This document shows positions 1-64,000 of a DNA stretch of 64,000 nucleotides, in pieces. The stretch spans positions 1 to 64,000 of the forward strand of contig JANSYQ010000017.1 of assembly GCA_024742305.1 (NCBI GenBank), written 5' to 3'. The position numbers were made by a program, and so were the translations under genes. Origin of the DNA: a bacterium. GTDB lineage: Bacteria; Bacteroidota; Bacteroidia; Flavobacteriales_D; Crocinitomicaceae. The notes below the pieces were generated by a model. It worked only from the letters and a program-made list of their open reading frames with translations. It was not told where the DNA came from and did not search any database. Within the stretch, counting starts at the first letter, position 1. Each line of letters begins with the position of its first letter.

Positions 1-1738
1 AACGGTTGTCTCCCATCATCCAGTAGTAATCCATGGCAAATGTGTACTTGTTGGTCTTTTTACCATCAATTTCAAACGTACCGTCGGCATTCTCTTTTAA
101 CGTATGTCCTTCGTGAGTACGAATAATTCGTCGGTAATACGCTATATTCTCTTTGGTAAGTGTTACTGTAGCTCCCTTTTTCGGGATCCAAAACTTTTGG
201 AAATCACTAACCGTATTGTTCACATACGGATCGTTCGGGAAATACTTCATGTTTCGGAACTTGATTTCGTTCGGAATGCTGTCCATACTTCCATCATAAG
301 GTTCTTCTCTGTAACGCTTGAATCGATCAGCAGAGTACTCTCGTTTCAACTTCTTCAATCCTTTATTGTTCACGAGAATATACGGTCCACCTCTGTTTGG
401 GTCCGTTTGATATTGATTCCCCATATAGGTATCAATTCCATATTTCTCCCAAGCTTCCGCTCTTGACCCCAAATTAACATCCGTGATATATTTGAAAAGT
501 TGATTCTCAAATACGCGTGCTGGCTTACCGTTTACATAAAGTTTCGAGTCCTTCAACTCTAAATAATCACCGGGAAGACCAACACATCTTTTGATGTAGT
601 TCTCACGTTTATCAACGGGGCGTGGAATGATTCCGTAGTGTTCAATAACTACATATCCACCCATTCCATCGGGTTGTTGAGTATATCCACTTTCGATGTA
701 TTCCCGGGCGTTGTCCATCCAATTGTTAAGATTTGCAAAGAAATCATCCATTGCTCGATCTCTGATTGCGATCTTTTTGGCTACATAATCTTCCGCGTTA
801 GGGTCAAGAGTAGTGATTTTCTGTTCCGCCTTCCTTGACGCTTGAGATTGCTGTCGCCACATGCGTAATGCCTCATCTCGAACAATTTGATGGTAATTAT
901 GTCCCATCAAGCCAAAAGGCATTCTTGGATCGTACACTGAAGTATCTCCGGCAGGGTAGTTAAACACTACTACATCGTAACGATTAACATCGGCGTAACC
1001 CGGCAATCGCGTGTAGTTCGCCGTTTCCAGTCCGATATACGATTTTACGTTAATCCAAGGCACTGTGTTGTGCACAAGCGGGTAGGAGACAGGTGTTACC
1101 GGAACTTTCGGTCCATAAGCTACCTTGTTTACAAACAAGAAATCACCTACCAAAAGCGTATTTTCCATGGAACCAGTTGGAATCTTGAAGGGTTCGAACA
1201 CGTAGGTACGAATGATTAATGCCGCTACTAGCGCAAACCAAATCGAATCTCCCCATTCTTTTACCTTCGTTTTCTTTCCAGGTTTCGCACGAGTTACAGC
1301 CGCAAATCCAAGGGCAATTACGTGTCCGATAACTGGAAGTGAAAGAAACAATGCCAAATGATCGCCCCATTCACGCTCGGCAACTTCTTTACTGTTTGCC
1401 CAGTTGGTTTCCGGTAAAATTTTATCTCCCGATTGCTGAATTTTGAACATCAAGATGTACGGGAAGAAAATTCCTTGAACCGTATCTATGAGGCTGTAAT
1501 AACCAAAGCGACGCACGTAGGATAGGTTTACCACCGACCACATTACGATATGAACCCCCGGGAAAATCAACAATAAGGACCACCACGGTTTCTTCGCGCC
1601 CAATTTGAATGCTACAAAATAATTGTACCCCGGAACCAAAGCTTCCCAAGGTTTACGGTCTGCTTGCTCGAAGCTTTTCCACCACATGGCCAGGTATGGG
1701 TGAACAAGTAGGAATAGATAAAAGTATTTAATATCCAT
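1..1738 (-). CDS. lepB: Signal peptidase I, C-terminus cut off by window edge
   Basis: Membrane serine protease that removes signal peptides from secreted proteins. The reading frame opens at the ATG complementary to 1736-1738 (MDIKYFYLFLLVHPYL) and runs off the left edge without a stop. It starts with several hydrophobic segments, as is usual in the long Bacteroidota form. The catalytic Ser lies in the motif PTGSMENTLLVGD and the general-base Lys in YIKRCVGLPGD; the conserved MGDNR motif is the last thing visible. A long insert separates Ser and Lys boxes, again usual for this phylum. The stop of dapB lies 4 bases upstream, so it is the last visible gene of the parAB-dapB run. Family assignment is firm; the C-terminus is unseen. 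Confidence 0.95.
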   Translation of the reverse strand, partial: MDIKYFYLFLLVHPYLAMWWKSFEQADRKPWEALVPGYNYFVAFKLGAKKPWWSLLLIFPGVHIVMWSVVNLSYVRRFGYYSLIDTVQGIFFPYILMFKIQQSGDKILPETNWANSKEVAEREWGDHLALFLSLPVIGHVIALGFAAVTRAKPGKKTKVKEWGDSIWFALVAALIIRTYVFEPFKIPTGSMENTLLVGDFLFVNKVAYGPKVPVTPVSYPLVHNTVPWINVKSYIGLETANYTRLPGYADVNRYDVVVFNYPAGDTSVYDPRMPFGLMGHNYHQIVRDEALRMWRQQSQASRKAEQKITTLDPNAEDYVAKKIAIRDRAMDDFFANLNNWMDNAREYIESGYTQQPDGMGGYVVIEHYGIIPRPVDKRENYIKRCVGLPGDYLELKDSKLYVNGKPARVFENQLFKYITDVNLGSRAEAWEKYGIDTYMGNQYQTDPNRGGPYILVNNKGLKKLKREYSADRFKRYREEPYDGSMDSIPNEIKFRNMKYFPNDPYVNNTVSDFQKFWIPKKGATVTLTKENIAYYRRIIRTHEGHTLKENADGTFEIDGKKTNKYTFAMDYYWMMGDNR

Positions 1739-1742
1739 GGTG

Positions 1743-2462
1743 TTAGCTTATAATGTCTTTCATAGTAAATACGCCTTTCTTATCGAAAAGCCACTCAGCG
1801 GCAATCACCGAGCCTAAGGCAAAACCGCGTCTGTTATGCGCCGTATGCTTTATTTCAATAGTATCAATTTCCGATTGGTATTGGATCTTGTGCGTTCCGG
1901 GAACTCCTTCTTGTCGAAAAGAAGTCAATGCGATTTGTCCTCGGTTGACTTCAGGTGCAGTTTCTTCACTATGCACCCAAGATGACAGGTTTTTGTTCTC
2001 GAACATCATATCATTGGCAAGCGTAATTGCTGTACCACTTGGGGCATCGAGCTTTTGAAGGTGATGCGTTTCCTCCATGCTTGCTTCGTAATTCGTATGT
2101 GGTTCCATTAAGGCGGCCAATCTTCGGTTGATATCGAAAAAGATATTCACTCCGATGCTGAAATTACTGGCATGAAGTAAAGAACCTTTGTTATTGTTGA
2201 CGTACTCAGTTACCTCGTCCAATTGAGCTCCCCAAGCCGTAGTTCCAACAACTACCGGTGTTTGGTGATCTACACAATGATAAATATGCTTTACCGCTAA
2301 CTCAGGTGCGGTAAACTCGATAGCTACGTCTACTTGAGAGAAATTGACTTTCTCAATAGGAGATTCACTGTTTACTTTCGCTACGATGGTATGACCTCGT
2401 TCCTGAGCAATTGTCTCAATCACGCGTCCCATTTTTCCGTATCCGATAAGTGCTATGTTCAT
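1743..2462 (-). CDS. dapB: 4-hydroxy-tetrahydrodipicolinate reductase
   Basis: NAD(P)H-dependent reductase of the diaminopimelate/lysine pathway, cytosolic. At 239 residues it is close to the normal length. The N-terminal Rossmann motif GYGKMGR binds the nucleotide, VVVGTTAW follows near residue 75-80, and the catalytic His-Lys pair sits in EETHHLQKLDAPSGTA. Located between the DUF5683 gene and lepB in the same direction, an arrangement that I know from many Flavobacteriales. dapF of the same pathway is elsewhere in this window (36064). No oddities. Confidence 0.96.
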   Translation of the reverse strand: MNIALIGYGKMGRVIETIAQERGHTIVAKVNSESPIEKVNFSQVDVAIEFTAPELAVKHIYHCVDHQTPVVVGTTAWGAQLDEVTEYVNNNKGSLLHASNFSIGVNIFFDINRRLAALMEPHTNYEASMEETHHLQKLDAPSGTAITLANDMMFENKNLSSWVHSEETAPEVNRGQIALTSFRQEGVPGTHKIQYQSEIDTIEIKHTAHNRRGFALGSVIAAEWLFDKKGVFTMKDIIS

Positions 2463-2513
2463 AATTGTGGAGTGTCAGCAAAAATACGATTTTCAAAAAC
2501 CCAGCTGCTTCTA

Positions 2514-3068
2514 TTAGTGAAAATTAAGTGATAATTTGATTCCTGCGGTCTGTGGTGTAGGCATGGTAGGGGATAGTCGTAATGACAGATCTTCCGAAAC
2601 ATCAAAGTTGACGAAATGTGCTTCCACTGCCGCATCAATTACTTGTACAGCATAAACCGCCACAAATCCAATGATGGAGAAGTCACGCCATTGAGCGTAT
2701 TGATCGTGTAATGAGAGTATTGCCGAGGCATCCGTTCCGTAGACGGCATATTCATCTGTAGGTGCTGTGTTATTGTCAACGATATTTGTATAGTGTCCGC
2801 GGAGGGTAAGGACTTCCGAATGATTGCTTGCGATGAAATAACCCATAGTGCCCAGTCCGCCGTATATGAGTGGTACTTTCCACCAAGCTTTCTTTTTGCC
2901 TTTTGGCATTGCCAAGTGGTTGTAGATTTGTCCAGCTCCGGGTAAGGATGCCGATAAAATGGTGGCTTTTCTGACCGAATGCGTTACGGTATCTTGCACC
3001 GCCGTTGTGTCTTCTTGGGCGAAGCTAGAAAACCCAGCAAAAAAGAGTAAAACAAGAAGAAGTCTCAT
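2514..3068 (-). CDS. DUF5683 family membrane-associated protein
   Basis: Bacteroidota-specific protein of unknown function, 184 residues, with a cleavable signal peptide (MRLLLVLLFFAGFSSFAQ). After it comes the hallmark stretch of the family, RKATILSASLPGAGQIYNH, which resembles the repeats of small membrane proteins, then a hydrophobic stretch around LIYGGLGTMGYFIA and another near IIGFVAVYAVQVIDA. The start overlaps the parB stop by 4 bases (ATGA type), so it is translationally coupled to parB. The persistent pairing with parAB suggests an envelope or cell-cycle role, but that is inference only. Confidence 0.85.
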   Translation of the reverse strand: MRLLLVLLFFAGFSSFAQEDTTAVQDTVTHSVRKATILSASLPGAGQIYNHLAMPKGKKKAWWKVPLIYGGLGTMGYFIASNHSEVLTLRGHYTNIVDNNTAPTDEYAVYGTDASAILSLHDQYAQWRDFSIIGFVAVYAVQVIDAAVEAHFVNFDVSEDLSLRLSPTMPTPQTAGIKLSLNFH

Positions 3069-3988
3069 TTTTTGTTCAAAAGTTCCATAATTCGGTTCAG
3101 GTCGGCGTCAGAATTGAAATTCAGTACGATTTTCCCTTTTCCGTCAGGAGATTTTCGAATTTCTACTTTGGTAGACAATCGATCTCCTAGGTGCTCCTTG
3201 AACGTATATTCGCTTTCCGAAATTGCGATTTTTGAGTTTTTTGGCTTTTCACCGCTCGACTTTTTCACTGGCTCACGAATTTCTTCCCCGCGAAGCACAG
3301 CTTCAATGTCGCGTACGCTCAATTTTTCGTTAACAACGCGCTCGTATAGTGCTACTTGCGTTTCCTCATCGCCTGCTGAAACCAAAGCGCGTGCGTGCCC
3401 CATGGTAATTTTGTTCTCTTTCACCCCAGCCTGAATAGGTGCAGGAAGCTTTAACAATCGAAGGTGATTGGTAATGCTAGAGCGACTTTTTGATATTTTC
3501 TGACTCAATTGGTCCTGTGTCAAGCTACATTCTTCAATCAAACGTTGGTAGGAGAGTGCTACTTCAATCGGATTCAAATCTTCACGCTGAATGTTCTCTA
3601 CCAAGGCCATTTCAAGCATGGTTTGGTCATTCGCGATTCGAATGTAAGCCGGAACTTCCGTCAACTTGGCTAATTGAGCAGCTCTAAAACGACGTTCCCC
3701 TGAAATCAACTGATACTTGTCTCTTCCAAGTTTTCGAACTGTTAATGGCTGAATGATTCCATGTATTTTGATCGAAGTACTGAGTTCTTGAAGTGCCTCT
3801 TTTTCGAAGTTCGATCGTGGATTGAACGGATTGGCTTCAATACTCGAAATTGGTAAAGTAGCGATGGAACCTACAATTCCCGGTGAACCCGAAGATGACG
3901 AAGTGATGTCCGTATCAGAGTTTTCCAGTAAGGCGCCAAGTCCTTTACCCAATGCAGAACGTTTTTTTGTATTAGAGCTCATCGCCAA
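3065..3988 (-). CDS. parB: Chromosome partitioning protein ParB
   Basis: CTP-dependent DNA-binding clamp that loads on parS sites and works with ParA in chromosome segregation. It has 307 residues. The N-terminal KRSALGKGLGALL peptide is the ParA-stimulating motif. The ParB/Sulfiredoxin domain follows with the GERRFRAAQLA motif, then NIQREDLNPIEVA, then the helix-turn-helix around LSQKISKSRSSITNHLRLL, and a C-terminal dimerisation domain ending in NRIMELLNKK. Overlaps parA by 17 bases. I found no parS site (inverted repeat around CACGTG) in this window by eye. Confidence 0.97.
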   Translation of the reverse strand: MAMSSNTKKRSALGKGLGALLENSDTDITSSSSGSPGIVGSIATLPISSIEANPFNPRSNFEKEALQELSTSIKIHGIIQPLTVRKLGRDKYQLISGERRFRAAQLAKLTEVPAYIRIANDQTMLEMALVENIQREDLNPIEVALSYQRLIEECSLTQDQLSQKISKSRSSITNHLRLLKLPAPIQAGVKENKITMGHARALVSAGDEETQVALYERVVNEKLSVRDIEAVLRGEEIREPVKKSSGEKPKNSKIAISESEYTFKEHLGDRLSTKVEIRKSPDGKGKIVLNFNSDADLNRIMELLNKK

Positions 3989-4784
3989 TCTTTAGTTTTT
4001 TGTCTTCGTTTGAAATTTTTGTCATATCGTTACGCTGCAGAATCTCCCGTGCAAAATTAAGGTAGTTGATCGCGCCTTTGCTGGCTGCATCGTGCATTAC
4101 GATTGTTTCGCCATAACTTGGAGCCTCTCCCAATTTTGTGTTTCGGTGAATTACAGTATCAAATACAATCTCTTGGAAGTGCATTTTTACTTCTTCTACT
4201 ACTTGGTTCGCCAAACGAAGGCGCGTATCGTACATGGTAAGTAGTATGCCTTCAATTTCGAGATCCGTATTTAAACGTCCTTGAACGATTTTGATGGTAT
4301 TCAATAATTTACCCAATCCTTCAAGAGCGAAATACTCACACTGAACCGGAACAATTACTGAATCCGAGGCTGTCAACGCATTTACTGTAATTAAGCCAAG
4401 AGAAGGAGAGCAGTCGATAATAATGAAATCATATTTATCGCGTACTTTGTCTAGAGCAAATTTGAGTTTGTGCTCACGACTGGGCATGTTGATCATTTCC
4501 AATTCAGCACCAACAAGGTCGATGTGCGAAGGAAGAATGTCCAAATTTGGATTCTCTGTTTCGTAAATCAAATCGGTTGGATCCGCTTCGTTAATTAAAC
4601 ATTCATAAATGTTCCGTGAATTTTTAGGGTCTAGTCCTACACCAGATGTTGCATTTGCCTGTGGGTCAGCATCCACAATCAAGGTTTTGTATTCCAATAC
4701 TCCGAGACATCCCCCGAGATTGATCGCGGAGGTTGTTTTCCCAACACCTCCCTTTTGGTTTGCAATTGCAATTATTTTGGCCAT
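3972..4784 (-). CDS. parA: Chromosome partitioning ATPase ParA (Soj)
   Basis: Deviant Walker A ATPase that moves ParB-bound origins over the nucleoid. 270 residues, standard for a chromosomal Soj protein without an N-terminal HTH. The deviant Walker A KGGVGKTTSAINLG is at residues 11-24, Walker A' DADPQANATSG near 40, and Walker B FIIIDCSPSLGL near 120. First gene of the parA-parB-DUF5683-dapB-lepB run. An inverted repeat lies about 70 bases upstream of its start (see 4856-4878) and could be an autoregulatory or DnaA-type site. Confidence 0.97.
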   Translation of the reverse strand: MAKIIAIANQKGGVGKTTSAINLGGCLGVLEYKTLIVDADPQANATSGVGLDPKNSRNIYECLINEADPTDLIYETENPNLDILPSHIDLVGAELEMINMPSREHKLKFALDKVRDKYDFIIIDCSPSLGLITVNALTASDSVIVPVQCEYFALEGLGKLLNTIKIVQGRLNTDLEIEGILLTMYDTRLRLANQVVEEVKMHFQEIVFDTVIHRNTKLGEAPSYGETIVMHDAASKGAINYLNFAREILQRNDMTKISNEDKKLKIGDEL

Positions 4785-4855
4785 TCTTGTAACGAAAAAT
4801 TGAACCCTAAAGATAGCGCAAATAGACCGAATTCGCGTCTAACGATTAAAGTAGT

Positions 4856-4878
4856 TATCAACGAAAAATCTGTTGATA
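4856..4878. promoter_or_regulatory. Inverted repeat upstream of parA
   Basis: TATCAAC (4856-4862) and GTTGATA (4872-4878) form a perfect 7-base inverted repeat with a 9-base spacer, in the 118-base gap between parA and the upstream gene. With the flanking T the left arm reads TTATCAACG, loosely like a DnaA box. It is placed where an operator for parAB would be. Function is inferred from position only. Confidence 0.35.
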
Positions 4879-4902
4879 CGTTGTTAATAAATCCCTTCGA
4901 TT

Positions 4903-5217
4903 TTAAAGGTCGTCGAAAGATACCTCAGAATAGTTTTCTGAAGATGATGAAGCATCCTGATACTGATCCGTTTGTTGCAACTCAGCAATTTTCTCAAGAA
5001 CGTCCTTCAATCCATTTTCAAACTTCTCAAAATCTTCCTTGTATAAGAAAATCTTGTGCTTTTGGTAGGATTCACGTCCGTCGACAAACGTTTTTTTACT
5101 CTCGGTCAGCGTTACATAAAGGTCATTGCCTTTTGTTGCTTTGACATCAAAAAAATAGGTTCTCTTTCCTGCTCTGACTACTTTCGAGTAGATTTCGTCA
5201 TTCTTATCATACCCCAT
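4903..5217 (-). CDS. PUR family nucleic-acid-binding protein (DUF3276)
   Basis: Small basic/acidic protein of 104 residues of the bacterial Pur-alpha-like family (DUF3276), found through Bacteroidota and spirochaetes. The PUR repeat core is visible as IYSKVVRAGKRTYFFDVK, then LYVTLTESKK, then KIFLYKEDFEKFENGLKDVLEKI. The C-terminus is acidic and serine-rich. Borrelia BpuR of this family binds both RNA and DNA, so a nucleic-acid-binding regulatory role is likely by homology. It stands alone between parA and an ABC transporter gene. Confidence 0.85.
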   Translation of the reverse strand: MGYDKNDEIYSKVVRAGKRTYFFDVKATKGNDLYVTLTESKKTFVDGRESYQKHKIFLYKEDFEKFENGLKDVLEKIAELQQTDQYQDASSSSENYSEVSFDDL

Positions 5218-5327
5218 AACCCGTGTATTTTAGCGGTAGCGTTTAAGCAAATATGGTTTTTTTTTTTGACTGTCGCAATACTCACCATGGTACCTAAATG
5301 CATGGTTTGTACGATGTCCAACCAATT

Positions 5328-7091
5328 TTATTCCTGATGTTCTTCCTCTAGGAGTTGCTTTTCGTAGAGGTCCTTATACAAACCATTAAGTGCTAGAAGT
5401 TCTTCGTGCGTTCCTTCTTCGGCTACAGTCCCTTCGGCTAGGTTAATGATTCTTTGTGCATTTCGGATGGAAGACACTCTGTGACTGACAATTAGTGTCG
5501 TTACGTTGTCCATTTCCTTTAAGTTGCTAAGTATCGCTTCTTCGGTTTCTGTGTCCACCGCAGAAAGACAATCGTCCAAAATAAGCAATTGCGGTTTCCG
5601 AATTAGGGCACGCGAAATACTCAAACGCTGTTTTTGTCCGCCCGAGAGATTAACCCCACGTTCACCAAGCAATGTATCGAAACCGTTTCTCAAATCCATG
5701 ATATTGTGGTACACGTGCGATGCTTTTGTAACAGCAGTCAGTTCCTCGTCAGTAATTGAATCGGCTCTACTTCCAAAGGCAATGTTGTTGCGAATGGAAT
5801 CTGAGAAAAGGAAAACATCTTGTGGAACAACCCCCGTAGCATCCAATAGTGCACTTAAATTTACTTTTTCCAAAGGAATATCATCAATTAAAATATCGCC
5901 GGAATCCGGTTCAATTTGACGAGTGATCAGCTGTAGAATAGTTGATTTCCCACTTCCGGTTCTTCCCACAATTCCTAAAGTTTCTCCCTTTTTCAGCGTA
6001 AACGAAATATCGTTGATGGCTTTGATCCCCGAATTAGGGTAGGTGTAAGAGACGTTTTTAAATTCAATTTTGTGATCAAATTTTAATGGTGCGTCTGAAT
6101 GATTTACGATCTCAGGTTCTTCATCAAGGAATTCGTTGATGCGCTCTTGAGATGCGGCCGCTCTTTGAATCAGGGAGATTACCCATCCAACAGATGCAAA
6201 GGGCCAGGTGAGCATGTTCACGTAGAATATGAATGCTACAATGTCCTCGACTTTCATTCCAGCCGTTTGACTACCGTCAATAACAAGCTGTCCACCGATG
6301 TAGATACACAAGACGGTGCTCAATCCAACCAAAATAAAGATTGTTGGCATGAACAAGGCATTAATAAGAACGAGTTTCATGTTCTTCTTTTTGTACGCAT
6401 CGGCGCTTTTGTTGAATTTGTCCACAACTTCATCCTGTCGATCGTACGCTTTTACCACACGAATACCAGAGAATGTTTCCTGCACCAACGTGGACATAAA
6501 CGATTGCTCTTTTTGCACGATACTACTGGCTTTGTTAATACGAGAAGCGACCAAGTAAATAATCGCCGTCATGATTGGCAGCGGAATGAGGACCAAAAGC
6601 GTCACATAACCATTAATGCTTACCATGTTCCAAATCACGAAAAAGGAGAGAATGGCGAGGTTAATGGTATACATTACCCCAGGACCAAGGTACATGCGAA
6701 CTTTAGTGACGTCTTCCGATATACGGTTCAGTAAATCTCCCGTACTGTTCTTTCTATAAAAGGTATAGCTGAGTTTTTGGTACTGCTCGTAAATTTCGTT
6801 CTTGAGGTCGAATTCAATCCGTCTCGACATCATAATAATCGCCTGACGCGTTAAAAACAAGAATACACCGGCAGCAAGAGCGATTCCCATATATTTCAAG
6901 AAAACAAGCGTTGTGTAGGTGAGGATATTAGTATTCGATGGGTTCATCCCCTCAAACTCGGCAATAGTCTCCTTAAAAAACAAGGGCAAGTAGGCTTTGA
7001 AGTAATTGTTTATGACAATAAAGACAATCCCAAAGATGAGATGCCACTTGTATTTCAAGAAATATTTATTGAGATAGCTAAGTGCCTTCAT
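5328..7091 (-). CDS. ABC exporter, fused permease and ATPase (MsbA/MdlB-like)
   Basis: Half-transporter of 587 residues that would dimerise to export a lipid or hydrophobic compound across the inner membrane. Six transmembrane helices occupy about residues 15-300 and the nucleotide-binding domain about 340-575. Walker A is GIVGRTGSGKST, the signature LSGGQKQRLSISRAL, and Walker B LLILDDCLSAVD. The residue after the Walker B Asp, normally the catalytic Glu, is Asp, as in MdlB-like and heterodimeric exporters. The substrate cannot be told from sequence. Divergent from the dehydrogenase gene at 7173, with the two start codons about 80 bases apart. Confidence 0.9.
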   Translation of the reverse strand: MKALSYLNKYFLKYKWHLIFGIVFIVINNYFKAYLPLFFKETIAEFEGMNPSNTNILTYTTLVFLKYMGIALAAGVFLFLTRQAIIMMSRRIEFDLKNEIYEQYQKLSYTFYRKNSTGDLLNRISEDVTKVRMYLGPGVMYTINLAILSFFVIWNMVSINGYVTLLVLIPLPIMTAIIYLVASRINKASSIVQKEQSFMSTLVQETFSGIRVVKAYDRQDEVVDKFNKSADAYKKKNMKLVLINALFMPTIFILVGLSTVLCIYIGGQLVIDGSQTAGMKVEDIVAFIFYVNMLTWPFASVGWVISLIQRAAASQERINEFLDEEPEIVNHSDAPLKFDHKIEFKNVSYTYPNSGIKAINDISFTLKKGETLGIVGRTGSGKSTILQLITRQIEPDSGDILIDDIPLEKVNLSALLDATGVVPQDVFLFSDSIRNNIAFGSRADSITDEELTAVTKASHVYHNIMDLRNGFDTLLGERGVNLSGGQKQRLSISRALIRKPQLLILDDCLSAVDTETEEAILSNLKEMDNVTTLIVSHRVSSIRNAQRIINLAEGTVAEEGTHEELLALNGLYKDLYEKQLLEEEHQE

Positions 7092-7104
7092 TGGATTAAT
7101 TTCC

Positions 7105-7112
7105 TATTTTTG
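7105..7112 (+). promoter_or_regulatory. Candidate -7 element for the dehydrogenase operon
   Basis: TATTTTTG matches the Bacteroidota -7 consensus TAnnTTTG exactly, about 60 bases before the ATG at 7173. No good TTTG -33 element is at the expected distance, so this is a half-match. It would drive the dehydrogenase-nusB-DUF1573-yajC operon. Confidence 0.5.
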
Positions 7113-7172
7113 CCCCACCTTTACAAGGCGTTGCAAAGGTACATAATTGACAGAGAAATTTATCGCTTTGAT

Positions 7173-8270
7173 ATGTTTGAAGTAAAAAATATTGAGGATA
7201 CGAACCTCGCCGAAAATCCGGTAATTGCTCAAATGAGCAAATACGACCACGAACAATTGCTCTTCTGCAATGATAACGCAACCGGACTCAAAGCAATTAT
7301 TGCAGTACACAATACCGTATTAGGACCTGCATTGGGAGGAACTCGCATGTGGACCTACAACAACGAGATGGAAGCTTTGAACGATGTTTTGCGCCTTTCG
7401 CGTGGTATGACTTACAAAAACTCCATTTCAGGATTGAACCTGGGAGGAGGGAAGGCAGTGATTATTGGAGATGCACGCTCCATGAAATCAGAAGCACTTT
7501 TCCGTCGCTTTGGGAAGTTTGTGAATAGCTTGGGGGGAAAATATATTACGGCGGAAGACGTAGGTATTTCCCCTGTAGATATGACATGGGTTAGCATGGA
7601 AACGAATCATGTGGTTGGACTTCCCGGAAAAAGTGGAGATCCATCTCCTGTAACTGCGCATGGAACCTACGTAGGAATGAAGGCTTGTGCCAAAGAACAA
7701 TTTGGAAGTGATTCCTTGAATGGAAAGAAAATTGCTGTTCAGGGAGTTGGCCACGTGGGTGAATACCTAGTAGAGGCTTTGGCAAAAGAAGGCGCCGAAA
7801 TCTATATTTCAGATATTCATGAACCGACGTTGAAACGTGTTTCGGAAACCTACGGAGCCAAAGTGGTTGGTTTGGATGAAATCTATGACATCGACATGGA
7901 CATTTATGCGCCGTGTGCATTGGGAGCGACCGTGAATGACGAAACTCTGAGCCGATTGAAGTGTTCGATTATCGCCGGAGCCGCCAACAACCAGTTGCAA
8001 AATGAAATAATTCATGGACAAGCCGTAATGGAACGCGGAATGATTTACGCTCCAGATTTCGCGCTGAACGCTGGAGGAGTGATCAATTGTTACTCTGAGG
8101 TGAAAGGTCTTTCGTCGGAATGGGCAATGGGCAAAGCCGAAGAAATCTATGGAACCATTTCTAATATTGTAAAACGATCAGTTGCCGAAAATGTGCCAAC
8201 GTATCAAATCGCCAACAAAATGGCAGAAGAGCGTATCGCATCTATCGGGAAAGTTAAATTACCGCTGTAA
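7173..8270 (+). CDS. Glu/Leu/Phe/Val dehydrogenase (leucine dehydrogenase type)
   Basis: NAD-dependent oxidative deaminase of branched-chain or aromatic amino acids, giving the 2-oxo acid and ammonia. The ATG at 7173 is chosen because MFEVKNIEDTNLAENPV matches where family members begin; the open frame extends upstream to 7041 but that part overlaps the divergent ABC gene and its promoter. 365 residues, usual for leucine dehydrogenases. The catalytic Lys lies in NLGGGKAVIIGD, substrate contacts in GGTRMW, and the NAD-binding Rossmann motif in VQGVGHVGEYLVEAL. First gene of an operon with nusB. Exact substrate preference is not decidable from sequence. Confidence 0.9.
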   Translation: MFEVKNIEDTNLAENPVIAQMSKYDHEQLLFCNDNATGLKAIIAVHNTVLGPALGGTRMWTYNNEMEALNDVLRLSRGMTYKNSISGLNLGGGKAVIIGDARSMKSEALFRRFGKFVNSLGGKYITAEDVGISPVDMTWVSMETNHVVGLPGKSGDPSPVTAHGTYVGMKACAKEQFGSDSLNGKKIAVQGVGHVGEYLVEALAKEGAEIYISDIHEPTLKRVSETYGAKVVGLDEIYDIDMDIYAPCALGATVNDETLSRLKCSIIAGAANNQLQNEIIHGQAVMERGMIYAPDFALNAGGVINCYSEVKGLSSEWAMGKAEEIYGTISNIVKRSVAENVPTYQIANKMAEERIASIGKVKLPL

Positions 8271-8279
8271 GTTTTTTTC

Positions 8280-9227
8280 ATGTTAAACAGAAGACACCTT
8301 CGCGTAAAGGTTTTACAGGCACTGTACGCCTATTATCAATCTACGGATGCCAAAGCGACCGCCTCTGAAAAAGAATTGTTCAAAGCAGTGGACCGTATTT
8401 ATGAGCTCTACATTTATTTGTTGTTGACTTTTGAAGAATTACAGCGGCAAGCGGAACGGCGCATAGAAGAGGGTAAAAACAAAATGCGTCCTACCGAGGA
8501 AGATTTGAACCCCAACCGAAAGTTTGTAGATAACAAAGTGATTCAAATGCTTTCAGAGCATGATGAATTGCGCAAGTATTCAGAAGAACTCAAAGTCAAC
8601 TGGGTAGGAGACGAAAAACAAGAACTTTTCCGAAAGATGTATCTCGAAATCCGAGAGGGCGAAACGTACTTTGAATACATGAACAATGGTCAAGAAGGTT
8701 TCGAAGAGGACAAAGCTTTCATGGTAGCGTTGTTCAAAACAGACATCGCGAACTTTCAGCACTTGTACAACTTCTTCGAAGAATTGAGCATTCACTGGTT
8801 AGACGATATCGATTTGGCTTGCAGCATGGTTTTGAAAACCATTAAGTCATTTGATGAAAATGGATCCAATCCAATCTTGCCTTTGTATAAAGATGAAGAA
8901 GACGAGCGTAAATTTATTCGTGAATTGCTTCGAAAAACCATCGAAATGGATTCTGAAAACGAGGCATTGATTGACGAACTTACCAGCAACTGGGAATTGG
9001 ATAGAATCGCACGTATGGACATCATTTTAATGAAAATGGCGATTACGGAATTACAGATTTTTAACAATATTCCAACCAAGGTAACGCTCAACGAATACAT
9101 CGAAATTTCTAAATTTTACAGCACGCCAAAAAGCAATGGATTTATTAACGGAGTCTTGGACAAAGCGATTAGTCGTTTGGAAGGGCAGGGAATGATCCAA
9201 AAAGCAGGGCGCGGATTAAAAAACTAA
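8280..9227 (+). CDS. nusB: Transcription antitermination factor NusB
   Basis: RNA-binding factor that pairs with NusE/S10 in rRNA antitermination. The start MLNRRHLRVKVLQALYAYYQS is typical. At 315 residues it is roughly twice the length of the E. coli protein; this long form, with an extra helical region before the classical domain, is normal for Bacteroidota. The conserved NusB core lies at the C-terminal third, with WELDRIARMDIILMKMAITEL and NEYIEISKFYSTPKSNGFINGVLD. It follows the dehydrogenase by 9 bases and is followed 4 bases later by the DUF1573 gene. Confidence 0.95.
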   Translation: MLNRRHLRVKVLQALYAYYQSTDAKATASEKELFKAVDRIYELYIYLLLTFEELQRQAERRIEEGKNKMRPTEEDLNPNRKFVDNKVIQMLSEHDELRKYSEELKVNWVGDEKQELFRKMYLEIREGETYFEYMNNGQEGFEEDKAFMVALFKTDIANFQHLYNFFEELSIHWLDDIDLACSMVLKTIKSFDENGSNPILPLYKDEEDERKFIRELLRKTIEMDSENEALIDELTSNWELDRIARMDIILMKMAITELQIFNNIPTKVTLNEYIEISKFYSTPKSNGFINGVLDKAISRLEGQGMIQKAGRGLKN

Positions 9228-9231
9228 GTCT

Positions 9232-9627
9232 ATGAAATTTTTATTGATATCACTTGTATCCCTTTTAGTTGCTTCATGCGGAACAACTGATGAAGAGCCG
9301 GAAGTAGGGGATCGTACCACATTAGAAGTGAAAAGTGTCTACAACGCCGGAGAGGTCGTAAAAGGCGAAATGATTCGAGCTGAATTCATCGTGAAAAACA
9401 CGGGGCAAAAGCCGTTGGTTATTGCTGAAGTTAGTCCAAGCTGTACTTGTACAGTTGGAGATTTCACGAAAGATCCAATTCCTCCTGGGGAAACAGGAAA
9501 AATCATTGCAAGCGTTGACACGGATAAAATCTCCGGATCAAAAGTAGATAAAGGAATTACTGTATTGGCGAATACAACACCAAGAACGCACAAATTGACG
9601 ATCAAAGGAACGATTGTCAGCAAATAA
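9232..9627 (+). CDS. DUF1573 domain lipoprotein
   Basis: Secreted lipoprotein of 131 residues. The signal peptide ends in the lipobox VASC, so it is expected to be lipidated at Cys16. The rest is a single immunoglobulin-like DUF1573 domain, recognised by the SCTCTVGDF stretch followed by PIPPGETGKI and by FIVKNTGQKPLVI earlier. Domains of this kind are frequent in Bacteroidota surface and periplasmic proteins; no molecular function is known to me. Its position between nusB and yajC is commonly conserved in Flavobacteriia. Confidence 0.85.
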   Translation: MKFLLISLVSLLVASCGTTDEEPEVGDRTTLEVKSVYNAGEVVKGEMIRAEFIVKNTGQKPLVIAEVSPSCTCTVGDFTKDPIPPGETGKIIASVDTDKISGSKVDKGITVLANTTPRTHKLTIKGTIVSK

Positions 9628-9656
9628 TTAGGTAAAACAAATCAAACTAGAAAATA

Positions 9657-9917
9657 ATGCAAAATGTCATTTTATTAGTCGGTATGATCGTCGTGATGTA
9701 CTTCTTCATGATTCGTCCGCAAATGAAAAAACAAAAAGAACTCAAGAAATTTCGTGAGAATCTATCCGTTGGTGATAAAGTAGTGACCATCGGAGGAATT
9801 CACGGGAAAATTCTTGCTATTGACGAAGCAACTATTTTAATTTCAGCGGAAAGCGGAAAACTGCGATTGGACAAAAGCGCAATTTCCAATTCCCCGGAAA
9901 ATATGCTTCAGAAATAA
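9657..9917 (+). CDS. yajC: Preprotein translocase subunit YajC
   Basis: Single-pass inner membrane accessory subunit of the Sec translocon (SecDF-YajC). 86 residues: the transmembrane helix is [17 protein letters not shown], followed directly by the diagnostic [13 protein letters not shown], then a small soluble domain with [15 protein letters not shown]. Last gene of the operon that starts at 7173; a strong terminator follows within 25 bases. Confidence 0.95.
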
Positions 9918-9939
9918 AAGAACGCGACTTTTTAACAAG

Positions 9940-9967
9940 AAGGCTTCCATGTTGGGAGCCTTTTTTT
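9940..9967 (+). terminator. Rho-independent terminator after yajC
   Basis: AAGGCTTCC and GGGAGCCTT form a 9-base-pair stem with a 5-base loop, directly followed by a run of seven T. Ends the dehydrogenase-nusB-DUF1573-yajC transcript. Confidence 0.9.
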
Positions 9968-9988
9968 GTTAATAAACATTCTAAATTA

Positions 9989-10021
9989 TTTGATTTTCAT
10001 CACAGGATTATTGTAAATTTA
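9989..10021 (+). promoter_or_regulatory. Candidate promoter for the 10033 gene
   Basis: TTTG at 9989-9992 and TAAATTTA at 10014-10021 are spaced 21 bases apart, matching TTTG-N19-21-TAnnTTTG with one mismatch in the last base. It sits directly after the yajC terminator and just before the GCGGAG ribosome-binding sequence and ATG at 10033. Confidence 0.55.
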
Positions 10022-10032
10022 GCGGAGTATTT

Positions 10033-10524
10033 ATGATGACGAGATATCTTATTTCTGGACTACTTCTATTTTTTGGTTTGTTCCTCATAGGAATGTCTAT
10101 GCGATCTTGTGGCAATCAAACTGCAGGTCACCATGTAAGTCATCACGATACTTCCTCACTTCACAACGAAGCAGATTCATTGAGTGCCCACAAAGATTCT
10201 TTAGCTATCGAATCTGAGTATGATCTTGAAACCGTTGATCCCAAGGACCGGAAAGAGTTCCTAGAGAACATGGCGAAAATTGAGAAACAATACGGTGAGC
10301 AATGGGATTTTTGTACTTGTATCATTAAAAACGACTCAGTTCAGAAAGCATTCATGAACGAAGCACTTAGCGACGCCGAATTTGATGTGATTGTGGCTCG
10401 ATCAGAAGAAATCGACAATAAATGTCAGGCCTTCCTTGTTCAAAGTCGAAACCAAACACCGGAAGAGCGCTATGAGCACAAGAAGAAGGTGGATAAGTGC
10501 CTGAAAGAAGCCGGTCTAAAATAA
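10033..10524 (+). CDS. Small membrane-anchored protein of unknown function
   Basis: 163 residues; not assigned to a named family. A hydrophobic N-terminal segment (LISGLLLFFGLFLIGMSM) acts as signal or anchor; the following RSCGN is a poor lipobox. Residues 35-65 are His-, Ser- and Asp-rich. The C-terminal part has a Cys pattern (FCTCIIKNDS, then DNKCQAF, then VDKCLKEAG) with many charged residues, which looks like a conserved helical domain I have seen only in uncharacterised Bacteroidota proteins. Two adjacent ATG codons (10033, 10036) are possible. Followed 6 bases later by the AlkD-like gene, so probably co-transcribed. Confidence 0.7.
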   Translation: MMTRYLISGLLLFFGLFLIGMSMRSCGNQTAGHHVSHHDTSSLHNEADSLSAHKDSLAIESEYDLETVDPKDRKEFLENMAKIEKQYGEQWDFCTCIIKNDSVQKAFMNEALSDAEFDVIVARSEEIDNKCQAFLVQSRNQTPEERYEHKKKVDKCLKEAGLK

Positions 10525-10530
10525 TTTCAA

Positions 10531-11238
10531 ATGGATTTACAAGAAGTCATGGACTACCTTGAAAGTAAGGGTAGTGAACAAACGCGTAAAATATATTCAA
10601 GACACGGAGCCCCAGCAAATTTGTTTGGTGTGAAGGTAGGGGATATGAAGCCAATTGAAAAGCAAGAGAAAAATAACCATTCTTTGGCACAAGAGCTTTA
10701 TGCAACAGAGAATGGTGATGCGCAATACCTTGCAGGACTCATTGCGAACCCTGCGGAGTTTTCAAAAGAAGAACTTGAGCAATGGGCCAAAGACGCTACT
10801 TGGTACATGGTTTCTGAATATGCGGTAGCTTGGAACTTGGCAGAGCACCCAAATTGCCCGGAAATTGCTCGCGAGTGGATTTTTTCTGATGATCCCAAGT
10901 TGCAAGTCGTTGGATGGGCAGGATATGCCGCTTTTTTGGGAATAAAAAAGAGTGAAGGACACGATATTGCCGCTGTAAAAGAGTTACTGGATAAGGCAGA
11001 GAAGGAGATTCACGATGCTGAGAACCGAGTTAGATATACGATGAACGGTTTCATAATTGCGGCTGCCGGTGCCTATCCGGAACTAACCGCACATTGCAAA
11101 GAAATTGGTGATCGCGTAGGTCAGGTAAAGGTTGACTTGGGTGGAACAGCTTGTAAAGTCCCTATTATCCGACCGTACGTTGAAAACATGGAGAAGCGAA
11201 ATCGAATAGGAAAGAAGAAGGCGAAGGCGAAATGTTGA
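10531..11238 (+). CDS. DNA alkylation repair protein (AlkD-like)
   Basis: HEAT-like repeat protein of 235 residues of the AlkD/AlkC glycosylase superfamily, which removes alkylated bases without base flipping. The N-terminus MDLQEVMDYLESKGSEQTRKIYSRHG and FGVKVGDMKPIEKQ are the usual opening of the Bacteroidota members. Helical repeats run through the whole protein, with aromatic patches WYMVSEYAVAW and VVGWAGYAAFLG, and a basic tail GKKKAKAKC. Activity of this subfamily on alkylated DNA is inferred from family, not visible directly. No terminator was seen right after it on the plus strand. Confidence 0.8.
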   Translation: MDLQEVMDYLESKGSEQTRKIYSRHGAPANLFGVKVGDMKPIEKQEKNNHSLAQELYATENGDAQYLAGLIANPAEFSKEELEQWAKDATWYMVSEYAVAWNLAEHPNCPEIAREWIFSDDPKLQVVGWAGYAAFLGIKKSEGHDIAAVKELLDKAEKEIHDAENRVRYTMNGFIIAAAGAYPELTAHCKEIGDRVGQVKVDLGGTACKVPIIRPYVENMEKRNRIGKKKAKAKC

Positions 11239-11480
11239 GTAGATAAAAGATCGCTCGTTGCACTCGCTTAAAGATGGAAAGACAAAAGACGAGTTCGTTC
11301 CTAGTTTTCAGAATTTCGTTTCACCATCAGACTCTAAACCGCTTCGCCAGCCAAAGGTATGGCTAAACTCAAGATGCTAGACACTAGACTTGGTTGTTCT
11401 TGGCTAAAGATTTTTCTTAGCGTAATTAGTATTTATGGAGTTCGTGACGCTTCTCACTTCTCCCTGATTACCTTTTACTC
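11239..11480. repeat. Non-coding region with a dispersed repeat copy
   Basis: No gene is visible in this 242-base stretch. It contains AGATGCTAGACA (11372-11383) followed after 6 bases by TTGGTTG (11390-11396). The same pair, spaced 5 bases, occurs at 57843-57866 in another intergenic region of this window. The CTAGACACTAGAC periodicity and the phrase ATCGCTCGTTGCACTCGC near its left end look like the short intergenic repeats common in Bacteroidota genomes. Confidence 0.5.
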
Positions 11481-11515
11481 AAAAAAAAGCGCCCCAACTC
11501 AATGAGACGCCTTTT
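11481..11515 (-). terminator. Terminator of the metal-uptake operon
   Basis: Read on the minus strand, GCGTCTCA (from 11510 down) pairs with TGGGGCGC (11496-11489) in an 8-base-pair stem with two G-U pairs, followed by eight U. The wobble pairs exist only in the minus-strand RNA, so this terminator is directional and belongs to the operon ending at 11552. Confidence 0.8.
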
Positions 11516-11551
11516 TCTAAACTGTACTTATAACTATAAACTCGCCGGAGT

Positions 11552-12025
11552 CTATTTCTTTTCAATAACAATTACCGCAGTTTGAGCGGCGTAGCCTTCC
11601 GTGGTAGTGCTAGAGAATTTCATTTTTGTTTTGCTGTATTCTAAAACCTCGTACGTTCCGCTGAAGTGGAATGCTTGCTCAGCAGCTTCTTCAGAAGCGT
11701 GATCGTGTTCCCCTTCATGCTCGTGTTCTTCTGCTTGATGCGAAACGATGAACTGGGTTCCTTCGTTGTTAAACTGCCATGCAAAATCAGCATGTCCGCC
11801 TTCTTCGTTTTCCCATTTACCGATGCAAACCGCCTCGTATGGATCACAATCGCTAATCTCCCATTTTGGAAGTTCTGCTTCATTCACGCCGTCAACGGAA
11901 AGTTCTGTTACCGTCCATTCGCCTCCCTTGATAAGGCGTTTCGTTCGCTGGTTGGTTTTGTTACATGCAGCTACGAAAAGAATTGCTACTGCTGCTACAG
12001 ATAGAAATAATAATGACTTTTTCAT
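11552..12025 (-). CDS. Lipocalin-like lipoprotein with His-rich segment
   Basis: 157-residue lipoprotein: signal peptide with lipobox VAAC, so lipidation at Cys21 is expected. The mature part begins with LIKGGEWTVTELSVDG, like the small lipocalin-type domain of many Bacteroidota lipoproteins. Around residues 95-110 it carries a His/Glu cluster (EEHEHEGEHDHASEE) inserted before the last strands, a probable metal-binding loop. It is the last gene of a minus-strand operon with a TonB-dependent receptor, a second lipoprotein and a His-rich small protein, so a role in metal capture is likely. Metal identity is not shown; zinc is the best guess. Confidence 0.75.
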   Translation of the reverse strand: MKKSLLFLSVAAVAILFVAACNKTNQRTKRLIKGGEWTVTELSVDGVNEAELPKWEISDCDPYEAVCIGKWENEEGGHADFAWQFNNEGTQFIVSHQAEEHEHEGEHDHASEEAAEQAFHFSGTYEVLEYSKTKMKFSSTTTEGYAAQTAVIVIEKK

Positions 12026-12049
12026 GTTTTTGATTTTGTTCCTTATTGA

Positions 12050-12613
12050 TTATTGTACTTCCGTTACAAAGTTCACTTCGATGTCCGTTTCACCCGGCAC
12101 GCATGTTCCATCTTTGGTTCCGGGCTGGTGTTTCAAGCTTACTGTTGTTGTGCCATTACCTGCTGCTCCGGCTGTCCATTGACTTTCGATTCCAATCTCA
12201 AAAGTACCATCAGAATCTGTCCTAACAATGGATACATCAGCTCCGGAAGGAGAGAAACAGAATATGTGATCTACCGCCTCTGCCAATACTTCCGCTGTGA
12301 TGTCCTCTGCCGGCGTCAATGTTTCGTTCGTTAGCGTAATGGAACAGTTGTACACCGTATTATTTTGTAATCGGATAGTATCGAAAATATCCGGTGCAAG
12401 TCCACCTTCGCCATCTGGGTCGCGGAATGTAGCCGTTACTGTGGGCTGAACCCCAGCGTCATCAACAAATGTCAGGGTCATGGTTGTAATAACTTCACCT
12501 TCATTCTCCGTCGGAGGTGGTGTCGGAACCAAATCCTCATCTTTCTTACAACTGCTCAATCCTGCAACTAGTGCTAAGCCTAATACGGCGATCGCTTTCA
12601 CTTGTGTTTTCAT
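12050..12613 (-). CDS. Lipoprotein of a TonB-receptor-associated family
   Basis: 187 residues, lipobox SSCKK at about residue 21-23 followed by an acidic, Pro-rich linker (DEDLVPTPPPTENEGE). The remaining domain is beta-rich: VITTMTLTFVDDAG, TATFRDPDGEGG, NTVYNCSITLTNE, EDITAEVLAEAVDHIFCFS. This is the family automatically named type 1 periplasmic binding fold superfamily protein in Bacteroidota and regularly found next to metal-type TonB receptors. It follows the receptor by 35 bases and precedes the His-rich lipoprotein by 24. Likely an outer-membrane partner of the receptor; ligand unknown. Confidence 0.7.
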   Translation of the reverse strand: MKTQVKAIAVLGLALVAGLSSCKKDEDLVPTPPPTENEGEVITTMTLTFVDDAGVQPTVTATFRDPDGEGGLAPDIFDTIRLQNNTVYNCSITLTNETLTPAEDITAEVLAEAVDHIFCFSPSGADVSIVRTDSDGTFEIGIESQWTAGAAGNGTTTVSLKHQPGTKDGTCVPGETDIEVNFVTEVQ

Positions 12614-12648
12614 TGTACTTGTTTGATTTTCAGGTTTAATTAAATTTT

Positions 12649-15003
12649 TTAATTGTGTATTTCGTGTATTGATTTTGCTTTAACTAGTTCAAAAGGAACT
12701 TTCACGCGGAGTGCGATATTTGTCCCCATTACATCCGTGAAATAGCGGAAACGGTTCATGTAGTCTCGATATCGAGCATTCAGCAAATTATTTGCCGTTA
12801 ATCCCACGGTTATTAATTGATTTTTCACTGGGATATCCATGCCCATGCTAGCATTTAAAATGGTATATCCTTCTGGCGGTGGAGCGAAGTCTGTATTCTC
12901 TGGAACACGCGTTTGTTCCAACACTGTCACGACCGTCATGGAGATAAATGCGTTGGTTAATTTGCTGTTCTTATTGAAGCGATACTCAACGCTATTTTCA
13001 AAACGATCTGCTGGCATCCATATCAAGTGGTCGTTTTGCGAAAAGTTCCAGGCACGAAGAATGGACGCTTTAGACGTAAAGTTCCAATTGTCCGTAAGTT
13101 CATATCCGACGGTGATGTCCGTTCCGCGCAAATGTGCATTTGCCTGTGAGTAAGCGAAAACAGGGTAGGCACCTTTGATGGTCAGCAATGTTTCTAGCGT
13201 TGGTCGCAAGTAAATGAAGTTATTTACGATGTTGTAATAACCGTCGACTAAGAAGCGTAATCGATCCGAATCGTATTCCAAAGATGCGGTGAAGTTCAGG
13301 GCTTGTTCTGTTTTCAGTGCTGAGTTGCCTATTTCAATGCCCGCTGCCCCGTGGTGCAATCCATCGCTGTACAATTCTGCGACATTAGGTGGTCTCCAGG
13401 CGGTTCCTACATTTCCTCGAACGGAAAATTTCTTATTGAAAGCGTACGATGCTCCGAAAGATCCGTTTCCATTCATAAAGTGCTGTTCCGGTGAGTATAT
13501 CTCCTCATCCACCCACATATAAATGCGTTGATAGATATAATCGAAACGTGCCCCAGCCTCCAAGGCTAATTTTGATCCCTTCGGCTTCCATTGTTCAATC
13601 CAATAAACGCCCCCACCTAATTTTCGGAAATTAGGTATGAAAAAGCGCCCTCTGTACGTGTTCCCTTGATGGATTCCGCTAACGCCAATGCTTCCTTTAA
13701 AATTGTTTACTCGATTGTGTTGCCAAGCTATTTCTCCAGTGTGGGTCGTTAAGTTGAAGCTAAGCGCAGGTAGATTCAATGCTGCCAATGAATCATTCAG
13801 TGGAACATCTTTGTCAAACTCTCTCCTTCGATTGAATTGGCGGGCATATGTAAAAGTCAGCTTGCCTTTATCTCCTGTGAACAAATATCCTTGTGCTTTA
13901 AAAAGTTCATGTTCAATCTCCTGCCTCGGGCGATTAATTGCATAAGTAAAGTCGGCTTCTTCCAAAGGTCTTTCTGCTTCAAACGCCGTTTGCAGATCGG
14001 TTAGGTTGCCGAAGTGAGAAGCTGAGAACACGCCAATTTCTGTATTGAATTGACTGTAGAAAACGTCTATTCCATAGTTGGGTTTGAACCAGCCGACGGC
14101 GCCTGAGAAGTTGTACTCGAAAATACCTGTGTTCTTGAGGAAATAGTCAGGAGCATGAACATTTCCGCCACGTTTTAAGGTTCCTTGCGCCCGCCATCGC
14201 AATGCGGGAAGTTTACTCAGATTTCCGTCTACCGTTGCTGAGACGTTTCCCTGTTGTCCGTTGGATAAACCTACTAGGTTCAATTCTCCGGAAATGCCCG
14301 GTGTTTTCTTTAATTCTTTTGGGTTCACGAGAATTACGCCCGCAATCGCGTCAGGTCCGTATCGAACGCTATTGGCCCCTTTTATCACGGCTAAATCACC
14401 TGCAATAAAAGGATCAATCTCTGGTGCATGTTCATTTCCCCATTGCTGTCCTTCTTGTCGTACACCGTTATTCAATATTAAAATCCGATTGCTATGCATG
14501 CCGTGAATCACTGGCTTCGAAATGTTATTTCCAGCACTCAGTTGACTAACGCCATTTATTTTGGATAAACCTTCTCCCAACGACAGTCCGCGAGATTCAT
14601 TCAATTCACGCTCTGACATGCGCTCGGGCTTTTGCGTTAAGTCAGCATCTTTGTTAGCTTCTACCTCCACGGGACCAATTTCTAAATGATGCTCAGGGTA
14701 AAAATTTAGCACGGTACTTTGCGTAAGTTCGATGGTGTCTTTAATCGCATCGCAACCAATATGTTTGCAAAAAACAAGGTATTCCCCTTTGCACATCCCA
14801 GGAATAGAGTAGAACCCTTTCGAATTGGCAGTTACCGTAATATCCAGCTCACGAATATGAACTTTCGAATTCGGAAGCGGTTTCTTGTTATGCGCATCAA
14901 GCACGTAACCGCTTAACTCGTAAGAGCAATCGTTCTGAGCGACTACCGGAGAACTTACCAAGAAAAGTAGGATACAACCTAAAATGTGTGTCAATTGTTG
15001 CAT
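12649..15003 (-). CDS. TonB-dependent outer membrane receptor, probably for metal
   Basis: 784 residues from the ATG at 15003, which gives a clean signal peptide (MQQLTHILGCILLFLVSSPVVAQ); the frame stays open to 15066 but that extension would spoil it. Order: carboxypeptidase-like regulatory domain (about 27-105) with several Cys and His (MCKGEYLVFCKHIGCD), plug domain (about 120-225, NRILILNNGVRQEGQQWGNE, then IAGVILVNP), then a 22-strand barrel to the end. The plug motif GNEHAPEID and the HIGCD box resemble receptors of the ZnuD-like metal group. Neighbouring His-rich proteins support metal rather than sugar or siderophore uptake. No SusD partner is present. Confidence 0.88.
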   Translation of the reverse strand: MQQLTHILGCILLFLVSSPVVAQNDCSYELSGYVLDAHNKKPLPNSKVHIRELDITVTANSKGFYSIPGMCKGEYLVFCKHIGCDAIKDTIELTQSTVLNFYPEHHLEIGPVEVEANKDADLTQKPERMSERELNESRGLSLGEGLSKINGVSQLSAGNNISKPVIHGMHSNRILILNNGVRQEGQQWGNEHAPEIDPFIAGDLAVIKGANSVRYGPDAIAGVILVNPKELKKTPGISGELNLVGLSNGQQGNVSATVDGNLSKLPALRWRAQGTLKRGGNVHAPDYFLKNTGIFEYNFSGAVGWFKPNYGIDVFYSQFNTEIGVFSASHFGNLTDLQTAFEAERPLEEADFTYAINRPRQEIEHELFKAQGYLFTGDKGKLTFTYARQFNRRREFDKDVPLNDSLAALNLPALSFNLTTHTGEIAWQHNRVNNFKGSIGVSGIHQGNTYRGRFFIPNFRKLGGGVYWIEQWKPKGSKLALEAGARFDYIYQRIYMWVDEEIYSPEQHFMNGNGSFGASYAFNKKFSVRGNVGTAWRPPNVAELYSDGLHHGAAGIEIGNSALKTEQALNFTASLEYDSDRLRFLVDGYYNIVNNFIYLRPTLETLLTIKGAYPVFAYSQANAHLRGTDITVGYELTDNWNFTSKASILRAWNFSQNDHLIWMPADRFENSVEYRFNKNSKLTNAFISMTVVTVLEQTRVPENTDFAPPPEGYTILNASMGMDIPVKNQLITVGLTANNLLNARYRDYMNRFRYFTDVMGTNIALRVKVPFELVKAKSIHEIHN

Positions 15004-15099
15004 GTGAAATGCGGAATTGAAAAAATAAATGTTGAATTGATGTATTGCCGAGTTGCGATAACTCATGTTTCAATCATCTTGTGATGAAGAATAGGCTCT

Positions 15100-15156
15100 T
15101 TCGTTGCAAGGTTTCTTATTCGTTACAAACAAAAAAGTTGGCACTATTCGTTGCTG
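15100..15156. promoter_or_regulatory. Three direct repeats upstream of the TonB receptor
   Basis: TTCGTTGCAA (15100-15109), TTCGTTACAA (15119-15128) and TTCGTTGCTG (15147-15156) lie in the 160-base gap between the small His-rich gene and the receptor gene. Spacing is 19 and 28 bases between starts. They share the TTGCA core with the palindrome at 15557-15575. A binding site array is possible; chance cannot be excluded. Confidence 0.3.
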
Positions 15157-15164
15157 AAAGCTAA

Positions 15165-15515
15165 TTAGACTGTAGGAGGGGCGCGTCCTCTAACGGCAAA
15201 ATTGAGATCTCCAAATAAGAAGTTAGAGGTGCCGAGAAATTCGGCATGCTGATAGCCAATGAAGGCCATATCGTTCGGTGTGTGAAACGATAGATGCTGA
15301 TCGTTCAGTGCAAGTAGTAAGTCGCACAGGTCGCAATCATCAGATGTTTCGAATTGAAAGTCGGAAGCTGATGAATCACTGTTTACTTCGTCAGTGTGTT
15401 CTACGACGGCGTGTTTAACCTCATCATGATGATCCTCATGTGAGTGCAACGCGGTGAGCGGAATGAACTGCACTGCCAAACAAAGTAGTACAAATACTGA
15501 TAGATATGTACGCAT
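15165..15515 (-). CDS. Small secreted His-rich protein of metal operon
   Basis: 116 residues from the ATG at 15515 (MRTYLSVFVLLCLAVQF), chosen because it gives a proper signal peptide; the frame is open to 15542. The mature chain has LHSHEDHHDEVKHAVVEH, a separate CDLCDLL pair of Cys, and the C-terminal RGRAPP. Proteins of this layout (His cluster, CxxC, RGPP-like tail) precede metal-type TonB receptors in many Bacteroidota. First gene of the operon that continues into the receptor; the TGCAA-N5-TTGCA palindrome lies 44 bases upstream. Likely a periplasmic metal-binding helper; no biochemical function is known to me. Confidence 0.75.
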   Translation of the reverse strand: MRTYLSVFVLLCLAVQFIPLTALHSHEDHHDEVKHAVVEHTDEVNSDSSASDFQFETSDDCDLCDLLLALNDQHLSFHTPNDMAFIGYQHAEFLGTSNFLFGDLNFAVRGRAPPTV

Positions 15516-15556
15516 TTTACGCTTCACGTTACAAAAATACAATATTCTAATTCAAT

Positions 15557-15575
15557 AATGCAAATGTGTTGCAAT
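15557..15575. promoter_or_regulatory. Operator-like palindrome of the metal operon
   Basis: TGCAA (15559-15563) and TTGCA (15569-15573) form a perfect inverted repeat with 5-base spacer, extended with one mismatch to AATGCAA/TTGCAAT. It sits 44 bases upstream of the first gene of the metal operon, between it and the small RNA candidate. Size and position suit a Fur/Zur-family operator, but no regulator gene is present in the window. Confidence 0.5.
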
Positions 15576-15612
15576 AAACAATTTCCTCGGAAACCTGTTA
15601 CTTTCTTTAAAT

Positions 15613-15703
15613 TCTGACATTCTAATGATACAGGAGGTTAGCTCTGTGATAGCAGGGCTAGGGTACAAAGGAGTTTTCGAGTTCTCGGAGGCTCCTTTTT
15701 TTT
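15613..15703 (+). ncRNA. Candidate small structured RNA ending in a terminator
   Basis: No ORF is present, yet two tight hairpins lie in a row. Hairpin 1 is TAGCTCTG (15639-15646) with CAGGGCTA (15653-15660), 8 pairs and a 6-base loop. Hairpin 2 is a terminator: AAAGGAG (15667-15673) with CTCCTTT (15692-15698), continued inward by CGAG/CTCG and wobble pairs, then eight T ending at 15703. TACTTTCT at 15599-15606 resembles the -7 element, giving an approximate 5' end near 15613. No plus-strand gene precedes it, so either a free RNA or a leader/attenuator for the gene at 15756. Both ends are approximate. Confidence 0.5.
15667..15703 (+). terminator. Strong orphan terminator
   Basis: 15-base-pair stem (some G-U) with minimal loop followed by eight T; see the RNA candidate that contains it. 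There is no upstream coding gene on this strand for more than 4 kb. Confidence 0.8.
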
Positions 15704-15755
15704 GAACCGATTAGTAATTTGATTGTACCAGTGGTTGATTCAAACCAAAATTGTT

Positions 15756-17477
15756 ATGAAAAGTATATTGATTCCGTTTTTCTGTGTAAGTGTTGCCTTG
15801 TCGGCTCAAGCAGAAGATTTATTTGACCAGCTGACTGAGTTCAACCCCAATTGGCAATCGTATGAAACACGTTTAAATTATGGAGAGTCTCAGAGGTTTT
15901 CCTCAGACAAGGAATATATTCAAACGCATCTAACGCAAGTACTGAAGATTTTACGAAGTAACGAAGTTGAGCACTTAACATGCGACCAATTGAACACGCG
16001 TAAGAATTTGATCACCGTACTTGAACAATACAAGGAGCGTGGATTATTTCCCATGAACTATTATAGATACGAGCGCATTCCTGTGTTTATTGATGAACAC
16101 AATACGCATTGTGCCGTGGGGTACCTATTGATGGAAACAGGATTTGATCAAGTGGCACATCGTATCGCAGCAAAGAACAATTATGCATGGGTGAAGGAGA
16201 TTGATGATCCAGCATTACCGGAATGGCAGCAATATTCAGGCTTTACATTAGAAGAATTGAAACTCATTCAAGGAGCCTATGATTATTACGCTCCTTTTGC
16301 TCGAGTGGTACCAAATAAAACAGAAATTCCACAAAAGCCAGAGGTTGTATCCTTAAATTTCAAGGGGGAAGAGGTAGATGCTCCTAAAAAAGACAACTTA
16401 CTTTCAGTTTGGTGTTATGGAGAAGGTCAGTCTGGTGTTCTTCATGGCAAGTGGATTCAAAATTACCGAGAGGGCACTCCTTGGATTGAAGGATATTTTG
16501 AAAATGGAAAGCGTACTGGCAGTTGGAAGGAATACTACCAAGGAACAAACATTTTGTGTAGAACTGAGCATTGGAGAAATGATAAGCTCAATGGTGTTCG
16601 TACACGCTACGATAGAGAAGGGAACGTAATTGAGCGCATCACCTTCAAGGATGGAGAAGCGGTTAAAAAAATCAACTACGATTTACAGGGAGATCTAGAA
16701 TTTATCCGAAGACCCATTGATTCCATTACACTTGAAACTGAGGTGTATTCGCTCTCCGGTTACTTATTGGCTAGAGGAAAAGAGCAAATTTCTAATCCTT
16801 CGGGGCAGCTTCAGTGGTTTCAAGACATTGAACTTACCGCATTGAACACTTTTGCTATTACAGCGAGAGATGGAGCGCCTAACTATACGGATGGTGGAAT
16901 GCCGATGTACACGAATCAGTTCAGTGGATTTTCAGGTAATGGTCAATCACAGATTCCTCAATTAGGAAGAGGATTTGGTAGCTTTCAGCAAGGTCCGTCC
17001 TTGGTGAATTACATCAAAGTAGGAGAGTGGAAGTACTATAATGAATATACGCCAGACTCGTACATAGCACAGGCAAAGTCGGCCTTGCAGTATCTTACTA
17101 AAGATTTCCCTCATTTTGGAGTCGAGATATCAGAACAACTCCAACGAACTGACCTGAAAAGTTTGCAGCAATCCTTTGACTCTTTGCAAGTTCAGTACGA
17201 AAACGGAGGGATTGCCGACTTCAAAGGCTTTGCGAATAATGCTAGAACACGATTGAGAGTTATCCGCTATACCGATGAGGAATTACTTTCAAAACACTCA
17301 ATCTTTTACCTGCATGGATTCCATCACATTGAAAGAGTGAAAGAAATAGGACCACTTGACGAGAATGGTTACCGAATTGGCGTGTGGACCGTTTATGATG
17401 TTCATGGTCAGCCGTTACGTGCTGTAAATTATCTCCAGCCATTCAAAGATGAGGAGCCACTTACGGGAAGTTTGTAG
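15756..17477 (+). CDS. Secreted protein with MORN/YwqK-like repeats
   Basis: 573 residues from the ATG at 15756, chosen for the signal peptide MKSILIPFFCVSVALSAQA; the frame is open from 15723. Residues about 20-190 form a conserved domain with LNTRKNLITVLEQYKERGLFP and RIPVFIDEHNTHCAVGYLL, which I recognise as recurrent in Bacteroidota secreted proteins but cannot name. From about 215 there are MORN/YwqK-type repeats (GVLHGKWIQNY, GYFENGKRTGSWKEYY, DKLNGVRTRYD), and again near the end (RIGVWTVYDVHGQPLRAV). No catalytic site is visible. Transcribed alone; the strong terminator at 17564 follows. Confidence 0.7.
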   Translation: MKSILIPFFCVSVALSAQAEDLFDQLTEFNPNWQSYETRLNYGESQRFSSDKEYIQTHLTQVLKILRSNEVEHLTCDQLNTRKNLITVLEQYKERGLFPMNYYRYERIPVFIDEHNTHCAVGYLLMETGFDQVAHRIAAKNNYAWVKEIDDPALPEWQQYSGFTLEELKLIQGAYDYYAPFARVVPNKTEIPQKPEVVSLNFKGEEVDAPKKDNLLSVWCYGEGQSGVLHGKWIQNYREGTPWIEGYFENGKRTGSWKEYYQGTNILCRTEHWRNDKLNGVRTRYDREGNVIERITFKDGEAVKKINYDLQGDLEFIRRPIDSITLETEVYSLSGYLLARGKEQISNPSGQLQWFQDIELTALNTFAITARDGAPNYTDGGMPMYTNQFSGFSGNGQSQIPQLGRGFGSFQQGPSLVNYIKVGEWKYYNEYTPDSYIAQAKSALQYLTKDFPHFGVEISEQLQRTDLKSLQQSFDSLQVQYENGGIADFKGFANNARTRLRVIRYTDEELLSKHSIFYLHGFHHIERVKEIGPLDENGYRIGVWTVYDVHGQPLRAVNYLQPFKDEEPLTGSL

Positions 17478-17563
17478 ACATAATTTTTAAAAAGTAGACA
17501 ACCCCACAAAAAAACGTTCGTCTTTTTAATGTAAGCAATAGCTTACCTTTTACAACCAGTTTA

Positions 17564-17598
17564 AAACAGATTCTTTCGGGAGTCTGTTTTTTTTTTTG
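17564..17598 (+). terminator. Terminator after the MORN-like gene
   Basis: AAACAGATTC pairs with GAGTCTGTTT (10 base pairs, one G-U) around a 6-base loop, then a run of about twelve T. A smaller perfect hairpin, GTAAGC-AATA-GCTTAC, precedes it at about 17531-17546 and is followed by CTTTT. Confidence 0.9.
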
Positions 17599-17648
17599 AT
17601 TTATAAAGGAAATACACATCATGCCGAATTGTTTTCGTTCTCTATTTC

Positions 17649-18443
17649 GTGTTAAATCGTAATAAGAGTATCTTTATTTCCATCGTGATTCTTCATTGGT
17701 ACCATAAACACCATTTTCCAGTCCTCAAGCGCGCATGTGTGTTGTTTGCATTTTGTTTTCTTTCAACTTGGTCAATGTCGAGCCCTACGGAAAACATTGA
17801 TCGCAATGACCCAAGGGAAGTTACTGTTGAATCGAGGTTAGATAGCATCCAGAAGGAACATGCCAAGGAAATCCAGGCTCTAAAGAAGGCTCAAGAAAGG
17901 GCTGATGCCACAGTTCGAAATCGCACAATTACAGGACTCAGCGTGGGATTCGCACTCTTGATTATAACACTCTTTTTTGTGTACCGCAATTACCGTTTAA
18001 AACGCAGAGCACTGGAAACTCATCTGAAAAATGTTGAGCGTCTGTCCTTAAAAATTAAGCGAGAAAGCGAATGGATCGATCATTTGATTGAGCTTAACGA
18101 TAAAATCAAGAAAAATCAGGTAAGCAATATCTCTGCTGAAATTCAGGAGTTGGTCAATGACATGCGCGACAATTTGGTGGTGGATAGACATCGGCAAGTG
18201 CGTGCCAAAAACATAGAGGTGGTCTCCAATGAGTTTCGAGAAAAGTTGAAATCACGTTACCCGAATCTCACCAAAACAGAAATTGAAATGTGTGAGTTAA
18301 TTCGTCTAGAACTGTCCAACTCTGAGATCTCACGCGTTCGAAATATCAGTCAGAATTCAGCGCGAATGGCTCGGTATCGATTAAAAAAGAAATTGGAATT
18401 AAGCGACGGACAGACGGTATTCGATGCGCTAAAGAACGTTTGA
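17649..18443 (+). CDS. Membrane-anchored regulator with LuxR-type HTH
   Basis: 264 residues. A hydrophobic stretch near the N-terminus (CVLFAFCFLSTWSM) looks like a signal peptide, then a charged helix, one transmembrane segment (ITGLSVGFALLIITLFFVY), a coiled coil, and a C-terminal helix-turn-helix (LTKTEIEMCELIRLELSNSEISRVRNIS and RMARYRLKKKLEL). This is the layout of the Bacteroidota TPR-TM-LuxR sensors with the TPR part missing. The first 25 residues are atypical, so the true start may be a later, non-ATG codon. The HTH would face the cytoplasm. Target genes unknown; the cyclase gene downstream is separated by 156 bases. Confidence 0.7.
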   Translation: MLNRNKSIFISIVILHWYHKHHFPVLKRACVLFAFCFLSTWSMSSPTENIDRNDPREVTVESRLDSIQKEHAKEIQALKKAQERADATVRNRTITGLSVGFALLIITLFFVYRNYRLKRRALETHLKNVERLSLKIKRESEWIDHLIELNDKIKKNQVSNISAEIQELVNDMRDNLVVDRHRQVRAKNIEVVSNEFREKLKSRYPNLTKTEIEMCELIRLELSNSEISRVRNISQNSARMARYRLKKKLELSDGQTVFDALKNV

Positions 18444-18521
18444 GATTATTGAATCGTAAGTCGACCTTTTAGGCAAATGGAGAGAATAGTTGCACAAAAA
18501 TCAATTAAAATAACTGTGATC

Positions 18522-18551
18522 TACATTCGTTTATAAGTACTTACGGATGTA
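18522..18551. promoter_or_regulatory. Inverted repeat before the cyclase gene
   Basis: TACATTCGT (18522-18530) and ACGGATGTA (18543-18551) match as an inverted repeat with one mismatch and a 12-base spacer. It lies 48 bases before the chosen cyclase start. It could be an operator or an RNA hairpin; nothing else supports either. Confidence 0.3.
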
Positions 18552-18599
18552 CATTTTCCCTATATTGAACGCATGCTAGAGTACGTGAAAATTAATCTG

Positions 18600-20417
18600 A
18601 TGAGAAAGTTTCTGTTGGTCTTCGGTATCGTACTGATCCACGGGCTTAGTTGGGCCAATCAACCTGAAATAGATTCTCTGAAAAATGAACTTTCTAAGAC
18701 AACTGATGCGAAAGCAAAATGTGAGCTTTATTACAAGTTATCCGCAAAACATAAAATAGCCGATCCAGATCAAAGTATAGAATATGCACAACTTTCATTA
18801 AAAGAAGCTGAAAGTGCAAATTGGACCATCGGAAAAGCGCATGCGTATTATGAATTAGGATCTACAAGCCGCATCAAGGCTAATTATCCGGAGGCGTTGC
18901 AATATCTTTTCAAATCTTTGAAATTAGCGGAAACGGCAAAGTATGATAAAATGATTGGCTTGTCGCAATCAGAAATAGCCGTTGTTTATCGACATACTGA
19001 CAATCTCAAAAAAGCCAAATACTATGCATCTAATGCATTGAAATACAACGAAAAGTCGGGAAATGTAATGGCTCAAGTTCAGAATTACAACGAACTGGCT
19101 ATTGCGAACCTCATGGAGGGGAATGATGAGAAAGGCTTAGAATATTTTGATTTAGCCTATCAATTATGTTTAGCTGAAAATCAATTGCGGAATGCCGCGG
19201 TTATAGTAGGAAACATGGGAATCATTTACCGCGATTCAAAACAATGGGATAAGGCCATTGCATCTTTTCAAGAGTCGTCTGAAATTCATGCAGGTTTGTC
19301 AAATAAAGCAGGTGTAGCCTTGGCCAATCAGAATATTGGAGATGTGTACTATAGATCCTATAAGAATCCGGCTGGAAATGTCCCTTCTAATTTGTCGAAA
19401 AGTGCCCTTTTGGACTCCTCAGAGCAATTATTATTGACGACCGTTCCAATTTTTGAGAGTTTAGGTGCTTTAAAGGACCTTGCGGAATCTTATCGTATTC
19501 TATCTGAGGTGTATCAACTTAAAAAGGATTATCAAAACGCCTTTATTCAATTTGAAAAGTACAATGTTTTAAAAGATTCCATCAATTCAGCAGACGATAG
19601 AGTTCTATTGGCGAAGATGGGAGAAGAGCGGGCTGAACTGGAAAAGACTCGACAAGAAAAAATCACACGGCAACAGAAAAAACTGACGGAATTGAGCGAG
19701 GCAAAGAGAAGAAACGAAACCATTGGTTTTATTCTCGGCATCGTTGTCCTCTCCGTATTCACCATTTTTATTTTCAAGGAACGTCGAAAATCGGAAAGAC
19801 TACTCCTAAACATACTTCCGCAATCAGTGGCGGCAGAATTAAAGAAAAAAGGAAGTTCTGAAGCGCAGCATTATAATAATGTGACAGTTCTTTTTACAGA
19901 TTTCGTAGGCTTTACAAAGGTTTCCGAACGATTGACTCCACAGCAACTGGTACATGAATTAGATACTTGTTTTCGTGTTTTCGACGAGATTATGATGCGT
20001 TATAATATCGAGAAAATCAAAACGATTGGCGACGCCTACATGGCAGTTAGCGGTCTCCCTGAAGCAGATGAAAAACACGCTGAGAACATAGTTAGCGCAG
20101 CGCAAGAGATTATCGCCTTCATGCGTAAACGTAAGGAAGAGGTTGGGGAAGACACTTTTGAAATTCGAGTAGGAGTACACACAGGTAACGTGGTTGCCGG
20201 AATTGTTGGAGTGAAGAAATTTGCCTACGATATTTGGGGAGATACTGTAAATACAGCGGCTCGCATGGAGCAAAATAGCGAACCTGGAAAAATCAATATT
20301 TCGTCATCAACGTACGAACTGATCAAGGATGATTTCACGTGTACTTTTCGAGGTGAGATAGAAGCGAAAAACAAAGGAAAATTATCCATGTATTTTGTGG
20401 ATGACACAAATGCTTAA
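18600..20417 (+). CDS. TPR-transmembrane class III adenylate cyclase
   Basis: Makes cAMP from ATP. 605 residues from the ATG at 18600 (MRKFLLVFGIVLIHGLSWA gives a signal peptide); an ATG at 18573 is also in frame. About five TPR repeats fill residues 25-330 outside the cytoplasm, then a coiled coil, one transmembrane helix (IGFILGIVVLSVFTIFIF), the LLLNILPQSVAAEL linker and the cyclase domain (about 420-595). Metal-binding Asp residues are in LFTDFVGF and TIGDAYM; the Lys of IEKIKTIG and the Asp of FAYDIWGD specify adenine; NTAARM supplies the transition-state Asn and Arg. All key residues are intact, so an active adenylate cyclase is expected. Confidence 0.9.
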   Translation: MRKFLLVFGIVLIHGLSWANQPEIDSLKNELSKTTDAKAKCELYYKLSAKHKIADPDQSIEYAQLSLKEAESANWTIGKAHAYYELGSTSRIKANYPEALQYLFKSLKLAETAKYDKMIGLSQSEIAVVYRHTDNLKKAKYYASNALKYNEKSGNVMAQVQNYNELAIANLMEGNDEKGLEYFDLAYQLCLAENQLRNAAVIVGNMGIIYRDSKQWDKAIASFQESSEIHAGLSNKAGVALANQNIGDVYYRSYKNPAGNVPSNLSKSALLDSSEQLLLTTVPIFESLGALKDLAESYRILSEVYQLKKDYQNAFIQFEKYNVLKDSINSADDRVLLAKMGEERAELEKTRQEKITRQQKKLTELSEAKRRNETIGFILGIVVLSVFTIFIFKERRKSERLLLNILPQSVAAELKKKGSSEAQHYNNVTVLFTDFVGFTKVSERLTPQQLVHELDTCFRVFDEIMMRYNIEKIKTIGDAYMAVSGLPEADEKHAENIVSAAQEIIAFMRKRKEEVGEDTFEIRVGVHTGNVVAGIVGVKKFAYDIWGDTVNTAARMEQNSEPGKINISSSTYELIKDDFTCTFRGEIEAKNKGKLSMYFVDDTNA

Positions 20418-20515
20418 TCGGTTTATACGGAAGTGAGCAAATAGATAAACAAAAATGTGAATATCATGTTTGTAACTAATTCGTTTTAAGTGAGTTCGTA
20501 ATACATTCACTTTTG

Positions 20516-20523
20516 TATTTTTG
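20516..20523 (+). promoter_or_regulatory. Candidate -7 element before the binding-protein gene
   Basis: TATTTTTG fits TAnnTTTG exactly and lies about 57 bases upstream of the ATG at 20580. The -33 match upstream is weak. Confidence 0.45.
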
Positions 20524-20579
20524 CTGCTGGACGAACTACAGGGTACCATCATTGTACTCCATTACGAAACGAAACAAGC

Positions 20580-21497
20580 ATGTCATCAATTCATCTTTGC
20601 ACGGACTGGACTCCGAACATCAATCATATTCCATTTTTTGTAGCAAAAACGAAGGGCTTTTATGAGCAGGAGGGATTGGAAGTACAAATTTCTGACCCCT
20701 CAAGTTATGGATATACAATCACCCCTGCCAAACGTGTTGAAAAAGGAATGGCAGACCTTGCACTCTGCCCAACGGAAAGTGTTATTAGCTATAGAACAAA
20801 ATCGACCCCGTTTCCACTCATTGGAATTGCCACAATTTTTCAAAAAGATGTGAGCGCTATTGCTGTCAAGCGCCGTAGTAATATTATTTCTCCGGGTGAC
20901 ATGGATGGTAAGAAATATGCGTCCTACAATGCACGATATGAGGATGATATTGTGAAGCGTATGATTATGAACGACGGCGGGGCAGGGGATATCGAAATAG
21001 GCTACCCTGATAAGTTCGGTATTTGGGAGAATTTAATCAACGGTAATTACGACGCCACTTGGATCTTTTTGAACTGGGAAGGAATTGCTGCTGAAAATTT
21101 AACAGAGGAGTTCCGCTTTTTCAAATTAACCGATTACTTGATTCCTTATTATTACTCACCGATGATCGTTGGCGATGAACGAAAGATCAGAGCAAATCCT
21201 GAGGTGTATCGAAAGTTTCTCAAGGCAACAGCAAAGGCAGTGAATTACTGTTTTGAACACCCTGATGAAGCGGTTAAAATACTATCAACTTTTGTTCCTG
21301 AAAGCGACGAGCATATTGATTTAAATCGTGCGTTGGAGTTTTCGTTGCCTTACTTCGGTTCTGACGAATCTTGGGGTAAAATGGATCCGTACCGCGTTGC
21401 TGTATTCTTGGAGTGGCTCAACGAAACAGGATTGGAAAAAACCAACCTAGAGGTTGCTCAAATCATGACCAACGAGTTTCTACCAAGCACTATATAA
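20580..21497 (+). CDS. NMT1/THI5-like substrate-binding protein without signal peptide
   Basis: 305 residues with the fold of SsuA/ThiY-type binding proteins: DWTPNINHIPFFVAKTKGFYEQEGLEV at the start, then GMADLALCPTESVISY and the hinge-region NGNYDATWIFLNWEG. There is no signal peptide or lipobox and no permease or ATPase gene nearby, so it is probably cytosolic. The yeast THI5 pyrimidine synthase has this fold, but its donor His and its Cys-rich motif are absent here (LCPTES at the corresponding place). Role unknown; ligand binding or an enzyme activity derived from the fold are both possible. Confidence 0.7.
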   Translation: MSSIHLCTDWTPNINHIPFFVAKTKGFYEQEGLEVQISDPSSYGYTITPAKRVEKGMADLALCPTESVISYRTKSTPFPLIGIATIFQKDVSAIAVKRRSNIISPGDMDGKKYASYNARYEDDIVKRMIMNDGGAGDIEIGYPDKFGIWENLINGNYDATWIFLNWEGIAAENLTEEFRFFKLTDYLIPYYYSPMIVGDERKIRANPEVYRKFLKATAKAVNYCFEHPDEAVKILSTFVPESDEHIDLNRALEFSLPYFGSDESWGKMDPYRVAVFLEWLNETGLEKTNLEVAQIMTNEFLPSTI

Positions 21498-21550
21498 TTG
21501 TTCTTCAAACTGCTATATTAGTCTTCACACAACGCTTAAACGAAATCGAC

Positions 21551-21883
21551 ATGAGTGAAGTTCTGAAAGAAGAGAAGATAATGTTCCTTAAATCCAGTGT
21601 GAATGCATTGCAAGGAAACCTTCAATTAACCTCAAGTAAGCTTGTCATTGAAGCCCATAAAACCACCGTGGGTGGAGGCATTCTTGGTGCCTTCCTAAAA
21701 AAGAAAGTAGAAGAAAAGGACCATGGAACAACTTTGAATCTGAAGGATATTTCTGAAATTCGACGCGGTAAACATGGAGTAAATAAAAATGTATTGGAAG
21801 TCGTTGATCAATCCGAAAATGTCTATCGTTTGGTCGTGAAAAACTACGATTCTTGGCAAGAAGCTATTCAAAATGCACGTTAA
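21551..21883 (+). CDS. Small protein, possible PH/GRAM-like fold
   Basis: 110 residues; start at the ATG 21551, where the conserved-looking MSEVLKEEKIMFLKSSVNALQGNLQLTS begins; upstream frame overlaps the previous gene. The pattern of short strands (GNLQLTSSKLVIEAHK, TTLNLKDISEIRRGK, NVLEVVDQSENVYRLVVKNYDSWQEAIQNAR) with a final amphipathic helix is that of a bacterial PH/GRAM-type domain. No signal peptide. Overlaps the next gene by 11 bases. I do not recognise a specific family. Confidence 0.6.
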   Translation: MSEVLKEEKIMFLKSSVNALQGNLQLTSSKLVIEAHKTTVGGGILGAFLKKKVEEKDHGTTLNLKDISEIRRGKHGVNKNVLEVVDQSENVYRLVVKNYDSWQEAIQNAR

Positions 21884-22541
21884 TTCCTCAATTCTACTAC
21901 TGTTTCTGCTGTCTTTGCAAACCGCTTTTGGTCAGTATAGTGAAGATGTGTTGGATGCAAAAGCTCGTAGTATTCCCATATCTTGGGGAAAACACATTCA
22001 AGACGACTTTTCCTTTCGTTCAAATTGGAGTTATCCCGAGGGAGTATATCTCAATAGCTATGGTCAAGTAAGTTGTGATGGATTTTGTCCGGAGGAAGTA
22101 AGCACCATGAAAGACACTACAGGTCGTATTTATGACGATTCATTACGTGCATTCTACGAAATTGTCGATACCACGCACAACTATCATACCCTGTTTGCTA
22201 GAGGGGCGTTGTACGAGTGGGCTGGTTCCAATTACATGAACTTTACGAGAAATGAAGATGGTACGTTGAAAGGAGTTTCTGAATGCAATGCCGCAACGCA
22301 CAGTCGCCTTAACATAATTATAGCCAAGGATGAAGTACAAGCGTGGGTTTCTTACAATGGAATAACTGAAAGAAAAACCTACGTTTTCCCGTTAAAAAGC
22401 GGAGAGTTTCAATTAGATAAAAAGCTGTTCAAGAAAGGAATTGTGAAAGCCACATTCTATTTTGAATTTGAAAATCACCTAGAGTCACTCGTTCCGCTCA
22501 ACTGTGAAGGGATGATCTATAAAAAAATAGATGCGCAATAA
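21873..22541 (+). CDS. Secreted protein of unknown function
   Basis: 222 residues with a signal peptide (NSSILLLFLLSLQTAFGQ). The mature part is rich in aromatic residues and contains VSCDGFCPEEV, a possible disulfide pair, and a beta-rich C-terminal half (NIIIAKDEVQAWVSYNGITERKTYVFPLKSGEFQLDKK). No family recognised. Overlaps the PH-like gene by 11 bases, so probably co-transcribed with it. Converges with hisIE, with one base between the two stop codons and no room for a terminator. Confidence 0.6.
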   Translation: MHVNSSILLLFLLSLQTAFGQYSEDVLDAKARSIPISWGKHIQDDFSFRSNWSYPEGVYLNSYGQVSCDGFCPEEVSTMKDTTGRIYDDSLRAFYEIVDTTHNYHTLFARGALYEWAGSNYMNFTRNEDGTLKGVSECNAATHSRLNIIIAKDEVQAWVSYNGITERKTYVFPLKSGEFQLDKKLFKKGIVKATFYFEFENHLESLVPLNCEGMIYKKIDAQ

Positions 22542-22542
22542 C

Positions 22543-23136
22543 TCATCGCGAGGTGTGTCGATCTTCTAAAATACGTTCAATACTTTCCAAGCCTGAGTTT
22601 TTTGCTCGTAGCAACAGCAAAAGGTGATAGAGTAGGTCGGCTGCTTCATTTTCAAATAGTTCGATATTATCATCTTTTGCTTCAATGACCACTTCGACGG
22701 CTTCTTCTCCAACTTTTTGAGCCATTTTATTGATGCCTTTACGGAACATTTTATTCGTGTATGATTCGTCATCCTGCGAAATAATGCGTTGGGCAATAGT
22801 CGCCTCTAACTGATACAAGAAACCTTTTGACTCTGTTTCATTAAAGCATGTTTTTGCTCCTGTATGACAAACTGGACCTGTTGTAATGGCTTTGATGAGC
22901 AGTGTATCGTTGTCGCAATCTAAACGAATTTCTTGCACTAACAATTCGTTTCCCGATGTTTCCCCCTTCGTCCACAAACGCTCCTTGGTTCTGCTGTAAA
23001 AGGTCACTTTACCGGATTCCACGGTTGTATTTAACGCTTCTTCATTCATATACCCCAGCATGAGAACTTGCTGTGTGCGCGCATTTTGTATGATGGCAGG
23101 AACCAATCCATTTACCTTGTTAAAATCAATTTTCAT
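22543..23136 (-). CDS. hisIE: Bifunctional phosphoribosyl-AMP cyclohydrolase / phosphoribosyl-ATP pyrophosphatase
   Basis: Catalyses steps 2 and 3 of histidine synthesis. 197 residues. The HisI domain (1-105) has QVLMLGYMNEEAL, the metal-binding LDCDNDTLL and GPVCHTGAKTCF motifs. The HisE domain (110-197) has KMAQKVGEEAVEVVIEAK and NEAADLLYHLLLLL. Fusion of both is standard in Bacteroidota. Last gene of the his operon; overlaps hisF by 4 bases. Confidence 0.96.
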   Translation of the reverse strand: MKIDFNKVNGLVPAIIQNARTQQVLMLGYMNEEALNTTVESGKVTFYSRTKERLWTKGETSGNELLVQEIRLDCDNDTLLIKAITTGPVCHTGAKTCFNETESKGFLYQLEATIAQRIISQDDESYTNKMFRKGINKMAQKVGEEAVEVVIEAKDDNIELFENEAADLLYHLLLLLRAKNSGLESIERILEDRHTSR

Positions 23137-23885
23137 CGTACCGAAATATTTTGTGTTTTTAGATATTTTTTTAGTTGAGGAATGCCTATTTCTCCGAAGT
23201 GAAAAACGCTTGCAGCTAGTGCTCCCGTAGCATTTGTCATAGAGAATACATTCGTAAAATGAGGCATCGATCCCGCTCCGCCTGAGGCAATTACAGGAAC
23301 ACCTACTTCATTCGCTATTTTATTTGTGATGCCGATGTCGAATCCGTCTTTCGTGCCATCTCGCCCCATGGAGGTTAGTAAAATTTCTCCTGCTCCTAAA
23401 GAAACGCCTTCCTTTGCCCAGTCCAACGTTCGCCATTTGGTGACATTGCGCCCGCCTCTAATAACAACTCGGTCTTCACTTTTGACGACTTTGGTATCGA
23501 TTGCCAAAACAACACATTGACTACCCAATTCACTTGCGAGATCTCGAATTAATTGAGGTTTGTTTACGGCAGATGAATTGACGGATATTTTGTCGGCACC
23601 GGCTCGAATCAAAGCAACAGCATCTTCTACAGTTTTAATTCCACCACCGACGGTAAAAGGAATTTGTATTTCTTCGGAGATGCGGGCGACCAAATCGATC
23701 AAGGTTTTTCGTTTTTCTACCGTTGCGGTGATGTCAAGAAACACAAGTTCATCTGCTCCGGAATCACTGTATTTTCGGGCTAACTCTACCGGATCGCCAG
23801 CATCTCGAATACCTTCAAAATTAACGCCCTTCACGGTTCTTCCATCTTTGATGTCAAGACAAGGAATGATACGTTTTTTCAACAT
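23133..23885 (-). CDS. hisF: Imidazole glycerol phosphate synthase, cyclase subunit
   Basis: TIM barrel cyclase that with HisH makes imidazole glycerol phosphate and AICAR. 250 residues, normal length. Catalytic Asp residues lie in [18 protein letters not shown] and AIDTK; the phosphate-binding loops are [13 protein letters not shown] and [13 protein letters not shown]. Overlaps hisA by 7 bases and hisIE by 4. Confidence 0.97.
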
Positions 23886-24592
23886 AATGACTCAATTTGT
23901 TTTAATGATAACTTGTTCTCGTACAGCGCTTTTCCGATAATGGCGCCGGAACACCCAATCGCTTTGAGTTGTTCCAAATCATTCAGGGTTGTTACACCGC
24001 CGCTGGCGACAAGTGCTACATCCGTTTGATTCAAAATCTCTCTGTAAAGTTCAATAGCTGGTCCGGCGAGCATACCATCTTTAGAGATATCGGTACAAAT
24101 CACTTGAGAGATTCCCTTCTGTTGATATGCTTGAATAAATTCAATCACGTCCATTTCTGAGGTGTCTAACCAGCCTCCAGTGGCAATATTTCGATTTTTG
24201 CAATCTGCACCGAGAATGATTTTATCCGTTCCGTAGCGCTCCAACCAACCTTCAAAAAGCGTCGGATTCTTCACAGCTATGCTTCCTCCAGTTATCTTAG
24301 AAGCACCGCTTTCGAAGGCAATGCGTAAATCTTCATCACTGCGCAGTCCACCGCCAAAATCAACAATAAGTTGTGTTTCTCGAACAATGGACTCGAGTAC
24401 CTTGTAATTGATAATCTTTCCGGCTTTGGCACCGTCTAAATCAACTAAGTGTAAATATTTCACACCACTTGCTTCGAATTGGCGGGCAACCTCCACTGGG
24501 TTTTCGTTGTATACTTTTTTGGTTGCGTAGTCGCCTTCGGAAAGACGCACACATTTGCCATCAATAAGGTCAATCGCTGGAATAATTTTCAT
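23879..24592 (-). CDS. hisA: ProFAR isomerase (HisA)
   Basis: Amadori isomerisation of ProFAR to PRFAR. 237 residues, TIM barrel homologous to His[21 protein letters not shown] carries the first catalytic Asp; [13 protein letters not shown] carries the second; [11 protein letters not shown] and [15 protein letters not shown] bind phosphate. Overlaps hisH by 4 bases. Confidence 0.97.
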
Positions 24593-25167
24593 AATTCAAT
24601 AAAATTTTGAAGAATTTTCGAACCTACATCACCGGACTTCTCAGGGTGAAACTGTGTTGCGTAAAAATTGTTTTTCTGCAAGGCAGCGCTGAAATCCAAC
24701 ATGTAATTGGAAATAGCAACGCTTTCCGCAGATATTTCTGCATAATAGCTGTGCACGAAATACACATCTTCGGTTGGTTGAATTCCATCAAATAAAGCAC
24801 CATCAACTTTATTGAAATTGTTCCATCCCATGTGCGGGACAGGTTCTTTCGAAGGGAAGGCAAGTACGCGGTTTTTAAAAACACCCAAGCACAACGTGTC
24901 GTTTTCTTCCGAATACGAGCAAAGTAGTTGTAGTCCCAAGCAGATGCCCAGAACAGGTTGTTTCAATTCAATTATTGTCTTGTCTAAACCTTTTTGACGC
25001 AGGAAGCGCATGGCAGAACGCGCTTCTCCAACGCCAGGAAAGATTACTTTGTCTGCGTTCCGAATGACTTCTTTATCGCTAGTGATTACCGCTTCGCAAT
25101 TCAAACGCCTGAGGGCATTGTACACCGAACGACTGTTTCCAGCATTGTATTCAATAATTGCTATCAT
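24589..25167 (-). CDS. hisH: Imidazole glycerol phosphate synthase, glutaminase subunit
   Basis: Class I glutamine amidotransferase that supplies ammonia to HisF. 192 residues. The nucleophile Cys is in [13 protein letters not shown], and the His/Glu of the triad in [28 protein letters not shown] is the usual start. Four-base overlaps with hisB and hisA. Confidence 0.97.
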
Positions 25168-26255
25168 AGAACTCCTTTTGTGCTTGGGATTGTATTGTTA
25201 TTTGATTTTTGAACTGCCATTTTTAGCGCTTTCGCAAAGGCTTTAAAAATGCTTTCAATTTTGTGGTGTTCGTTTTCACCTTCTGCCTTGATGTTTAGGT
25301 TGCATTTCGCAGCATCACTCAAGGATTTAAAAAAGTGCATAAACATTTCAGTCGGCACATCGCCAACTTTCTCCCGTGTAAATGATGCGTCCCAAACCAA
25401 CCAAGATCTACCTCCAAAGTCAATGGCTACTTGCGCAAGACAATCATCCATGGGCAAAAGAAAGCCGTAACGCTCTATGCCTTTTTTACTCCCAAGTGCT
25501 TCCAACAGCGTACTGCCGAGAACAATGGCAACGTCCTCCATAGTGTGGTGCTCATCAATTTCTAAATCTCCTTCGACCTGAATATCAAGATCGATATTTC
25601 CATGACGGGCAATTTGTTCCAACATGTGGTCGAAGAATCCTAGTCCAGTGCTGATGCTACTTTTACCGTTTCCATCTAGGTTTACGGTCACAGAAATTTG
25701 TGTTTCGTTTGTATTTCTCTGCTGGGAAGCAATTCTAGGACGTTTTTTAAGAAATTGATAAATCTCTTGCCAGCTCGTGGATTGTAAAGCAGTTTCTCGA
25801 GAACAGTTCTCTCCGATAAAAATTCCTTGAGCACCTAAGTTCTCGGCTAATTCAATATCAGTTTCCCTGTCACCAATTACAAATGAATTGGCTAAATCAT
25901 AATTACCATAGATGTACGCATTCAACAATCCTGTTCGGGGTTTACGCGTGGGTGCATTGTCCTCGGGAAAGCTCTTGTCGATTAAAATTTCAGAGAATTT
26001 GATGCCTTCATTTTCAAATGCTTGAATGATTTTGTTTTGAGCCGGCCAAAAGGTGTCCTCGGGGAAAGACTCTGTACCCAATCCATCTTGATTTGATACC
26101 ATAACAATTTCGTAGTCAAGTTCTTGAACTATTCGAGCCAGCCATTGAAAAACACCCGGATAAAACTCCAGCTTTTCCAAACTATCCAATTGATAATCTA
26201 CTGGCGGTTCAATGACAAGAGTGCCGTCTCTATCGATAAAAAGTACTTTTTTCAT
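25164..26255 (-). CDS. hisB: Bifunctional histidinol-phosphatase / imidazoleglycerol-phosphate dehydratase
   Basis: Two steps of histidine synthesis in one protein of 363 residues. HAD phosphatase domain (1-165): nucleophile motif [10 protein letters not shown], then [14 protein letters not shown]. Dehydratase domain (about 180-363): [29 protein letters not shown] and a second [15 protein letters not shown], all metal-binding His/Glu motifs intact. Overlaps hisC by 4 bases. Confidence 0.97.
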
Positions 26256-27286
26256 AGCTTGATTTCTTTGAGTGCATTAATAAGTCGTTTATTCTCCTCC
26301 GGTGTTCCCACGGTAATTCTCAGGGTATTCGCAATTTGTTTGGAACGATTTCTAACGATAATTTTCTTTCGAAGTAATTCCGAGTAGATACGATCTGCAT
26401 CCTTCACTTTCACTAGTACGAAATTAGCTGCAGTAGGGAAGATTTGCTCGATTAGACTAATCGAACGTAACTCTTTGATGAGCATGGATCGTTCCTCCAG
26501 TAGAATTTTCGTTTGGCTATTGAATTCCTCTGTGTTGTTGAGTACACGAATGGCTTCCTGCTGATTCAGAGAACTGATGTTGTAAGGTGGCTTTACTTTA
26601 TTCAATAACTGTATTATTGATGAATTCGCGTACGCATATCCTACACGAGCCCCTGCCAGTCCTCTTGCTTTGCTTAGCGTTCGTGTTACAACCAAATTGT
26701 CGTATTTTTCGATCCAATTTGCTAGGGACTCCTGATCGCTGAATTCAATGTAGGCCTCATCTACACAAACAATTCCTTGAAAATTTTGAATGATCTCAAG
26801 CATTTTCTCAAGGTTTAAATTATTGCCTGTCGGGTTGTTTGGCGAACACAAAAAGAGCACTTTGATTTTAGCATCTTGAAAAAGGGAAGAGGTGTCTGCT
26901 TCAAGAATATCAAAGTTTCCATCCAAGGGAATTTTTACAATCCCCACATTGTGAATGCTTGCAGAGACATCATACATGCCATAAGTAGGCGAGAAGGCAC
27001 CAATTTTGTCCTTTCCCGGTTCACAAAAGATCCGCAGCAGCAGATCAATCACTTCATCACTTCCATTTCCTATGAATACATTGTCGGATGAAATGTTTGA
27101 TTGTTTTACAAGTACAGTTTTGAGTTTTCGCTGCTGCGGATCAGGGTATCTATTATAAGTTCCGAAAGGATTTTCATTAGCGTCTAAAAACAAGGCATCA
27201 CTACCGGAAAATTCATCCTTGGCACTGGAATAGGGAACCAATGCACGTATGTTCGGACGCGTCCATTGTTCAATTCTGTTCATCAT
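26252..27286 (-). CDS. hisC: Histidinol-phosphate aminotransferase
   Basis: PLP enzyme converting imidazole acetol phosphate to histidinol phosphate. 344 residues. [20 protein letters not shown], and the PLP-Lys motif [19 protein letters not shown] are all present. Two adjacent Met codons start the frame (27286 or 27283). Overlaps hisD by 17 bases. Confidence 0.96.
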
Positions 27287-28559
27287 TCAAAGCTTTTAAT
27301 CGTACGGTAACGGCGTTTTTGTGCGCCTGTAGCTCTTCCGCTTCTGCCATTAATTCAATGGAAGGACCTAGGCTCAACATACCATTTGCCGTAATTTCTT
27401 GATAGGTAATTTTTCGAACGAAACTGTCCACCGAAACGCCACTGTAATTGCGGGCATAACCGTTTGTGGGTAATGTGTGATTGGTTCCGCTCGCGTAGTC
27501 TCCAGCACTTTCACAGCTGTAATTTCCGAGAAAAACGGAGCCTGCATTAATCACTTTATCACCAAGTTCTTGCGCGTTATCTGTATTGATGATTAAGTGC
27601 TCTGGTGCGTAAGCATTACTGAAATCCATACAGGTTGACATATCATTCATTAAGATGCTCAAACTGTTGCTTAGTGCTTTTTCGGCAACTTCTTTACGGG
27701 GAAGTAGCTCAAGTTGCTTTCGCAAAGCATCGTTTGTTCTCTCGATGATTTCAGCATTATCCGAAACCAAAACTACTTGGCTGTCAGCTCCATGTTCTGC
27801 CTGAGAAAGAAGATCTGCGGCTATAAACTCCGGATTGGCGGACGCATCGGCAATGATCAATAACTCACTTGGGCCAGCCGGCATATCGATGCCCACACCT
27901 TTTTCAAGCGCCAACTCCTTCGCTTTGGTCACATATTGGTTCCCAGGTCCGAAAATCTTAGAAACAGCAGGTACGGATTCCGTTCCAACGGTCATGGCTC
28001 CAATAGCTTGTGCACCGCCTACTTTGAAAATCTTATCAATTCCAACGCGTTTCGCCGTGTACAATATCGCTGGATTGATTTCACCATTTTTATTGGGAGG
28101 AGTACAAAGTACGATTTCATTGCATCCAGCAATTTTAGCCGGAATCCCCAACATGAGAATGGTAGAAAACAGTGGTGCGGACCCTCCCGGTATGTACAAT
28201 CCCACTTTTTCGATAGCCACAGACTTTCTCCAACAGGCAACTCCGGGTGTGGTTTCAATTGTAGGTTCTTCCACCAATTGTGAGCGGTGGAATTTTTCGA
28301 TGTTAGCGAATGCGGTGTCAATGGCAGCGGCCAATTCATCAGAAACGCTGGCTTGAGCCATTTCATCTTTGGACACTTGTAAATCATTCAGTTGGCAACC
28401 ATCTAGAAGCTGTGTGTAACGGAAAAGCGCACGATCTCCGTTGCGTTCGACATCTTGCATTATAGTTCGAACACCTTCTTCTAAGATGCTTTGCTCAATG
28501 GATGGTCGCTTTGTTAGCTCCGACCATGTTTGCTTTTTGGGGTTGTTGTACAATTTCAT
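27270..28559 (-). CDS. hisD: Histidinol dehydrogenase
   Basis: Zinc enzyme of 429 residues that oxidises histidinol to histidine in two NAD-linked steps. GLYIPGGSAPLFSTILML, KVGGAQAIGAMTVGTES, MPAGPSELLIIAD and LLSQAEHGADSQVVLV are the family signatures; the latter holds zinc ligands Gln and His. C-terminal SAGDYASGTNHTLPTNGYAR also matches. 10 bases separate it from hisG. Confidence 0.97.
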   Translation of the reverse strand: MKLYNNPKKQTWSELTKRPSIEQSILEEGVRTIMQDVERNGDRALFRYTQLLDGCQLNDLQVSKDEMAQASVSDELAAAIDTAFANIEKFHRSQLVEEPTIETTPGVACWRKSVAIEKVGLYIPGGSAPLFSTILMLGIPAKIAGCNEIVLCTPPNKNGEINPAILYTAKRVGIDKIFKVGGAQAIGAMTVGTESVPAVSKIFGPGNQYVTKAKELALEKGVGIDMPAGPSELLIIADASANPEFIAADLLSQAEHGADSQVVLVSDNAEIIERTNDALRKQLELLPRKEVAEKALSNSLSILMNDMSTCMDFSNAYAPEHLIINTDNAQELGDKVINAGSVFLGNYSCESAGDYASGTNHTLPTNGYARNYSGVSVDSFVRKITYQEITANGMLSLGPSIELMAEAEELQAHKNAVTVRLKALNDEQN

Positions 28560-28569
28560 AACGATACTT

Positions 28570-29427
28570 TTATGCGACCATTTTGTCGATTGGAATGATT
28601 AAAATGCCTTCAGCACCAGCTTCTTTCAATGAGTCAATTACTTCCCAGAATTGATCTTCGTCAATAACAGAGTGCAACGAGCTCCATCCTTCTTCTGCCA
28701 GCGGCATTACCGTAGGGGATTTTAACACGGGCAAAATGCTACTGACTTCCTCAATTTTATCGTTGGGCACATTCATTAGCACATAGCGCGTATTTTTCGC
28801 TTTCAGTACGGCTTCTATTCGAAAGATGAATTTGTTCAATAGTTGCTGTTTTTCTGTAGGCAGAGATGGACTCGCCGCCAAGACTGCTTGGGAAGTGAAC
28901 ATGACCTCCGTTTCTTTTAAGCCGTTTTTGAAAAGGGTAGAACCCGTGCTGACGATATCGCAAATCCCATCAGCAAGTCCGATATTTGGCGCTATTTCCA
29001 CTGATCCGGAAATAGTGTGAATCTCGGCGTTTACATTATACTTCTCCAAGTACTTACGAACCGTATTAGGGTAGGAGGTAGCGATTTTTTTACCTTCAAA
29101 AAAAGTAACACCTTCTCCGTTCGCATCTTTTGGTACGGCGAGTGATACCCGACATTTGGAAAAACCGAGGGGAGAGATGATATCAATCTTTTTGTCTTGC
29201 TCAATGAGCAGGTTTTCTCCGACAATCGCAATGTCAACGATGCCGTCTTCGAGATACTGAGGGATATCGGAATTTCGGAGGAAAAAGACTTCCATGGGGA
29301 AATTTGTAGCGGGCGCTTTCAGTTGGTCGCGACCATTATCAATTTTTATTCCACACGATTTCAATAGTTTGAGGGAGTCTTCATTCAATCTCCCGCTTTT
29401 TTGGATGGCTATTTTTAGCTTACTCAT
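28570..29427 (-). CDS. hisG: ATP phosphoribosyltransferase (long form)
   Basis: First, committed step of histidine synthesis, usually feedback-inhibited by histidine. 285 residues from the ATG at 29427 (MSKLKIAIQKSGRLNEDS), the conserved family start; an in-frame ATG at 29457 is closer to the attenuator and less likely. The catalytic domain has SYPNTVRKYLEKY and SGSVEIAPNIGLADGICDIVSTG. The C-terminal about 80 residues form the ACT-like regulatory domain of the long, hexameric HisG (SLKEAGAEGILIIPIDKM). First gene of the operon, controlled by the attenuator immediately upstream. Confidence 0.97.
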   Translation of the reverse strand: MSKLKIAIQKSGRLNEDSLKLLKSCGIKIDNGRDQLKAPATNFPMEVFFLRNSDIPQYLEDGIVDIAIVGENLLIEQDKKIDIISPLGFSKCRVSLAVPKDANGEGVTFFEGKKIATSYPNTVRKYLEKYNVNAEIHTISGSVEIAPNIGLADGICDIVSTGSTLFKNGLKETEVMFTSQAVLAASPSLPTEKQQLLNKFIFRIEAVLKAKNTRYVLMNVPNDKIEEVSSILPVLKSPTVMPLAEEGWSSLHSVIDEDQFWEVIDSLKEAGAEGILIIPIDKMVA

Positions 29428-29442
29428 TTTATTTTCAATAAA

Positions 29443-29453
29443 GTCTGAGTAAA
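29443..29453 (-). promoter_or_regulatory. Alternative pairing segment downstream of his terminator
   Basis: In the minus-strand RNA this segment (TTTACTCAGAC) is perfectly complementary over 11 bases to 29491-29481 (GTCTGAGTAAA), which is the 5' arm and loop of the terminator hairpin. It can therefore form a third mutually exclusive structure, just before hisG. Confidence 0.6.
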
Positions 29454-29465
29454 CCAATGGGTACG

Positions 29466-29496
29466 AAAAAACCCGCCTGATTTACTCAGACGGGTT
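29466..29496 (-). terminator. his operon attenuator terminator
   Basis: On the minus strand AACCCGTCTGA pairs with TCAGGCGGGTT (11 base pairs with one G-U) around the loop GTAAA, followed by a U run. It lies between the leader peptide and hisG, so transcription of the operon has to read through it. The 5' arm CGTCTGAGT (29492-29484) can pair instead with ACTCAGGCG (29543-29535) inside the leader ORF, the antiterminator. Confidence 0.92.
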
Positions 29497-29522
29497 ATAT
29501 ATTTTGTTCAATTACGACTATA

Positions 29523-29585
29523 TCATTCCACGCTCGCCTGAGTGCAAGTATTAGAATGATGATGATGTAATTGTGTTGTTATCAT
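29523..29585 (-). CDS. hisL: Histidine operon leader peptide
   Basis: A 20-codon ORF (MITTQLHHHHSNTCTQASVE, stop TGA) upstream of hisG, too short for usual gene finders. Codons 7-10 (29567-29556) are four consecutive CAT His codons. A ribosome stalled there for lack of charged tRNA-His covers ATCATTC (29560-29554), which otherwise pairs with GAATGAT (29528-29522) in a pause hairpin; the freed ACTCAGGCG (29543-29535) can then pair with the terminator 5' arm and let polymerase pass into hisG. This is the classical attenuation logic; the sequence shows all elements, but transcription control is inferred. Confidence 0.9.
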   Translation of the reverse strand: MITTQLHHHHSNTCTQASVE

Positions 29586-29604
29586 TTTCCTGTTGTAACG
29601 GATA

Positions 29605-29636
29605 CAAACTTATGAAGAAATTTTTCGTGGTGGAAA
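29605..29636 (-). promoter_or_regulatory. Promoter of the his operon
   Basis: On the minus strand TAAGTTTG (29612-29605) is a perfect TAnnTTTG -7 element; TTTC (29636-29633), 20 bases upstream, is a one-mismatch -33 element. Transcription would begin near 29600, about 15 bases before the leader peptide ATG. Confidence 0.7.
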
Positions 29637-29662
29637 GAAAAAATTGAAAAATCTTTTTTATT

Positions 29663-30304
29663 TCAATTAACGAATTGATTTTGAGCTATTTTAAAAATGG
29701 AGTCAGCATGATTTTTTCCTGCGTACCCATCGGAATTAATTACATCGGGACCTTTATAATTGACAAACCATTCTTCAATTATACTCAAAGCTTTTGGGTA
29801 ATTCTGTTCCAGCTCATCCAATGAATTCAATGTTGACATGGCGCCAACTGCATTGACCAAAATCAGTTTATCATCTTGTTCGCCACCATCTTTTAGCTGC
29901 AGAATCCCTAGGATTTTGCACGAAACTATTTCACCTCTACTGCGTGTTTCTCCTAAAATAATTGCGTCTAAAGGGTCTCCATCTCCTCCAAATTCTTTTG
30001 CGAGAACAGTTTGAGGAATAAAACCATAATTAACAGGGTAGCCTAAGTAGTCAATGATTCTAGGTTCACCATTCATTGAATCTCTTTCAATGATTCCCGT
30101 AGTTTTATTTACTTCCCATTTTTCTCTTGATCCAGCTGGAATTTCTACAACAGCTTGAATATTCCCGTTTGCATCGTAAAGCGAAACATCTGAAACTAAG
30201 TGTTTCTCATGTGTTTCCTCACGTGAATCAAAGTCCAACTTTTTTGAGTCAGAACAAGAAACAAGCAAAATCAATAGTAACGCGCTGAAAGGAGCCTTTG
30301 TCAT
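29663..30304 (-). CDS. ppa: Inorganic pyrophosphatase, lipoprotein form
   Basis: Class I (family of soluble) pyrophosphatase of 213 residues. The N-terminus MTKAPFSALLLILLVSCSDS is a lipoprotein signal (Cys17), so the enzyme is exported, a form typical of Bacteroidota. Active-site motifs: GYPVNYGFIPQT and DGDPLDAIIL with the three metal-binding Asp; later LVNAVGAMSTLNSLDEL and WFVNYKGP. Divergent from the gene at 30465, and its stop lies just behind the his promoter. Whether it acts in the periplasm or is retained by the outer membrane is not clear. Confidence 0.93.
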   Translation of the reverse strand: MTKAPFSALLLILLVSCSDSKKLDFDSREETHEKHLVSDVSLYDANGNIQAVVEIPAGSREKWEVNKTTGIIERDSMNGEPRIIDYLGYPVNYGFIPQTVLAKEFGGDGDPLDAIILGETRSRGEIVSCKILGILQLKDGGEQDDKLILVNAVGAMSTLNSLDELEQNYPKALSIIEEWFVNYKGPDVINSDGYAGKNHADSIFKIAQNQFVN

Positions 30305-30464
30305 GCTTCAAAATTAACCATTCTGGAAGTGATGTTTGCCTGTTGAAAATCTGCGAGTTACCGCTAGCTTCAAAAATACATTCATCAATTAAATGGAAAA
30401 GGTTGATTTAATTCGAATAAGGTTTTATTTTTAAGCTATTGTATAATCAAAACACTATTTCACT

Positions 30465-30941
30465 ATGGAAAATTCAGAAGCACCTGAAATAAAAACAATG
30501 CCGACTGAGCATCATTCTTTCGATCTTGTATTGAGCAACCAAGTAAGAGGAGAGCAAGTATTGGAGAATCCTTCTTGTCACTTTACTTACGATTGGAACA
30601 AAGACGAGAATATGGGAATTGCAATGTTGCAGTCAATCAATGAAACTCCTGTAAACATTGTATTGCACCCGCTTGGAATTAAAGGCCAGTTAGACTTTAT
30701 GTCTGATATGGAACCAAAGCACGTCGCAGTTAATGCAACAAACGGTAATTCGGATGTAATGGTCAATATTATTATCAATCGTGTAATTCTTGACGTTGTG
30801 AAAGACGGAAATGAAGCTGCGATCATGTTCAACGAAGATGGAGGGAGCATTCAATCAACTCCTGGATTTATGGAGGAAAGTGCTGCAAAGCAGCTTCCAG
30901 AAGTAGAGTTTGAAACACCAGATACTCCGCTAGAAGACTAA
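30465..30941 (+). CDS. Cytosolic protein of unknown function
   Basis: 158 residues, acidic, without signal peptide or membrane segment. The core HFTYDWNKDENMGIAMLQSINETPVNIVLHPLGIKGQLDFMSDM is followed by alternating strands (NSDVMVNIIINRVILDVVKDGN), and the last 35 residues are rich in Glu and Pro. I do not recognise a family. It is a single-gene unit: divergent from ppa and closed by a terminator 20 bases after the stop. Confidence 0.65.
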   Translation: MENSEAPEIKTMPTEHHSFDLVLSNQVRGEQVLENPSCHFTYDWNKDENMGIAMLQSINETPVNIVLHPLGIKGQLDFMSDMEPKHVAVNATNGNSDVMVNIIINRVILDVVKDGNEAAIMFNEDGGSIQSTPGFMEESAAKQLPEVEFETPDTPLED

Positions 30942-30958
30942 TTCAAAACGAAAATCTG

Positions 30959-31002
30959 TAAAGCCCTGCACCTCGATTGAACTCGAAGGTCGGGGCTTTT
31001 TT
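30959..31002 (+). terminator. Terminator after the 30465 gene
   Basis: AAAGCCC pairs with GGGCTTT as the outer stem, with an inner ACCTCGA/TCGAAGGT stem, then a T run. Ends are approximate by a base or two. Confidence 0.85.
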
Positions 31003-31046
31003 CATTTTATAAGTTTTGTGTATGTTTACGAATCAACTTTGTCTAC

Positions 31047-31763
31047 ATGAAGCTACTCTTAACATCGTGCTTAGCGCTCTTACTTTCAGGATGCTACACT
31101 TCCAGCATGATGCAAACTGCCAAAACTCTCGATAAAGGTGAGCGCGAATTTACTGTGGGCGCCGGACCTTATACTTCATCAGGAGATATTTTGGCTAGCC
31201 CGGACTTCATGCTTCGTTGGGGGATATCGGATAAATCTGACTTCGGAATTGGATATTCTCTTCAACTAAACGGTCATATTCGTGCCGACTGGAAACGCGA
31301 GCTATGGAGTAGTGCCGATCAACGCCAATTTTTGAGTTCTGGAGTTATGGCTGACGTTTTCATTCCGAATGATTTTGCAGGTGACCCGGTCTATATAGGT
31401 ATTTGTGCTCCTTTGTATTACTCGTTCAACCACCATAAAAAACGTGTACCTTATTTCGGCCAGCGCATCAGTTTGGGACTGCGGGATTTAAGTATTATCA
31501 GATATGCTGGTGTCAATGAACCGATTACAGAACGTGTTTCATTGTATCACCAAATGTACTATTCCGGAGCTGCTGGAATTCGTTTTGGACAAAATCGTTT
31601 TAAGTGGTTTATAGAAGCTTCATACAGCTTAAAGATGGAGCATATTTTCCGTAATTACTTCAATACAGATGCATCCGTAGACGATTGGCAACTCTCGCGT
31701 GGTTATGACAGAGACGTTAACGCGCAAATTACTTTGGGAATGACCATCGGTAGAAAAGGGTAG
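31047..31763 (+). CDS. Outer-membrane lipoprotein of unknown function
   Basis: 238 residues. Lipoprotein signal MKLLLTSCLALLLSGCYTSS with Cys16 as the likely lipidation site. After TAKTLDKGEREFTVGAG the chain alternates amphipathic strands (FMLRWGISDKSDFGIGYSLQL, AAGIRFGQNRFKWFIEASYSLKM, AQITLGMTIGRKG), which suggests a small beta-barrel or barrel-like protein. No enzyme motif. Single-gene unit between two terminators. Confidence 0.65.
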   Translation: MKLLLTSCLALLLSGCYTSSMMQTAKTLDKGEREFTVGAGPYTSSGDILASPDFMLRWGISDKSDFGIGYSLQLNGHIRADWKRELWSSADQRQFLSSGVMADVFIPNDFAGDPVYIGICAPLYYSFNHHKKRVPYFGQRISLGLRDLSIIRYAGVNEPITERVSLYHQMYYSGAAGIRFGQNRFKWFIEASYSLKMEHIFRNYFNTDASVDDWQLSRGYDRDVNAQITLGMTIGRKG

Positions 31764-31772
31764 GGGGAATAA

Positions 31773-31815
31773 AAAAAGCCCAAATCATCGACCGGAGTCG
31801 AGATATTGGGCTTTT
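31773..31815. terminator. Bidirectional terminator
   Basis: AAAAGCCCAA and TTGGGCTTTT pair as outer stem, with TCGAC-CGGA-GTCGA as an inner hairpin; A and T runs flank both sides. It ends both the plus gene at 31047 and the minus gene gap. Confidence 0.9.
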
Positions 31816-31835
31816 AAATTTTAATTGCCTATCTA

Positions 31836-33287
31836 TTAATAGTAAATCGCGCGGCGTACTTTTGTAATGTATTTCGCCATTCGAATCACTTGCTTCGTGT
31901 ATCCAAACTCGTTATCGTACCATGCGTAAATAACGGCATTTTTCCCATCGTTAGAAACGATAGTAGCGTTTGAATCGAATACGGAACAACAGGTGTTTCC
32001 AATAATATCGTTTGATACCATTTCTGGATCGGTTGCGTAGTAAATTTGATTCACTAGGTCGCCATTCAATGCAGCATCGCGCATAACATTGTTCAATTCT
32101 TCTACACTTGTCTTGTTATCAAGCTCCAAGCTCAAAATTGCCAAGGATCCATTTGGAGTTGGTACTCGTACCGCGTTTGCAGTAAGTTTGTTCTCCAAGG
32201 ATGGAATTACCTTTGTTACTGCCTTTCCTGCACCTGTAGAAGTAATTACCATGTTGATTGCCGCTGAACGACCTCTACGTGGCTTCTTGTGCATGTTATC
32301 CAACAAGTTTTGGTCATTGGTATACGCGTGAACCGTTTCGATGTGTCCTTTAACAACGCCAAACTTATCGTTAACTACTTTCAAAACTGGCGAGATAGCA
32401 TTTGTTGTACAAGATGCTGCAGAATAAATGCGTTCTTTCTCCAAGTCCAAAGTTCCTTGATTGATTCCGTATACGATGTTTGGAATCTCTTTACCAGGAG
32501 CAGTTAAAAGTACACGAGAAGTTCCTTTCGCTTTCAAGTGACGAGACAAGGCTTCACGATCTGTGAAAACTCCTGTATTATCGATAATTAGTGCATTGTC
32601 AATTCCATAAGAAGTGTAATCAATATCCTCAGGATTGTTTGCAGCGATCATTTGAACAGCATGTCCGTTGATGATCATCACTTTTTTCTCTGCATCTATT
32701 GCAACGGTTCCATCAAACGCTCCGTGAACGGAATCATTCTTCAACAACGCTGCACGCTTTTCCAACTCTTGTTCCGAGTTTCCTCGTGTTACGATGGCAC
32801 GAAGGCGCAACTGCTGTCCTTTACCAGCTTGTTTAATCAATTCACGGGCTGCCAATCGACCAATACGTCCGAAACCGTATAAAACAACATCGCGTGGCTT
32901 AAATGGTTCAGCGTTAGATAACTCAAATCCTTTCAATTTGTCTTGCAAGAATTCTCCTTTCGAGCTGTAGCCAGATTGTTCATTTAACCACTCACTTGCT
33001 AGTTTTCCGATATCCAATTTTGCGGGTGCAAGATCTAGGTGCAACAATTCTTCCGCGAGTTCAGCACTTGTGAAGATATCCACCGGCTTGTTCACTACAC
33101 GCTTTGAGTACACGTGCAATTTTAGCATTTGTGCCACTGTGATATCTGTAAGGTGATTTCTAAAAAACACCAACTCAATTCCTTTGTCGTAGAGAAGTTC
33201 TCCAACAACGCTAGAAAGTTTTACCGCCGCACGTTCTTGTTTTACATGCGATTCCAGTTCCTGTTCGTAACCTAAGGCAGTTTCCAT
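31836..33287 (-). CDS. gap: Glyceraldehyde-3-phosphate dehydrogenase, long form
   Basis: Glycolytic/gluconeogenic enzyme that oxidises glyceraldehyde 3-phosphate. 483 residues, about 140 more than the usual enzyme: an N-terminal helical extension precedes the NAD domain, which begins with VVLYGFGRIGRLAARELI near residue 150. The catalytic Cys is in SAASCTTNAISP and the His in VHAYTNDQNLLDN; HKKPRRGRSAAINMVITSTGAGKA and WYDNEFGYTKQV are standard. Long GAPDH with this extension is widespread in Bacteroidota and some Gammaproteobacteria. Single-gene unit with terminators on both sides. Confidence 0.93.
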   Translation of the reverse strand: METALGYEQELESHVKQERAAVKLSSVVGELLYDKGIELVFFRNHLTDITVAQMLKLHVYSKRVVNKPVDIFTSAELAEELLHLDLAPAKLDIGKLASEWLNEQSGYSSKGEFLQDKLKGFELSNAEPFKPRDVVLYGFGRIGRLAARELIKQAGKGQQLRLRAIVTRGNSEQELEKRAALLKNDSVHGAFDGTVAIDAEKKVMIINGHAVQMIAANNPEDIDYTSYGIDNALIIDNTGVFTDREALSRHLKAKGTSRVLLTAPGKEIPNIVYGINQGTLDLEKERIYSAASCTTNAISPVLKVVNDKFGVVKGHIETVHAYTNDQNLLDNMHKKPRRGRSAAINMVITSTGAGKAVTKVIPSLENKLTANAVRVPTPNGSLAILSLELDNKTSVEELNNVMRDAALNGDLVNQIYYATDPEMVSNDIIGNTCCSVFDSNATIVSNDGKNAVIYAWYDNEFGYTKQVIRMAKYITKVRRAIYY

Positions 33288-33325
33288 TTTTTAAATTATA
33301 GGGTTGATAATAAAGAGGGTATCAT

Positions 33326-33358
33326 AAAAAAAAGCTGCCCGGAAATCAGGGCAGCTTT
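33326..33358 (-). terminator. Terminator of rpoD
   Basis: AAAGCTGCCC and GGGCAGCTTT form a perfect 10-base-pair stem with an 8-base loop. On the minus strand it is followed by eight U, so it ends rpoD and separates it from gap. Confidence 0.93.
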
Positions 33359-33362
33359 GTTG

Positions 33363-34229
33363 TTATCCTAAATAGGCTTTAAGAAGTTTGTTTCGCGACG
33401 TATGTCGGAGTCGGCGGATGGCCTTCTCTTTAATCTGACGCACGCGCTCTCGCGTGAGGTTGAATTTGGCTCCGATTTCTTCAAGAGTCAAACCGTGATT
33501 CATTCCAATTCCGAAGAACAAACGAATGATTTCACGCTCCTTGTCAGTTAACGTGCTCAATGAACGTTCGATTTCTTTCTGCAACGACTCTGTCATTAGA
33601 GAGTGGTCAGCTTTTGGAGAATCGGTATTGGCCATTACGTCCATCAATGTACCTCCATCCTCAGAAGTGGATAGGGGAGCATCCATGGAAACGTGACGTC
33701 CGGATACGTTCAAACTTTCTTTGATTTTGTCTTCAGGAACTTCTAGTGCCTCCGCAAGCTCTTCAGCTGATGGTGGGCGTTCAAATTCCTGCTCAAGACG
33801 AGAAAACGCCTTGTTAATTTTGTTCAAAGATCCAACTTGGTTCAATGGAAGACGAACAATACGCGCTTGCTCAGCCAAGGCTTGCAAGATTGATTGACGA
33901 ATCCACCAAACTGCGTACGAGATGAATTTGAATCCACGTGTTTCATCAAATTTCTGTGCCGCTTTGATTAGACCTAAGTTTCCTTCGTTAATTAAGTCGG
34001 GTAACGTTAACCCCTGGTTTTGGTACTGTTTTGCAACAGAAACAACGAATCGAAGGTTAGCTCTCGTTAGTTTTTCAAGGGCCAATTGGTCTCCTTGCTT
34101 GATTTTACGAGCTAATTCTACCTCTTCTTCCGCCGTAATTAATTCTTCTTTACCGATGTCCTGTAGGTATTTGTCTAATGACTGACTTTCCCTGTTGGTA
34201 ATCGATTTGGTAATTTTTAATTGTCTCAT
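33363..34229 (-). CDS. rpoD: Primary RNA polymerase sigma factor
   Basis: Sigma-70 family, 288 residues, the short form without region 1.1 and without the non-conserved insert that is the primary sigma factor of Bacteroidota. Region 1.2 at the N-terminus ([27 protein letters not shown]), region 2 ([20 protein letters not shown], then [17 protein letters not shown]), region 3 ([12 protein letters not shown]), region 4 HTH ([29 protein letters not shown]). It recognises the TTTG / TAnnTTTG promoters noted elsewhere here; its own gene carries one. Single-gene transcript. Confidence 0.96.
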
Positions 34230-34313
34230 TCTAATTACGTGCTCTAACTTTTAAGACTTTAGCGTCCCTTGCTTGCAGGTGGTTTTACGACACTGCTTCG
34301 CTCAGGCGAGGTG

Positions 34314-34346
34314 CAAAGATACGACGATTCTACCGTGGTTTCCAAA
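34314..34346 (-). promoter_or_regulatory. Consensus promoter of rpoD
   Basis: On the minus strand TTTG (34346-34343), 21 bases, then TATCTTTG (34321-34314): both elements match the Bacteroidota consensus without mismatch. Transcription would begin about 80 bases before the rpoD ATG. Confidence 0.8.
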
Positions 34347-34405
34347 TATTTGGTCACATTTTGTTAACTTTCTGTTCACTCAAAAATCATGCCTGATTCT
34401 CTCGT

Positions 34406-35902
34406 TTACAGACCGAAACCGACGTAGTCTTTTCTTCCGCTTTCCGTCATTACTTCCAACAGGACACCTCCCGTTGAACTATTTAATTTTGAAGTGAGTT
34501 GTTCGACTGATGTAATAACCTCATTGTTCATTTTCGTTACGATCATTCCTTCTTGAAGACCGATGGATTTAAGTTTCCCTGCATTTAATGAGGCAATTTT
34601 TACTCCACTCGAAATGTTCAACTCCTTCTTTTCTTTACTCGATAATTCCTTAAATGTTGCACCAAGCGCCACATTTTTATTCACTTCAGCCTTGGAGACC
34701 AGTTTCGTGTCACCGTCTGCATTGCGCAATACGATCTCTTTCAACTCAGTGTTTCCTTTAGAATTACGGATGGTAACTGATACTTTATCTCCCGGACGAC
34801 GACGACCTACTTCCTCCTGCAAAGAAGCTACGGAGTTTACGTCCTTCGCTCCAATTTTCAGAATTACATCTCCTTCTTTAATCCCAGCTTTGTCTGCGCC
34901 GCCGTTTTCGTTGACACCAGCGACAAACACACCGTTCAAATCCTTCAATTTTTTCTCTTCCTTTAAATCTTGAGTGATGTCGGCGATCTGAACTCCCAAA
35001 TATCCGCGCTGTACAATTCCGTAATCCATCAAGTCGGCCATTACTTTCTGGACTAGGTTCACAGGTACGGCGAAAGAATATCCGGCGTAGCTTCCTGTTC
35101 TCGAAGCAATAGCGGTATTAATTCCTACCAACTCTCCATTAACGTTTACCAAAGCACCTCCTGAATTTCCAGGGTTTACAGCCGCGTCCGTTTGAATGAA
35201 AGATTCAATTGGAACGATATCCTGACGATTTCTATCACTCAACAAATTGATGTTTCGTGCTTTCGCCGACACAATTCCAGCGGTTACCGTGGAAGTAAGG
35301 TTGAATGGATTTCCTACTGCAAGTACCCATTCACCAATTCGCAAATCATCACTGTTTCCAAGAGGTAGTGCCTGAAGTCCAGTTTCTTTAATTTTCAATA
35401 CCGCAATATCAGTAGATGGATCCGTACCAATGACTTTCGCCGGATATTTTCGGTTGTCGTTCAATGTAACCTCTACTTCGCTGGCATCTTCAATTACGTG
35501 ATTGTTTGTAACGATGTAGCCGTCCGCTGTAACAATTACTCCCGAACCGGCTCCTTCACCATATCTTTTAAATTCTTGTCCACCAGCCCCTGGACCATAA
35601 AAGAACTCCGAGAAAATATCGCGTTGGAACGATGTTTTGACCACCTTGGTCGTAATGTGTACTACCGAATTTACCGAACTTTCCGAAGCTCCGACGAAAT
35701 TTTCCGTTGGCATTAAATTAACAGCGTTAAATCCAGTATTGTAGACAAAACGCGAGTCGCGCTGACCAACTACTGTGTCCGACTGTGGAGAAATTGCCTC
35801 TTCCGATGAAGAATTCATTGCAAAGAATACAACCAATGGCAGCATTCCGCCCAAAAGTCCCAATCCAATGTGTTTTAAATTTTGATTCATAACCAAATTC
35901 AT
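34406..35902 (-). CDS. HtrA/DegP-family periplasmic serine protease
   Basis: Protease/chaperone of the envelope stress response. 498 residues; start at 35902 or at the second Met (35890), both ahead of a signal-anchor (HIGLGLLGGMLPLVVFFAM). Trypsin-like domain with the triad His in VTNNHVIEDASEVEV, Asp in STDIAVLKI, Ser in DAAVNPGNSGGALVN. Two PDZ domains follow (about 300-400 with GYLGVQIADITQDL, and about 410-498 with LQEGMIVTKMNNEVI). Everything needed for activity is present. Single-gene unit, divergent from dapF. Confidence 0.94.
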   Translation of the reverse strand: MNLVMNQNLKHIGLGLLGGMLPLVVFFAMNSSSEEAISPQSDTVVGQRDSRFVYNTGFNAVNLMPTENFVGASESSVNSVVHITTKVVKTSFQRDIFSEFFYGPGAGGQEFKRYGEGAGSGVIVTADGYIVTNNHVIEDASEVEVTLNDNRKYPAKVIGTDPSTDIAVLKIKETGLQALPLGNSDDLRIGEWVLAVGNPFNLTSTVTAGIVSAKARNINLLSDRNRQDIVPIESFIQTDAAVNPGNSGGALVNVNGELVGINTAIASRTGSYAGYSFAVPVNLVQKVMADLMDYGIVQRGYLGVQIADITQDLKEEKKLKDLNGVFVAGVNENGGADKAGIKEGDVILKIGAKDVNSVASLQEEVGRRRPGDKVSVTIRNSKGNTELKEIVLRNADGDTKLVSKAEVNKNVALGATFKELSSKEKKELNISSGVKIASLNAGKLKSIGLQEGMIVTKMNNEVITSVEQLTSKLNSSTGGVLLEVMTESGRKDYVGFGL

Positions 35903-36048
35903 TTTCTATGATTTAATATTCCAAATGCAAATAGCGTTTTCGTTCTGCGTTTTAGCAACAACAATAATAACGCCAATCGCACTGATGTCATACGGTTCCC
36001 GCTGTTAAAGATTGTTAAGCATCAGTAGGTGGTTTTAACGATTAAAAG

Positions 36049-36056
36049 TACCTTTG
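36049..36056 (+). promoter_or_regulatory. -7 element very close to the dapF start
   Basis: TACCTTTG matches TAnnTTTG exactly but ends only 7 bases before the dapF ATG. If used, the mRNA would have almost no 5' leader. No clear TTTG lies at the right distance upstream. Confidence 0.4.
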
Positions 36057-36063
36057 CAGGTAG

Positions 36064-36858
36064 ATGGAAATCACATTCTCCAAATATCAAGGAACAGGAA
36101 ATGACTTTGTCATGTTGGACAATTTGACAGGAAAATATGACAGTCTGACTTTGGATCAAATCCGCTATTTGTGCAACAGGAAACTGGGTGTTGGCGCTGA
36201 TGGCTTGATCAAAATTTCGAAAGATGTTCACCTCGATTTTAATGTGGAGTATTTTAATTCGGATGGATCACAGAGCTTTTGTGGAAACGGAGCACGTTGT
36301 AGTGTCGCGTTTGCAAAAACGCTAGGACTGTTGGATGAAACGACAAGATTCAATGCAATTGATGGTGCACACGAGGCAAAGATCACGGTTGACGGGCGTG
36401 TGCATTTGGAAATGATAAGGGTTAAGAATGCGGACATCGAGCATGTCGAGATGGAAGCTAATGACGTTTACATTATGGATACGGGATCTCCGCATTATTT
36501 GAAGTTTGTAAAAGCCGAGGATGCTCCAAACATTGTGTCCTTTGGAAAAGAGATTCGATATTCAGATCGCTTTAAAGAGGAGGGGATCAATGTGAACACT
36601 GTCGTGGAACTCGGTCCAAATACAATTCACGTGGCAACCTACGAGCGCGGCGTAGAGGATGAGACGCTTTCTTGTGGAACTGGAGTTACTGCGTGTGCCT
36701 TGGCATATATGAGTAAGTACGAGAACGATAACGAGGTCAGTGTTTCTACAAAAGGCGGGAAACTCTCTGTAAAAGCAAAGACCAGCAATAATGGCTTTGA
36801 AGAAATTTGGCTAATTGGACCAGCGAAAAAAGTGTTTGATGGAAGTATTGAAATCTGA
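36064..36858 (+). CDS. dapF: Diaminopimelate epimerase
   Basis: Converts LL- to meso-diaminopimelate for lysine and peptidoglycan. 264 residues. The two catalytic Cys are in SFCGNGARCSVAF and LSCGTGVTACALA; MEITFSKYQGTGNDFVMLDN is the standard start. First gene of a tight operon (dapF, unknown, GNAT, mltG) in which every gene overlaps the next by 7 to 20 bases. Confidence 0.96.
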   Translation: MEITFSKYQGTGNDFVMLDNLTGKYDSLTLDQIRYLCNRKLGVGADGLIKISKDVHLDFNVEYFNSDGSQSFCGNGARCSVAFAKTLGLLDETTRFNAIDGAHEAKITVDGRVHLEMIRVKNADIEHVEMEANDVYIMDTGSPHYLKFVKAEDAPNIVSFGKEIRYSDRFKEEGINVNTVVELGPNTIHVATYERGVEDETLSCGTGVTACALAYMSKYENDNEVSVSTKGGKLSVKAKTSNNGFEEIWLIGPAKKVFDGSIEI

Positions 36859-37348
36859 AAGAGTTATCTCTCGAATTGAGTCACCAGCATCGCTTTCATT
36901 TGAAGGGGATATGGTCTATTTGTGGGTGATTCATGCAAATAAAATTCCGCCGCATTTGGGTATTTCTCTCGGAGACGCATTCTACAGTCTTAAAGCAAAT
37001 GGAAAAGATGAAGGTCTTTCAATAACAAAGATTCTGCATGTATTGGATCGAAAAGATATTGCCACTGTATTCTATCAAATTGACAAAGAGGCTCTTGTAA
37101 AGCTTCCGGAAGCAATTTTCTCCCAATTGGAACGAACAATTCCCGAACAAACGACTTGCCTCGAACCTTTGAAGCAAATTTTCAATGATACCGAAGCACG
37201 TTGGTTAAAAGATCTATTGCAAGGGCTGGAAGCTAGGGAGATGATTCAAAATGCTTGGGGTTGGCAACTGCCAATAGGTTTTGAGCGAATTCCAGATTAC
37301 GATCCGCAAGACATTCACAAAAGGTTGAAGCAATTACAGAATGTATAA
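36839..37348 (+). CDS. Protein of unknown function in dapF-mltG operon
   Basis: 169 residues from the ATG at 36839 (MEVLKSERVISRIESPASLSFE), which overlaps the dapF stop by 20 bases; another ATG at 36815 is possible. No signal peptide or membrane segment. Contents are helical with Leu and acidic residues (DTEARWLKDLLQGLEAREMIQNAWGWQLP; DPQDIHKRLKQLQ). I do not recognise a family. Its tight coupling between dapF and a GNAT/mltG pair argues that it is a real gene with a cell-wall-linked or general role. Confidence 0.6.
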   Translation: MEVLKSERVISRIESPASLSFEGDMVYLWVIHANKIPPHLGISLGDAFYSLKANGKDEGLSITKILHVLDRKDIATVFYQIDKEALVKLPEAIFSQLERTIPEQTTCLEPLKQIFNDTEARWLKDLLQGLEAREMIQNAWGWQLPIGFERIPDYDPQDIHKRLKQLQNV

Positions 37349-37865
37349 GCGTAATGAGATACAATTGCGCGAACTACGCGGTGAGGATGCTGTACAAATG
37401 CTCGCATGGGAGAATAATCAAGAGAATTGGTTGGTAAGCGATAGAGAGACTTCTTTGAACCTCAAAGATCTTGAATTACTCATAGAGACACAGCAAAACG
37501 TAGGTTCCATTTACGACTTGGATCAGTATCGTTTTATGATTACGGAGGCAAAAACCGGACGTCCCATAGGAACTATTGATTTGTACGAAGCATCTTGGAA
37601 TGATGATTTGGCATACGTTGGTATATTAATCGCTAAGAAACAAGACAGGAAGAAACGCGCGGGTTTCCACGCATTGGAGCTACTGCTTGATAAAATGCAT
37701 CACGAGTTTGAATTGGAATTCGCCTTGGCGAGAATTCAAAAATGGAATATTGCGAGCATCAGACTGTTTGAAAAAGTTGGTTTTCAGAAAAAGATAATTG
37801 ATACCTACGCTGAGGAAGAAGTTGATTATATTGAGTTCGTTTGCGAATTAGAGAAGAAATGGTAA
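37341..37865 (+). CDS. GNAT family N-acetyltransferase (RimJ/RimL type)
   Basis: 174 residues. Acyltransferase fold: ELRGEDAVQMLAWENNQENW (N-terminal helices), GRPIGTIDLYE (strand 4), AYVGILIAKKQDRKKRAGFHALELL (CoA-binding loop, a less canonical variant) and NIASIRLFEKVGFQKK (C-terminal). Related to enzymes that acetylate ribosomal or other protein N-termini, or small amines; target not decidable. Overlaps the previous gene by 8 bases and mltG by 7. Confidence 0.85.
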   Translation: MYKRNEIQLRELRGEDAVQMLAWENNQENWLVSDRETSLNLKDLELLIETQQNVGSIYDLDQYRFMITEAKTGRPIGTIDLYEASWNDDLAYVGILIAKKQDRKKRAGFHALELLLDKMHHEFELEFALARIQKWNIASIRLFEKVGFQKKIIDTYAEEEVDYIEFVCELEKKW

Positions 37866-38920
37866 AGAAAATAGGCTTAGTAGCATTCATTTTGGCACTT
37901 GTATTAGCTGCCGTTAATTACGATTTGATTGTAGATTTTATTCGAGGAGATAAAGCCGCACGTACAATCAATACTGTTGAACAGCGACTTTTATTTGAGA
38001 AGGATCCCACAATGGAAGAACTCATTGATGCGTTGCATGCGAAGAAGATTATCGCCGATAAGGAAGAGATTCGTTCTTTGGTGAAAGAGTTAAATCTTAC
38101 GGAAGACCAACTAGAGGGAGGGAAGTACGTTATTCTTCCTGAAACTACGTTACGTAACCTTATGCTTGGCTTTCAGCGCGGTGAGAATGGTAGAGGGAAA
38201 GATGAAGTATTGGTTAATGTCATCTTTAATACATGTCGTGATTTGAATGATGTTGCCAAATCGGTAAGTGTTTGTATTGCAGCGGATAGCGCAGATTTAT
38301 TTGATTATATGGTTTCACCTGAAACTTTGTCAAGATACGGGTTCACAAAAGCGCAAATGCCGGCGATCATTTTACCAAAGCAATACAAAATGGAATTCGA
38401 CACGAATGCAGAAGAATTCGTCGCGTTTATGGCTGGCAAATTCAAGGAGTTTTGGAACGAAGAACGATTGGCAAAATTAAAGGCGATCGGATTAAAATCA
38501 CAGTCTCAAGCAGTAACAGTTGCTAGTATAGTCTACTCTGAGCAAGGAAAAGTTCAGGAAGAATGGCCAATTATCGCAGGATTGTATTTAAATCGTATCA
38601 AGAAAGGGATGAAACTGCAGTCTGATCCAACTTTCAAGTACTGTTGGGGACATGAATTGGATGATGTTCAAATACTTACTTCGAAACACAGAGATATCGA
38701 CTGTCCGTACAATACCTACAAAATCAATGGGTTACCGCCAGGTCCTATCTGCATAACTCCGGCCAAAGTCGTAGATGCCGTATTGAATCGTGCAGATGTT
38801 GATTATATTTACATGTGCGCTAAGCCGGATTATTCGGGCAAACACAATTTCACTGCGAGTGATGCACAGCATATCAGAAATGCCAACGCATACCAAAAGT
38901 GGATACGCACTCAGATCTAA
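37859..38920 (+). CDS. mltG: Endolytic murein transglycosylase MltG
   Basis: Cleaves nascent glycan strands and so ends chain elongation. 353 residues from the ATG at 37859, which overlaps the GNAT stop; an ATG at 37841 is also open. One N-terminal membrane anchor (KIGLVAFILALVLAAVNY), a LysM-like subdomain (LEGGKYVILPETTLRNLML), then the YceG catalytic domain with VASIVYSEQGKVQEEWPIIAGLYLNRI, LQSDPTFKYCWG and YNTYKINGLPPGPICITP. The presumed catalytic Glu is in the SEQG segment. Last gene of the dapF operon or followed 10 bases later by the hydrolase gene. Confidence 0.93.
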   Translation: MVKKIGLVAFILALVLAAVNYDLIVDFIRGDKAARTINTVEQRLLFEKDPTMEELIDALHAKKIIADKEEIRSLVKELNLTEDQLEGGKYVILPETTLRNLMLGFQRGENGRGKDEVLVNVIFNTCRDLNDVAKSVSVCIAADSADLFDYMVSPETLSRYGFTKAQMPAIILPKQYKMEFDTNAEEFVAFMAGKFKEFWNEERLAKLKAIGLKSQSQAVTVASIVYSEQGKVQEEWPIIAGLYLNRIKKGMKLQSDPTFKYCWGHELDDVQILTSKHRDIDCPYNTYKINGLPPGPICITPAKVVDAVLNRADVDYIYMCAKPDYSGKHNFTASDAQHIRNANAYQKWIRTQI

Positions 38921-38930
38921 CAATTTTAAC

Positions 38931-39938
38931 ATGTCAGAATTAAAACGTAGAACCTTTTTTAAGTTGGGGTTAACTGGAGCCTTGTTAACCGCTTTCAAAC
39001 CCTCAAAAGCTGCCGAGTTAATGGAAGAAGGCGTCAATTCTTCCAAATTACGCCGAGCGATTCAGCCCATGGTAGTTTCCACTTGGAACCACGGGCTAGC
39101 GGCGAATGAAGCCGCATGGGAAACACTATCCGCAGGAGGTAACGCTTTATCTGCAGTGGAAAACGGCGTAAAAGTAACCGAAGCTGATATCTCTAATAGA
39201 AGTGTTGGTATTGGTGGACTGCCGGATAGTTCGGGGAAAGTTACTTTGGATGCCTGCATTATGGACGAAAACTCAAAGTGTGGAGCAGTGGCATGTTTGG
39301 AAGGAATCAATCATCCGATTTCGGTAGCACGCGCCGTGATGGAAAAGACCCCTCACGTAATGCTTGTAGGAAAAGGAGCACGCGAATTCGCTCTAGATCA
39401 AGGTTTTGATAAAATCAAAACACCGGTAAAAGAAGCTAAAAAAGCATGGAAAGAGTGGAAGAAGGAAGAAAAGCGTAAAAGCCCGGAGATCAACCATGAA
39501 AACCACGACACAATTGGTATGTTGGCGATTGATCAATTCGGTAATCTCAGCGGTGCTTGTACCACCAGCGGATGGGCGTATAAGATGCCCGGACGCGTCG
39601 GCGATTCTCCAATTATCGGCGCTGGATTGTTCGTAGACAATGAAATCGGTGCTGCCTGCGCCACCGGAATGGGTGAGGCGGTTATTCGTATTGCAGGAAG
39701 TCACACAGTGGTTGAATTGATGCGACAAGGGCATTCTCCTCAAAAAGCCTGTGAAATGGCCGTGAATCGTATCATTCGCAAGCACGACAACCTTGAGAAT
39801 CTTCAAGTGGGGTTCATAGCACTCAATAAATTTGGGGAATACGGCTCCTATTCGGTATATGCCGGCTTCAATGTGGCGGTAAAAACTGCCGACAAAGCTG
39901 AGCTAGAAGACGCTCCGTATTTGATGGAGTGGGAGTAA
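38931..39938 (+). CDS. N4-(beta-N-acetylglucosaminyl)-L-asparaginase (Ntn hydrolase)
   Basis: Aspartylglucosaminidase family, which releases GlcNAc-linked asparagine; related isoaspartyl peptidases share the fold. 335 residues from the ATG at 38931 (MSELKRRTFFKLGLTGALL), which supplies a signal with twin-Arg-like RRTFFKLG, so export is likely. WNHGLAANEAAWETLSAGGNAL and DACIMDENSKCGAVACLEGI are family signatures; the self-cleavage and catalytic Thr is in NHDTIGMLAID, and GDSPIIGAGLFVDNEIGAACATG completes the site. Directly upstream of a beta-mannosidase (84 bases), which fits N-glycan core breakdown. Confidence 0.9.
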   Translation: MSELKRRTFFKLGLTGALLTAFKPSKAAELMEEGVNSSKLRRAIQPMVVSTWNHGLAANEAAWETLSAGGNALSAVENGVKVTEADISNRSVGIGGLPDSSGKVTLDACIMDENSKCGAVACLEGINHPISVARAVMEKTPHVMLVGKGAREFALDQGFDKIKTPVKEAKKAWKEWKKEEKRKSPEINHENHDTIGMLAIDQFGNLSGACTTSGWAYKMPGRVGDSPIIGAGLFVDNEIGAACATGMGEAVIRIAGSHTVVELMRQGHSPQKACEMAVNRIIRKHDNLENLQVGFIALNKFGEYGSYSVYAGFNVAVKTADKAELEDAPYLMEWE

Positions 39939-40021
39939 TGTATGCTCTTACTTATCAGCTACTCGGAGCTTGTTAAGATTCAGTAAATTTAAGTTTGTAT
40001 TCTGCAATACAAAATCGACGT

Positions 40022-42508
40022 ATGATTAAATCTTTATTAGTTGTCGGCGCAATGATGTCAGTTTTTCAAAGTAACGCACAAGAATTCATTGAGTTAAGCT
40101 GGGACTTTTTTCATCCCGTGCGCAAGGAATGGATGCCTCTAGGAACTAAAGGGTCCGTTCAGGAAGCACTTATTGCTACAGGCGAAATGCCCGACCCATA
40201 TTACGGTAAGAACGAAGAGAAATTCGGCTGGTTCGAAGAGCATAAATGGGAATTCAAATCCATTGTCGTACTTGATTCCACTGCAATGAAGAAAGAATTT
40301 CTTGAACTGGAATTTGGCAATGTCGATACTTATGCAACTGTATACATCAATGATACCGAGTTGATGAAAACGGCGAATGCGTTCATTCCGCACAGAAAAC
40401 AAGCGAAAGACCTTTTAAAAGTGGGGGTTAATGAGGTCAAAGTGGTGATTACACCACCGGTTCTGTATCACGAAAAAATGTGGGACGATGCCGATTATCA
40501 TTTACCTGCCCCAAATGATGTGCACCCCATTGCTATTGCACCGTACACGAGAAAACCGCAGTATCAGTTCGGTTGGGACTGGGCATTACGATTGAATACT
40601 ATTGGCTTCAATAAGCCTGCGAAATTATTCTACTACGACGAAAATCGTATCGTGAACAAAACGTACAAGGTAGTAGAGTTGACGGAGGACGAAGCGCAAT
40701 TGGAGTTCGCAATTCAACTGGCCGTTGCAGACAGTTCCAGCTATACTTGGCAGAGCGAGTTGTTTGGAGACAAGCAAGTCGATTGTGCAGATGGGTGGCT
40801 TGTGCGTCAAGAGGTAATAGAGGATCCGATCTTGTGGTGGCCGAAAGGACAGGGGAATCCTCATATGTACTCTAGCGGAAACATGATTTTGAAAAATGAA
40901 CATGTTGTTGGAGGTCCTGGGTTTCGCTTCGGAATTAAAACGGCAGAACTTATTCAGGAGAAAGATGAGTGGGGGACGAGCTACTATTTTAAAATCAACG
41001 GGCGAAAAATCTTTGCCAAAGGCGGCGATTACATTCCGCAGGATATTTTTCCGGCACGTGTTAAGGATGCTGAGATCAAGGCGATGGTAGAAACAATGGC
41101 TGCTTCCAACTTTAATATGGTACGAGTCTGGGGCGGTGGTTACTATCCAGATGATATTTTCTTTGAAACGTGCGATGAACTGGGCATTATGGTTTGGGAG
41201 GATTTAATGTTTGCCTGTGCCATGTATCCGGGTGATGATGCCTTCGTTAAGAATATTTCAGAAGAGTTTCACTATCAAGTCCCAAGAATAGCCGGACACG
41301 CAAGTGTGGTTCAATTCAACGGAAATAATGAGGTAGAAGTAGCTTGGGGCAATTGGGGCTTCCAAATTAAATATGGACTCTACGGGAAAAGCGCTAAAGA
41401 GATTGAAGCTGCATACGATCGTGTATTTAAAGAGGTGGCACCTTCCATCATTGCTGAGTATACCAACATTCCGTATATCCATACAAGTCCTTTAAGCAAT
41501 TGGGGAAAGACCGAACTTTATAATCATGGATCTCAGCATTATTGGGGTGTATGGCACGGAAAAGATCCAATCCAAGACTTCGGAAAGAAGATTGGTCGAT
41601 TCAATGCGGAGTACGGTTTCCAAAGTTTTCCGGAATACAGCACACTGTTAACCTTTTCGGATACCTCTCAATGGCAGTTGAATTCAGATGTCATGAAGCA
41701 TCACCAAAAGAGTTACGTTGGTAACGATATGATTGCCAAGCATGCAAAAAAACTGTATGGAAACCCTGATGATTTCGGGACATTCGTGTACTATTCACAG
41801 TTGACACAGGCAATGGCAGTGAGTATGGCTGTTGCAGGTCATCGTGTTGATTTTCCACGCTGTGGAGGGACTCTGTATTGGCAAATTAACGATTGCTGGC
41901 CGGCCCCAACTTGGTCGAGTTTGGATTGTTACAACAACTGGAAAGCGTTGCAATACCGAATACGTGACGATTATCAAGAAGTTGCCATTGTCGAGAAGTA
42001 TCAAAATCTAGAGGTAGTCGATTATTACTTGGTTTCAGGTGTTGCCGACACTTTTGAGTGTAAGATTACGTGCGATCTAATAAACGAGAAGGGAAAGTGG
42101 CTAGCGTCTGTAGAGCGCACGGCAGATGTAGAAGGAATGCAACACATCAACGTGGTGAATAACGAGCTATTGAAAAAGTACTGGAACAAAAACATTCGTT
42201 TGGAATTTACTTGGAACGATGCCCAAGGGAAATCTCATGCGAGAAGTTTTGATCGATTTGGTCGCGAAAGAGATACTCCGACCTGCGATGATGTGAGTTA
42301 TACGATTACTAAGTTCGATGCATCAACAGGGGAGATGGAAGTAACCGTGGAAGCAAAAAAATACCTTCGCGATTTTTGGTTGTATTGTGATGTTCCAGGA
42401 GTAGAGTTCGATAGAAACTTTGTCAGTCTCCCAATCGGAACGCATACATTTCAATTACAGTCCAAGCAATTGACAGAGGATACACGCTTCGAAATGCGTT
42501 GGAGATGA
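40022..42508 (+). CDS. Beta-mannosidase, glycoside hydrolase family 2
   Basis: 828 residues from the ATG at 40022 (signal peptide MIKSLLVVGAMMSVFQSNAQ); the frame is open from 39995. Sugar-binding domain (about 25-190), Ig-like domain (195-300), TIM barrel (about 300-610) and C-terminal beta domains. GGDYIPQDIFPAR, VRVWGGGYYPDDIFFETCDELGI and the acid/base Glu in FNGNNEVEVAWG, nucleophile Glu in RFNAEYGFQSFPE are those of GH2 beta-mannosidases. It would remove the beta-1,4-mannose of N-glycan cores or mannan ends. Probably periplasmic. Co-directional with the asparaginase gene upstream. Confidence 0.94.
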   Translation: MIKSLLVVGAMMSVFQSNAQEFIELSWDFFHPVRKEWMPLGTKGSVQEALIATGEMPDPYYGKNEEKFGWFEEHKWEFKSIVVLDSTAMKKEFLELEFGNVDTYATVYINDTELMKTANAFIPHRKQAKDLLKVGVNEVKVVITPPVLYHEKMWDDADYHLPAPNDVHPIAIAPYTRKPQYQFGWDWALRLNTIGFNKPAKLFYYDENRIVNKTYKVVELTEDEAQLEFAIQLAVADSSSYTWQSELFGDKQVDCADGWLVRQEVIEDPILWWPKGQGNPHMYSSGNMILKNEHVVGGPGFRFGIKTAELIQEKDEWGTSYYFKINGRKIFAKGGDYIPQDIFPARVKDAEIKAMVETMAASNFNMVRVWGGGYYPDDIFFETCDELGIMVWEDLMFACAMYPGDDAFVKNISEEFHYQVPRIAGHASVVQFNGNNEVEVAWGNWGFQIKYGLYGKSAKEIEAAYDRVFKEVAPSIIAEYTNIPYIHTSPLSNWGKTELYNHGSQHYWGVWHGKDPIQDFGKKIGRFNAEYGFQSFPEYSTLLTFSDTSQWQLNSDVMKHHQKSYVGNDMIAKHAKKLYGNPDDFGTFVYYSQLTQAMAVSMAVAGHRVDFPRCGGTLYWQINDCWPAPTWSSLDCYNNWKALQYRIRDDYQEVAIVEKYQNLEVVDYYLVSGVADTFECKITCDLINEKGKWLASVERTADVEGMQHINVVNNELLKKYWNKNIRLEFTWNDAQGKSHARSFDRFGRERDTPTCDDVSYTITKFDASTGEMEVTVEAKKYLRDFWLYCDVPGVEFDRNFVSLPIGTHTFQLQSKQLTEDTRFEMRWR

Positions 42509-42530
42509 TACACTAAATGGTATGCAAAGA

Positions 42531-42562
42531 AAAAGCCCTGTTTCAAAATTGAAACAGGGCTT
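42531..42562. terminator. Bidirectional terminator with perfect 14-base stem
   Basis: AAGCCCTGTTTCAA and TTGAAACAGGGCTT are perfectly complementary with two bases between; on the minus strand a run of five U follows. It closes the minus gene at 42585 and probably the mannosidase transcript. Confidence 0.92.
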
Positions 42563-42584
42563 CAGTATGTTTTAGGAGTGCTAC

Positions 42585-43121
42585 TTACTTCTTGTTCAAA
42601 GTAAATGAAATGCTAGTTCCTTCAGCCATTTTATCAACATCGCCACCACCGGCCATTTGTTTGATCATGTCTTCTTGACCTTGAGCTTTTAATGCTTTTT
42701 TCAAAGACTTCAAGATCTCAGATGCCTGCAAGGTAGCTTTCATGTTATCTCCGTCCATCTCTACTTGAAGAGTAACGTCAACTCTCATTCCTTCAGCTTC
42801 CATTCCGATAGTAAGGTTCTCACCGTCCAAGGACCAAGTTCCTTCTTGTGTTTGACCTTCAGCACCAACTTCCAATTTTCCTCCTTCTTTGAACTCGATA
42901 GTCATCGCTTTTACTTCGTCTGCACCTTCTTGCTGCATGTCTTTCTTATAGCTTTTCGCCATAGACTTCATTTCAGCAGGAACGCCATCGCCAAGCTCTA
43001 GTTCAACAGATGATGGATCTACGCTCCATTTTCCTACCAAATCAGATTCAGAAACACCTCCACAAGATGCTACAACAAATAGGAATGCCAATGCTGCAAA
43101 CCCTCCAATAACTTTTTTCAT
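42585..43121 (-). CDS. Lipocalin-like lipoprotein
   Basis: 178 residues. Lipoprotein signal (MKKVIGGFAALAFLFVVASC, lipid site Cys20). Mature part: DLVGKWSVDPSSVELELGD, then a charged helical segment of Lys/Glu/Met, then EFKEGGKLEVG, GTWSLDGENLTIGMEAEGM and a Met-rich, Gly-rich segment GQEDMIKQMAGGGDVDKMAEG. It resembles the small lipocalin-like DUF family common in Bacteroidota. Single-gene unit with a strong terminator. No ligand is predictable. Confidence 0.7.
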   Translation of the reverse strand: MKKVIGGFAALAFLFVVASCGGVSESDLVGKWSVDPSSVELELGDGVPAEMKSMAKSYKKDMQQEGADEVKAMTIEFKEGGKLEVGAEGQTQEGTWSLDGENLTIGMEAEGMRVDVTLQVEMDGDNMKATLQASEILKSLKKALKAQGQEDMIKQMAGGGDVDKMAEGTSISFTLNKK

Positions 43122-43222
43122 TTTTATTTGTTTAGGTTAATTAATAGCGGCGAATTTACTGAATTTCTGCACATTTAAAAAGGTTATTCACAGGGAGTTT
43201 TGATATTTTTTTAGTGTTGCAG

Positions 43223-43253
43223 TTGGAAAATAATACCATGGTATTTATTTTTG
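43223..43253 (+). promoter_or_regulatory. Promoter with a palindromic operator for marR-osmC
   Basis: TTG at 43223-43225 and TATTTTTG at 43246-43253 (perfect TAnnTTTG) are 20 bases apart. Between them lies AATACCATGGTATT (43232-43245), a perfect 14-base palindrome. A repressor dimer there would block polymerase. The start codon is at 43258, so the transcript would be almost leaderless. Confidence 0.6.
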
Positions 43254-43257
43254 TTGT

Positions 43258-43719
43258 ATGAAAATTGAAGATGCAATACAATCGAAGTTTCCTTCTTCGC
43301 AAGTAAAGGCGATTGTGAACTTGAGATACACAGCAAATTATGTCGGTGCTATTCAGAATTCGTTCATGTCGAATTTTGGATTAACTCTACCTCAATTTAA
43401 TATCCTACGGATATTGCGCGGTGCCGGAACAGAAATCACTGTGAATACGGTCAAAGATCGTATGATTGAGAAGTCCCCGAATACCACTCGATTAATGGAT
43501 AAATTGATTGACAAGGGGTTGATTTCAAGAACGCGTTGCAGCGATGACCGCCGTGTAGTGTTTGTAAAAATTACTCAGGAAGGTTTGGATCTTTTGTCCA
43601 AAATTGATGTCAAATTTGAAGATGAAGGAGGGAAGTTTGTCCCGAAGCAGCTTTCAGACGAAGACGCTGAAAAATTGAGTGACCTACTAGATATATTGCG
43701 AGATTGTGTTGAATCCTGA
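43258..43719 (+). CDS. MarR family transcriptional regulator
   Basis: 153 residues with a winged helix: VGAIQNSFMSNFGLTLPQFNILRILRGAG, then the recognition helix region VKDRMIEKSPNTTRLMDKLIDKGLISR and the wing CSDDRRVVFVKITQEG. It lacks the N-terminal redox Cys of OhrR; a single Cys sits in the wing-proximal TRCSDD. It is followed, overlapping by 14 bases, by an OsmC protein, and it likely controls this pair and itself through the palindrome upstream. The signal sensed is unknown. Confidence 0.9.
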   Translation: MKIEDAIQSKFPSSQVKAIVNLRYTANYVGAIQNSFMSNFGLTLPQFNILRILRGAGTEITVNTVKDRMIEKSPNTTRLMDKLIDKGLISRTRCSDDRRVVFVKITQEGLDLLSKIDVKFEDEGGKFVPKQLSDEDAEKLSDLLDILRDCVES

Positions 43720-44089
43720 TTTGAAAGGTATCAACCTGAGCGGTTTTGCGGTGAAAATGTCCGCTCGTGGACATGAAATCTTGGCTGATGAGCCTAAAGA
43801 TTTGGGTGGAACCGACTTAGGAGCAAAGCCGAGTGAGTTATTGCTGTCTTCTTTGGCAGGCTGTAAATTGATCACTATGCGCATGTATGCAGAGAGGAAA
43901 GGGTGGGAGATTGGAGAAACCACTATCGAATTGCGCTACATTGAAAGGGGCGATCCGACTATTGTAGAGAAAAAAATTCGTTTTACCGGCGATTTAGACG
44001 AAGACCAAACCAAACGATTGATTGATATCTCGGGTCGTTGCCCTGTGGCTAAAATGCTGAAAAACTCTATTGTATACGAGATTGTGTGA
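43706..44089 (+). CDS. OsmC family protein
   Basis: Thiol peroxidase of the Ohr/OsmC superfamily, or a related redox protein. 127 residues from the GTG at 43706, which overlaps marR; an ATG at 43757 would lose the first strand, so the GTG is preferred. The two reactive Cys are in LLSSLAGCKLITMRMY and ISGRCPVAKML. It is shorter than Ohr and nearer to the YhfA/OsmC subgroup. Operon with MarR indicates induction by stress or electrophile. Confidence 0.85.
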   Translation: MLNPDLKGINLSGFAVKMSARGHEILADEPKDLGGTDLGAKPSELLLSSLAGCKLITMRMYAERKGWEIGETTIELRYIERGDPTIVEKKIRFTGDLDEDQTKRLIDISGRCPVAKMLKNSIVYEIV

Positions 44090-44230
44090 TCATCTCGCAA
44101 CCTTCATTTTCTTTTTCGTATTCTTCAAGGCAATTCCCAACCCAATTAGCGCTACATCAAAGCCCTGTTTTTCATTTTGATCCTTCTGTTGTTTCTTCAA
44201 CAGTTTTGCTATTTCGATAGACGTTAACAT
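44090..44230 (-). CDS. Possible 46-residue small protein
   Basis: ATG at 44230 to TGA at 44090, stop codons abutting the OsmC stop in convergent orientation. The peptide starts MLTSIEIAKLLKKQQ, has a hydrophobic middle (FDVALIGLGIALK) and a strongly basic end. Composition is consistent with a small membrane-binding or RNA-binding peptide, but no homologue is known to me and no good ribosome-binding site is seen. Chance ORF is a real possibility. Confidence 0.3.
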   Translation of the reverse strand: MLTSIEIAKLLKKQQKDQNEKQGFDVALIGLGIALKNTKKKMKVAR

Positions 44231-44331
44231 ATCTGTCCATTTTAAGTTCTAATAGCAATATAAACAAACGGCATACCAATTTCAGAGAGAACTCCTGAAT
44301 GGTAGTGTTTATCGAGTGAAAGGAAATTGAA

Positions 44332-44883
44332 TTATTTCTGACAAGTATACACAAAGGCCGGAGGAAGGTTCCGAATTGTGAATTGAATGTTGACATCCTT
44401 GAAAATGCCTTCCAAGTAGCGTTTGGACTGAAGCGAATACTGAAATTGAATGTACTTTCCTTTTTTATGCAGCGATTTGTGTGCAGCATTGACCACATTT
44501 GCGCGTAATTCTTCCGGGAAGACCATCAAGGGTAAGGAAGATATCACAGCATCAGCCGATCCCGGTTTCTCCACATATTTACTAATGTTTTCTGCGGAAT
44601 CATGAATAATTTGAGCACGAGGATCATCAATTCGTTCTGAGATGTGCTTGTAAAATTCGTCGTTCAGTTCAAAGACGTACAATTTGGCATCCGGCGCCAT
44701 GCGTTCCAATAGAATCTCTGTAAAAACACCATTTCCCGGACCTAACTCGATGATAATTTTTGAGTTTTCGAAATCAACATTCTTTAGCATTTTCTCTGCC
44801 AAAAAACGTGTGCTAGGGGCAACGGCTCCTACCATTTGGCGGTCCTTGAAAAACTGACGAAGAAATTTGGTTTTTGTTCCCAT
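44332..44883 (-). CDS. SAM-dependent methyltransferase (PmtA-like)
   Basis: 183 residues, class I methyltransferase. SAM motif I is IIIELGPGNGVFTEILL; AVAPSTRFLAEKML in the N-terminus and SSLPLMVFPEELRANVV after the fold match phospholipid N-methyltransferases such as PmtA; rRNA adenine dimethylases are a more distant match. It would methylate phosphatidylethanolamine or a similar amine at the membrane. Three bases downstream of the dihydroorotase-like gene; both minus strand. Confidence 0.8.
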   Translation of the reverse strand: MGTKTKFLRQFFKDRQMVGAVAPSTRFLAEKMLKNVDFENSKIIIELGPGNGVFTEILLERMAPDAKLYVFELNDEFYKHISERIDDPRAQIIHDSAENISKYVEKPGSADAVISSLPLMVFPEELRANVVNAAHKSLHKKGKYIQFQYSLQSKRYLEGIFKDVNIQFTIRNLPPAFVYTCQK

Positions 44884-44886
44884 GCC

Positions 44887-46146
44887 TTACGCTTTGATCG
44901 CCAATTTACCATTATTTATAACTCCAAGCACCTTGCCTTTCAACTCTTCGTTCAGGTATGGTGTGTTGAAAGCATTTCCTGTGATAGCTGATTTTTCAAG
45001 TGTCCAGTTAGTATCGGGTTGAAACAAAGTTAGATCTGCTGGTGCGCCTTCCTCAACTCGTTGCCCCTCCAATTGTAGAACATTACGAGCATTGACTGTC
45101 AAGGCATTAATTACGATGTCCATTTCGAACTCTTCGCATCGCTGCAAAGCTCCAAGTGACGATTGCAAGCCAATAGTTCCGAATTCTGCCAAATCAAATT
45201 CTAAATCCTTTTCTTCTTTGTCCTGCGGTCGATGATCGGTAACGATACAGTCAATGGTACCATCTTTCAGGCCTTCCCAAAGCGCTTTTCTATCCGACTC
45301 AAAACGGAGCGGAGGCATCACTTTGAAATTGGAGTCAAACCCTAAAACCGCCTCTTCGTTGTGGGTCAAATTGGCAATATGTACATCTGCGGTAACGTTC
45401 AACCCATTGGTTTTTGCTTCTTTGATTAATCGAACTCCTTCTGCCGTTGATACACCCGATAGGTGCAAATTACCTTGCGTGTATTCAAGCAAGCGCAAAT
45501 TTCTTTCGATCTGAATGATCTCACTGATCGACGGATCGGCTTTTAATCCTGTCTGAGTGGAGGCCATTCCTTCGTTAACCATTCCTTTTCCAGCAATGTG
45601 CGGATCCCGAGCGAAAGACATCACGGTTCCTCCGAAGTTCCGAGAGTAGAGCAACCCGCGATACATGATACCTGCATGAACCGGCACCAAATCATCTGAG
45701 AACAAACGCACACCTGATTGGTACATATCGTACATTTCAGCGAGGTTTTCGCCATGCATTCCTACTGTCAAAGCGCCAATAGGATGTAAACTACAAGTAT
45801 GACCTTCGGCGCGACGTTGCATGTATTGAATTTGCGATTTCCCATCAACAACAGGTGATGTTCCCGGAAGAACAGCCACATGGGTGTAGCCACCATAAAC
45901 AGCCGCATCCAATAATTGTTCAATGGTTTGTTTGTGTTCTTCACCCGGATCGCACGATTCCGCTTTCAAATCAACCCAACCTTGAGAGACATGTAAATCT
46001 TCTCCTTCAATCAATTGTGCATCAGTAGCTTCAATGCTATCGGCTATTTTAATTATGCGATCATTTTCAATTTGAATATCAACGACTTTTCCGTGGAAAG
46101 CAGATTGCGCGTCGACAACCTTGGCGTTTTTGATCACTATTTTCAT
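44887..46146 (-). CDS. Dihydroorotase-like protein lacking metal ligands
   Basis: 419 residues, amidohydrolase fold of the PyrC class I type: YGGYTHVAVLPGTSPVVDGKSQI, GVRLFSDDLVPV and FGTIGLQSSLGAL mark the family. The zinc-binding HxH after strand 1 is absent (WVDLKAESCDPGEE), the later CHxST box reads LHLSGVSTAEG, the TPHH box reads ADVHIANLTH and DHAPH reads TDHRPQ. Such members occur in Flavobacteriia and are likely PyrC'-type non-catalytic or altered proteins. Usual annotation is dihydroorotase; I consider catalytic activity doubtful. 12 bases separate it from the BatA-like gene. Confidence 0.8.
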   Translation of the reverse strand: MKIVIKNAKVVDAQSAFHGKVVDIQIENDRIIKIADSIEATDAQLIEGEDLHVSQGWVDLKAESCDPGEEHKQTIEQLLDAAVYGGYTHVAVLPGTSPVVDGKSQIQYMQRRAEGHTCSLHPIGALTVGMHGENLAEMYDMYQSGVRLFSDDLVPVHAGIMYRGLLYSRNFGGTVMSFARDPHIAGKGMVNEGMASTQTGLKADPSISEIIQIERNLRLLEYTQGNLHLSGVSTAEGVRLIKEAKTNGLNVTADVHIANLTHNEEAVLGFDSNFKVMPPLRFESDRKALWEGLKDGTIDCIVTDHRPQDKEEKDLEFDLAEFGTIGLQSSLGALQRCEEFEMDIVINALTVNARNVLQLEGQRVEEGAPADLTLFQPDTNWTLEKSAITGNAFNTPYLNEELKGKVLGVINNGKLAIKA

Positions 46147-46158
46147 GCAGTTCAGGTT

Positions 46159-48189
46159 CTATTTAAGGATGCGTATCAAGAGCATTTCGCTCGCCACAAA
46201 AATAAGCGTTAAAATGATACAAATTTTCCAGTAGCTGAACGGTTTGTTAATATCGTTTGTTGATAATTCGCTCGTGCTACTGATCTCATTGTACTGGTAC
46301 TGGTTCTCTCCGAAAATGCGTTCAATATCAGATTGCTCGTAATACTTTAGTTTCGATTCAGCTCGATTGAAGTTCAAACTAAGTCTTCCGAGCGGCGACT
46401 CCGTTTTAATCGTGTAGTTACCAGCAAGCAATTGGGTGAAATTATCCAGTTTGCTTAATGACAAGTAATGAACTCCAGAAATCTCTTCATGCTGCGGAAT
46501 AACGTCAATGTTATTTCCAATTATATGAAACACTTCATCCCGCTTGATCTCCTCGTATACTGGATATTTGGTAGCATTCCCAATAGTTAAAGCGATGGGT
46601 TGACTTCGTTTCGATAGTTCACCCATGCGGAGTAAAATGGTTGTAAATAGAACATCGTTGGTGATGGAGCCGAAATCCTCGTGCGCCGAGCTGTAAAACA
46701 TGAATGCGTAGCCATTTCCTTTCGAGTAGGAGAGAAGTGGCAAGCCATTTTGCATGGTGATAAGATCCGAGGACCGTGAACCGCCTTTCATTGCCTGAAA
46801 TGCTTTGCTAACGGCTGGCAGGTTGATGTTCGAGGTTTTCTCTTCGAAAACTCCAGTATAAAAAGGATCTGAATCGACCAATGTTTTAATGCGAGTTCCA
46901 CTGCTTACGGCATTACCGAGAGAAGGCAATTGATTGTCTTGAAGCAACTGATTCCAATTACCTCTATTCGGTGTCCTTCCTGGGAAAAGAGCAACGGAAC
47001 CTCCAGTTTCACGAAAAGCATCCAAGTAACTCACAATACCTGATGGAAGTTCATTAGCACCGTTAATCACCACCAAATCTTTCCGGTCGAAATCGCCTTT
47101 AGTTATAGTGGTTATCTCTTTCGTTAAGCATTGATACGCATCGTTGATTTCATAAATAACATGTGCTCCGCGCACCGCATCCTCACCGTTGATAACCAAT
47201 ACGTTCGTGTATTTTTGAACTTCGTATGAAATGAAATACGAATCGTCGAAGAAAACACTTTGATCTGCCACGTTGATGCGTCCTTCGTTCCATCCTGATT
47301 CTTTATCAGTGTACGTAAATGATGTTACGACAGATTTCCCCGCAGGAACGTTAACGAAGATGGTCTTGTCCAATCCTTTCAGTTGAATGGTTGTTTCTAG
47401 GTTCTCGATATCGGATTGTGTATCATTTTGAACCTTGATGTTCATGGTATTGCTTTGTCCTACCTTGTGCGTAGGATTGCTGAACCAAACCGAATCCACA
47501 TATACATTGGTCGTTTTCTCCGGAACTAAACGAGTAGGATAGTAGGTGATGTTATCGTCTGCTTTGGGCAGCACTCCGGACTTATCCTTTTGAAAGTCGC
47601 TAAAAATGAACGCGTTGACTTTTGTTTTTGTTTCTTCGTCCAAAAGTTTATCGATGACTTCGCGCTGCCACTGAGTTGTTTGCTCAAGTGTACGCGTTAA
47701 TGGACTTAACTCAATAGCATCCAGCTTTTCCATCGCTTCTCTACGATTGAGAAGACGCTCTTCTCGACCCGACATTTCGTTGGTTCCAATAAGGAAACGA
47801 GCATCGGCAGGAGACTTTTCGACAATTTCTTTGGCTTTTTCTCTTGCTTCTGATAGCAATTCCCCTTCTGGTCCGCGGGCTTGCATGGAGAAACTGTTGT
47901 CTAAGTAGAACGCATAGATTGGGGATTTCGAACTCAACTTTTCTTCGGAAGATGAAAAATACGGTTGCGCAAATGCGAGTACCAAAAACAAGAAAGCTAA
48001 CAACCGTGTGGCTAAAATCAACCAATGTTTCAAGCGTTGCGTTGATTTTGTCTGCTGATCAACATGCTTAATAAAGTTGAGACTGGAGAAATAGAGCGTT
48101 TTGTACCGTTTAAAATTGAAAAGGTGAATCACTATTGGAATGGCTAGTGCGGTTAGAGCCCAAAGAAATTCAGGGTACAAAAACTTCAT
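46159..48189 (-). CDS. BatA-domain membrane protein with vWA region
   Basis: 676 residues. The N-terminal BatA signature is LYPEFLWALTALAIPIVIHLFNFKRYKTLYFSSLNFI with two membrane helices; a vWA-like domain follows with AFYLDNSFSMQARGPEGELL (D-x-S-x-S variant). Middle and C-terminal domains are beta-rich and extracytoplasmic, and a last transmembrane helix (YWKICIILTLIFVASEMLLIRILK) anchors the end. Family of the aerotolerance-type Bat proteins, function unknown. Upstream of pyrC-like, co-directional. Confidence 0.8.
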   Translation of the reverse strand: MKFLYPEFLWALTALAIPIVIHLFNFKRYKTLYFSSLNFIKHVDQQTKSTQRLKHWLILATRLLAFLFLVLAFAQPYFSSSEEKLSSKSPIYAFYLDNSFSMQARGPEGELLSEAREKAKEIVEKSPADARFLIGTNEMSGREERLLNRREAMEKLDAIELSPLTRTLEQTTQWQREVIDKLLDEETKTKVNAFIFSDFQKDKSGVLPKADDNITYYPTRLVPEKTTNVYVDSVWFSNPTHKVGQSNTMNIKVQNDTQSDIENLETTIQLKGLDKTIFVNVPAGKSVVTSFTYTDKESGWNEGRINVADQSVFFDDSYFISYEVQKYTNVLVINGEDAVRGAHVIYEINDAYQCLTKEITTITKGDFDRKDLVVINGANELPSGIVSYLDAFRETGGSVALFPGRTPNRGNWNQLLQDNQLPSLGNAVSSGTRIKTLVDSDPFYTGVFEEKTSNINLPAVSKAFQAMKGGSRSSDLITMQNGLPLLSYSKGNGYAFMFYSSAHEDFGSITNDVLFTTILLRMGELSKRSQPIALTIGNATKYPVYEEIKRDEVFHIIGNNIDVIPQHEEISGVHYLSLSKLDNFTQLLAGNYTIKTESPLGRLSLNFNRAESKLKYYEQSDIERIFGENQYQYNEISSTSELSTNDINKPFSYWKICIILTLIFVASEMLLIRILK

Positions 48190-48279
48190 GAACGTAAAGA
48201 TAGAATTTCGGTGGAATTGGAAACTACAAGTGTGATGGGAAGTTCCTAAAAATGGTTAATGCAGCATTTCGCGAGTGCG

Positions 48280-48353
48280 TCTCGGCTCATTCGGAGAGTA
48301 GGTATCGGCTCCAAACGACGTACTTCGGTCATGTTCATTGAGCGGAGCCGAGA
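48280..48353. repeat. Short intergenic repeat with inverted ends
   Basis: TCTCGGCTC (48280-48288) and GAGCCGAGA (48345-48353) are exact inverted repeats. TTGAGCGGAGCCGAGATG-like blocks are known to me as abundant dispersed repeats in Bacteroidota genomes. The right end overlaps the last codons of the TIGR02757 gene. Confidence 0.6.
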
Positions 48354-49114
48354 TGATCTTGACCACCTTCAAACGCCCCAATGCCAAACAAGGAAAAGTC
48401 GTACTTGCCCGGATCAATAGGGTCAAACTTGCGGAAAACCGACATGATCTCTTCCAGGGCTTTCCAGTCGTTTTGTTTTCGTTTAAGCAACTTCAATTCT
48501 CTCGCTACGCGCGCTGTATGTACATCAAGGGGAATCATTAGTTCAGAGGTGGGGATGCTTTTCCATATTCCGAAATCTACACCGGAGTTATCATTTCTGA
48601 CCATCCAACGCAAATACATATTCAGTCGTTTTGCTGCCGAGCCACGCGAAGGATCGGAAAGGTGTTTTTCTGAGCGTTTTTCATGCTCGACGCGCAACAT
48701 TTCGTTGCGGAAGTTCACAATGCGTCCTTTTACACCATCAAGTTCGTCATGCTCTGAAAAGGCTGCCTCTAAGGAACCAAGTCGATTGTAGATAGATTGC
48801 AGTCCTCGAAAGAAAAAATCCAAATCTTGTGCGTTGAATGTACGGTGAACGAAGTCGGGGAGGGTGTTGGCGGTATAATTTGTAACAAACTCATACGGTT
48901 GATCTCCCATAATGGCCAACATTCGCTCGCCACTTTTGATGATCATTTCGCGCTTGCCCCATGCTATTGTTGCAATCAACAAGCCTACAATTTCAATGTC
49001 CTCTTTGCGATCAAATCGATGTACGAGCTGGATGGGATCTGTTTCAATAAAATTTCGATTGTTGTATTGCTCGAATTTTTCTTCGAGGTATGTTTTGAGT
49101 TCTGAGCGCTTCAT
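48335..49114 (-). CDS. TIGR02757 family protein (DUF2400)
   Basis: 259 residues of a conserved bacterial family without known function. Signatures: LVHRFDRKEDIEIVGLLIATIAWGKREMI, NTLPDFVHRTFNAQDLDFFFRGLQSIY, RLNMYLRWMVRNDNSGVDFGIWKSI and IPLDVHTARVARELKLLKRKQ. The fold resembles HhH-GPD DNA glycosylases in outline, but no lyase Lys is evident to me. The last residues (GGQDHLGSAQ) are encoded inside the short repeat at 48345-48353 and look appended. Six bases separate its start from lolD. Confidence 0.88.
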   Translation of the reverse strand: MKRSELKTYLEEKFEQYNNRNFIETDPIQLVHRFDRKEDIEIVGLLIATIAWGKREMIIKSGERMLAIMGDQPYEFVTNYTANTLPDFVHRTFNAQDLDFFFRGLQSIYNRLGSLEAAFSEHDELDGVKGRIVNFRNEMLRVEHEKRSEKHLSDPSRGSAAKRLNMYLRWMVRNDNSGVDFGIWKSIPTSELMIPLDVHTARVARELKLLKRKQNDWKALEEIMSVFRKFDPIDPGKYDFSLFGIGAFEGGQDHLGSAQ

Positions 49115-49120
49115 AAGTGC

Positions 49121-49774
49121 TTAACTCACTATATTGCCATCAGACATTACCAGCTTACGATCTGTCATGTTTGCCAATTCGTTATTATGTGTAACAATGA
49201 TGAAGGTTTGACCGAATTGATCACGTAAATCGAAAAACAATTGATGTAGCTCCTGAGAATTCTTACTGTCAAGGTTTCCGGAAGGTTCATCAGCAAAAAT
49301 TACGCTGGGCTTATTGATCAACGAACGTGCTACGGCAATACGCTGCTGCTCTCCTCCAGAAAGCTCATTGGGCTTGTGATCAGCACGATTGGTCAATCCA
49401 AGCACCTCCAAAAGTTGCATGCCATCTGCCTTCGCTTTCTTCATACTTTCTCCCTTGATTAAGGCAGGCAGAGCTATGTTTTCAATAGCGGTGAACTCCG
49501 GTAACAACTGATGAAATTGAAAAATGAATCCAACGGAAGTATTTCGAAAGGCCGACATTTGTCGGGAAGACAAAGCAAATGGATTAACACCGTCTATTTC
49601 TACGGTTCCGTTATCGGGTTTGTCCAGCGTACCAAGAATTTGAAGTAAAGTTGTCTTTCCAGCACCAGAAGAACCCACAATCGAGACGATTTCGCCTGAA
49701 GCGATATCTAAATCAATTCCTTTGAGAATTTGAAGGTCGTCATACGATTTGGTAATCCCTCTAGCTGTTAACAT
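49121..49774 (-). CDS. lolD: Lipoprotein-releasing ABC ATPase LolD
   Basis: ATPase of the LolCDE/MacB family that extracts lipoproteins from the inner membrane or exports compounds. 217 residues: Walker [19 protein letters not shown]-loop [19 protein letters not shown], signature [15 protein letters not shown], Walker [15 protein letters not shown]-loop IIVTHNNEL. The LolD-like Leu-Leu-Pro-Glu-Phe stretch supports the name. The permease partner is not in the window. It follows ribBA by one base. Confidence 0.9.
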
Positions 49775-49775
49775 C

Positions 49776-50990
49776 TTACATATCTTGTTTTAGCGAGTGT
49801 CCCATTTTGTCACGCTTGGTTTTCAAATACAACTCGTTGTGCTTGTTGCTTTTGATTTCCAATTCTACATTTTCAACGATTTCTATACCGTAACCAATGA
49901 GGCCTGTACGCTTTTTCGGGTTGTTCGACATCAAACGCATTTTCTTAACGCCCAAATCACGAATGATCTGCGCCCCAATTCCGTAGTCACGCTCATCGCC
50001 CTTAAAACCGAGCTTTTCGTTCGCTTCTAGCGTATCCAAACCTTCTTCTTGCAGTTTGTAGGCACGTAACTTATTCAACAGTCCAATGCCCCGTCCTTCT
50101 TGATTCATGTACACGATAATTCCTTTCCCTGCTTCCTCAATCATTTGCATTGATTTCTGCAGCTGAGGACCGCAATCGCAACGACACGAACCGAAAATGT
50201 CTCCGGTCATACAAGAGGAGTGAACGCGAACCAAAACTGGCTCGTTTTCTTCCCATTCGCCCTTCTTTAAAGCTAAATGCTCCTTACCAGAATTCGTTTC
50301 CTCGTAAAGATACATATCGAAATCGCCTTCAATTGTAGGAAGTTTGACGTCAATCTTCTTTTCAATCAACGACTCGTGTTTGATTCGGTACTCGATCAAA
50401 TCTTCGATGGAGACGATTTTCATATCAAAGCGTTTCGCAATCTCAATCAACTGCGGCAAACGCGCCATGGTTCCGTCTTCGTTCAGTATTTCTACAATAA
50501 CACCAGCCGGCTCAAATCCAGCAAGCCTAGAAAGATCGATAGCTGCTTCGGTATGCCCGGCACGTCGTAAAACACCACCTTTTTTTGCACGTAACGGGAA
50601 GATGTGTCCTGGTTTTCCAAGCTCTTCTGGACGAATACTTGGATCAATTAAGGCTTTAACGGTTTTGGCACGATCACTAGCGCTAATTCCTGTGGTACAT
50701 CCATGTCCAATTAAGTCAACGGAGACGGTAAATGGTGTTTCGTAGGCTGCTGAATTGGAACGAACCATGAGATCCAATCCTAGTTCTTCACAACGATCTT
50801 CTACCAATGGAGCGCAAACCAGTCCACGACCGTGCGTAACCATGAAGTTGATAATTTCTGGAGTGATGTTTCGAGCGGCAGTTAAGAAATCCCCCTCATT
50901 CTCACGATCCTCGTCATCCACAACGATGACAACCTTTCCATTTTTGATCTCCTCAATCGCTTCCTCAATGGTGTTCAACTCGAAATCCAT
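49776..50990 (-). CDS. ribBA: Bifunctional DHBP synthase / GTP cyclohydrolase II
   Basis: Two entry enzymes of riboflavin synthesis in 404 residues. RibB domain (1-200): [57 protein letters not shown]. RibA domain (205-404): zinc Cys cluster [22 protein letters not shown] and [19 protein letters not shown], with the last signature [17 protein letters not shown]. Everything needed for both activities is present. No FMN riboswitch was seen upstream. Confidence 0.96.
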
Positions 50991-51040
50991 GTATTCTAAT
51001 TTTGTGCAAAATTACGCCAAATATCTCAGTTTACTGCTGT

Positions 51041-52231
51041 TTACAACCCTTTTTGATACATCAATCGAATGAGCTTGTTGGTAGTTTCCTCCCAACTGTA
51101 TTTTTCCTGAACGAAAGATTGCGCCGCCTCGGCAATTTGTTGACGTTTTTGCTCCGAATCTAGTAAGATACGAATATTGGCAATGATTTCCTCAGGACTG
51201 TTTCCTACCAAAATGTGCTTGTTGTGAGATGCACCGATGGCGTTATTCGCTAGATCGGTCGTAACGCAAGGTGTTTTCAGGGCCATCGCCTCTAGTAGTT
51301 TGTTCTGCATTCCAGTACCGATTGTCATTGGAGCAAGGAATATTTTTCCATCTAAATATGAGTCACGAATATCATCTACCCAGCCTGTGAGCTCAATTTG
51401 AGGATTTGAATTGGCCAATTTCCTCACGGATGGGTGAGGAGTGGCACCAGAAACCAGCAATGTCGACATGGGGAAAGCTGGTAAAATATGATCGGAGATA
51501 TATGTTACTGCGTCGATGTTTGGTGGGTAAGACATGTTCCCTACGAACACGAAATCGTGAGTCTCTTTTCGGTTCAATGTTTCAAAAAATGAGGGTGCAA
51601 TACCGTTGGGAACAGCGACAATCTTGTGCTTGTCGGGATGCGCTATCAAATTCCTATCCTGTTCACTAATGATGGTATGGTGCTCGAAGAAATCAAAGAT
51701 TTTCCGTTCGTATTTCTGCAAGCGTTTGGATTCCATCTTGAATAGCCAACGATCGTACCACGGACGTTTCGAGATTCTGCGTTGAACCCCTGCACTAAAC
51801 GCGTCCATGTAATCAATGGTCTTGGGAATGTGATGGATGTTCTTTACGTATTCCGCAGAACGTATAAGTTGACAGTAAATATGTTCGAAATCGTTATCCA
51901 AAATCGTTGTTCGCACCTTATTTCTACCCGACATCGAATTGAAATAGTGTACTTGAAATGGTAGGTCGGAAAGTAAACCTGCTAAAAGGCTAAAGAAGCG
52001 TTTTCCTCTAGATAAATAATGCACAATTACCTCTTCGCAAATGTCATTAACTTTTTCAAAATCAGTATTTGAAACTGGTTTATCTGAAGTAGCGAATAAG
52101 GTAACGCGATAGGTTTTTGCCAATTCTTGAATTTGATAATACGCGCGTAGTTTGTCCCCTTTCTCGAGTGGGTAAGGGAATCGAGAGAGAACAACGAGAA
52201 TTTGCGGTTTATTTTCTTTTGATGAACTCAA
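51041..52231 (-). CDS. Glycosyltransferase family 4
   Basis: 396 residues, GT-B fold: [25 protein letters not shown] in the acceptor domain, IAVPNG-like [13 protein letters not shown] at the hinge, and [36 protein letters not shown] with the usual nucleotide-sugar-binding Glu. Acts at the inner membrane or in the cytosol; probably in polysaccharide or glycolipid synthesis. Overlaps the next glycosyltransferase by 23 bases. Substrate unknown. Confidence 0.88.
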
Positions 52232-53387
52232 GAACCTTTTGGCTTATCGTGACTGAATTATGGTGCAAAGTAATAATGCTTTTCGCCTTTTGCCCCAATT
52301 CTTGTCGTTTCTTTTCATCATTCCGAAGTGCATAAACTGCTTCTGCCAGCGATTCATGGTCATCAGCGATGAGAACACCCGAAGTATCGGCAATTCCTTG
52401 TGCACCCAACGTTGTTGTGATGATAGGTACACCGAGTGCCATCATCTCTAAGATTTTGATACGAACTCCGGAGCCGGATTGAATAGGAGCAACCAAGATT
52501 CCCTGTGACTGAACAAAAGTGGTGATATCCTCTACAAATCCTTCAACAGTAACTGATTCGCTTTCCAAATGATCGTAACGTTCTTTAGATTGAATGCCAG
52601 CAATGGTGAAATGCGTATTGGGATTTCTTTCAACCCAAACAGGCAAGTATTTCAATATGGTATCCACGGCTTCAACATTTGGACGCCAGTTCATTGCACC
52701 GAGATGAAACAATCCATTTTGGTCGTAACTGTGCGCGTAATCAGGAATGGTAACGCTTACGGGAATGTGCTGGATATTGCTTGTCACACCGAGTTTCTTC
52801 AGTTCCTCATGATCATCTTCTGTGATCGTCAATACACCTTGAGAATGATTGTAAGCGGCGATTTCAAAGCGTCGTAAATCCTTTGCTAACTTTTTCAAAT
52901 AGCTACGAACAATCCAATTGCGTGTACCGTCGGCTAAGCTCTCCCAAATTTCAAACTCTACATTGTGCGAACGTATAAAGCAAGGAGTCTGTGGAAATTC
53001 TTCTTTTAACTTTGATTGATACCGAGCCGAGAAAACATTATCGAAAATGATCGTGTCGAAATTTTGCTCTTTCACAAGTTGAACAAGCTCGGTTTCGAAC
53101 TGCTTGCTATAAAAGCGTTCCACATTGAACGAAGCCGCACTGAACAAGTGCTTGAAGGCGTCTAGCTTCTTCACGCTGGTATTAACATACCTTGCCTTAA
53201 TGTTTACCTGTTCCTTAAATGCAGAAGGAAACAAATCTTCCTTGAATGGATGTTTGTCTGTGTAAAGGAACGCGTAATGAACGGAACATCCTGCATGAAT
53301 AAGGTCGTTCAAGAAAGCCGCACTTGCTACACAGCCACCGTCAACCTTTGGATAAGCCGGTTTATTTCCAATGCACAATACTTTCAT
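52209..53387 (-). CDS. Glycosyltransferase family 4
   Basis: 392 residues from the ATG at 53387 (MKVLCIGNKPAYPKVDGGCVASAAFL), which forms a 4-base ATGA overlap with the LptF-type gene; the frame is open to 53417. GT-B fold with HLGAMNWRPNVEAVDTILKYLP and LVAPIQSGSGVRIKILEMMALGVPIITT, the Glu of the latter in the expected place. Related to the neighbouring glycosyltransferase at moderate level by eye. Operon suggests a common envelope glycan with the Lpt-like permease. Confidence 0.88.
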   Translation of the reverse strand: MKVLCIGNKPAYPKVDGGCVASAAFLNDLIHAGCSVHYAFLYTDKHPFKEDLFPSAFKEQVNIKARYVNTSVKKLDAFKHLFSAASFNVERFYSKQFETELVQLVKEQNFDTIIFDNVFSARYQSKLKEEFPQTPCFIRSHNVEFEIWESLADGTRNWIVRSYLKKLAKDLRRFEIAAYNHSQGVLTITEDDHEELKKLGVTSNIQHIPVSVTIPDYAHSYDQNGLFHLGAMNWRPNVEAVDTILKYLPVWVERNPNTHFTIAGIQSKERYDHLESESVTVEGFVEDITTFVQSQGILVAPIQSGSGVRIKILEMMALGVPIITTTLGAQGIADTSGVLIADDHESLAEAVYALRNDEKKRQELGQKAKSIITLHHNSVTISQKVLEFIKRK

Positions 53388-54865
53388 GAGCGTTTTCTTC
53401 GGAATAGTTTGCGCCAATACTCACCACTATTTATGGGAATGTCTTTCGCTGCGGCTCGTGTTACAAAGAAAGCAATAGGAGCGAGGACAAAGGCTGAAAA
53501 CCACATTCCAAGCCAAGGAGGAACAGTTCTCGCTTGCGCCATGCTATCACCCACTGAGATGAGTACATAGTACAACATGAATAGCAATGCCGCTATAATA
53601 ACGGGAGCGCCAAATCCACCACGACCCACAATGGCTCCGAGGGGTGCACCAATAAAGAACAAAACGATGATGGATACTGTAAGGGCAAATTTTCGATTGA
53701 ACTCGACCATGTAGCCATCCATGTCCTTTTCGATATTGTCAATGAAAACGCGCTGATCTTTCAAGTTCCTGTTAATGGAGCGTATGGTTGATCGTGCTCT
53801 GTTAACAGCGTCTTTTCTTTGTTGCAAGGTCAGTTTATCAAACGTAATAATTCCGGTGGCCGCTTCCAGCTTTTTCTCGTCCTTGTTATCACCATTATCA
53901 ACAGTCGCCTTCACTTTTACTTGATCGTTGTTCTTGTAAGATTGCGCGTTAAAGTAGGGGTGCTTGGATTGAATGCTTTTTGTGAAATTGTCTAAAAAGT
54001 AACGGCTCTTCCCACGAATGGAGTCTGTGGCATGGCTGATTTGAAACACATTGAGCATTTCGTGTTTGTTCTTCAGAAAATCGTCGGTGGTTTTTTGCAT
54101 TTCAAATCCATCCAAGAGAATCTTGTACTGTGCGTATTTGAACGACGACTTTCTCGCTGGATGATTCTTCTTTGATCGGTGAATGGTACCATTTGGCAAC
54201 TTCTTTGGTGTTACCGGCTCTAATTCTTCCACCACGTAACCGTCTTTCAGCTCAAAGAACAGAGCTTTTCCGTTAGCAGCCTTGTATAATTTTCCTGATT
54301 TCGCTCGAACCGTCTTAATTTCATTCGGAACGGAGTGGTCGTGAATGATGATGCCTTTGAATTGATTGTCTTCTCCTTCATCCACTTTGATTACATAATC
54401 GGTGAACTCGTGATTATAGACCCCGGGCGTGATTACAGCGGCAATTTTCGTGTTTTGGATGTCCCAAATAATTGTGTGCCATTTTAAGTTAGCCACGGGG
54501 ATCACATAATTCGAAAAGTAAAAGGTGAATAAGGCAATTACCACTACCAAAGCAAATAATGGCTGAATAATACGGTATAGGGACAATCCCGATGATTTCA
54601 GAGCAGTGAGCTCATTGTTCTCGGAGAGGTTTCCAAATGTCATTACGGAAGACAGCAAAATTGCCAAGGGCAACGCTAAGGGAATAAGTCCTGCCGAGGC
54701 GTAGAAGATCAACTCAACGACAACGCTTAGCTCAATACCTTTACCCATAAGGTCGTCGATGTACTTCCAAAAGAATTGCATGACGAGCATGAACATAGAA
54801 ATAGCAAACGTGGCCAAAAATGGACCAGCAAAGGATCGGATGCTAAAAAAGTACAGACGTTTCAC
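53384..54865 (-). CDS. LptF/LptG family permease
   Basis: 493 residues. Three N-terminal transmembrane helices (SFAGPFLATFAISMFMLVMQFFWKYID, then LIFYASAGLIPLALPLAILLSS and the LFALVVVIALFTFYFSNY stretch), a large periplasmic beta-jellyroll region (residues about 110-340) and three C-terminal helices (ALTVSIIVLFFIGAPLGAIVGRG ...). This is the architecture of the lipopolysaccharide transport permease; Bacteroidota often have only one such gene copy here, the partner elsewhere. Overlaps the downstream glycosyltransferase. Confidence 0.88.
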   Translation of the reverse strand: MKRLYFFSIRSFAGPFLATFAISMFMLVMQFFWKYIDDLMGKGIELSVVVELIFYASAGLIPLALPLAILLSSVMTFGNLSENNELTALKSSGLSLYRIIQPLFALVVVIALFTFYFSNYVIPVANLKWHTIIWDIQNTKIAAVITPGVYNHEFTDYVIKVDEGEDNQFKGIIIHDHSVPNEIKTVRAKSGKLYKAANGKALFFELKDGYVVEELEPVTPKKLPNGTIHRSKKNHPARKSSFKYAQYKILLDGFEMQKTTDDFLKNKHEMLNVFQISHATDSIRGKSRYFLDNFTKSIQSKHPYFNAQSYKNNDQVKVKATVDNGDNKDEKKLEAATGIITFDKLTLQQRKDAVNRARSTIRSINRNLKDQRVFIDNIEKDMDGYMVEFNRKFALTVSIIVLFFIGAPLGAIVGRGGFGAPVIIAALLFMLYYVLISVGDSMAQARTVPPWLGMWFSAFVLAPIAFFVTRAAAKDIPINSGEYWRKLFRRKRS

Positions 54866-54976
54866 GATTGTTGTATTTCTTTCATCGAATGCGTTTGCCT
54901 GGTGCGGTCAATCGCCTTTTGATCAGCGAAAGAAGCATCGGTAGCTCATTAACGAGAAGGAGGTAGCTTTATTGGA

Positions 54977-55363
54977 TTACGCTCCAATTACACCGCGTAG
55001 ATTATTGATTTGCTGTTCCCACAAACGTTTTGCTTCCTCCATTTCATCAGGTTCAGCAAAATCTGTGACTGTAAGAATTACGGACTTTGTCATTGGATCC
55101 ACTTCATAGAATAGCTCGAAGTAAGTATCCTCACCATCTTCTTCATCCTCCAGCCATTGCCAGCGAATTTTTGCGCCATTTTTGCGTGACAATCGACGCG
55201 CTTCCTCTTCAGAACCGTCCCAAAAGAAGGTGTAGACATCATCTTTGATGTTTACATCATCTGCGAACCATTCGCTTAGTCCACTCGGCGTGGCAACCAT
55301 GTTATCCAGAACTTTAATGGATGTTTTTAGTAGGTATTCAAGTTCGTATTTCTCTTTTTCCAT
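54977..55363 (-). CDS. START-like domain protein
   Basis: 128 residues. The sequence MEKEKYELEYLLKTSIKVLDNMVATPSGLSEWFADDVNI is the usual opening of the SRPBCC/START-like domain group of Flavobacteriia; the middle has EDTYFELFYEVDPMTKSVILTVTDFAEP and the C-terminal helix RLWEQQINNLRGVIGA. A cavity for a hydrophobic ligand is expected by fold. No known function. 111 bases precede lptF-type gene. Confidence 0.85.
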   Translation of the reverse strand: MEKEKYELEYLLKTSIKVLDNMVATPSGLSEWFADDVNIKDDVYTFFWDGSEEEARRLSRKNGAKIRWQWLEDEEDGEDTYFELFYEVDPMTKSVILTVTDFAEPDEMEEAKRLWEQQINNLRGVIGA

Positions 55364-55480
55364 ATGGGAAATTCACTTGTGGTCTCAAAAGTTCGCAATA
55401 TACGCATTCTTTTGGCACGAAGCCCTCACGTTGAATAAGTTCGTAGTGTTGTTGAAAACTTTCGGGACCTAATTTTTAAT

Positions 55481-56647
55481 TCATATACAGGCTTCCAAAA
55501 TGGTTTCTACATCTTTTGTAGTAATCGCCTGATGCTCTCCCATAGCTGTCCAATCCCTTTTTTCAAAAATCTTTGCTACGTATTGCGGAAAATCGGCAGT
55601 TTCTTTCGTGTATTCGGATAGTTTGGTTGCAACTTCCAACTCATGGAAAAATGCTTCTGTCTTTTCGATTGCTTTGCGTGCTACCCAATCAGCCTCTCCG
55701 TTCAATCCCCAAACACGTTCACCGTATTGTGCCAACTTGCTCTTTTTTCTATTGAATTGATTCTCAAACAAACGCGGACCCACAATCGCCAATGTACGTG
55801 CGTGATCAATTCCGTATTTTGCCGTTAATTCGTGACCAATCATGTGGGTGGTCCAGTCCGTTTTTACACCACAACGTAAATTGCCATTCAATGCATGCGA
55901 TGCGCAAAGCATAAAGTTGGCTGCCAAGTCGTAATCGGCAGGGTTGTCAACAACACCCTTTACTTCGATCAAGGTTGATAGAATTGCTTCGGCTTGGCGC
56001 TCTTGGAGAAGGTTCTCGCCAGGAACAGTGAGATATTGCTCCAAAACATGCATGTAAGCGTCAATGATTCCGTTAGCCAGTTGTCGCTTGGGTAGGGTAG
56101 CGACTACAGTTGGATCACAGAAAGAGAAAACAGGGAAGAAGAGCGGTCCCCCCATGGTTCGTTTTGCCCCAATCTCGCTTCGAGAGATCACAGCGCCCGA
56201 ATTGACCTCTGAACCTGTTGCTGGAATAGTTAAAATGGTACCGAAAGGCACAGCGCTTTCAAAAACACAGCCTTCTTTTCGCTCCAGTACATCCCAAGGT
56301 TCACCTTCGTATCCAATGGCTCCACTAATAAATTTTACTCCGTCAATTACTGATCCACCACCTAAGGCGATGATAAAGTCTACCGACTCTTTACGCGCCA
56401 GTTCCACGGCTTCCATCAGTTTTGTATACTCAGGATTGGCCTCAATTCCTCCGAACTCCACAATTTCGAAATCGTTTTGAATTTCCTTCATCACGGTATC
56501 GAACAAGCCAATCTTCTTGACCGATCCTCCGCCGTACGCCACCATTACTTTTTTAGCATTTTGTGCCTTCAGTATTTCTGGCAACCGATTCCACTGCTCC
56601 TTCCCAAACACCACTCTAACGGGGTTGATGATTTCAAAATTTTCCAT
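55481..56647 (-). CDS. Iron-containing alcohol dehydrogenase (YqhD/BdhA-like)
   Basis: 388 residues, group III metal-dependent dehydrogenase. NAD(P)-binding VMVAYGGGSVKKIGLFD and IIALGGGSVIDGVKFISGA; metal ligands in GIIDAYMHVLEQYLT and MIGHELTAKYGIDHARTLAIV (Asp/His). NADPH-linked reduction of aldehydes or butanal-type substrates is typical. Stands alone, start facing a lipoprotein gene. Confidence 0.9.
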   Translation of the reverse strand: MENFEIINPVRVVFGKEQWNRLPEILKAQNAKKVMVAYGGGSVKKIGLFDTVMKEIQNDFEIVEFGGIEANPEYTKLMEAVELARKESVDFIIALGGGSVIDGVKFISGAIGYEGEPWDVLERKEGCVFESAVPFGTILTIPATGSEVNSGAVISRSEIGAKRTMGGPLFFPVFSFCDPTVVATLPKRQLANGIIDAYMHVLEQYLTVPGENLLQERQAEAILSTLIEVKGVVDNPADYDLAANFMLCASHALNGNLRCGVKTDWTTHMIGHELTAKYGIDHARTLAIVGPRLFENQFNRKKSKLAQYGERVWGLNGEADWVARKAIEKTEAFFHELEVATKLSEYTKETADFPQYVAKIFEKRDWTAMGEHQAITTKDVETILEACI

Positions 56648-56680
56648 GGTATAAAAATACAGAAATGTCTACTTTTAAAC

Positions 56681-57796
56681 ATGCGAAAATCATCACTATT
56701 ACTTGTAAATGGACTTCTATCCCTATTTATTTTGATGGGAAGTTGCTCCGGAAAAGAACAGACAAAGGACGAAACAACTAAGAGTAGTGAAACTCTAGAG
56801 ATAGAGGAGGAGGAAGTGGATACCGTTTGGCTGGAACCTGAAGTTACAAACTACGTTTCTTGGAACTGGAGCTTGGACACCTCGTTTTTACGGAATGGCG
56901 AGCGCATTCATTATTCCATGTCATTACGAAATTTACGACAGTCCTTTGCGCATGTTGCCAGTTGGGAAAAAGACGATACTACTTTTGCACAGCAGTTGAA
57001 AGGTCCGCAGTTTGAAATCTCCATGGTGGCTAGAACCGACAGAGATCAAATACTTACGTCAACCTTGTTGCACAAGGAGCATTTTGTAGGGGAGGATAAT
57101 GCGCATTTTATCACAGCAGATAGTTACACACAATTTCGATTCATGGGCTATCATCCCGAGTTCAAGGCCATTCTGCTTGAAGCATTCATGGGATACCCAA
57201 GCACCGATTTCGGCGTTTTGATGTACTATTTTATTGGATTGGATGGTAAAATCAAAAAGCAAGTAAATGAGGGTACTCCCAGTGAAATTTGCGATACAGA
57301 GCCCGTTCCATCTCCTGATGGGAAGAGTTTTAGCTTTTGTTCGGGAATTCTTCATTCGGATTACAGCATGACTTCTGTGGAGCGTGAGCAACCATTGGCA
57401 GGAATATTTCAGTTGGGTAACAAGAACAGTATAGCTGTGTACATGTTCGAAGGAAAACCTCCATACAGCAACATGAAAGTTCTAGGAAGCAACGGTTCGG
57501 TTCAAAAGTCATTTCCATTTGAAGGACTGATGCAAGAAATGACCTACACCGCACTTCATTGTCGATTGAAGAATGGCAACCTTGTGATGTTTGATGATGC
57601 ACAACGGCAACTTTTTGTATTTAATCCGAAAACTCCTACGCAGCCAAAAGTCATTCGCTTCGATGCACTTCCTGAGCCAACGGAACGTGCTCAAACTGAA
57701 GGGGAGGAGTATCGCTTAAGGTCATTCAAAGGTGAATTTTTATTGTACCATTTGGATGGAACATTTTACTTGGAGGAGGAGTTGACATCTTACTGA
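56681..57796 (+). CDS. Lipoprotein of unknown function
   Basis: 371 residues from the ATG at 56681 (MRKSSLLLVNGLLSLFILMGSC), which gives a lipoprotein signal with Cys22; the frame is open from 56477, overlapping the ADH gene in opposite direction. After the lipobox an acidic linker (ETLEIEEEEVDTVW) precedes a beta-rich domain without a recognised name; repeated blocks such as KSFPFEGLMQEMTYTAL and GNLVMFDDAQRQLFVF could be propeller blades. Single gene. Confidence 0.6.
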   Translation: MRKSSLLLVNGLLSLFILMGSCSGKEQTKDETTKSSETLEIEEEEVDTVWLEPEVTNYVSWNWSLDTSFLRNGERIHYSMSLRNLRQSFAHVASWEKDDTTFAQQLKGPQFEISMVARTDRDQILTSTLLHKEHFVGEDNAHFITADSYTQFRFMGYHPEFKAILLEAFMGYPSTDFGVLMYYFIGLDGKIKKQVNEGTPSEICDTEPVPSPDGKSFSFCSGILHSDYSMTSVEREQPLAGIFQLGNKNSIAVYMFEGKPPYSNMKVLGSNGSVQKSFPFEGLMQEMTYTALHCRLKNGNLVMFDDAQRQLFVFNPKTPTQPKVIRFDALPEPTERAQTEGEEYRLRSFKGEFLLYHLDGTFYLEEELTSY

Positions 57797-57929
57797 GAGG
57801 TTGCGAGGCAAAAGAGTTAAATACACTAGAATACTAGACACGAGATGCTAGACAATTTTTTGGTTGAAAATTGAGTGGATCGGATGTTAGCGCCACTTGT
57901 ATGTTCTTTATTTGTCCATTTGAAGTATA
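57797..57929. repeat. Intergenic region with a dispersed repeat copy
   Basis: Contains AGATGCTAGACA at 57843-57854 and TTGGTTG at 57860-57866 (5-base spacer), matching the copy at 11372-11396 (6-base spacer), plus short CTAGA-type units upstream (ACTAGAATACTAGACACG). No gene seen in it. Confidence 0.45.
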
Positions 57930-57962
57930 AAAAACCCTGACTATCCTTTCGGAAGCCAGGGT
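57930..57962 (-). terminator. Terminator of the T9SS cargo gene
   Basis: On the minus strand ACCCTG and CAGGGT pair as the stem base with an imperfect upper stem, then six U. Directly follows the gene ending at 57989. Confidence 0.8.
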
Positions 57963-57988
57963 AATTCTCTCTCTTTTCTATAATGGGT

Positions 57989-59143
57989 TTAGCGTGCAAT
58001 CACGAATTTCTCAATTCCGCTTACCTCGTCATTTTCAATACTGACGAAATAAGTACCGTTAGATAGCGTAGCAATGTTTATAGAATTGTCAGTAAAATTA
58101 ACGATTGTTTCGACATTTCGACCACGTATGTCCTTGATTTTTATGTCTTGAGGTGAAAAATTGAGCTCTGAGTCAATGAAAATACGGTCACTAGCCGGAT
58201 TCGGATACACCGTAAACTTCGTCTTTTCTGTTTCTTCCAATCCCACAGTTCCAACAACGTGGAAGTCGATATCTGAATGGTCCAAGTAGTTGAAATAAGC
58301 GATTCCAGGGTAATACCAACCGTTCCAATTTTGAACATTCTCATTGTAGCGAATGCTAGAAGGAATCAACCATCCGTGATTGTAGAAGCCCGTGTAAAAC
58401 TGATCGTTATTATCTCGAAAGTTGTACATGATGAACGCATTGATTTGATTGGTTGGTGGCGGAGATAGGTACTGATCAATGGTGTCTGCGAAATTGTGAG
58501 GATTCCCCGGCAGATAATCAACAACAACTCCCATGATTTCATTGGCATTGACAAACTGGTTGATTTCAACATCCAAGGTGGTTTGAGATACGGTAGAGGT
58601 GTCGTCATCATCAATTAGTACGTTAATGACTTGCGTTGCATTCGGTCCGGAGTGCGTCGTGTAATCGTAGCTAGTGGTTGCATACGACTGTCCATTTGAC
58701 CACGGATCCTCGTACAAATTCATGTTTGGCTCGGTAAACACCTGAATTCTAATGGTATCAGGATACTGCGTCTGATGTCGAAAATACCGGTACCAAACGC
58801 GAATCGAATCTACCGTGTAAGAATCGGTTAAGTCAATAGGAACAACCCCACCAATGGCCCAGTTATCGTCCGCGGGATCAAAAACCTGTCCCATGGAATG
58901 CTTCCAAACATGACCGAATCCGTTACTAAACTCGACTTGGACAGAGGAGTCAGGGAACAAGTGATTTCGGAAATAATCAACGCCTCCAAGATTGTCGTAG
59001 ATCATGCTTCCAAAGTTGTACCATCCGCCGTAGACGTCTTTGTTTTGAGCCTGCGATCGTGAGAATTTCACTTGGGCTTCCTCTTGTGCATGCACGGAGA
59101 AGAACAGGGTGAATAGTCCTGCTGCCAGTAGTATTTGCTTCAT
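57989..59143 (-). CDS. Secreted protein with T9SS C-terminal sorting domain
   Basis: 384 residues with signal peptide (MKQILLAAGLFTLFFSVHAQ). The C-terminal about 80 residues form a type A sorting domain of the type IX secretion system: FTVYPNPASDRIFIDSE, the IRGRNV motif, and ...TLSNGTYFVSIENDEVSGIEKFVIAR at the end. The body is a beta-rich domain (GHVWKHSMGQVFDPADDNWA, DSIRVWYRYFRHQTQYPDTIRIQVFTE) without recognised enzyme motif. It should be exported across the outer membrane and attached to the cell surface. Diagnostic for Bacteroidota. Single gene. Confidence 0.88.
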   Translation of the reverse strand: MKQILLAAGLFTLFFSVHAQEEAQVKFSRSQAQNKDVYGGWYNFGSMIYDNLGGVDYFRNHLFPDSSVQVEFSNGFGHVWKHSMGQVFDPADDNWAIGGVVPIDLTDSYTVDSIRVWYRYFRHQTQYPDTIRIQVFTEPNMNLYEDPWSNGQSYATTSYDYTTHSGPNATQVINVLIDDDDTSTVSQTTLDVEINQFVNANEIMGVVVDYLPGNPHNFADTIDQYLSPPPTNQINAFIMYNFRDNNDQFYTGFYNHGWLIPSSIRYNENVQNWNGWYYPGIAYFNYLDHSDIDFHVVGTVGLEETEKTKFTVYPNPASDRIFIDSELNFSPQDIKIKDIRGRNVETIVNFTDNSINIATLSNGTYFVSIENDEVSGIEKFVIAR

Positions 59144-59255
59144 GTTAACTGTCTAAATTGTGTTGGACAATGTAGGTAAAAAAATCACTGAGTCACTTAT
59201 CTTCAAAACTAGTTTTCGAGTATGTATACATATCTAATCCACTATGTGAGCTACG

Positions 59256-61364
59256 TTAGAAGGTGATGTCTACGTATTTCAAGGCTTGCCGAATACGGAT
59301 TCGTTCTCCGGTTGAGATGGGGTTTCCTTGTAAGTTTAGTTTTTTCAACTCTGTGTATGGTTCCAAATCATCGGGGAGGGATGAAATATTATTGAAGGAG
59401 AGATCCAGCTCCTCAAGGTTTTCTGTTTTAATTCGATCAGGAAAAGAACTGATTTGATTGTGCGATGCGTTCAAATAGATTAACTCGCGCTGTCTTGAAA
59501 GTGAAGGGAGACGGGTTAAGTTATTGTGACTGATATCGATGAATTCGATGGTACGAGCATCAAACTTTTCCAATTCCCGCAATTCATTGTGCGCAGCACT
59601 AAACTCACGCAAAAACTTCAATTCATATACAGGGTCTATTAAGCTTTCGAAGCGATTGCTATCCAACAGCAAGTGTTCCAAGAACTTGTTGTATTTAATT
59701 TCTTTCGGAAGCGTATCCAGTTGATTGTTGCTTAGATTCAAAAGGTTCAATTTGGATAGTTCACCGATTCTTGGATCAATTTCCTCTAACTTATTCCCGC
59801 TCAGGTCCAACAACTGCACATTCTCCATTTTGTAGACATAACCAGGTACTTCCAAAAGTCCGAGTTTCGAAGCATTCAAATTGTACACTTTCTTCTTTTT
59901 CCATCGCGCTTTCTTCAGCGTAAATTCACGCCCAACTTTCAAACAGCGAGTTGAAGAAATCTTAAAACGATCATCATCGACATAATTCAGAACGCCGTTA
60001 TCGCCGAGGTTGGCGTCCAGTTGTTCCAAATCCTCCTCAATTGTATAGATGCCGCCCCCGGTTACCGAAGCGAGATACACGTAATCAGGGTTAACGCCTT
60101 TGTTTGGCTTGTAACCGCAAAGAATTACGCGAACAGGTCGTTCGATTTGATCTGCCAATGAGATATCACGCACACAAGCATCGTTATCCGCGATGAGGAT
60201 GATTTCTCCCTCGGGATTCTCTTTGATTGCCTCAAGAATGGCTTCTACATCATTTTCAGGAGCATCGCCACCGCCGCCTTTCGACATTACAAGATTGAAC
60301 AAATCCAAAATTTCCTTCGGATTGTTGGCATCTGCAGCGTAAATACCGCCAGTTTTACCGATTTTCTTTTGTTTCGTTGCTTTCGAGTCGCCGTCGTTGA
60401 AAAGGGTTAGGGTGGAAATACCGGATCGTTCTAAATTCATTAAGTGCCAAAGAATTACCTGAGATCCATAACCATACATGCTTCCTGTCCAGTCATTAAT
60501 AATGACCTTCTTGCTCCATTCGGGATGTCTTGTCAAAACAGTACTTACGGCATCGTCTTTACTCGGAAATTGCCGCGCAAACTTCTCCAATTCAAACATA
60601 TAATTCAGTTGTACCAACGGATCAGTAATCGGACCGTCTAATTCAGTGGATTGCTTTTGAAAGTGATCGAGAATGATTTCTTCGGCTTCTTTTGGTGGTA
60701 AATTCTCAACTCGGCTACGCAAGGCTTCTGGAGTACTCGGATGTTCCAGCATGTATTCCAATATTGGCGATAATTCTTGGTTTTGCTCCACACTGGATTG
60801 ACTATCGGTATTCGCGTCTATCGGTTGAGCGATTTCATCTACCGTCGACGTGTTATCCTCCTTGAAAATCGGAGTTTTCTCAGGTACATCGAAATGAATG
60901 ACAACCCCATGGAACAAGGAATTCACCTGTGCGTTATTCTCGCAATGCGTTTGCCAAACACGCTCCCAAACAATTTCATTTCTGTTGAGATTTGAATCCA
61001 AATCGATAGTTTCTTTGATTCGATTGAATAACAACGGGTAAATTTCTTTGTATTCACCATTTCGAATAGGGTACTTGGAGAAAACCACCTGCACTTTTCG
61101 CACTGTTACACTGTCCTTAATGCTTAGCCAATCTTTCGCGTTGACAAAACCATGCTTTCTAAAACCGTTTCGAAGCACGATTGTATTTTCCGTCGGTAAC
61201 TCGTACTCAAACACTTCTGTAGTAAGAAATTGCTTGGCTATTTGATCTCCATTGCCCACATCATTGAGTAGAGAAAGATCGAAGCGTTCTTGTGCAGAAG
61301 CGACTGAGGATAGCACCATTATAGTCGCAACAAGCGAGAAACAACGTAAAAAGGTTGGAATCAC
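59256..61364 (-). CDS. Secreted vWA-like plus leucine-rich repeat protein
   Basis: 702 residues with signal peptide (FLRCFSLVATIMVLSSVASAQ). Residues about 30-250 are helical and unassigned. A vWA-like domain (about 285-450) has the MIDAS-like INDWTGSMYGYG (D-x-T-x-S), GGGGDAPENDVEAIL and EIILIADNDACVRDIS. From about 500 on, seven or more leucine-rich repeats (YKMENVQLLDLSGNKLEEI, LSKLNLLNLSNNQLDTL, LEELDLSFNNISSL) run to the C-terminus. Probably binds protein or metal in the periplasm or at the surface. The combination with such an N-terminus is not known to me. Confidence 0.75.
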   Translation of the reverse strand: MIPTFLRCFSLVATIMVLSSVASAQERFDLSLLNDVGNGDQIAKQFLTTEVFEYELPTENTIVLRNGFRKHGFVNAKDWLSIKDSVTVRKVQVVFSKYPIRNGEYKEIYPLLFNRIKETIDLDSNLNRNEIVWERVWQTHCENNAQVNSLFHGVVIHFDVPEKTPIFKEDNTSTVDEIAQPIDANTDSQSSVEQNQELSPILEYMLEHPSTPEALRSRVENLPPKEAEEIILDHFQKQSTELDGPITDPLVQLNYMFELEKFARQFPSKDDAVSTVLTRHPEWSKKVIINDWTGSMYGYGSQVILWHLMNLERSGISTLTLFNDGDSKATKQKKIGKTGGIYAADANNPKEILDLFNLVMSKGGGGDAPENDVEAILEAIKENPEGEIILIADNDACVRDISLADQIERPVRVILCGYKPNKGVNPDYVYLASVTGGGIYTIEEDLEQLDANLGDNGVLNYVDDDRFKISSTRCLKVGREFTLKKARWKKKKVYNLNASKLGLLEVPGYVYKMENVQLLDLSGNKLEEIDPRIGELSKLNLLNLSNNQLDTLPKEIKYNKFLEHLLLDSNRFESLIDPVYELKFLREFSAAHNELRELEKFDARTIEFIDISHNNLTRLPSLSRQRELIYLNASHNQISSFPDRIKTENLEELDLSFNNISSLPDDLEPYTELKKLNLQGNPISTGERIRIRQALKYVDITF

Positions 61365-61435
61365 ATCCTTAAAGAAACAAATTGTTTGCCAATCCTTCGA
61401 ACTGTTACTATTCTTAGATTTTCTATTTTACTGGT

Positions 61436-61996
61436 ATGAAACAGATTTTCGTGGCTCTCTTAATTATGTCTTGCCCGCTATTTACATCCGCGCAATACGA
61501 TACCGTTTTCGTAAAATACATGCATGCCCACGGCGATGGGGAGTCTTACTTTTACGACACCCTTTTTACGGACATGCCGAATGAAAATCATATTCTTGTG
61601 GGCACGACAAAGCTTCCGGGGACGCAGACTCAATATTCATCGTACCCTTATGGGCTGTATTTTTCAGACTTTACCGGAAGTGACTGCAAAAGTCATTCAG
61701 AAAGCAAAGCCTACGGTCCCGATCAAATTCTAGACGTAGAATCTACAGATTCCACCTTCATCAATCATTGTCAAATTGGCGCCAATTGCTGTTACGACTT
61801 TCTTGGAGATATGGAAGTGAGCGAGGATGGTATACTCGACCTGAAGTACTATGGATATGGCGATTATTGCGCCTGTAATTGTTGTTTTGGATTGACCTAT
61901 ACCTTTCAAAAAGAGAATTTGTACGGTGATGAAAAGAAGGAGTTAGTTGGCATTACGATCAATGGAGAGTCAGCAACAATGTACAAACTTGAATGA
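61436..61996 (+). CDS. Secreted Cys-rich protein of unknown function
   Basis: 186 residues with signal peptide (MKQIFVALLIMSCPLFTSAQ). The mature part has a Cys-rich pattern: SDCKSH, NHCQIGANCCYDFLGDMEV and YGDYCACNCCFGLTY, seven Cys in about 50 residues. Some may be disulfides or a metal site. I do not know the family. 24 bases before the next gene, same strand, so likely co-transcribed. Confidence 0.65.
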   Translation: MKQIFVALLIMSCPLFTSAQYDTVFVKYMHAHGDGESYFYDTLFTDMPNENHILVGTTKLPGTQTQYSSYPYGLYFSDFTGSDCKSHSESKAYGPDQILDVESTDSTFINHCQIGANCCYDFLGDMEVSEDGILDLKYYGYGDYCACNCCFGLTYTFQKENLYGDEKKELVGITINGESATMYKLE

Positions 61997-62020
61997 AGCG
62001 GATATTTCCTATCTTGTACT

Positions 62021-62704
62021 ATGCTTTGGCGAATACTTTCTAAAACGGGATTGATTTATTGCGGAAGGGCTTTCGAGGCGTTTTCAGCTGCTGCCTTTGC
62101 GTTTGTGCTCATCGCTTTTTATGGAGAAGCCATTCCAACAGGGGACATGCCTAAGGATGGTGATCATTATCTCTACGTTCGCTCTAATGGCATTCACACA
62201 GAATTGATTTTACCAACGAGTAACGGCACAGTGGATTGGATGGAAACCATTGCGCGAGAAGATTTCGGAGAGAATATTTCCACCGAATACCTCGTTTTTG
62301 GTTGGGGAGACAAGGGGTTTTACATGAACACTCCTGAGTGGAGCGACTTAACTGCAAAAACAGCTTCTAGTGCTTTGTTAGTGCCAACTTCCACGGCGAT
62401 GCATGTGGGGTTTGAACCAGCACCAGTAGAAAATGACGATTGTATAAAAATATACGTCACTAAAAAGCAGTATCTAAAAATCACCGATTATGTCCATCGT
62501 TCTTTCCTTTTGAAAGATGACAAGGTGCAACTCATCCCCGGGAAGAGCTACGGTCCGAATGATAATTTTTACGAAGCCAATAGCTCGTATCACTTATTCC
62601 GCACCTGCAATACATGGACGAGTAACGCTTTAAAAGAGGCGGGAGTCCGAACGTCTGTTTTGGCCGTTTTTCCGAATGGGGTTATGGGACATTTTAGAAA
62701 GTGA
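62021..62704 (+). CDS. DUF2459 / TIGR02117 family protein
   Basis: 227 residues. One N-terminal membrane helix (FEAFSAAAFAFVLIAFYGEA) then a soluble domain with YVRSNGIHTELILPT, FGWGDKGFYMNTPEWSD and FRTCNTWTSNALKEAGVRTSV. The His and Cys within these motifs are in the positions expected for a cysteine-hydrolase-like fold (NlpC/P60-type architecture is an inference). The family was first noted near urease genes, but no urease is here. Downstream of the Cys-rich gene. Confidence 0.8.
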   Translation: MLWRILSKTGLIYCGRAFEAFSAAAFAFVLIAFYGEAIPTGDMPKDGDHYLYVRSNGIHTELILPTSNGTVDWMETIAREDFGENISTEYLVFGWGDKGFYMNTPEWSDLTAKTASSALLVPTSTAMHVGFEPAPVENDDCIKIYVTKKQYLKITDYVHRSFLLKDDKVQLIPGKSYGPNDNFYEANSSYHLFRTCNTWTSNALKEAGVRTSVLAVFPNGVMGHFRK

Positions 62705-62825
62705 CTTAATTATTCGGTCATACCATCCATTTTCAATACAACCTATTCTTTAAAGCCTTAGTTTTGAAGGAGAAACTACAATGGCACGGATTTCGTTTAG
62801 AGGGTCCTCAAAAAATAAAAGAAAC

Positions 62826-63971
62826 ATGAAACATTTTACTTTACTACTCGTTCTGCTTATGTCTGTGGCAAGTCACGCACAACGGAATGGAGAGGTGGTC
62901 ATCTTTGATAATTCAGGGTATACATTTCACGTATTACTCAACGGAGTTATGCAAAATGAAAATTCCGAAAGCAACGTTCGAATTCAAGGCTTGCGGGCTT
63001 CCTATTACAATTGCCGGGTAATGGCAGATGACAATACCTTCACTTTGGATAAAAATATCATTGTCAAAAGCGACACTTTGATTACCTATCAAATTGTAAA
63101 CAAAAGAGGGAAGTTCAAGCTACGCTTTTTTTCAGAAGTTCCATTAAATTCAGCTCCTGCTGCAAATGGAGCACAAACAGTAATTGTTTATCATACAGGA
63201 GAATCTAATAATTCAGGAACCGTCACTTCCAACACAACCACAAATACGCAGACCAACTCTGCCGAAAATGCAGGCAATCAGCCATCGAATCCTTCGAACG
63301 GCTCAGTTAATGTAGACATGACGGTAAATGAAGGTAATGCATCAGGAAGTGAATCAGTTACAACAACCATCGCTACCACAACAACGGAATCTCAAGAGGG
63401 CGTACATACCAATACTTCAGTTGGTACAGGCGAGGAAAGCATCTCCATTTCCATGAGCGTTGATGAAAACGGTGCCAATGTAAATGTGCAAGGAACTGGC
63501 ATTGAAGGACAAGAAGGCATGACCATGAATACGCAAGTTTCAGGAACGGAATCATCCACCTACTCAGAGCAAACAGTGACTACCACTACAACAACTACAA
63601 CGACAAGCTCAGGAGGATGGACAGAAGAGGAAATAGAAGAAGTGCCTGAAATGGATGATGAAGTTAGCGGTGATTTTAACAATTGCTTTGTTGATGAGGC
63701 TGACTTTAATTTGTTTCTACGAATCATAGAAGCCGAGGCATTTGAAGATGATAAAACAGATCTTGCGACTGATTTTGTAGGACGAAAATGCTTGAGCGTA
63801 GCGCAAATAGGAACCGTTTTGGATCAATTCAGTTTTTCCGACAATATGTTAACTGTTGCCAAGGCAGCATATTCATTATGTTATGAGTCAGAGGATTACT
63901 ATCAATTGGAGGAGAAATTTACCTTTAGTGATGACAAAGAGGAGCTTCGAAATTTTATCAATAACCAGTAA
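62826..63971 (+). CDS. DUF4476 domain secreted protein with Ser/Thr linker
   Basis: 381 residues from the ATG at 62826 (MKHFTLLLVLLMSVASHAQ, a signal peptide); the frame is open from 62781. The N-terminal 100 residues form a beta-rich domain (VVIFDNSGYTFHVLLNGVMQNE). The middle (about 120-280) is low-complexity Ser, Thr, Asn, Gly with several Thr runs. The C-terminal about 95 residues are a DUF4476 domain (DEADFNLFLRIIEAEAFEDDKTDLATDF, LRNFINNQ). Found only in Bacteroidota to my knowledge; role unknown. Last gene in the window. Confidence 0.75.
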   Translation: MKHFTLLLVLLMSVASHAQRNGEVVIFDNSGYTFHVLLNGVMQNENSESNVRIQGLRASYYNCRVMADDNTFTLDKNIIVKSDTLITYQIVNKRGKFKLRFFSEVPLNSAPAANGAQTVIVYHTGESNNSGTVTSNTTTNTQTNSAENAGNQPSNPSNGSVNVDMTVNEGNASGSESVTTTIATTTTESQEGVHTNTSVGTGEESISISMSVDENGANVNVQGTGIEGQEGMTMNTQVSGTESSTYSEQTVTTTTTTTTTSSGGWTEEEIEEVPEMDDEVSGDFNNCFVDEADFNLFLRIIEAEAFEDDKTDLATDFVGRKCLSVAQIGTVLDQFSFSDNMLTVAKAAYSLCYESEDYYQLEEKFTFSDDKEELRNFINNQ

Positions 63972-64000
63972 AACTTGCTTCCGAGCGAGGTATACAAGAG

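Follow-up and report, generated by a model that had tools for sequence, protein, structure and literature searches.

The region upstream of hisG in the window (the whole stretch of DNA analysed here, 64,000 nucleotides in length) raises the question of how a his operon of Bacteroidota is controlled by the RNA that precedes it, and whether the short stretch between the terminator and hisG takes part in this control. In the his attenuator of E. coli and Salmonella (RF00514), a leader peptide with a run of histidines, a pause hairpin, an antiterminator, and a terminator are located upstream of hisG. Attenuation across bacteria was reportedly treated by Lopatovskaya et al. in 2010. For Bacteroidota, few papers on leader-peptide attenuation were found in the portions of the mainly open-access literature that were searched. 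In Flavobacterium psychrophilum, hisG has been described as carrying a structured 5' element that recurs as a conserved feature across other genera and matches no Rfam family, and strong clues to leader-peptide attenuation were reported for the amino-acid operons of this species in general (PMC9723704, in the parts available). This element is associated with the same gene and likewise comes from a flavobacterium, but those parts of the main text contain no anatomy of the element, no alternative pairing partners, and no link to translation.

The his operon and its leader region

The window encodes a complete his operon on the minus strand in the order hisG-D-C-B-H-A-F-IE, with all genes matching NCBIfam models above the cut-off and the hisG ATG located at 29427. 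The closest named hisG records (among 80 of 277 relatives) are from flavobacterial MAGs, such as Fluviicola sp. XM-24bin1, the HisG of which is 88% identical. From 29612 to 29427 on the minus strand, a TAnnTTTG box, a leader ORF, a pause hairpin, segment A, the terminator, its U run, segment D, and the hisG start follow one another. The features are as follows.

29605..29612, minus strand: TAnnTTTG (-7) box of a Bacteroidota-type promoter, TAAGTTTG (sequence and recurrence of the motif in relatives)
29523..29585, minus strand: leader ORF of 20 codons from ATG at 29585 to TGA at 29523, peptide MITTQLHHHHSNTCTQASVE, containing CATCATCATCAT (sequence, translation, and His-run leaders in relatives)
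29556..29567, minus strand: four consecutive CAT (His) codons (sequence and translation)
29522..29560, minus strand: pause hairpin, ATCATTC (29560-29554) with GAATGAT (29528-29522), enclosing segment A (MFE fold)
29535..29543, minus strand: segment A, ACTCAGGCG, 5' strand of the antiterminator (sequence, folding, and statistics of upstream partners for B)
29470..29496, minus strand: intrinsic terminator hairpin B:C, 11 bp with the loop GTAAA (AACCCGTCTGA GTAAA TCAGGCGGGTT; fold and terminator search)
29479..29491, minus strand: segment B, GTCTGAGTAAATC, comprising the terminator 5' arm, the loop, and the first 2 nt of the 3' arm (B:D pairing, compensatory changes, and likeness to the start)
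29470..29480, minus strand: segment C, TCAGGCGGGTT, 3' arm of the terminator (terminator search)
29466..29471, minus strand: U run of the terminator (sequence and terminator search)
29443..29455, minus strand: segment D, GGTTTACTCAGAC, able to pair alternatively with B or with the hisG start (B:D, p = 0.005 at this locus; controls; compensatory changes; D:start fold)
29415..29427, minus strand: segment S, ATGAGTAAGCTAA, hisG start codon and first codons, paired with D in the predicted OFF state (folding and complementarity)
28570..29427, minus strand: hisG, ATP phosphoribosyltransferase, first gene of the operon (TIGR00070, 185.2 bits; cut-off, 75.75)
22543..28559, minus strand: hisD, hisC, hisB (bifunctional), hisH, hisA, hisF, and hisIE (ORFs with NCBIfam matches above the cut-off)

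The antiterminator is formed by ACTCAGGCG (29543-29535) and CGTCTGAGT (29492-29484) and includes one G-U pair. Segment B is a partner of A, C, and D, and its TGAGTAAA is similar to the hisG start. The promoter, the leader ORF with its four CAT codons, the pause hairpin, the antiterminator, and the terminator with its U run had all been described in the initial annotation, and every one of them was found at the positions given there on the minus strand. Its account of an attenuator therefore holds but was incomplete: segment D and the mimicry of the start codon had been missed, although D lies within the low end of the range that it covered.

The leader RNA is markedly more stable than shuffled sequences (z = -5.08; none of 200 shuffles was equally stable). 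No Rfam family, T-box included, matched the 64-kb window at the gathering level; the low-score list consists of nine entries, mostly chance matches by the tool's own statement. RF00514 (His_leader) gave a full-length match at this locus of 26.8 bits. The locus shares with the E. coli and Salmonella attenuator a leader with a run of His codons, a pause hairpin, an antiterminator, and a terminator before hisG, but it scores below the gathering score of 49 for the enteric leader and is preceded by a Bacteroidota promoter.

Conservation of the leader upstream of hisG

Of 60 relatives, 30 had a HisG match; in the order this held for 53 of 249 genomes and in the phylum for 188 of 218. The phylum set consisted of the upstream regions of 60 better-scoring places from the 188 HisG genomes; 80 named loci of 277 were kept. 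After one locus with <100 nt upstream (L083) and six duplicates were dropped, 202 unique hisG upstream regions were obtained, in a sample weighted toward close relatives of the HisG of the window. A His-run leader was present in 186 of these, a U-tailed terminator in 182, and both in 176; the 26 loci without a leader or terminator by our rule were excluded from the pairing and folding counts. A TAnnTTTG motif is located 8-60 nt 5' of the leader ATG in 139 of the 176 loci (10.6 expected). An upstream partner for B was detected at p ≤ 0.05 in 124 of 176 loci; only 42 loci reached p ≤ 0.01, for which the shortness of A may be the reason. The His-codon runs and conserved stems that the initial annotation had suggested looking for thus occur in relatives.

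A covariance model built from 32 leaders, that of the window included, had only one match at E ≤ 0.01 in the genome of the window, namely the present locus (E = 1.1e-18). In the 60 relatives, it detected 27 places at E < 1e-7, each next to a HisG match, several of these leaders having themselves served as input for the model, and across the class matches were found in 9 of 99 genomes at E ≤ 0.001. From alignment A1, L058 and L066 (of 34 picked loci) were left out as divergent. A His-run leader without a terminator by our rule precedes hisG in four loci of family f14 and three of family f19 (L259, L261, L262, and L264; L237, L245, and L246); the working mode of these leaders is perhaps translational. 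No His leader was found in the seven loci of families f20, f21, f28, and f35.

Ribosome position and termination

The RNA made before C exists was folded with the RNA up to the front of the ribosome masked. Upstream pairing of B, be it with A or elsewhere, had a median probability of 1.0 for a ribosome on the last His codon, 0.05 for one at the stop codon, and 0.50 without a ribosome, the low value at the stop codon being partly produced by construction because a ribosome at this position covers A. The probability exceeded 0.5 in 174, 29, and 88 of the 176 loci, respectively, and the values for the window were 1.0, 0.02, and 0.49. A His-codon leader ORF and an intrinsic terminator are thus accompanied by an antiterminator that excludes the terminator and depends on where the ribosome stands, the last of these by folding only.

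These states suggest the following order of events in a first, transcriptional layer (layer 1). When histidine is scarce, the ribosome would stall on the four His codons and block the pause hairpin, and A:B would form and pre-empt the terminator B:C, so that transcription continues into the his operon. With ample histidine, the ribosome would reach the leader stop codon, A would be covered or folded away, B:C would form, and transcription would end. Leader-peptide attenuation of a Bacteroidota his operon, as proposed in the initial annotation, is strongly supported as a model by the joint presence of leader and terminator in 176 of 202 upstream regions and by the folding with a stalled ribosome in 174 of 176 loci. 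This layer follows the classical attenuation logic; it is not new in outline and has already been hinted at in print.

Segment D is complementary to the terminator apex

For each locus, the best ungapped duplex between B and the stretch from the terminator to hisG was compared with those obtained from 200 dinucleotide shuffles of this stretch. The B:D duplex passed the p ≤ 0.01 level in 121 of 176 loci and the p ≤ 0.05 level in 131, whereas reversed and complemented versions of B reached p ≤ 0.01 in only 2 and 4 of 175 loci, respectively (the stretch was too short in one locus). The duplex did not reach p ≤ 0.01 in the other 55 loci. The distance from the terminator to D varies from 11 to 50 nt among the 121 loci.

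The apex pairs vary among loci on both sides of the duplex: GAGTAAA/TTTACTC occurs in many loci, GAGTACA/TGTACTC in Flavobacterium, GAGTATA/TATACTC in L131, L144, and L213, GGCTTTC/GAAAGTC in L058, and GAGACAAT/ATTGTTTC in L230. At position -4, which lies outside, pairing is seen in 5 of 121 loci. B scored higher with its own D than with a D from a locus with another apex in 88% of 12,830 comparisons (ties counted as half). Changes were placed on a tree of 94 HisG proteins, i.e. those of the 121 B:D loci with a full HisG. Two-sided changes kept the pairing in 34 cases and broke it in 2, and one-sided changes kept it in 68 and broke it in 34; when partners were shuffled among loci, 7.8 ± 2.4 two-sided keeping changes were obtained, with a maximum of 14 in 200 shuffles. 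These pair counts lean toward pairing, as the 121 loci were picked for B:D pairing, the register maximizes pairing, and the shuffles ignore relatedness.

Segment D is also complementary to the hisG start

A gap of 12-20 nt separates the 3' end of D from the start codon of hisG in 98 of 121 loci; in the others it is 23-37 nt. When the first 300 nt of hisG were scanned for complements of D, the best one started at base 2 of the start codon in 82 of 94 loci, and D scored higher with its own start than with starts carrying other codons 2-3 in 79% of 10,116 comparisons. In the window, the D:start hairpin consists of UUGGUUUACUCA and UGAGUAAGCUAA, and the pairing reaches to 29457. In the folding of the 121 loci, the 9-nt start region is paired with D with a mean probability of 0.70 (median, 0.85). 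For the nine bases beginning at the start codon, the mean probability of being unpaired is 0.22 when D is free, compared with 0.49 when D is masked and 0.48 when it is shuffled, and masking of D helps to keep the start region unpaired in 99 of 121 loci.

The second codon of hisG, where it encodes serine, is AGT or AGC in 87 of 87 genes, matching the need for pairing. Serines after codon 2 are encoded by TCN in 1445 of 2140 cases, and the serine of the QKSGR motif in 24 of 88; slow exchange between the two groups of serine codons may be a partial cause of the bias at codon 2.

Because B resembles the start, the complementarities of D to B and to the start are not independent findings. They can be told apart by the 3' end of D, where GAC pairs with GTC of B and lies outside the start, and by loci in which D follows only one of its partners. 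Among the cells at positions 3 to 7 in which B disagrees with the start, D follows B in 95 and the start in 20; at position 2 (8 versus 1, with wobble to B) and at position 8 (27 versus 9), D more often follows the start. L127, L113, L211, and L043 are among the loci in which D pairs with the start against B at a position. In the genus with MKRL/MERL starts (L058, L060-L064, L066, and L067), B:D is retained and the start is not copied; L058 and L060 are the only ones of these in which D pairs with the codons that directly follow the start codon.

The persistence of B:D without a start copy in this genus would be expected if the hairpins containing D acted on mRNA stability or processing, e.g. 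as an RNase III-like site or a 5' stabilizer, rather than on initiation. The spacing between D and the start and the codon bias at Ser2 point instead to the start codon, and an effect on stability or processing has very little probability in our assessment. It is also unlikely that the locus is an ordinary leader-peptide transcription attenuator only, with D passive or minor and its complementarity to the start without a regulatory role. Layer 1 would suffice for regulation, D is not significant in nearly a third of the his loci and at p ≤ 0.05 in none of the ten best-scoring trpE-family places, and B:D is rare in equilibrium folding (see below); this reading nevertheless leaves unexplained the excess of B:D over both controls, the double compensatory changes, the near-constant distance between D and the start in most loci, and the position of the start as the best target of D. 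The comparison shows both the B:D and the D:start complementarities and their conservation.

Energies of the alternative states and a proposed link to translation

Equilibrium folding ignores the order of synthesis, and folding of truncated transcripts and of forced states was therefore added. For the 121 loci, with the RNA 5' of the front of the stalled ribosome masked, the median energies were -23.3 kcal/mol for A:B, -29.6 for A:B with D:start, -30.4 for B:D, and -36.8 for B:C with D:start. B:D was more stable than A:B in 120 of 121 loci. B:D and D:start are mutually exclusive, and B:D was more stable than A:B with D:start in only 79 of 121 loci, the two states being near-isoenergetic. B:C with D:start was the lowest state in 108 of 121 loci; hence, the ground state is predicted to be the terminator with a closed start. 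In equilibrium folding of the whole leader, the mean probability was 0.94-0.96 for B:C and 0.01-0.02 for B:D (0.26-0.36 for B:D in the window); A:B did not appear, nor did B:D in most loci. Since B:D is rare at equilibrium, it would have to be kinetically trapped.

We propose that D serves as an anti-start strand, made after the terminator and before hisG, in a second layer of control (layer 2). In leaked transcripts, in which B:C is folded, D would pair with the hisG start codon and switch translation off. After antitermination, B would not be locked in B:C when D emerges, which happens before the start codon is made; D would then displace the weaker A from B by way of the unpaired rest of the loop, and the start codon would stay free. 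The terminator loop and arm would have to resemble the hisG start because B must compete for D. In this layer, we infer both how the steps follow one another and how translation is affected. Taken together, a two-layer ribosome-mediated attenuator, which combines transcription attenuation with D-linked control of hisG translation, is the reading that we favour (probability, roughly 0.6). In a sharper form, D would shuttle between the apex of the flavobacterial his terminator and the hisG start codon with its first codons, of which the apex would be a molecular copy; the transcriptional decision would thereby extend to translation, antiterminated mRNAs being born open and leaked ones born closed. 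This form is put forward tentatively, with slightly less than even odds.

The opposite sense of action has little probability. In that case, the loop of the formed terminator would grab D, as a pseudoknot or by strand invasion, and thereby repress hisG, and A:B would release D; D can indeed pair with the exposed loop as well as with the arm and lies close to the start codon. However, D also pairs with the start codon, so that D bound elsewhere should free the start, and on geometric grounds a 5-nt loop could hardly hold an 11-13 bp duplex while the stem remains closed. An early idea of this kind, in which the terminator loop represses by holding D, was dropped when D proved to be complementary to the start codon.

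Action in trans, with the terminated leader RNA serving as a small antisense RNA whose loop acts on D of hisG or of other mRNAs, is extremely improbable. Terminated leaders should abound at ample histidine, but binding of D would then free the start, which is the wrong direction; moreover, pairing in cis is possible in every read-through mRNA, and D-like 11-mers are not enriched in the genome of the window. A search for D-like sites with TTTRCTCAGRC gave 12 matches in this genome, two of which are D itself and the complement of B, compared with 10 for the reversed pattern, and this candidate was rejected.

In the enteric his leader, we know of no D segment and no copy of the start codon. Neither was found in the mainly open-access literature on his attenuators of Bacteroidetes and Flavobacterium, sequestered start codons, and coupling, as covered by titles and the openings of abstracts. 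D and the start-codon copy thus appear to be a new part, of which the anatomy is well supported and the second function, as modelled, is plausible.

The closest parallels come from Bacillus subtilis. At vmlR, stalling in a leader ORF sets an antiterminator, and unswitched read-through transcripts keep a hairpin that blocks initiation and is opened by induced pairing (PMC9226507). vmlR thus shares with the proposed device the antiterminator set by leader stalling and the initiation-blocking hairpin in unswitched read-through RNA; it differs in that antibiotics are sensed and the Shine-Dalgarno sequence rather than the start codon is hidden, and a terminator segment copying the start was not seen in the parts of that report considered. 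At tlrB/yxjB, ribosome stalling in the leader governs both a terminator and a hairpin in which the SD sequence and the first codons are hidden (PMC6851288); in the parts available, this system differs in that no overlapping antiterminator was identified, NusG pausing is needed, and the signal is an antibiotic. The trait common to systems of the vmlR/tlrB type, a hairpin hiding the initiation region in read-through mRNA, was found for hisG by folding only. In Flavobacterium johnsoniae, structure around the start codon tunes initiation, and the phylum is mostly without Shine-Dalgarno sequences (PMC6847099, in the parts available).

The outcome expected from this model, a start that is closed in leaked mRNA and open after antitermination, would make repression tighter and pass the decision on. 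If the proposal is correct, the textbook attenuator would become a two-step device in which one RNA strand reports antitermination to the start codon, and the second codon of an enzyme gene, restricted to AGT or AGC, would be tied to an upstream terminator loop. It would also provide a case of initiation gating without a Shine-Dalgarno sequence and a compact model of leader-peptide attenuation for Bacteroidota.

Distribution of segment D

At p ≤ 0.01, the window's genus had D in 17 of 19 loci (its own included), and the rest of its family in 18 of 29. By NCBI names, Weeksellaceae had it in 27 of 28 loci and Flavobacteriaceae in 23 of 34; among the class-level families, it was present in 3 of 3 loci of f16 and 14 of 21 of f17. 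D was found in none of the 20 loci of the class-level families f14, f15, f18, and f19 at this threshold, despite their His-run leaders. Occurrences in Saprospiraceae (1 of 4), Bacteroidales (2 of 2), Chitinophagales (1 of 1), and Flammeovirgaceae (1 of 1) are all from MAG-titled records, the names of which can be wrong. On this distribution, D seems to be an addition, found mainly in flavobacteria, to an attenuator that is more widely present in Bacteroidota.

Five Sinomicrobium loci (L119, L120, L123, L125, and L143) possess a His leader and a terminator and have no significant D. Two of them (L120 and L143) carry, by visual inspection, a different G+C-rich inverted repeat between the terminator and hisG.

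Probable attenuators of other amino-acid genes

The genome of the window (G000) contains his and trpE-family genes. A family search gave no match for prephenate dehydratase in this genome, and its sole match to ilvD was below the family cut-off (310 versus 618 bits); some amino-acid pathways may be missing in this organism. The searches for homoserine dehydrogenase, prephenate dehydratase, and ilvD yielded side observations only.

A leader with adjacent Trp codons and a terminator were found at all ten trpE-family loci (L166-L175, with that of the window's own genome, L175, included), at L171 only with one mismatch allowed, and L166 seemingly contains two attenuators in tandem. These loci are the ten best-scoring places of 14 genomes; weaker places, including the best of the other four genomes, lie outside the set.

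Ile/Val-rich leader peptides (MKQELNNIIIVIIISALTG; MKNANIISIINHRQ) and terminators precede ilvE-like genes for class IV aminotransferase-like proteins in L270 and L277; the identity of the gene was checked with Pfam in L270 only, and the gene in L277 starts 243 nt after the match. In L162 and L164, two tandem terminators and short Phe/Tyr-rich ORFs were seen by eye upstream of prephenate dehydratase genes. Finally, leaders with runs of Tyr codons (e.g. MILKTNTAYYYSSH and MISTVNNYYYYHTPQAER) and a terminator are located directly upstream of a gene for a biopterin-dependent aromatic amino acid hydroxylase in L267, L269, and L275 (identified by a PF00351 match in L269 and L275 only), and these leaders are likely to represent a tyrosine attenuator of phenylalanine hydroxylase.
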